Source: an uncultured Faecalibacterium sp.
GTDB lineage: Bacteria > Bacillota > Clostridia > Oscillospirales > Ruminococcaceae
Assembly (NCBI GenBank): GCA_934503275.1
Contig: CAKSVD010000032.1
Span: 1-11,559, forward strand
Direction of reading: 5' to 3'
DNA length: 11,559 nt
Below, piece by piece: positions 1 to 11,559 of the stretch (position 1 is its first letter; each line of letters begins with the position of its first letter). A program made the translations under genes and the position numbers. Under the pieces are notes generated by a model. The model did no database searches and was not told the origin of the DNA. It saw only the letters and a program-made list of their open reading frames with translations.

Positions 1-20
1 GGGTTCGAGTACGAACTGTA

Positions 21-96
21 TGGTGGACGGTACAGGACTCGAACCTGTGACCTCCTGCACGTCAAGCAGATGCTCTACCAGCTGAGCTAACCGTCC
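21..96 (-). tRNA. tRNA-Val, anticodon GAC
   Basis: Read on the - strand this is a complete 76-base cloverleaf. The acceptor stem is GGACGGT paired with ACCGTCC, the D-arm contains AGCTCAGCTGGTAGAGC, and the anticodon stem TCTGC/GCAGG encloses the loop TTGACGT. The T-arm is ACAGG/CCTGT around the loop TTCGAGT. Anticodon GAC decodes GUC/GUU valine codons. The 3' CCA is encoded (bases 21-23), as is common in Firmicutes. It is transcribed away from ruvC, and a TATAAT box lies 28 bases upstream of its 5' end. Bases 1-20 are too short to show whether another tRNA or a terminator follows. Confidence 0.97.
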
Positions 97-123
97 ATAT
101 TCTGTTTTGCCGAAATCAGCTAG

Positions 124-129
124 ATTATA
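124..129 (-). promoter_or_regulatory. Probable -10 box of the tRNA-Val promoter
   Basis: The - strand reads TATAAT here, 27 bases before the mature tRNA 5' end, which leaves room for a short 5' leader. No good TTGACA-like -35 hexamer sits at 16-18 bases: TTGCTT is 20 bases upstream. The -10 assignment rests on the perfect hexamer and its position. The AT-rich tract at 161-190 just upstream could act as an UP-element-like region (inference). Confidence 0.5.
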
Positions 130-162
130 ATACCATACCCTGTGCCGAAAAGCAAGCCCTTT

Positions 163-190
163 TTTCAAAAATTGTAAAACTTTTTTGAAA
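163..190. repeat. AT-rich inverted repeat in the tRNA-Val/ruvC divergent spacer
   Basis: TTTCAAAAA (163-171) and TTTTTGAAA (182-190) are perfect inverted copies separated by 10 bases. They lie between the two divergent promoters. The tract could be an UP-like element, a regulator site or simply an AT-rich palindrome; no known operator consensus was recognised. Confidence 0.4.
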
Positions 191-200
191 GAGCGACCGC

Positions 201-233
201 AAACCCGGCTTCTGTGCGGTGCAGCGCGGGTTT
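201..233. other. GC-rich inverted repeat upstream of the ruvC promoter
   Basis: AAACCCG (201-207) pairs with CGGGTTT (227-233) and encloses a smaller possible CTG/CAG stem. On the + strand it is followed by TTTTGGGG, so it faintly resembles a terminator that would block read-through into ruvC, but the T-run is short. Apart from this, the AT-rich repeat and the two promoters, I see nothing in 97-329. Confidence 0.3.
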
Positions 234-259
234 TGGGGCGGCAGGCGACAGCTTTCTTG

Positions 260-288
260 TTGCCCCCAACCAGACGTTGTGCTATAAT
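260..288 (+). promoter_or_regulatory. Probable sigma-A promoter of ruvC
   Basis: TTGCCC (260-265) and a perfect TATAAT (283-288) are separated by 17 bases, which is the ideal spacing for the housekeeping sigma factor. Transcription would start near 295, about 35 bases before the ruvC ATG at 330. The 9-mer CTATAATAG occurs again at 295-303; the second TATAAT (296-301) has no suitable -35, so the first is preferred. No SOS (LexA/DinR-type) box was recognised by eye. Confidence 0.65.
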
Positions 289-329
289 AGAAAACTATAA
301 TAGGAGTAGTGTCGGAAAGGGAACGCAGC

Positions 330-842
330 ATGAGAGTTTTGGGCATCGACCCCGGTTACGCCATCGTGGGCTGGGGCGTGGTGGAGTATGCGGGCAACCG
401 CTTTGCGCCGGTGGATTTCGGCGCGGTGTGCACGGACGCGGGCGTACCGTTTGAGCGGCGGCTGGACGAGGTGTATACCGGCATCAAGGAGGTCATCGAA
501 CGCACGCAGCCCGAGGTGCTGGCCATCGAAAAGCTGTTCTACCAGCACAACCAGACCACCGTGATCGGCGTAGCCGAGGCGCGCGGGGTCATACTGCTGG
601 CGGCGGCGCAGGCGGGGCTGCCCATCTACGAGTACACCCCCATGCAGGTCAAGCAGGCAGTCACCGGCTACGGCAAGGCCGTGAAAAAGCAGGTGCAGGA
701 GATGACCCGGGTGCTGCTGCATCTGCCCGCCGTGCCAAAGCCGGACGACACCGCCGATGCGCTGGCCATGGCCATTACCTTCTGCCACACCAACGGCAAC
801 CAGCTCAACCGCTACACCCGCCGGGTGGCGGGACCGATTTAA
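330..842 (+). CDS. ruvC: Crossover junction endodeoxyribonuclease RuvC
   Basis: RuvC is the dimeric resolvase that cuts Holliday junctions after RuvAB has moved them. The 170-residue product has the usual family length and RNase H-like fold signatures: LGIDPG at the N-terminus with catalytic D7, the second acidic residue E67 in LAIEKLF, and the C-terminal pair D140/D143 in PDDTADALA. All four expected metal-binding acids are therefore present. The ATG at 330 is chosen because family members begin M-R-I/V-L-G-I-D-P-G. An in-frame GTG at 309 would add seven residues but sits only 2 bases after AGGAG, whereas the ATG has GGAAAGGG about 9 bases before it. It has its own promoter, and ruvA and ruvB follow after a 120-base repeat-filled gap, so co-transcription is likely but not certain. 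Confidence 0.96.
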   Translation: MRVLGIDPGYAIVGWGVVEYAGNRFAPVDFGAVCTDAGVPFERRLDEVYTGIKEVIERTQPEVLAIEKLFYQHNQTTVIGVAEARGVILLAAAQAGLPIYEYTPMQVKQAVTGYGKAVKKQVQEMTRVLLHLPAVPKPDDTADALAMAITFCHTNGNQLNRYTRRVAGPI

Positions 843-868
843 CCGATAAAAAGCTCCCCCTGAGAGGA

Positions 869-918
869 AAGACTTCCCCCGCGCCGGGGGAAGATGTCGC
901 GCAGCGACAAAAGGGGGA
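869..918 (+). repeat. Nested palindromic unit inside the composite element
   Basis: Within the larger element lies a complete smaller unit of the same plan: hairpin 1 CTTCCCCC (873-880) with GGGGGAAG (886-893), hairpin 2 TGTCGC (895-900) with GCGACA (904-909) around the triloop GCA, then a purine tail AAAAGGGGGAA. Its hairpin 2 resembles that of the unit at 3556-3610, read on the - strand, with two base pairs exchanged. It appears to have arisen by insertion into, or replacement of, the hairpin 1 loop of the outer unit (inference). Confidence 0.65.
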
Positions 919-945
919 ATCTGTCAATGCCGTAAGGCATTGACT

Positions 946-952
946 GAGAGGG
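946..952 (+). promoter_or_regulatory. Shine-Dalgarno-like site of ruvA, supplied by the repeat tail
   Basis: GAGAGGG lies 10 bases before the ruvA ATG and is the only SD-like purine run there; its GAGG core could pair with the CCUCC end of 16S rRNA. It is also the conserved tail of the repeat family, found again before truA at 6494-6500 with the same following TTTTAT. The ruvA start is fixed independently by the family's M-I-x-x-L-x-G opening. Confidence 0.6.
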
Positions 953-962
953 TTTTATTCAA

Positions 963-1574
963 ATGATCTACTGTCTGACTGGAAAAATCGTGAAAAAAAG
1001 CCTGAATGCCGTGGTGCTCAGCTGCGGCGGCGTGGGCTACTATACCCAGTGCCCGGCCAGCGTGGCGGGGGCACTGCCCGGTGTGGGGCAGGAAGCTACC
1101 CTGTACACCGTGATGAGCGTGACCGAGAACGATGTAAGCCTGTACGGCTTTGCCACCGAGGAGCAGCAGGCCTGCTTTGAGATGCTGACCGCCGTGTCTG
1201 GCGTGGGCCCCAAGGTGGGGCTGGCCATCCTCAGCGTCATGGAGCCACAGCGGGTGGCGCTGGCTATCTCGGCAGGGGACCACAAGGCCTTTAAAGCCGC
1301 CTCCGGCGTGGGGCCGAAGCTGGCGCAGCGCATCGTGCTGGAACTGAAGGATAAGGTGGCCAAGGGCTTTGTGGACGGCATTTCGCTGGAGGATGTGGCG
1401 GGCTCTGCCGCCGACACGCCCGCGACCCAAAGCAGCGCACAGGCCATTGCGGCGCTGGTGTCGCTGGGCTACAGTCAGAGCGAGGCGGCGCTGGCCATCG
1501 CAAAGATCGATGCCGCGCTGCCGGTGGAAGAGATCATCAAGCTGGCCTTGCGCAGCATGGCAGGCAGGAGGTAA
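963..1574 (+). CDS. ruvA: Holliday junction branch-migration protein RuvA
   Basis: RuvA tetramers hold the four-way junction in a square-planar form and load the RuvB motors. The 203-residue product has the normal length. Residues 1-62 are the OB-fold domain (MIYCLTGKIV opening). Two helix-hairpin-helix DNA-contact motifs follow, with cores SGVGPK at 79-84 and SGVGPKLAQRI at 114-124. A flexible acidic/Ala-rich linker near 140-158 leads to the C-terminal UBA-like domain III (about 159-203), which contacts RuvB. The last two codons, AGG AGG encoding Arg-Arg, are also the Shine-Dalgarno sequence of ruvB, so the end of this protein is partly set by its neighbour's ribosome site. Its own SD is in a repeat tail. 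Confidence 0.97.
   Translation: MIYCLTGKIVKKSLNAVVLSCGGVGYYTQCPASVAGALPGVGQEATLYTVMSVTENDVSLYGFATEEQQACFEMLTAVSGVGPKVGLAILSVMEPQRVALAISAGDHKAFKAASGVGPKLAQRIVLELKDKVAKGFVDGISLEDVAGSAADTPATQSSAQAIAALVSLGYSQSEAALAIAKIDAALPVEEIIKLALRSMAGRR
1566..1571 (+). promoter_or_regulatory. ruvB ribosome binding site inside ruvA
   Basis: A perfect AGGAGG occupies the last two sense codons of ruvA, 6 bases before the ruvB ATG. Ribosomes finishing ruvA stop exactly on this site, which points to translational coupling and matched RuvA:RuvB synthesis. It fixes the ruvB start at 1578 rather than the later in-frame ATGs at 1611 and 1614. Confidence 0.9.
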
Positions 1575-1577
1575 GCA

Positions 1578-2633
1578 ATGCAGGACGATACCGCGCTATA
1601 CGGCGCAAAAATGATGCAGCCCGTCATGACCCCGGCGGACAGTGAGGAAAATAACCTCCGCCCGCAGCATCTGGAGGACTACATCGGGCAGGAAAAGGCC
1701 AAGCAGAACCTGAAGATCTATCTGGAAGCCGCCAAGCGCCGGGGCGAGCCGGTGGATCACATTCTGCTCTACGGCCCGCCGGGTCTGGGCAAGACCACGC
1801 TGGCGGGCATCATTGCCAACGAGATGGGGGTGCAGATCCGCATCACCAGCGGCCCGGCTATTGAAAAGCCCGGTGACCTTGCCGCCCTGCTGACCAACCT
1901 GCAGGAGGGTGATGTGCTGTTCATCGACGAGATCCACCGCCTGTCCCGGCAGGTGGAGGAAGTGCTCTACCCGGCGCTGGAGGACTACGCGCTGGATATT
2001 ATGATCGGCAAGGGTCCCAGCGCCCAGAGCATCCGCATCAATCTGCCCCGGTTTACGCTGGTGGGTGCTACCACCCGCGCCGGACAGATCACCGGCCCTC
2101 TGCGCGACCGCTTCGGCGTGCTGCTCAAGCTGGAACTGTACAGCCCGGACGAGCTTTCCCGCATCATCATGCGGTCGGCGGGCATTCTGGATCAGCCCAT
2201 CACCCCGGAGGGCGCTTACGAACTGGCAAAGTGCAGCCGCGGCACCCCCCGCGTGGCGAACCGCTTTTTGAAGCGCATCCGCGACTTTGCCACCGTGCTG
2301 GGGGACGGCATCATCGATCAGGATGTGGCGCTGCTGGGGCTCAAGCGGATGGACGTGGACGCGCTGGGTCTGGACGAGTTGGACCGCAGCCTGCTGCGCG
2401 CCATCATCGAGATGTACAACGGCGGGCCGGTGGGTCTGGAAACGCTGGCCGCCGCGCTGGGCGAGGAGGCCGTCACACTGGAGGATCTGTGCGAGCCGTA
2501 TCTGATGCAGATGGGCTTTTTGACCCGCACACCGCGCGGACGCTGCGCCACCCGCCTTGCCTACGAGCATCTGGGCATGAAGGCCCCGGAGACCGGCAGC
2601 GCCGAGGAAAACGGCCAGCAAAGCCTGTTCTGA
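1578..2633 (+). CDS. ruvB: Holliday junction branch-migration ATPase RuvB
   Basis: RuvB is the hexameric AAA+ motor that pumps duplex DNA through the RuvA-bound junction. The 351-residue protein is of family length. It opens with a short variable N-terminus, then [14 protein letters not shown] (about 25-38). Walker A is GPPGLGKT (66-73) and Walker B is VLFIDEIH (113-120). Sensor 1 is GATTR (163-167), and the arginine-finger region is LRDRFG (175-180). The C-terminal winged-helix DNA-binding domain covers roughly 270-340, including [10 protein letters not shown]. It starts 3 bases after the ruvA stop. After its TGA comes a short AT-rich stretch, TTATTATATATAGG, that could carry a -10 for the next gene, but no -35 was found. 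Confidence 0.98.
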
Positions 2634-2679
2634 CTTATTATATATAGGATTTTGAAGCAGTAAACGGAAGGAGGACGCT

Positions 2680-3555
2680 ATGCGCCCTGCAGATACTTGG
2701 AAAGACTACGAACTGCTGGATGCCACCGATGGCAACCGGCTGGAACGCTGGGGAGAGACCCTGCTCATCCGCCCCGACCCGCAGGTGGTGTGGAAAACCC
2801 CCAAGCAAAGCCCCCTGTGGGCAAAGGCAGATGCCATCTACCACCGCTCCAATCAGGGCGGCGGCGAGTGGGAGTACCGCCGCCGTCTGCCGGAAAAGTG
2901 GAAGATCAGCTGCGGCGAGGGGGAGGATAAGCTGACCCTCATCGTCAGCCCCACCGGCTTCAAGCACACCGGCGTGTTCCCGGAGCAGGCGGTCAACTGG
3001 GCGTGGTACCAGCAGAAGATCCGCGCCGCGAACCGTCCGGTGAAGGTGCTGAACCTCTTCGGCTACACCGGCGGCGCTACGCTGGCCTGTGCCGCTGCCG
3101 GCGCTACCGTCTGCCATGTGGATGCCTCCAAGGGCATCGTGGCATGGGGCAAGGACAACGCCGTGGCAAGCGGCCTGACCGACAAGCCCATCCGCTGGCT
3201 GGTGGATGACTGCGCCAAGTTTGTGGCGCGGGAAAAGCGCCGCGGCAACACCTACGATGGCATCATCATGGACCCGCCCAGCTACGGGCGCGGCCCCGGC
3301 GGCGAGATCTGGAAGCTGGAGGATTGCATCTACGACCTCATCAGCCAGTGCGAAGAGGTGCTCAGCGATACCCCGCTGTTCTTTGCGGTCAACAGCTACA
3401 CCACCGGCCTGTCCCCGGCGGTCATGGAGTATATGCTCAAGACCACGCTGGTGCCCCGCTTTGGCGGCAAGACCAGCTGCGACGAGATCGGTCTGCCGGT
3501 GTCTGCCACCGGCGGCGTGGTGCCCTGCGGTGCCACTGCCATTTGGGAAGAATAA
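2680..3555 (+). CDS. Class I SAM-dependent methyltransferase, RlmI/RlmK-like
   Basis: This is probably an RNA (rRNA) cytosine/guanine methyltransferase of the COG1092 group; the exact base target cannot be told from sequence. SAM-binding motif I is LNLFGYTGG (124-132). The acidic residue for the ribose is in CHVDAS (145-150), the next motif is LVDDCAKFV (174-182), and motif IV is DPPSYGRGP (198-206). The N-terminal 110 residues form the small beta-rich domain typical of the group (for example TGFKHTGVFPEQ at 92-103), but there is no PUA domain, so at 291 residues it is shorter than E. coli RlmI. The start is set by AAGGAGG 5 bases before the ATG. It lies 46 bases after ruvB and may be read from the same transcript; a repeat unit begins directly after its stop. 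Confidence 0.85.
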   Translation: MRPADTWKDYELLDATDGNRLERWGETLLIRPDPQVVWKTPKQSPLWAKADAIYHRSNQGGGEWEYRRRLPEKWKISCGEGEDKLTLIVSPTGFKHTGVFPEQAVNWAWYQQKIRAANRPVKVLNLFGYTGGATLACAAAGATVCHVDASKGIVAWGKDNAVASGLTDKPIRWLVDDCAKFVAREKRRGNTYDGIIMDPPSYGRGPGGEIWKLEDCIYDLISQCEEVLSDTPLFFAVNSYTTGLSPAVMEYMLKTTLVPRFGGKTSCDEIGLPVSATGGVVPCGATAIWEE

Positions 3556-3610
3556 ATACTCCTTCCGTCATCGCTGCGCGATGCCACCTCCCTCAGTGAG
3601 GGAGGCTTTC
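3556..3610 (-). repeat. Palindromic repeat unit after the methyltransferase gene
   Basis: This unit is in - orientation. Hairpin 1 is CCTCCCTC (3587-3594) with GAGGGAGG (3598-3605), loop AGT. Hairpin 2 is CATCGC (3569-3574) with GCGATG (3578-3583), triloop TGC (GCA on the - strand). The purine tail GGAAGGAGTAT (- strand) touches the methyltransferase stop codon. On the + strand, hairpin 1 is followed by CTTTC, a weak terminator-like ending for the upstream gene. It forms a head-to-head pair with the unit at 3627-3680. Confidence 0.75.
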
Positions 3611-3626
3611 TGACGGCAGAGACCCA

Positions 3627-3680
3627 AGAGGCTCCCTCTTTGAGGGGGCTGCCGCCGCAGGCGGCTGGGGGAGTTTATAA
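3627..3680 (+). repeat. Palindromic repeat unit upstream of ecfA1
   Basis: Hairpin 1 is GCTCCCTC (3631-3638) with GAGGGGGC (3642-3649), including one G-T wobble and the loop TTT. Hairpin 2 is GCCGCC (3651-3656) with GGCGGC (3660-3665), triloop GCA. The tail is TGGGGGAGTTTATAA. Order and spacing match the units at 849 and 6454, but the sequence belongs to another subfamily. The tail is 64 bases from the ecfA1 start, too far to serve as its ribosome site. Confidence 0.75.
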
Positions 3681-3702
3681 AATAATCTAAGAATGGGGTA
3701 CA

Positions 3703-3719
3703 GCCCCTTTCGGAGGGGC
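3703..3719 (+). other. Hairpin in the ecfA1 5' leader
   Basis: GCCCCT (3703-3708) pairs with AGGGGC (3714-3719) around the loop TTCGG. An alternative weaker stem, GGGG (3695-3698) with CCCC (3704-3707), uses the same C-run, so the two cannot form together. There is no T-run after it, hence it is not an ordinary terminator. No known riboswitch was recognised. It may be another small repeat rather than a regulator. Confidence 0.4.
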
Positions 3720-3744
3720 GCACCACCAGAAAGAGAAACAAAGC

Positions 3745-4584
3745 ATGAGTGAAACGATTTTAACTGCTGAAAATTTGAAGTTCCGCTACGATGCCGAGCA
3801 GCCGGTCTACGCGCTGGACGGCGTATCCGTGCAGGTAAAGCGCGGGGAGTTCGTGGCGGTGCTGGGTGCAAACGGCTGCGGTAAATCCACGCTGGCCAAG
3901 CACTTCAATGCCATCCTGCTGCCCGAGAGCGGCAAGGTGTATGTGGAGGGCATGGACACCGCAGACGAGGACAAGCTTTACGATATCCGCCAGACCGTGG
4001 GTATGGTGTTCCAGAACCCGGACAACCAGATCGTAGCCACCGTGGTGGAAGAGGATGTGGCCTTTGCGCTGGAAAACCTCGGCGTGCCGCAGGACGAGAT
4101 GCGCCGCCGGGTGGATGACGCCATGAAGATGGCGGGCATCTACGAATACCGCGAGCGCGCACCCCACAACCTTTCCGGCGGTCAAAAGCAGCGTGTGGCC
4201 ATCGCCGGTGTGGTGGCCATGCGCCCGGACTGCCTGATCTTGGACGAAGCCACCGCCATGCTGGACCCGCGCGGCCGTGAGCAGGTGATGCAGACCATCC
4301 ACTACCTGAACAGGAACATGGGCATCACGGTGGTGTCCATCACCCATTATATGGAAGAGGCCGCACAGGCCGACCGTGTGCTGGTGATGAACAAGGGTCA
4401 TGTGGTGATGGAGGGCACCCCGAAAGAGGTGTTCAGCCAGACCGAAAAGGTGCGTAGCCTGCATCTGGACGTGCCGCAGGCCGCTGAGCTGCGGGACGAG
4501 CTGGTGAAGGCCGGCATCCCGATGCCGGAGGGCATCATCGACACCGGTGCCTGTGCACAGGCGCTGTATGAACTGCTGCAGTAA
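3745..4584 (+). CDS. ecfA1: ECF transporter ATPase EcfA1 (CbiO-type)
   Basis: This is one of the two cytoplasmic ATPases of the ECF energy-coupling module, which drives uptake of vitamins or metal ions with interchangeable S components. The 279-residue ABC protein has Walker A GANGCGKST (41-49) and Q-loop FQNPDNQ (89-95, Q90). The ABC signature is LSGGQKQR (143-150), Walker B is CLILDEAT (163-170) with E168, and the H-loop histidine is H201 in SITHYMEEA. The FQNPDNQIVATVVEEDVAF stretch is the usual EcfA1 form, unlike the FQYPEYQLF form of EcfA2. Residues beyond about 225 form the C-terminal dimerisation region. The SD is poor (AGAAAGAGAAA about 7-10 bases upstream). ecfA2 follows after 14 bases, and no promoter in the leader was convincing. 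Confidence 0.95.
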   Translation: MSETILTAENLKFRYDAEQPVYALDGVSVQVKRGEFVAVLGANGCGKSTLAKHFNAILLPESGKVYVEGMDTADEDKLYDIRQTVGMVFQNPDNQIVATVVEEDVAFALENLGVPQDEMRRRVDDAMKMAGIYEYRERAPHNLSGGQKQRVAIAGVVAMRPDCLILDEATAMLDPRGREQVMQTIHYLNRNMGITVVSITHYMEEAAQADRVLVMNKGHVVMEGTPKEVFSQTEKVRSLHLDVPQAAELRDELVKAGIPMPEGIIDTGACAQALYELLQ

Positions 4585-4598
4585 GGGGGGCGGACGAA

Positions 4599-5513
4599 AT
4601 GGCAGATATCATTAAGGTAGAACATCTGAGTTACGTCTATAACCCCGGCCTGCCCACCGCAGTGACCGCGCTGGATGACGTAAGCTTTACCGTAGAAGAG
4701 GGCGATTTTGTGGGTATCATCGGGGCCACCGGCTCCGGCAAGAGTACCCTCATCACCCACATGAACGGCCTGAATAAGCCCACCAGCGGCAAAATCTACA
4801 TTGACGGACGCGACTTGTGGGCAGACCCGGAAAAGATCCGGGATTTCCGCTTTCTCACCGGGCTGGTGTTCCAGTACCCGGAATACCAGCTGTTTGAGGA
4901 GACCTGCTACAAGGACATCGCCTTTGGCCCCAAGAACATGGGCCTGGACGAAGCCGAGGTAGACCGCCGCGTCCACGAAGCCGCAGACTTTGTGGGCTTA
5001 GACCCGGCGCTTTTGGAGCGCAGCCCCTTTGAACTGTCCGGCGGTCAGAAGCGCCGGGTGGCGGTGGCCGGTGTGATGGCTATGAAGCCCCGCATCCTTG
5101 TGCTGGACGAGCCCGCCGCCGGTCTTGACCCGGAGGGACGGGACGAGATCCTTTCCGAGGTGAAGGAGTACCACAAAAAGACCGGTACCACCGTGCTGCT
5201 GGTGTCCCACAGCATGGAGGATATCGCCAAGTACGCCAACCGCGTGCTGGTGATGAGCAACAAAAAAATTGCCATGTACGACACGGTGGAAAAGATCTTT
5301 GCCCGCGCCCCGGAGTTGCTGGAGCTGGGGCTGTCGGTGCCGCAGGTGACGAAAATTTTCCTCAAGCTGCGGGAGATGGGGGTGGACGTCCCGGCGGACG
5401 TGTACACCGTTCCTTACGCGGTCAAGACCCTGCTGGAAGCCAAGCGCCGCCGCGACGCCGGGGAAAGCCTTGTGCTGCCCCGCAGCGCTGCCCAGAAAGG
5501 GGGTGCTGTCTGA
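4599..5513 (+). CDS. ecfA2: ECF transporter ATPase EcfA2 (CbiO-type)
   Basis: This is the second ATPase of the ECF module and forms the asymmetric dimer with EcfA1. The 304-residue product has Walker A GATGSGKST (42-50) and the EcfA2-type Q-loop FQYPEYQLF (91-99, Q92). The signature is LSGGQKRR (146-153), Walker B is RILVLDEP (165-172) with E171, and H204 lies in LVSHSMED. All catalytic elements are intact. The C-terminus (about 280-304) is a charged tail, AKRRRDAGES onward, somewhat longer than in many homologues (from memory). Its SD-like run AAGGGGGG overlaps the ecfA1 stop codon, suggesting coupling; its own TGA overlaps the ecfT ATG by one base. Confidence 0.95.
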   Translation: MADIIKVEHLSYVYNPGLPTAVTALDDVSFTVEEGDFVGIIGATGSGKSTLITHMNGLNKPTSGKIYIDGRDLWADPEKIRDFRFLTGLVFQYPEYQLFEETCYKDIAFGPKNMGLDEAEVDRRVHEAADFVGLDPALLERSPFELSGGQKRRVAVAGVMAMKPRILVLDEPAAGLDPEGRDEILSEVKEYHKKTGTTVLLVSHSMEDIAKYANRVLVMSNKKIAMYDTVEKIFARAPELLELGLSVPQVTKIFLKLREMGVDVPADVYTVPYAVKTLLEAKRRRDAGESLVLPRSAAQKGGAV

Positions 5514-6328
5514 TGCTGCGAGATATCACCATCGGCCAGCACTTCCCGGGCAACAGTCTGGTGCACCGGTTCGACCCCAGACTGAAGCTTGTGCTGACGG
5601 TCACTTATATCGTGCTGCTGTTTGCAGCCTCCAACCCCCTGGGGCTTACTTTGTCCATCCTCTTTTTGGGGGTCATGTACAAGGTGGCAAAGATCCCGGT
5701 CAAGATGATCGGCAAAAGCCTGAAGCCCATTCTGCCCATCGTGCTGTTCACGGCGGTGCTGAACCTGTTCTTTGTCTCCGGCGAGGGCGACCCGCTGGTG
5801 CATTTCTGGTTCTTGACCATCTACGCCGAGGGCGTGCGCTACGCGGTGCTGATGGCGGTGCGCGTGATGGCGCTCATCGCGGGCACCAGCCTGCTTACCT
5901 ACACCACCAGCCCCATCGTGCTGACCGATGCCATTGAGCAGCTGCTCAAGCCCTTGGGCAAGCTGCACTTCCCGGTGCACGAGCTGGCTATGATGATGAG
6001 CATTGCCCTGCGCTTCATCCCCACCCTCATCGAGGAGACGGATAAGATCATGAACGCACAGAAGGCGCGCGGCGCGCAGCTGGACACCGGCAAGATGACC
6101 GACCGGGTCAAAGCGCTGGTGCCGGTGCTCATTCCGCTGTTCATCTCGGCCTTCCGCCGCGCAGACGAACTGGCTATGGCCATGGAGTGCCGCTGCTACC
6201 GCGGCGGCACGGGCCGCACCCGCCTGAAGGTGCTGCGCTGCGAAAAGCAGGATTATATTGACCTTGCAGTCTGCATTGCCTGCTTTGCCGTCATCCTTGC
6301 CTCCCGGCTGGTGTTCCCGAATTATTAA
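5513..6328 (+). CDS. ecfT: ECF transporter transmembrane coupling protein EcfT
   Basis: EcfT is the membrane scaffold that links the EcfA1/EcfA2 ATPases to swappable S components. The 271-residue protein has hydrophobic segments near 26-58 (probably two), 74-90, 106-132 and 249-266, plus a long cytoplasmic coupling region between them. The first coupling-helix motif is intact as A-R-G at 185-187 (QKARGAQ). The second, usually Ala-Arg-Gly or similar before YRGG, reads C-R-C at 226-228 (AMECRCYRGG). The SD run AAAGGGGG lies 9 bases upstream inside ecfA2, and start and stop overlap as TGATG. No S-component gene is nearby, as expected for a shared (group II) module. A repeat hairpin with a T-run follows the stop. 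Confidence 0.95.
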   Translation: MLRDITIGQHFPGNSLVHRFDPRLKLVLTVTYIVLLFAASNPLGLTLSILFLGVMYKVAKIPVKMIGKSLKPILPIVLFTAVLNLFFVSGEGDPLVHFWFLTIYAEGVRYAVLMAVRVMALIAGTSLLTYTTSPIVLTDAIEQLLKPLGKLHFPVHELAMMMSIALRFIPTLIEETDKIMNAQKARGAQLDTGKMTDRVKALVPVLIPLFISAFRRADELAMAMECRCYRGGTGRTRLKVLRCEKQDYIDLAVCIACFAVILASRLVFPNY

Positions 6329-6336
6329 AAGAGGAG

Positions 6337-6393
6337 AACCCTCTCAGTCAAGGCCTGATGGCCTTGACAGCTCTCCCGAAAGGGGGAGCTTTT
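6337..6393 (-). repeat. Palindromic repeat unit after ecfT (left half of an inverted pair)
   Basis: On the - strand this unit reads AAAGCTCCCCC, then hairpin 1, hairpin 2 and the tail TGAGAGGGTT, as at 6454-6506. Hairpin 1 is AGCTCTCCC (6369-6377) with GGGGGAGCT (6382-6390), one G-T wobble and loop GAAA on the + strand. Hairpin 2 is GTCAAGGCC (6347-6355) with GGCCTTGAC (6360-6368), loop TGAT. Its hairpin 2 matches that of the unit at 849-959 except for one exchanged base pair and the loop. Confidence 0.85.
6369..6393 (+). terminator. Possible intrinsic terminator of the ecfA1-ecfA2-ecfT operon
   Basis: A 9-bp GC-rich stem (6369-6377 with 6382-6390) with a GAAA loop is followed by TTTT, 41 bases after the ecfT stop. 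The T-run is short, so termination may be partial. The hairpin is hairpin 1 of a repeat unit in - orientation, so the terminator appears to come from the repeat. Confidence 0.5.
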
Positions 6394-6419
6394 GCCCGGT
6401 GGACGTAAGGTCTGCTCTT

Positions 6420-6449
6420 TTCAACAGAAGTAGATATTTCCCCTTATAG
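6420..6449 (+). promoter_or_regulatory. Weak candidate promoter for the truA operon
   Basis: TTCAAC (6420-6425) and TTATAG (6444-6449) are 18 bases apart. They sit in the only non-repeat, AT-richer stretch (6394-6453) between the two inverted units and about 60 bases before truA. Both hexamers are imperfect. A promoter here would make sense if the hairpin before it ends the ecf transcript. Confidence 0.25.
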
Positions 6450-6453
6450 CGCA

Positions 6454-6506
6454 TAAAGCTCCCCCTTTCGGGGGAGCTGGCGCGCAAGCGCCTGAGAGGG
6501 TTTTAT
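6454..6506 (+). repeat. Palindromic repeat unit before truA (right half of an inverted pair)
   Basis: This is the cleanest copy. Hairpin 1 is AGCTCCCCC (6457-6465) with GGGGGAGCT (6470-6478), perfect over 9 bp, loop TTTC. Hairpin 2 is GGCGC (6479-6483) with GCGCC (6488-6492), loop GCAA (GNRA type). The tail is TGAGAGGGTTTTATA. With the unit at 6337 it forms a 166-base structure whose ends AACCCTCTCAG (6337-6347) and CTGAGAGGGTT (6492-6502) are perfect 11-bp inverted repeats, resembling a MITE. No transposase gene is present. Confidence 0.85.
6494..6500 (+). promoter_or_regulatory. Shine-Dalgarno-like site of truA, supplied by the repeat tail
   Basis: GAGAGGG lies 9 bases before the truA ATG and is the only purine-rich SD candidate. 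The 13 bases GAGAGGGTTTTAT are identical to those preceding ruvA (946-958), although the two genes are unrelated, because both belong to the repeat tail. Confidence 0.65.
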
Positions 6507-6509
6507 ACT

Positions 6510-7274
6510 ATGAACTTTTTACTTACCCTTGCCTACGACGGCACAAATTACTGCGGCTTTCAGGTGCAGCCCAACGGGCGCAGCGTGGCGGCCACCTTTC
6601 AGGATGCGCTGGAAGCGGTGCTGGGCAGCCGCCCCGATATCAAGGGCTGCAGCCGCACCGATGCCGGGGTGCACGCGCTGGGCTTCCGGTTGAATTTCCA
6701 CGCCGATACCCGCATCCCGCCCCAGAAGCTGCCGCTGGCGCTCAACCAGCATCTGCCGCCGGATATCCGGGTGCTGGCGGCGCAGACCGTGCCGGAGGAC
6801 TTCCACGCCCGGTACGCCGCCCATACCAAGACCTATCTGTACCGCATCCATAATAACCCCATCGACTCGCCCTTTGACGCCGCCTACTACACCCGGGTGC
6901 CCCGGCGGCTGGACGAAGCCGCCATGCAGGCGGCGGCGCAGCAGTTTGTGGGCACGCACGATTTTCTGGCGCTGTGCGCGGCGGGCAGCTCTGCCGCCGC
7001 CCATGGGGACACCGTGCGCACCATCACGGACTGCCGCGTCACCCGGCGCGGGGACGAGGTGGACATTGAGGTGACCGCCGACGGCTACCTGTACAACATG
7101 GTGCGCATTCTGGCGGGCACCTTGTGCGAGGTGGGCGCGGGGCGGATGCGCGCGGCGGACATCCCTGCCATTCTGGCAAGCCGGGACCGCAGCCGGGCGG
7201 GCCCCACTCTGCCCGCAAAGGGCTTGTTTTTAAAGTGTGTGGATTACCCGGAAAGGAAGGAAGAGCAGCTATGA
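6510..7274 (+). CDS. truA: tRNA pseudouridine(38-40) synthase TruA
   Basis: TruA converts uridines 38-40 in the anticodon arm of many tRNAs to pseudouridine. The 254-residue product is of family length. It shows the N-terminal LAYDGTNYCGFQ (7-18), the catalytic aspartate D51 in GCSRTDAGVHA, the KTYLYRI motif (107-113) with its conserved aromatic, FVGTHDF in the second half, the LYNMVRILAGTL motif, and the C-terminal LPAKGLFL. In many Firmicutes truA directly follows ecfT; here that order is kept but a 181-base inverted repeat pair stands between them. Its TGA overlaps the next gene's ATG by 4 bases, so those two genes are probably coupled. Confidence 0.96.
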   Translation: MNFLLTLAYDGTNYCGFQVQPNGRSVAATFQDALEAVLGSRPDIKGCSRTDAGVHALGFRLNFHADTRIPPQKLPLALNQHLPPDIRVLAAQTVPEDFHARYAAHTKTYLYRIHNNPIDSPFDAAYYTRVPRRLDEAAMQAAAQQFVGTHDFLALCAAGSSAAAHGDTVRTITDCRVTRRGDEVDIEVTADGYLYNMVRILAGTLCEVGAGRMRAADIPAILASRDRSRAGPTLPAKGLFLKCVDYPERKEEQL

Positions 7275-8488
7275 AAAAGCTTCATCGCGGCGGCAACCCG
7301 GACGGAGAGCCGCTTTCCGCCGGGCGTGTGGAATATCTGGAGGCAGCGCGCCAGCGGGTGCGCCGCCGCCGTCTGCGCCGCACCGCCATCATTCTGGCGG
7401 CGCTGATACTGGTCACCCTGTTTGCCACCGGCGCGGTGGGTGCATCCATCGCCCGGGTAAAGGACATGGTGGATACGGTGCACATCGCCCTTTCCCCGGC
7501 GGTGGGCTGGCCGCAGCAGACCGGCCTTGGCGATCTGACGGCCGTGCAGCCCATGTCCGGCAGCTTTGTGGCCATGGACGAGGATGCCTGTGCGGTGTAT
7601 AGCCTTGGCGGTACCCGCCTTGCAAGCATCCAGAGCGGCTACGCCCGCCCGGCGCTGGCTGCGGGCAAGACCCGCTTTGTGTTGTATAACCGCTCCGGCA
7701 ACGAGCTGCGGGTGGAAAGCCGCACCCAGAACCTGTATAGCAAAACGCTGGAAAACAACATCTATCTGTGCGCCATGTCGGATACCGGCACGCTGGCAGT
7801 GGCTACCGATTCCGCCGACAGCACCGCCCGGCTGACCGTGTATACCCCCACCATGACGGAGCAGCTGCACTGGGATATGACCGGCACACAGGGCACCCCG
7901 GTGCGGATGGCCTTTGCCGCCGACAGCCGCCGTCTGGCGGTGGCGGCAGTCACCTCCAGTGCCGGACAGCTGCAGGCGAACCTCTTTGTGCTCAGCCTTG
8001 CGCAGGGTGATCCGGTGCAGCTGAACAGCGGGGACAGTGTGCCCCAGTGGCTGGGCTGGCTGAACAACGACACCGTGCTGGCCGTGTACGAAAACTGCGC
8101 CGTGGTGTACGGCGCGGAAGGCGGCGAGCGCGGGCGCTTTGATTTTGGCGGCGGCAGCCTTGTCAGCGTTTCGCAGGACGGCGCAAACGCCGCCCTGTTG
8201 CTGGAAAACGGACAGGTGTGCACCGCCGTGCTGCTGGATAAGGACCTGAACGTGCAGTACAGCGGCAACGTGCCTGCGGCAAATCGGATCCTGCGCCGGG
8301 GCGAAAACTTTTATCTGCTTACCGACAGCGGTGTGGAATGCTTTGCCGCAGATGGGGTGTATCAGTGGGGACAGGAACTTTCCGTCCGTCCGCAGGCGCT
8401 CATCGCGGGCAAGCAGCTGCTGGTGCTGTGCGGCAACACGGTGCAGCAGATCGCTCCGCCGGAGCAAACGGCCTCCAGCGCCCGGTGA
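7271..8488 (+). CDS. Membrane-anchored propeller-like protein, DUF5711 type
   Basis: The function is unknown. The 405-residue product has a cytoplasmic, strongly basic N-terminus (RQRVRRRRLRR at about 27-37), then one transmembrane helix at about 38-59. About 340 residues follow, predicted outside the membrane by the positive-inside rule. These are built of repeating beta-rich segments (for example LTVYTPTMTEQLHW and FDFGGGSLVSVSQDGANAALLL) that suggest a beta-propeller. The segment ELRVESRTQNLYSKTLENNIYL... resembles DUF5711 proteins of Clostridia (from memory). The ATG at 7271 is chosen over an upstream in-frame start at 7124 because the latter would overlap the conserved end of truA in another frame; AGGAAGGAAGAG precedes 7271. 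A cvpA-like gene follows after 60 bases, so a cell-envelope role is plausible but unproven. Confidence 0.75.
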   Translation: MKKLHRGGNPDGEPLSAGRVEYLEAARQRVRRRRLRRTAIILAALILVTLFATGAVGASIARVKDMVDTVHIALSPAVGWPQQTGLGDLTAVQPMSGSFVAMDEDACAVYSLGGTRLASIQSGYARPALAAGKTRFVLYNRSGNELRVESRTQNLYSKTLENNIYLCAMSDTGTLAVATDSADSTARLTVYTPTMTEQLHWDMTGTQGTPVRMAFAADSRRLAVAAVTSSAGQLQANLFVLSLAQGDPVQLNSGDSVPQWLGWLNNDTVLAVYENCAVVYGAEGGERGRFDFGGGSLVSVSQDGANAALLLENGQVCTAVLLDKDLNVQYSGNVPAANRILRRGENFYLLTDSGVECFAADGVYQWGQELSVRPQALIAGKQLLVLCGNTVQQIAPPEQTASSAR

Positions 8489-8548
8489 ATGAGGGGGAAA
8501 CCGGTATTTTTGCGGGGAAAGTGATCTTTATAACAGGGAAAACAAGAT

Positions 8549-9244
8549 ATGTTCAAGAATCCGTCATTTCTTTTTGATATCCTATGTACGGTAGTCTGGC
8601 TGGTGCTGATGGTGCGCTACGCCCGCAAGGGCTTTCTGGCGTCCATCGTGCAGCTGTCCGGCAACCTCATCAGCCTGCTGGGCGCACGGCAGCTTTCTGC
8701 CGCCTGCGCTGGCTGGGTGTTCGAAAATCTGCTGGCCGGGGGCTTCCGTACCCAGATCGCCGCCCACCTTTCGGAGGACGGCGTGGTGAACCTTTCCGGC
8801 ATTGCGCAGCAGTACGCGGGCTTTCTGCCCGCAAGCTTCCGCGCCTCCATCGTGGCGGCGTGCGAGCGCAGCATCAACGCCGTGCTGGCAGATAACGCTG
8901 TGGTGCTGGCCGATACCATCGTTGAAAAAGTATTGCAGCCGCTGCTCACCCCGGTGATCATGCTGGTGCTGTTCTTTGTGTTCTACGCGGTGCTGCGGCT
9001 GCTGGTCAGTATGCTGGTCACCGTGCTGGGGCTGGTGAACAAGCTGCCGGTCATTGGTACTGTCAACCGGGGTCTGGGCTGGCTGACCGGCGGTATGACC
9101 GCTCTGCTGGACTTATACCTCGTGCTGTGCGTGGTGTGGGGCCTTGTGGTCATCACCGGCGGCAACTTAAATGTGCTCAACGACACTGTAATGCACAGCA
9201 GTCTTTACTATAAAGCGTTTAATGTGTTCAACCCCTTTTTGTAA
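8549..9244 (+). CDS. CvpA-family membrane protein
   Basis: The 231-residue protein has hydrophobic segments near 8-24, 28-50, 130-165 and 183-203, and an amphipathic central stretch. The late motif LPVIGTVNRGLGWLTGG (about 167-183) is the characteristic CvpA block, N-R-x-L-G-x-x-x-G. The family is named for a gene needed for colicin V production in E. coli, but most members are general envelope proteins of unclear role. An AGGGAA run 8 bases before the ATG is a modest SD. The 60 bases since the previous gene are purine- and AT-richer, with no convincing promoter. The ClpE-like gene begins 21 bases after its stop, suggesting one operon. Confidence 0.8.
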   Translation: MFKNPSFLFDILCTVVWLVLMVRYARKGFLASIVQLSGNLISLLGARQLSAACAGWVFENLLAGGFRTQIAAHLSEDGVVNLSGIAQQYAGFLPASFRASIVAACERSINAVLADNAVVLADTIVEKVLQPLLTPVIMLVLFFVFYAVLRLLVSMLVTVLGLVNKLPVIGTVNRGLGWLTGGMTALLDLYLVLCVVWGLVVITGGNLNVLNDTVMHSSLYYKAFNVFNPFL

Positions 9245-9265
9245 CAGGGGCGACAAGGAGGAACT

Positions 9266-11559
9266 ATGGTCTGTATTCGATGCCAGAAGCGTCCGGCGAT
9301 CATCTTTATCCAGCGGATGGAGAATGGTCAGATGAAGCAGGAGGGGTACTGTCTGCACTGTGCCCGGGAACTGCACATCAAACCCGTGGACGATCTGATG
9401 AAACAATTCGGGATGTCGGAGCAGGATCTGGATAACATGGAAAACCGCATGGAGAGCATGATGGAGGAGATGGGTGATTCCAACCCCCTTTCCATGCTGA
9501 TGAATATGTCCGCTAGCGGCGAGGATGCCGACGCGGAGAACATGGACGAGGATCTTGTACCCGGCAGCAATGCCACCTTCCCGCTGGGCTTTACCGGCAC
9601 GGAGAAGCAGGACGGCGAAAAAAAGGCCGACCACAAGAGCGGCAAAAAGCCGCCCAAGCGCAAGTTTTTGGATACCTACTGCGAAAACCTGACCCGCAAG
9701 GCGCGGGAGGGCAAGCTGGATGATATCATCGGCCGCGACCGCGAGATCTACCGCACCATCCAGATCTTGAGCCGCCGCCAGAAGAATAACCCCTGCCTTA
9801 TCGGTGAAGCCGGTGTGGGCAAGACTGCCATCGCCGAGGGCATTGCCGAGCGCATTGCCAAGGGACAGGTGCCCATCGGTCTGCGGGATAAGGAAATTTT
9901 TCTGCTCGACCTCACCAGCCTTGTGGCGGGCACCCAGTTCCGCGGCCAGTTCGAGCAGCGGGTCAAGGGCTTGCTGAGCGAGGTAAAGGCTGCGGGCAAC
10001 GTCATCCTGTTCATCGACGAGATCCACACCATCACCTCTGCCGGTGAGAGCGAGGGCGCCATGAACGCGGGCAACATCTTAAAGCCCGCCCTTTCCCGTG
10101 GCGAAATTCAGGTCATCGGTGCCACCACCTTTACCGAGTACCGCAAGTACATCGAAAAAGATCAGGCGCTGGAGCGCCGCTTCCAGCCTGTGCGGGTGGA
10201 GGAGCCCAGCGTAGCCGACACCCTTGCCGTGATGAACGGCATCAAGCGCTACTACGAGCAGCACCATCATGTGCAGGTGCCCGCCGAGGTGCTTTCGGCG
10301 GTGGTCACCCTGAGCGAGCGCTATATCACCGACCGTTTTTTGCCGGATAAGGCCATCGACCTGCTGGACGAAGCCTGCGCCTGCTGCAATCTGGCGCACC
10401 CGGTCATCTCCGAGTATCTGGGGATGCAGAAGGAGTTGGACGCCCTGAAGCAGGAAGAAGCCGAGATGGAAAGCACGGATGTGAACGAGGCCATCGACTA
10501 CGAGCGCGTAGCCGAGCGCAAGACCCGCATCGCCAAGCTGGAATCCGAACTGCCCGCCAAGCAGGCTGCTGCCAGCGAAATCCAAGTGACCATGGACGAT
10601 GTGGCCAAGGTCATCGAGCTGTGGACGGGTATCCCGGCGGTGAAAATTCGCGAGACCGAGTTCGTCAAGCTGGCCGGGCTGGAAAACGCGCTCAAGCAGA
10701 AGGTCATCGGTCAGGACGAAGCCGTGCATCTGGTGGCGCAGGCCATCAAGCGCAGCCGCGCCGACCTTTCCGGCCGCCGCCGTCCCGCAAGCTTCATCTT
10801 TGTGGGCCCCACCGGCGTGGGCAAGACTGAACTGGTCAAGCAGCTGGCAGAGCAGTTGTTCGACGGCCCCGACCCGCTTATCCGTCTGGACATGAGCGAG
10901 TACATGGAAAAATACGCGGTGTCCCGTATGATCGGTTCGCCTCCGGGCTATGTGGGCTACGAGGAAGCCGGTCAGCTGACCGAGAAGGTGCGCCGCCGCC
11001 CGTACAGCGTGGTGCTGTTTGACGAGATCGAAAAGGCACACCCGGATGTGATGAACATCCTGCTGCAAATTCTGGATGAGGGCAAGATCAACGATGCGCA
11101 GGGACGCACGGTGGATTTTTCCAACACAGTCATCTGCATGACCTCCAACGCCGGCAGCAGCGACCAGAGCGCGGGCAGCCTTGGCTTTAACAAGAGCGAG
11201 GCGCAGCGCAGCGAGGAAAAGACCCGCAAGGCACTGGCGCAGTTCCTGCGCCCGGAGTTCCTTGGCCGCGTGGATGAAGTGATCGCCTTCAAGCCCCTGA
11301 CCGAACAGACCCTGCAGGGCATCGCCGCCCTGATGCTGGACGAGTACAAGCCCGGCATGGAAGCCAAGGGCATCGCTTACAGCTACACCCCGGCAGCGCT
11401 CAAGGCACTGGTGCAAAAGAGTCAGGGCGGGCGCTTTGGTGCGCGCGATTTGCGCCGCACCATCCGCAAGGCGGTGGAGGACCCCGCCGCCGAGCGCCTC
11501 ATCGACGGCACGCTGGCATCCGGCGGCACCCTTGTGGTGGATGCCGATGAAAACGGCGA
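9266..11559 (+). CDS. ClpE/ClpC-type AAA+ unfoldase with N-terminal zinc ribbon (3' end outside window)
   Basis: This is an open frame of 764 codons with no stop, starting after a strong AAGGAGGA site. Such proteins unfold substrates and feed them to ClpP. In order: a zinc ribbon with C3-x2-C6 and C29-x2-C32, like ClpE and McsA; a Met-rich acidic linker (about 45-125); AAA domain 1 with Walker A GEAGVGKT (180-187), Walker B VILFIDE (246-252) and sensor GATT; a short coiled-coil middle domain (about 383-438); AAA domain 2 with GPTGVGKT (514-521) and VVLFDE (582-587); a ClpP-docking loop L-G-F (639-641); and the start of the C-terminal small domain. The double Clp-N repeat of ClpC is missing, so ClpE-like is the better call. 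No CtsR operator was recognised upstream. Confidence 0.9.
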   Translation, partial: MVCIRCQKRPAIIFIQRMENGQMKQEGYCLHCARELHIKPVDDLMKQFGMSEQDLDNMENRMESMMEEMGDSNPLSMLMNMSASGEDADAENMDEDLVPGSNATFPLGFTGTEKQDGEKKADHKSGKKPPKRKFLDTYCENLTRKAREGKLDDIIGRDREIYRTIQILSRRQKNNPCLIGEAGVGKTAIAEGIAERIAKGQVPIGLRDKEIFLLDLTSLVAGTQFRGQFEQRVKGLLSEVKAAGNVILFIDEIHTITSAGESEGAMNAGNILKPALSRGEIQVIGATTFTEYRKYIEKDQALERRFQPVRVEEPSVADTLAVMNGIKRYYEQHHHVQVPAEVLSAVVTLSERYITDRFLPDKAIDLLDEACACCNLAHPVISEYLGMQKELDALKQEEAEMESTDVNEAIDYERVAERKTRIAKLESELPAKQAAASEIQVTMDDVAKVIELWTGIPAVKIRETEFVKLAGLENALKQKVIGQDEAVHLVAQAIKRSRADLSGRRRPASFIFVGPTGVGKTELVKQLAEQLFDGPDPLIRLDMSEYMEKYAVSRMIGSPPGYVGYEEAGQLTEKVRRRPYSVVLFDEIEKAHPDVMNILLQILDEGKINDAQGRTVDFSNTVICMTSNAGSSDQSAGSLGFNKSEAQRSEEKTRKALAQFLRPEFLGRVDEVIAFKPLTEQTLQGIAALMLDEYKPGMEAKGIAYSYTPAALKALVQKSQGGRFGARDLRRTIRKAVEDPAAERLIDGTLASGGTLVVDADENG

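Follow-up and report, generated by a model that had tools for sequence, protein, structure and literature searches.

Mobile repeats are known to bring promoters and terminators with them. The repeat described here resembles REP, REPIN and BIME sequences, which are palindromic intergenic units that are short, numerous and commonly paired in inverted orientation around a variable spacer. It also resembles bacterial MITEs, being 45-251 bp long, non-coding, bounded by inverted ends and positioned beside genes. In a catalogue of REPs tagged GTAG and CGTC, the main text never mentions Faecalibacterium, Clostridi- or Firmicutes (PMC3733652), and the main text of a prokaryotic MITE review contains neither "ribosome" nor "Shine-Dalgarno" (PMC10969869).

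Parallels also come from translation. Sequestration of ribosome binding sites by hairpins is documented in T4 (PMC2988022, partial text), as are split ribosome binding sites (PMC3014915, partial text). In the latter, exemplified by genes 25 and 38, folded RNA between the Shine-Dalgarno sequence (SD) and the AUG shortens the spacing. In coupling by RNA unfolding, the SD sits in a hairpin and the opposite strand lies beside the upstream stop codon; the locus described below shares this layout. Among the matches listed from the open-licence PMC literature, none concerns these Faecalibacterium repeats or donation of an SD by a repeat.

Repeat ends upstream of ruvA and truA

The window is the whole 11,559-nt stretch of DNA analysed. 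Its EcfT protein shares 99% identity with the EcfT of Faecalibacterium sp. I4-1-79, which identifies the window as Faecalibacterium. All features described are on the + strand. The ruvA gene (963..1574) matches TIGR00084 with 195.5 bits from model position 1, and truA (6510..7274) matches TIGR00071 with 181.2 bits. RuvA residue 1 aligns with model position 1 and TruA residue 3 with model position 3; hence, both starts are set by family alignment, as had been argued from the sequence. The gene 5' of truA is ecfT/cbiQ-like (5513..6328, stop codon 6326-6328). Its top family, TIGR02454, scores 104.4 bits, below the cut-off of 111.8.

A sequence-only reading had proposed that a dispersed repeat supplies the SD of ruvA and truA. 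The 13-mer on which it was based, GAGAGGGTTTTAT, occurs exactly at 946-958 and 6494-6506, ending 4 and 3 bases 5' of the respective ATG codons. Allowing up to 3 mismatches, the window holds 4 matches; 200 shuffles gave a mean of 1.07 and 4 was reached in 5 of them. As claimed, GAGG lies 11 nt from the ruvA ATG (963) and 10 nt from the truA ATG (6510). Both 13-mers form the end of palindromic repeat units, so that the tail is element DNA. This applies through GAGAGGGTT; the last TTAT of the 13-mer is flanking DNA, because other copies diverge after GAGAGGGTT.

The copy 5' of ruvA is a right half (849..954) comprising hairpin 1, hairpin 2 and the tail, with no left-end partner. Hairpin 1 is formed by GCTCCCCC...GGGGGAAT and its loop holds a nested hairpin block (about 861-912). 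Hairpin 2 spans 923-944. The tail GAGAGGGTT (946..954) contains the proposed ruvA SD, GAGG, at 948-951. The copy 5' of truA is a complete element, a 166-bp inverted pair (6337..6502), placed between AAGAGGAG and TTATACT-ATG. Its left end, AACCCTCTCAG (6337-6347), is complementary to the tail; its right end is CTGAGAGGGTT (6492-6502), within which the tail GAGAGGGTT occupies 6494..6502 and GAGG 6496-6499. The tail had been described as the only SD-like run, which is correct between -4 and -18 at both genes. Further upstream, AAGAGGAG (6329..6336) is a native SD-like run adjoining the left side of the truA element, which cuts it off from truA.

Searching for GGATCACCTCC, the 3' end of 16S rRNA, located four places, all of which continue as CCTCCTTTCT. 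Judged by sequence, the tail is able to pair with the anti-SD and is located 4-11 nt ahead of a fixed start. The duplex energy between -4 and -18 is -6.3 kcal/mol at both genes, compared with a median of -8.3 across 599 genes, and only GAGG of the tail pairs. By pairing energy the tail is a mediocre SD.

A third inverted element (3558..3676; ACTCCTTCCGTC...GGCTGGGGGAGTTT), related-looking and read by eye, begins 2 nt past a stop codon at 3555 and ends 68 nt ahead of an ATG at 3745. An Rfam search of the window returned 4 matches at E <= 1, and a tRNA alone reached its gathering score. The match over the third element (3578-3658) scored 28.9 bits against a cut-off of 97, and Rfam gave no family for the repeat at gathering score in this search. 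Consensus scans for promoters and terminators gave no hit across 6200-6600.

Across 31 Faecalibacterium genomes we found 426 copies of CTGAGAGGGTT, in 20 of the 31, and 5 of its reversed control. These counts use G041 rather than G002 and G039 rather than G003. Members of each pair appear to be the same assembly, with matching coordinates. The relatives compared are one genome per species. Elsewhere the right half reads, with variation, AAGCTCCCCCTTTCGGGGGAGCTGGC-[hairpin]-GACTGAGAGGGTT; a regular expression located 23 such halves in G002 (1.2 Mb scanned) and 5 in G001 (0.4 Mb scanned). The 2.4 Mb sampled from three genomes contain 32 inward pairs, AACCCTCTCAG...CTGAGAGGGTT (30 of them distinct at the right end), and the window contains one more; no outward pairs within 400 bp were found in the same 2.4 Mb. 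A second subfamily carries the purine tail GGAAGGAG. Other tail types in the 2.4 Mb (T3, 2 copies; T4, 2; T5, 22) are never within 60 nt of a start.

Complete elements are non-coding, 45-251 bp long, inverted at their ends and found beside genes, as in MITEs; their palindromic units form inverted pairs, as in REPs and REPINs. We conclude that the repeat is a non-coding palindromic element of Faecalibacterium that is REP/MITE-like. By eye, the 14-nt flanks of 33 pairs revealed no consistent duplication and one possible case, TTGCGGGGA. Genes enclosed by pairs 400-4500 bp apart in the 2.4 Mb are not transposases, judged by eye from the first 120 residues, and a transposase-bearing parent insertion sequence was sought and not seen in this sample. 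PF01797 (Y1_Tnp) occurs in three of seven genomes searched (G041, G042 and G029, where it is cut by a stop). It was not found in G001, G027, G013 or G040, of which G040 is copy-rich, with 82 tails. These matches do not by themselves establish a link to a RAYT, which is a Y1 transposase. A plasmid search with the element as query gave no match. The phage search gave 14 unannotated "Bacteriophage sp." records, of which the 8 listed are from human stool; most matches cover the left third of the query only.

Tail positions and native start signals

If tails were generally used as SDs they would cluster at SD distance from starts. They do not: an ATG lies 0-9, 10-19 or 20-29 nt past the tail in 35, 44 and 104 instances, respectively, across the 31 genomes, where a tail with several ATGs is counted repeatedly and not every ATG is a start. 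Such clustering was the test by which the sequence-only reading had offered to be refuted, and the outcome was against it.

Loci were available for 30 of the 35 ATGs at 0-9 nt. By script and reading, nine are real starts: ruvA three times (L245, L246, L249), truA twice (L242, L254), and single instances of fabK (L240), hisC (L241), maf (L252) and a response regulator (L237). The L245 start was missed by the script and found by reading. For L237, L240 and L246 the tail-side ATG comes from protein families; the codon-score caller did not return it. At the other 21 the tail faces a stop codon, sits in another gene, or has the true start further downstream. One of the five ATGs lacking loci resembles fabK by its matched string.

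We also called 1,700 genes in 2.4 Mb, parts of three genomes, using a codon score without ribosome binding site information; starts other than those of ruvA and truA rest on these scores and on family matches. Of 83 T1 and 8 T2 tails, 20 are within 45 nt of a called start, 18 of them from G042. The spacer from tail to start is 13-38 nt in 18 cases, and the remaining two are ruvA and truA of G042, a different species from that of the window. SD energy at the 18 spaced starts has a median of -7.55, against -3.5 for shuffled sequence; 16 are at or below -5.5 and two are weak (-3.3 and -3.5). Hence, most near-start tails lie ahead of the gene's own clear native SD (16 of 18).

Complete elements show where insertion is found. 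Of 30 classed, 21 are in co-directional gaps. Where both distances are below 65 nt the start side is longer in 12 of 13 (p 0.003), the median distance being 6 nt on the stop side and 23 nt on the start side; this subset was picked after the list was seen and the 8 left out have larger gaps. Across the full set of 21, the longer distance is on the start side in 15, a result that does not reach significance alone.

At a few genes, such as ruvA, the native signal is missing. The sequence-only reading suggested that insertion replaces the native signal, and the fabK pair bears this out. The empty site (G002) reads AAAGGATAAAGACC-ATG, with the SD inside the final codons of the gene upstream. In the filled site (L240, from G039) the repeat is in the SD's place and its tail GAGG is 8 nt from the ATG. 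For hisC, the repeat in L241 (from G040) abuts both stop and start, with GAGG again 8 nt away; in G042 the repeat is present and GCCGGAGGAACCATT is retained. These single fabK and hisC pairs are the clearest indication, from comparison of sequences, that insertion can remove a native signal. Removal is seen in the fabK pair and inferred elsewhere. Together, hisC, maf and the response regulator provide further starts with a tail at SD distance; for maf and the response regulator, the pool searched yielded no empty site.

Retention of the tail at ruvA and truA

We compared ruvA in 15 clade sequences (the window and L205-L218) and 16 outgroup sequences. One of the 31 genomes, G032, yielded no ruvA locus. 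In 12 of the 15, the tail GAGG and the ATG are separated by 4-11 nt, in line with the proposal that the tail is kept. Spacing is 4-7 nt in 10 of these 12 and 11 nt in two (the window and L206), the longest among them. An SD of -5.5 or lower is present in all 15 and the tail is that SD in 12. In L215 and L216 the tail GAGG is 40 and 22 nt from the ATG, respectively, and another SD is present. In L218, where the repeat is absent, the gap is 10 nt and the SD (TGAGGTTG) overlaps the ruvC stop.

The rest of the ruvA repeat is variable. Interiors range from one small hairpin in L205 and L207, where the ruvC-stop-to-ruvA-start gap is 52 nt, to the 258-nt gap of L208; these are the limits for sequences in which the tail is the SD. 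The second half has decayed in L209-L211 and L214, 8 of 12 copies lack the CCCTCTC left end, and the spacer from tail to ATG differs between sequences. The composite loop of the window's ruvA copy recurs 5' of truA in L177 and L179.

As a retention control we took orthologues of native-SD genes, in stretches sampled regardless of tail. The tail was common to none of 12; one was flagged by script and judged to have a native SD present in both genomes. The ruvA tail is in both G001 and I4-1-79 (Fisher 0.011, typed counts). This comparison weakly favours retention at ruvA. L003 and L005, fetched because they are tail-bearing, do share the tail, and G042 seems rich in recent copies. Homogenisation by fresh copies could account in part for the constant ruvA tail and is conceivable because the tail equals the family consensus. 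On these sequences, the tail likely serves as the ruvA SD, although predicted folds pair it at least in part.

The case for the tail as the truA SD is weak. Of 15 clade sequences (the window and L175-L188), three have this tail at 10 nt and four have the other subfamily, with the tail GGAAGGAG beside the ATG (-8.9). The placement of GAGAGGGTT and GGAAGGAG tails implies that two repeat subfamilies came to one place. The remaining eight have no SD between -4 and -18, where energies are -0.3 or weaker, so the suggestion that the tail is kept because it is used finds no support at this gene. Among these eight, L175, L176 and L178 have GGAGG 18 nt away and L185 has the tail 23 nt away. Hence, truA is also maintained with no SD close by. 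In L186 the site is empty and the gap measures 7 nt. In the window and in L176-L179, the truA element is immediately preceded by GAGGAG or AAGGAG.

Accounts of the tail and comparison with known systems

We lean towards an account in which insertion is mostly tolerated near stop codons and the tail has been co-opted as an SD at some genes. Complete copies in short co-directional gaps mostly lie within about 10 nt of the upstream stop, leaving the downstream gene its own SD, so that insertion would be tolerated. Where the gap is very short and the native SD is at or inside the upstream stop, insertion would remove or displace it. Copies surviving in such gaps would then be those with a purine tail (GAGAGGG or GGAAGGAG) near the ATG, able to pair with the anti-SD CCUCC. 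The position of most copies, the complementarity of the tail, its retention at ruvA and the loss of the native SD at fabK are sequence facts; initiation at the tail, and selection for it, we infer. At ruvA, selection would have kept the co-opted SD even as the remaining parts of the element decayed, were swapped or disappeared. At truA the tail may be one possible signal, buried when the element folds shut. In this closed form, the start would depend on ribosomes terminating at ecfT to open the element, or on the displaced GAGGAG at the hairpin foot. Such opening follows the RNA-unfolding coupling model (PMC12548453, partial text). Co-option is probably a minority event and no general rule.

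Alternatively, the tail has no role in translation: elements collect near gene ends, the SD match of GAGAGGG is incidental, and ruvA and truA are coupled to ruvC and ecfT. This is possible, though we think it doubtful. Coupling can work without an SD (PMC12548453, partial text), tails do not cluster at SD distance, most face stops, are far from starts or lie beyond a native SD, and over half of clade truA sequences lack a near SD. Predicted folding points the same way. The sequence-only reading had suggested that the adjacent hairpin may help initiation, which the predictions do not support. Folded as naked RNA, the truA tail has a predicted mean unpaired probability of 0.00 in the window, L177 and L179, and the ruvA tail in the window one of 0.30; for tails at SD distance it is predicted below 0.5 in 11 of 12 (0.00 to 0.43) and 0.66 in L213. 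This predicted pairing would count against easy initiation at ruvA. Conversely, an absent role sits poorly with an SD kept in 15 of 15 clade ruvA sequences, provided by the tail in 12 and at 4-7 nt in 10 of those 12. Furthermore, coupling works best over small distances (PMC12548453, partial text), and the ruvA gaps, at 52-258 nt, are long by that measure.

The folds permit a bolder and rather speculative reading, in which the element is self-effacing in translation. Its paired ends would fold the insert out, returning the stop and any displaced SD to the vicinity of the next start, and the tail in the closing stem would be a spare SD freed by the terminating ribosome. The truA element is predicted to fold at -108.7 kcal/mol (z -9.7) with its ends paired. 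In the window the model pairs the tail fully with the left end and leaves the ecfT stop 6 steps from the ATG. Predicted stop-to-start distances are 6-14 steps in 7 of 15 truA and 4 of 15 ruvA clade sequences. If this were so, palindromic repeats could spread even where the gaps within operons are very short, safeguarded in two ways: by closure of their ends and by an SD-like tail.

Less credible still is a split ribosome binding site, in which folding of the element would bring the truA start up to the displaced native GAGGAG, the tail serving solely as the closing strand. The native SD, which directly abuts the left end both in the window and in L176-L179, the 6 steps predicted for the window and the precedent of T4 genes 25 and 38 (PMC3014915, partial text) fit this arrangement. 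Against it, L176 and L178 combine GAGGAG with just the left half of the element, lacking the tail half; in their predicted folds, 30-31 steps separate stop from ATG. L175 has no such SD, the CCCTCTC left end is missing from most ruvA copies, and end-to-end closure is expected of any inverted pair. Finally, it is very improbable that the purine run at ruvA is host sequence, native SDs resembling the tail into which repeats inserted or with which they recombined: outgroup starts such as CTGAGAGGGAGGGG (L230) and CTGAGAGAGGAG (L225) recall the tail, but in several clade copies the bases before it (hairpin 2, TTGACT) belong to the repeat, and GACTGAGAGGGTT ends repeat copies elsewhere too. L218, with TGAGGTTG and no repeat, comes close to being an empty ruvA site within the clade that has a different SD, as would speak against this reading. 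The 16 outgroup ruvA SDs differ from the tail and are mostly stronger (-5.6 to -12.4). L230 has CTGAGAGGG in its own SD region with no visible repeat; hence, chance resemblance to the tail occurs, a point against co-option.

Co-option of the tail, as we favour it, matters in two respects. Gene finders will read repeat ends as ordinary SDs. Repeated donation of ribosome binding sites, with sister species providing both empty and filled sites and a positional rule predicting when donation occurs, would be a natural experiment on how operons survive insertions.

Compared with known systems, the repeat shares its architecture with REPs, REPINs and BIMEs, whereas Y1_Tnp (PF01797) is present here in three of seven genomes and was not found in copy-rich G040. 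It differs from bacterial MITEs in that neither a parent insertion sequence nor a consistent target duplication was seen. For T4 genes 25 and 38 the arrangement is supported by mutation, reporters and probing (PMC3014915, partial text), whereas here it is predicted, for a single gene and with a repeat of 166 bp. Unlike the hairpins of RNA-unfolding coupling (PMC12548453, partial text), the hairpin at truA is a dispersed repeat, known from its sequence and predicted folds.

A block nested within the repeat

Upstream of ruvA, the loop of hairpin 1, the first hairpin in the right half of the dispersed palindromic repeat, holds a nested block, TGAGAGGAAAGACTTCCCCCG...GACAAAAGG (window positions 861-912). 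The same block occupies the hairpin 1 loop upstream of truA in other species (ecfT-truA loci L177 and L179). At both genes, the arrangement looks as if a smaller repeat had been inserted into the larger one.

Other features and gene junctions

A tRNA gene (Rfam RF00005) lies on the minus strand at window positions 24-96, immediately upstream of ruvC. A third inverted element, at 3558-3676, begins 2 nt past a stop codon and precedes an ATP-binding transporter gene at 3745. Judged by its sequence, this element looks like a member of another subfamily.

Among clade genomes, the ecfT-truA junction seems to be a collecting place for insertions. Other insertions, different in sequence, are found in this gap at L175, L176, L178, L180, L187 and L188. 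One in-frame TAA is reported in the truA gene of L187 (G014:C1:2384201-2384956). At the fabK locus of genome G039 (L240), the reading frame 5' of fabK appears to enter the repeat and to meet its stop codon there. Hence, the last codons of this gene would be supplied by the repeat.

Copy number and phage matches

Across the 31 Faecalibacterium genomes searched, exact copies of the tail, the right-hand end of the repeat, ranged from 0 to 107 per genome. Copies were most numerous in G042 (107), followed by G040 (82). In a phage collection, the element was matched by 14 records named 'Bacteriophage sp.'. Among the phage matches listed (H1-H8), seven of the eight cover just the first 60 or so bases of the element.
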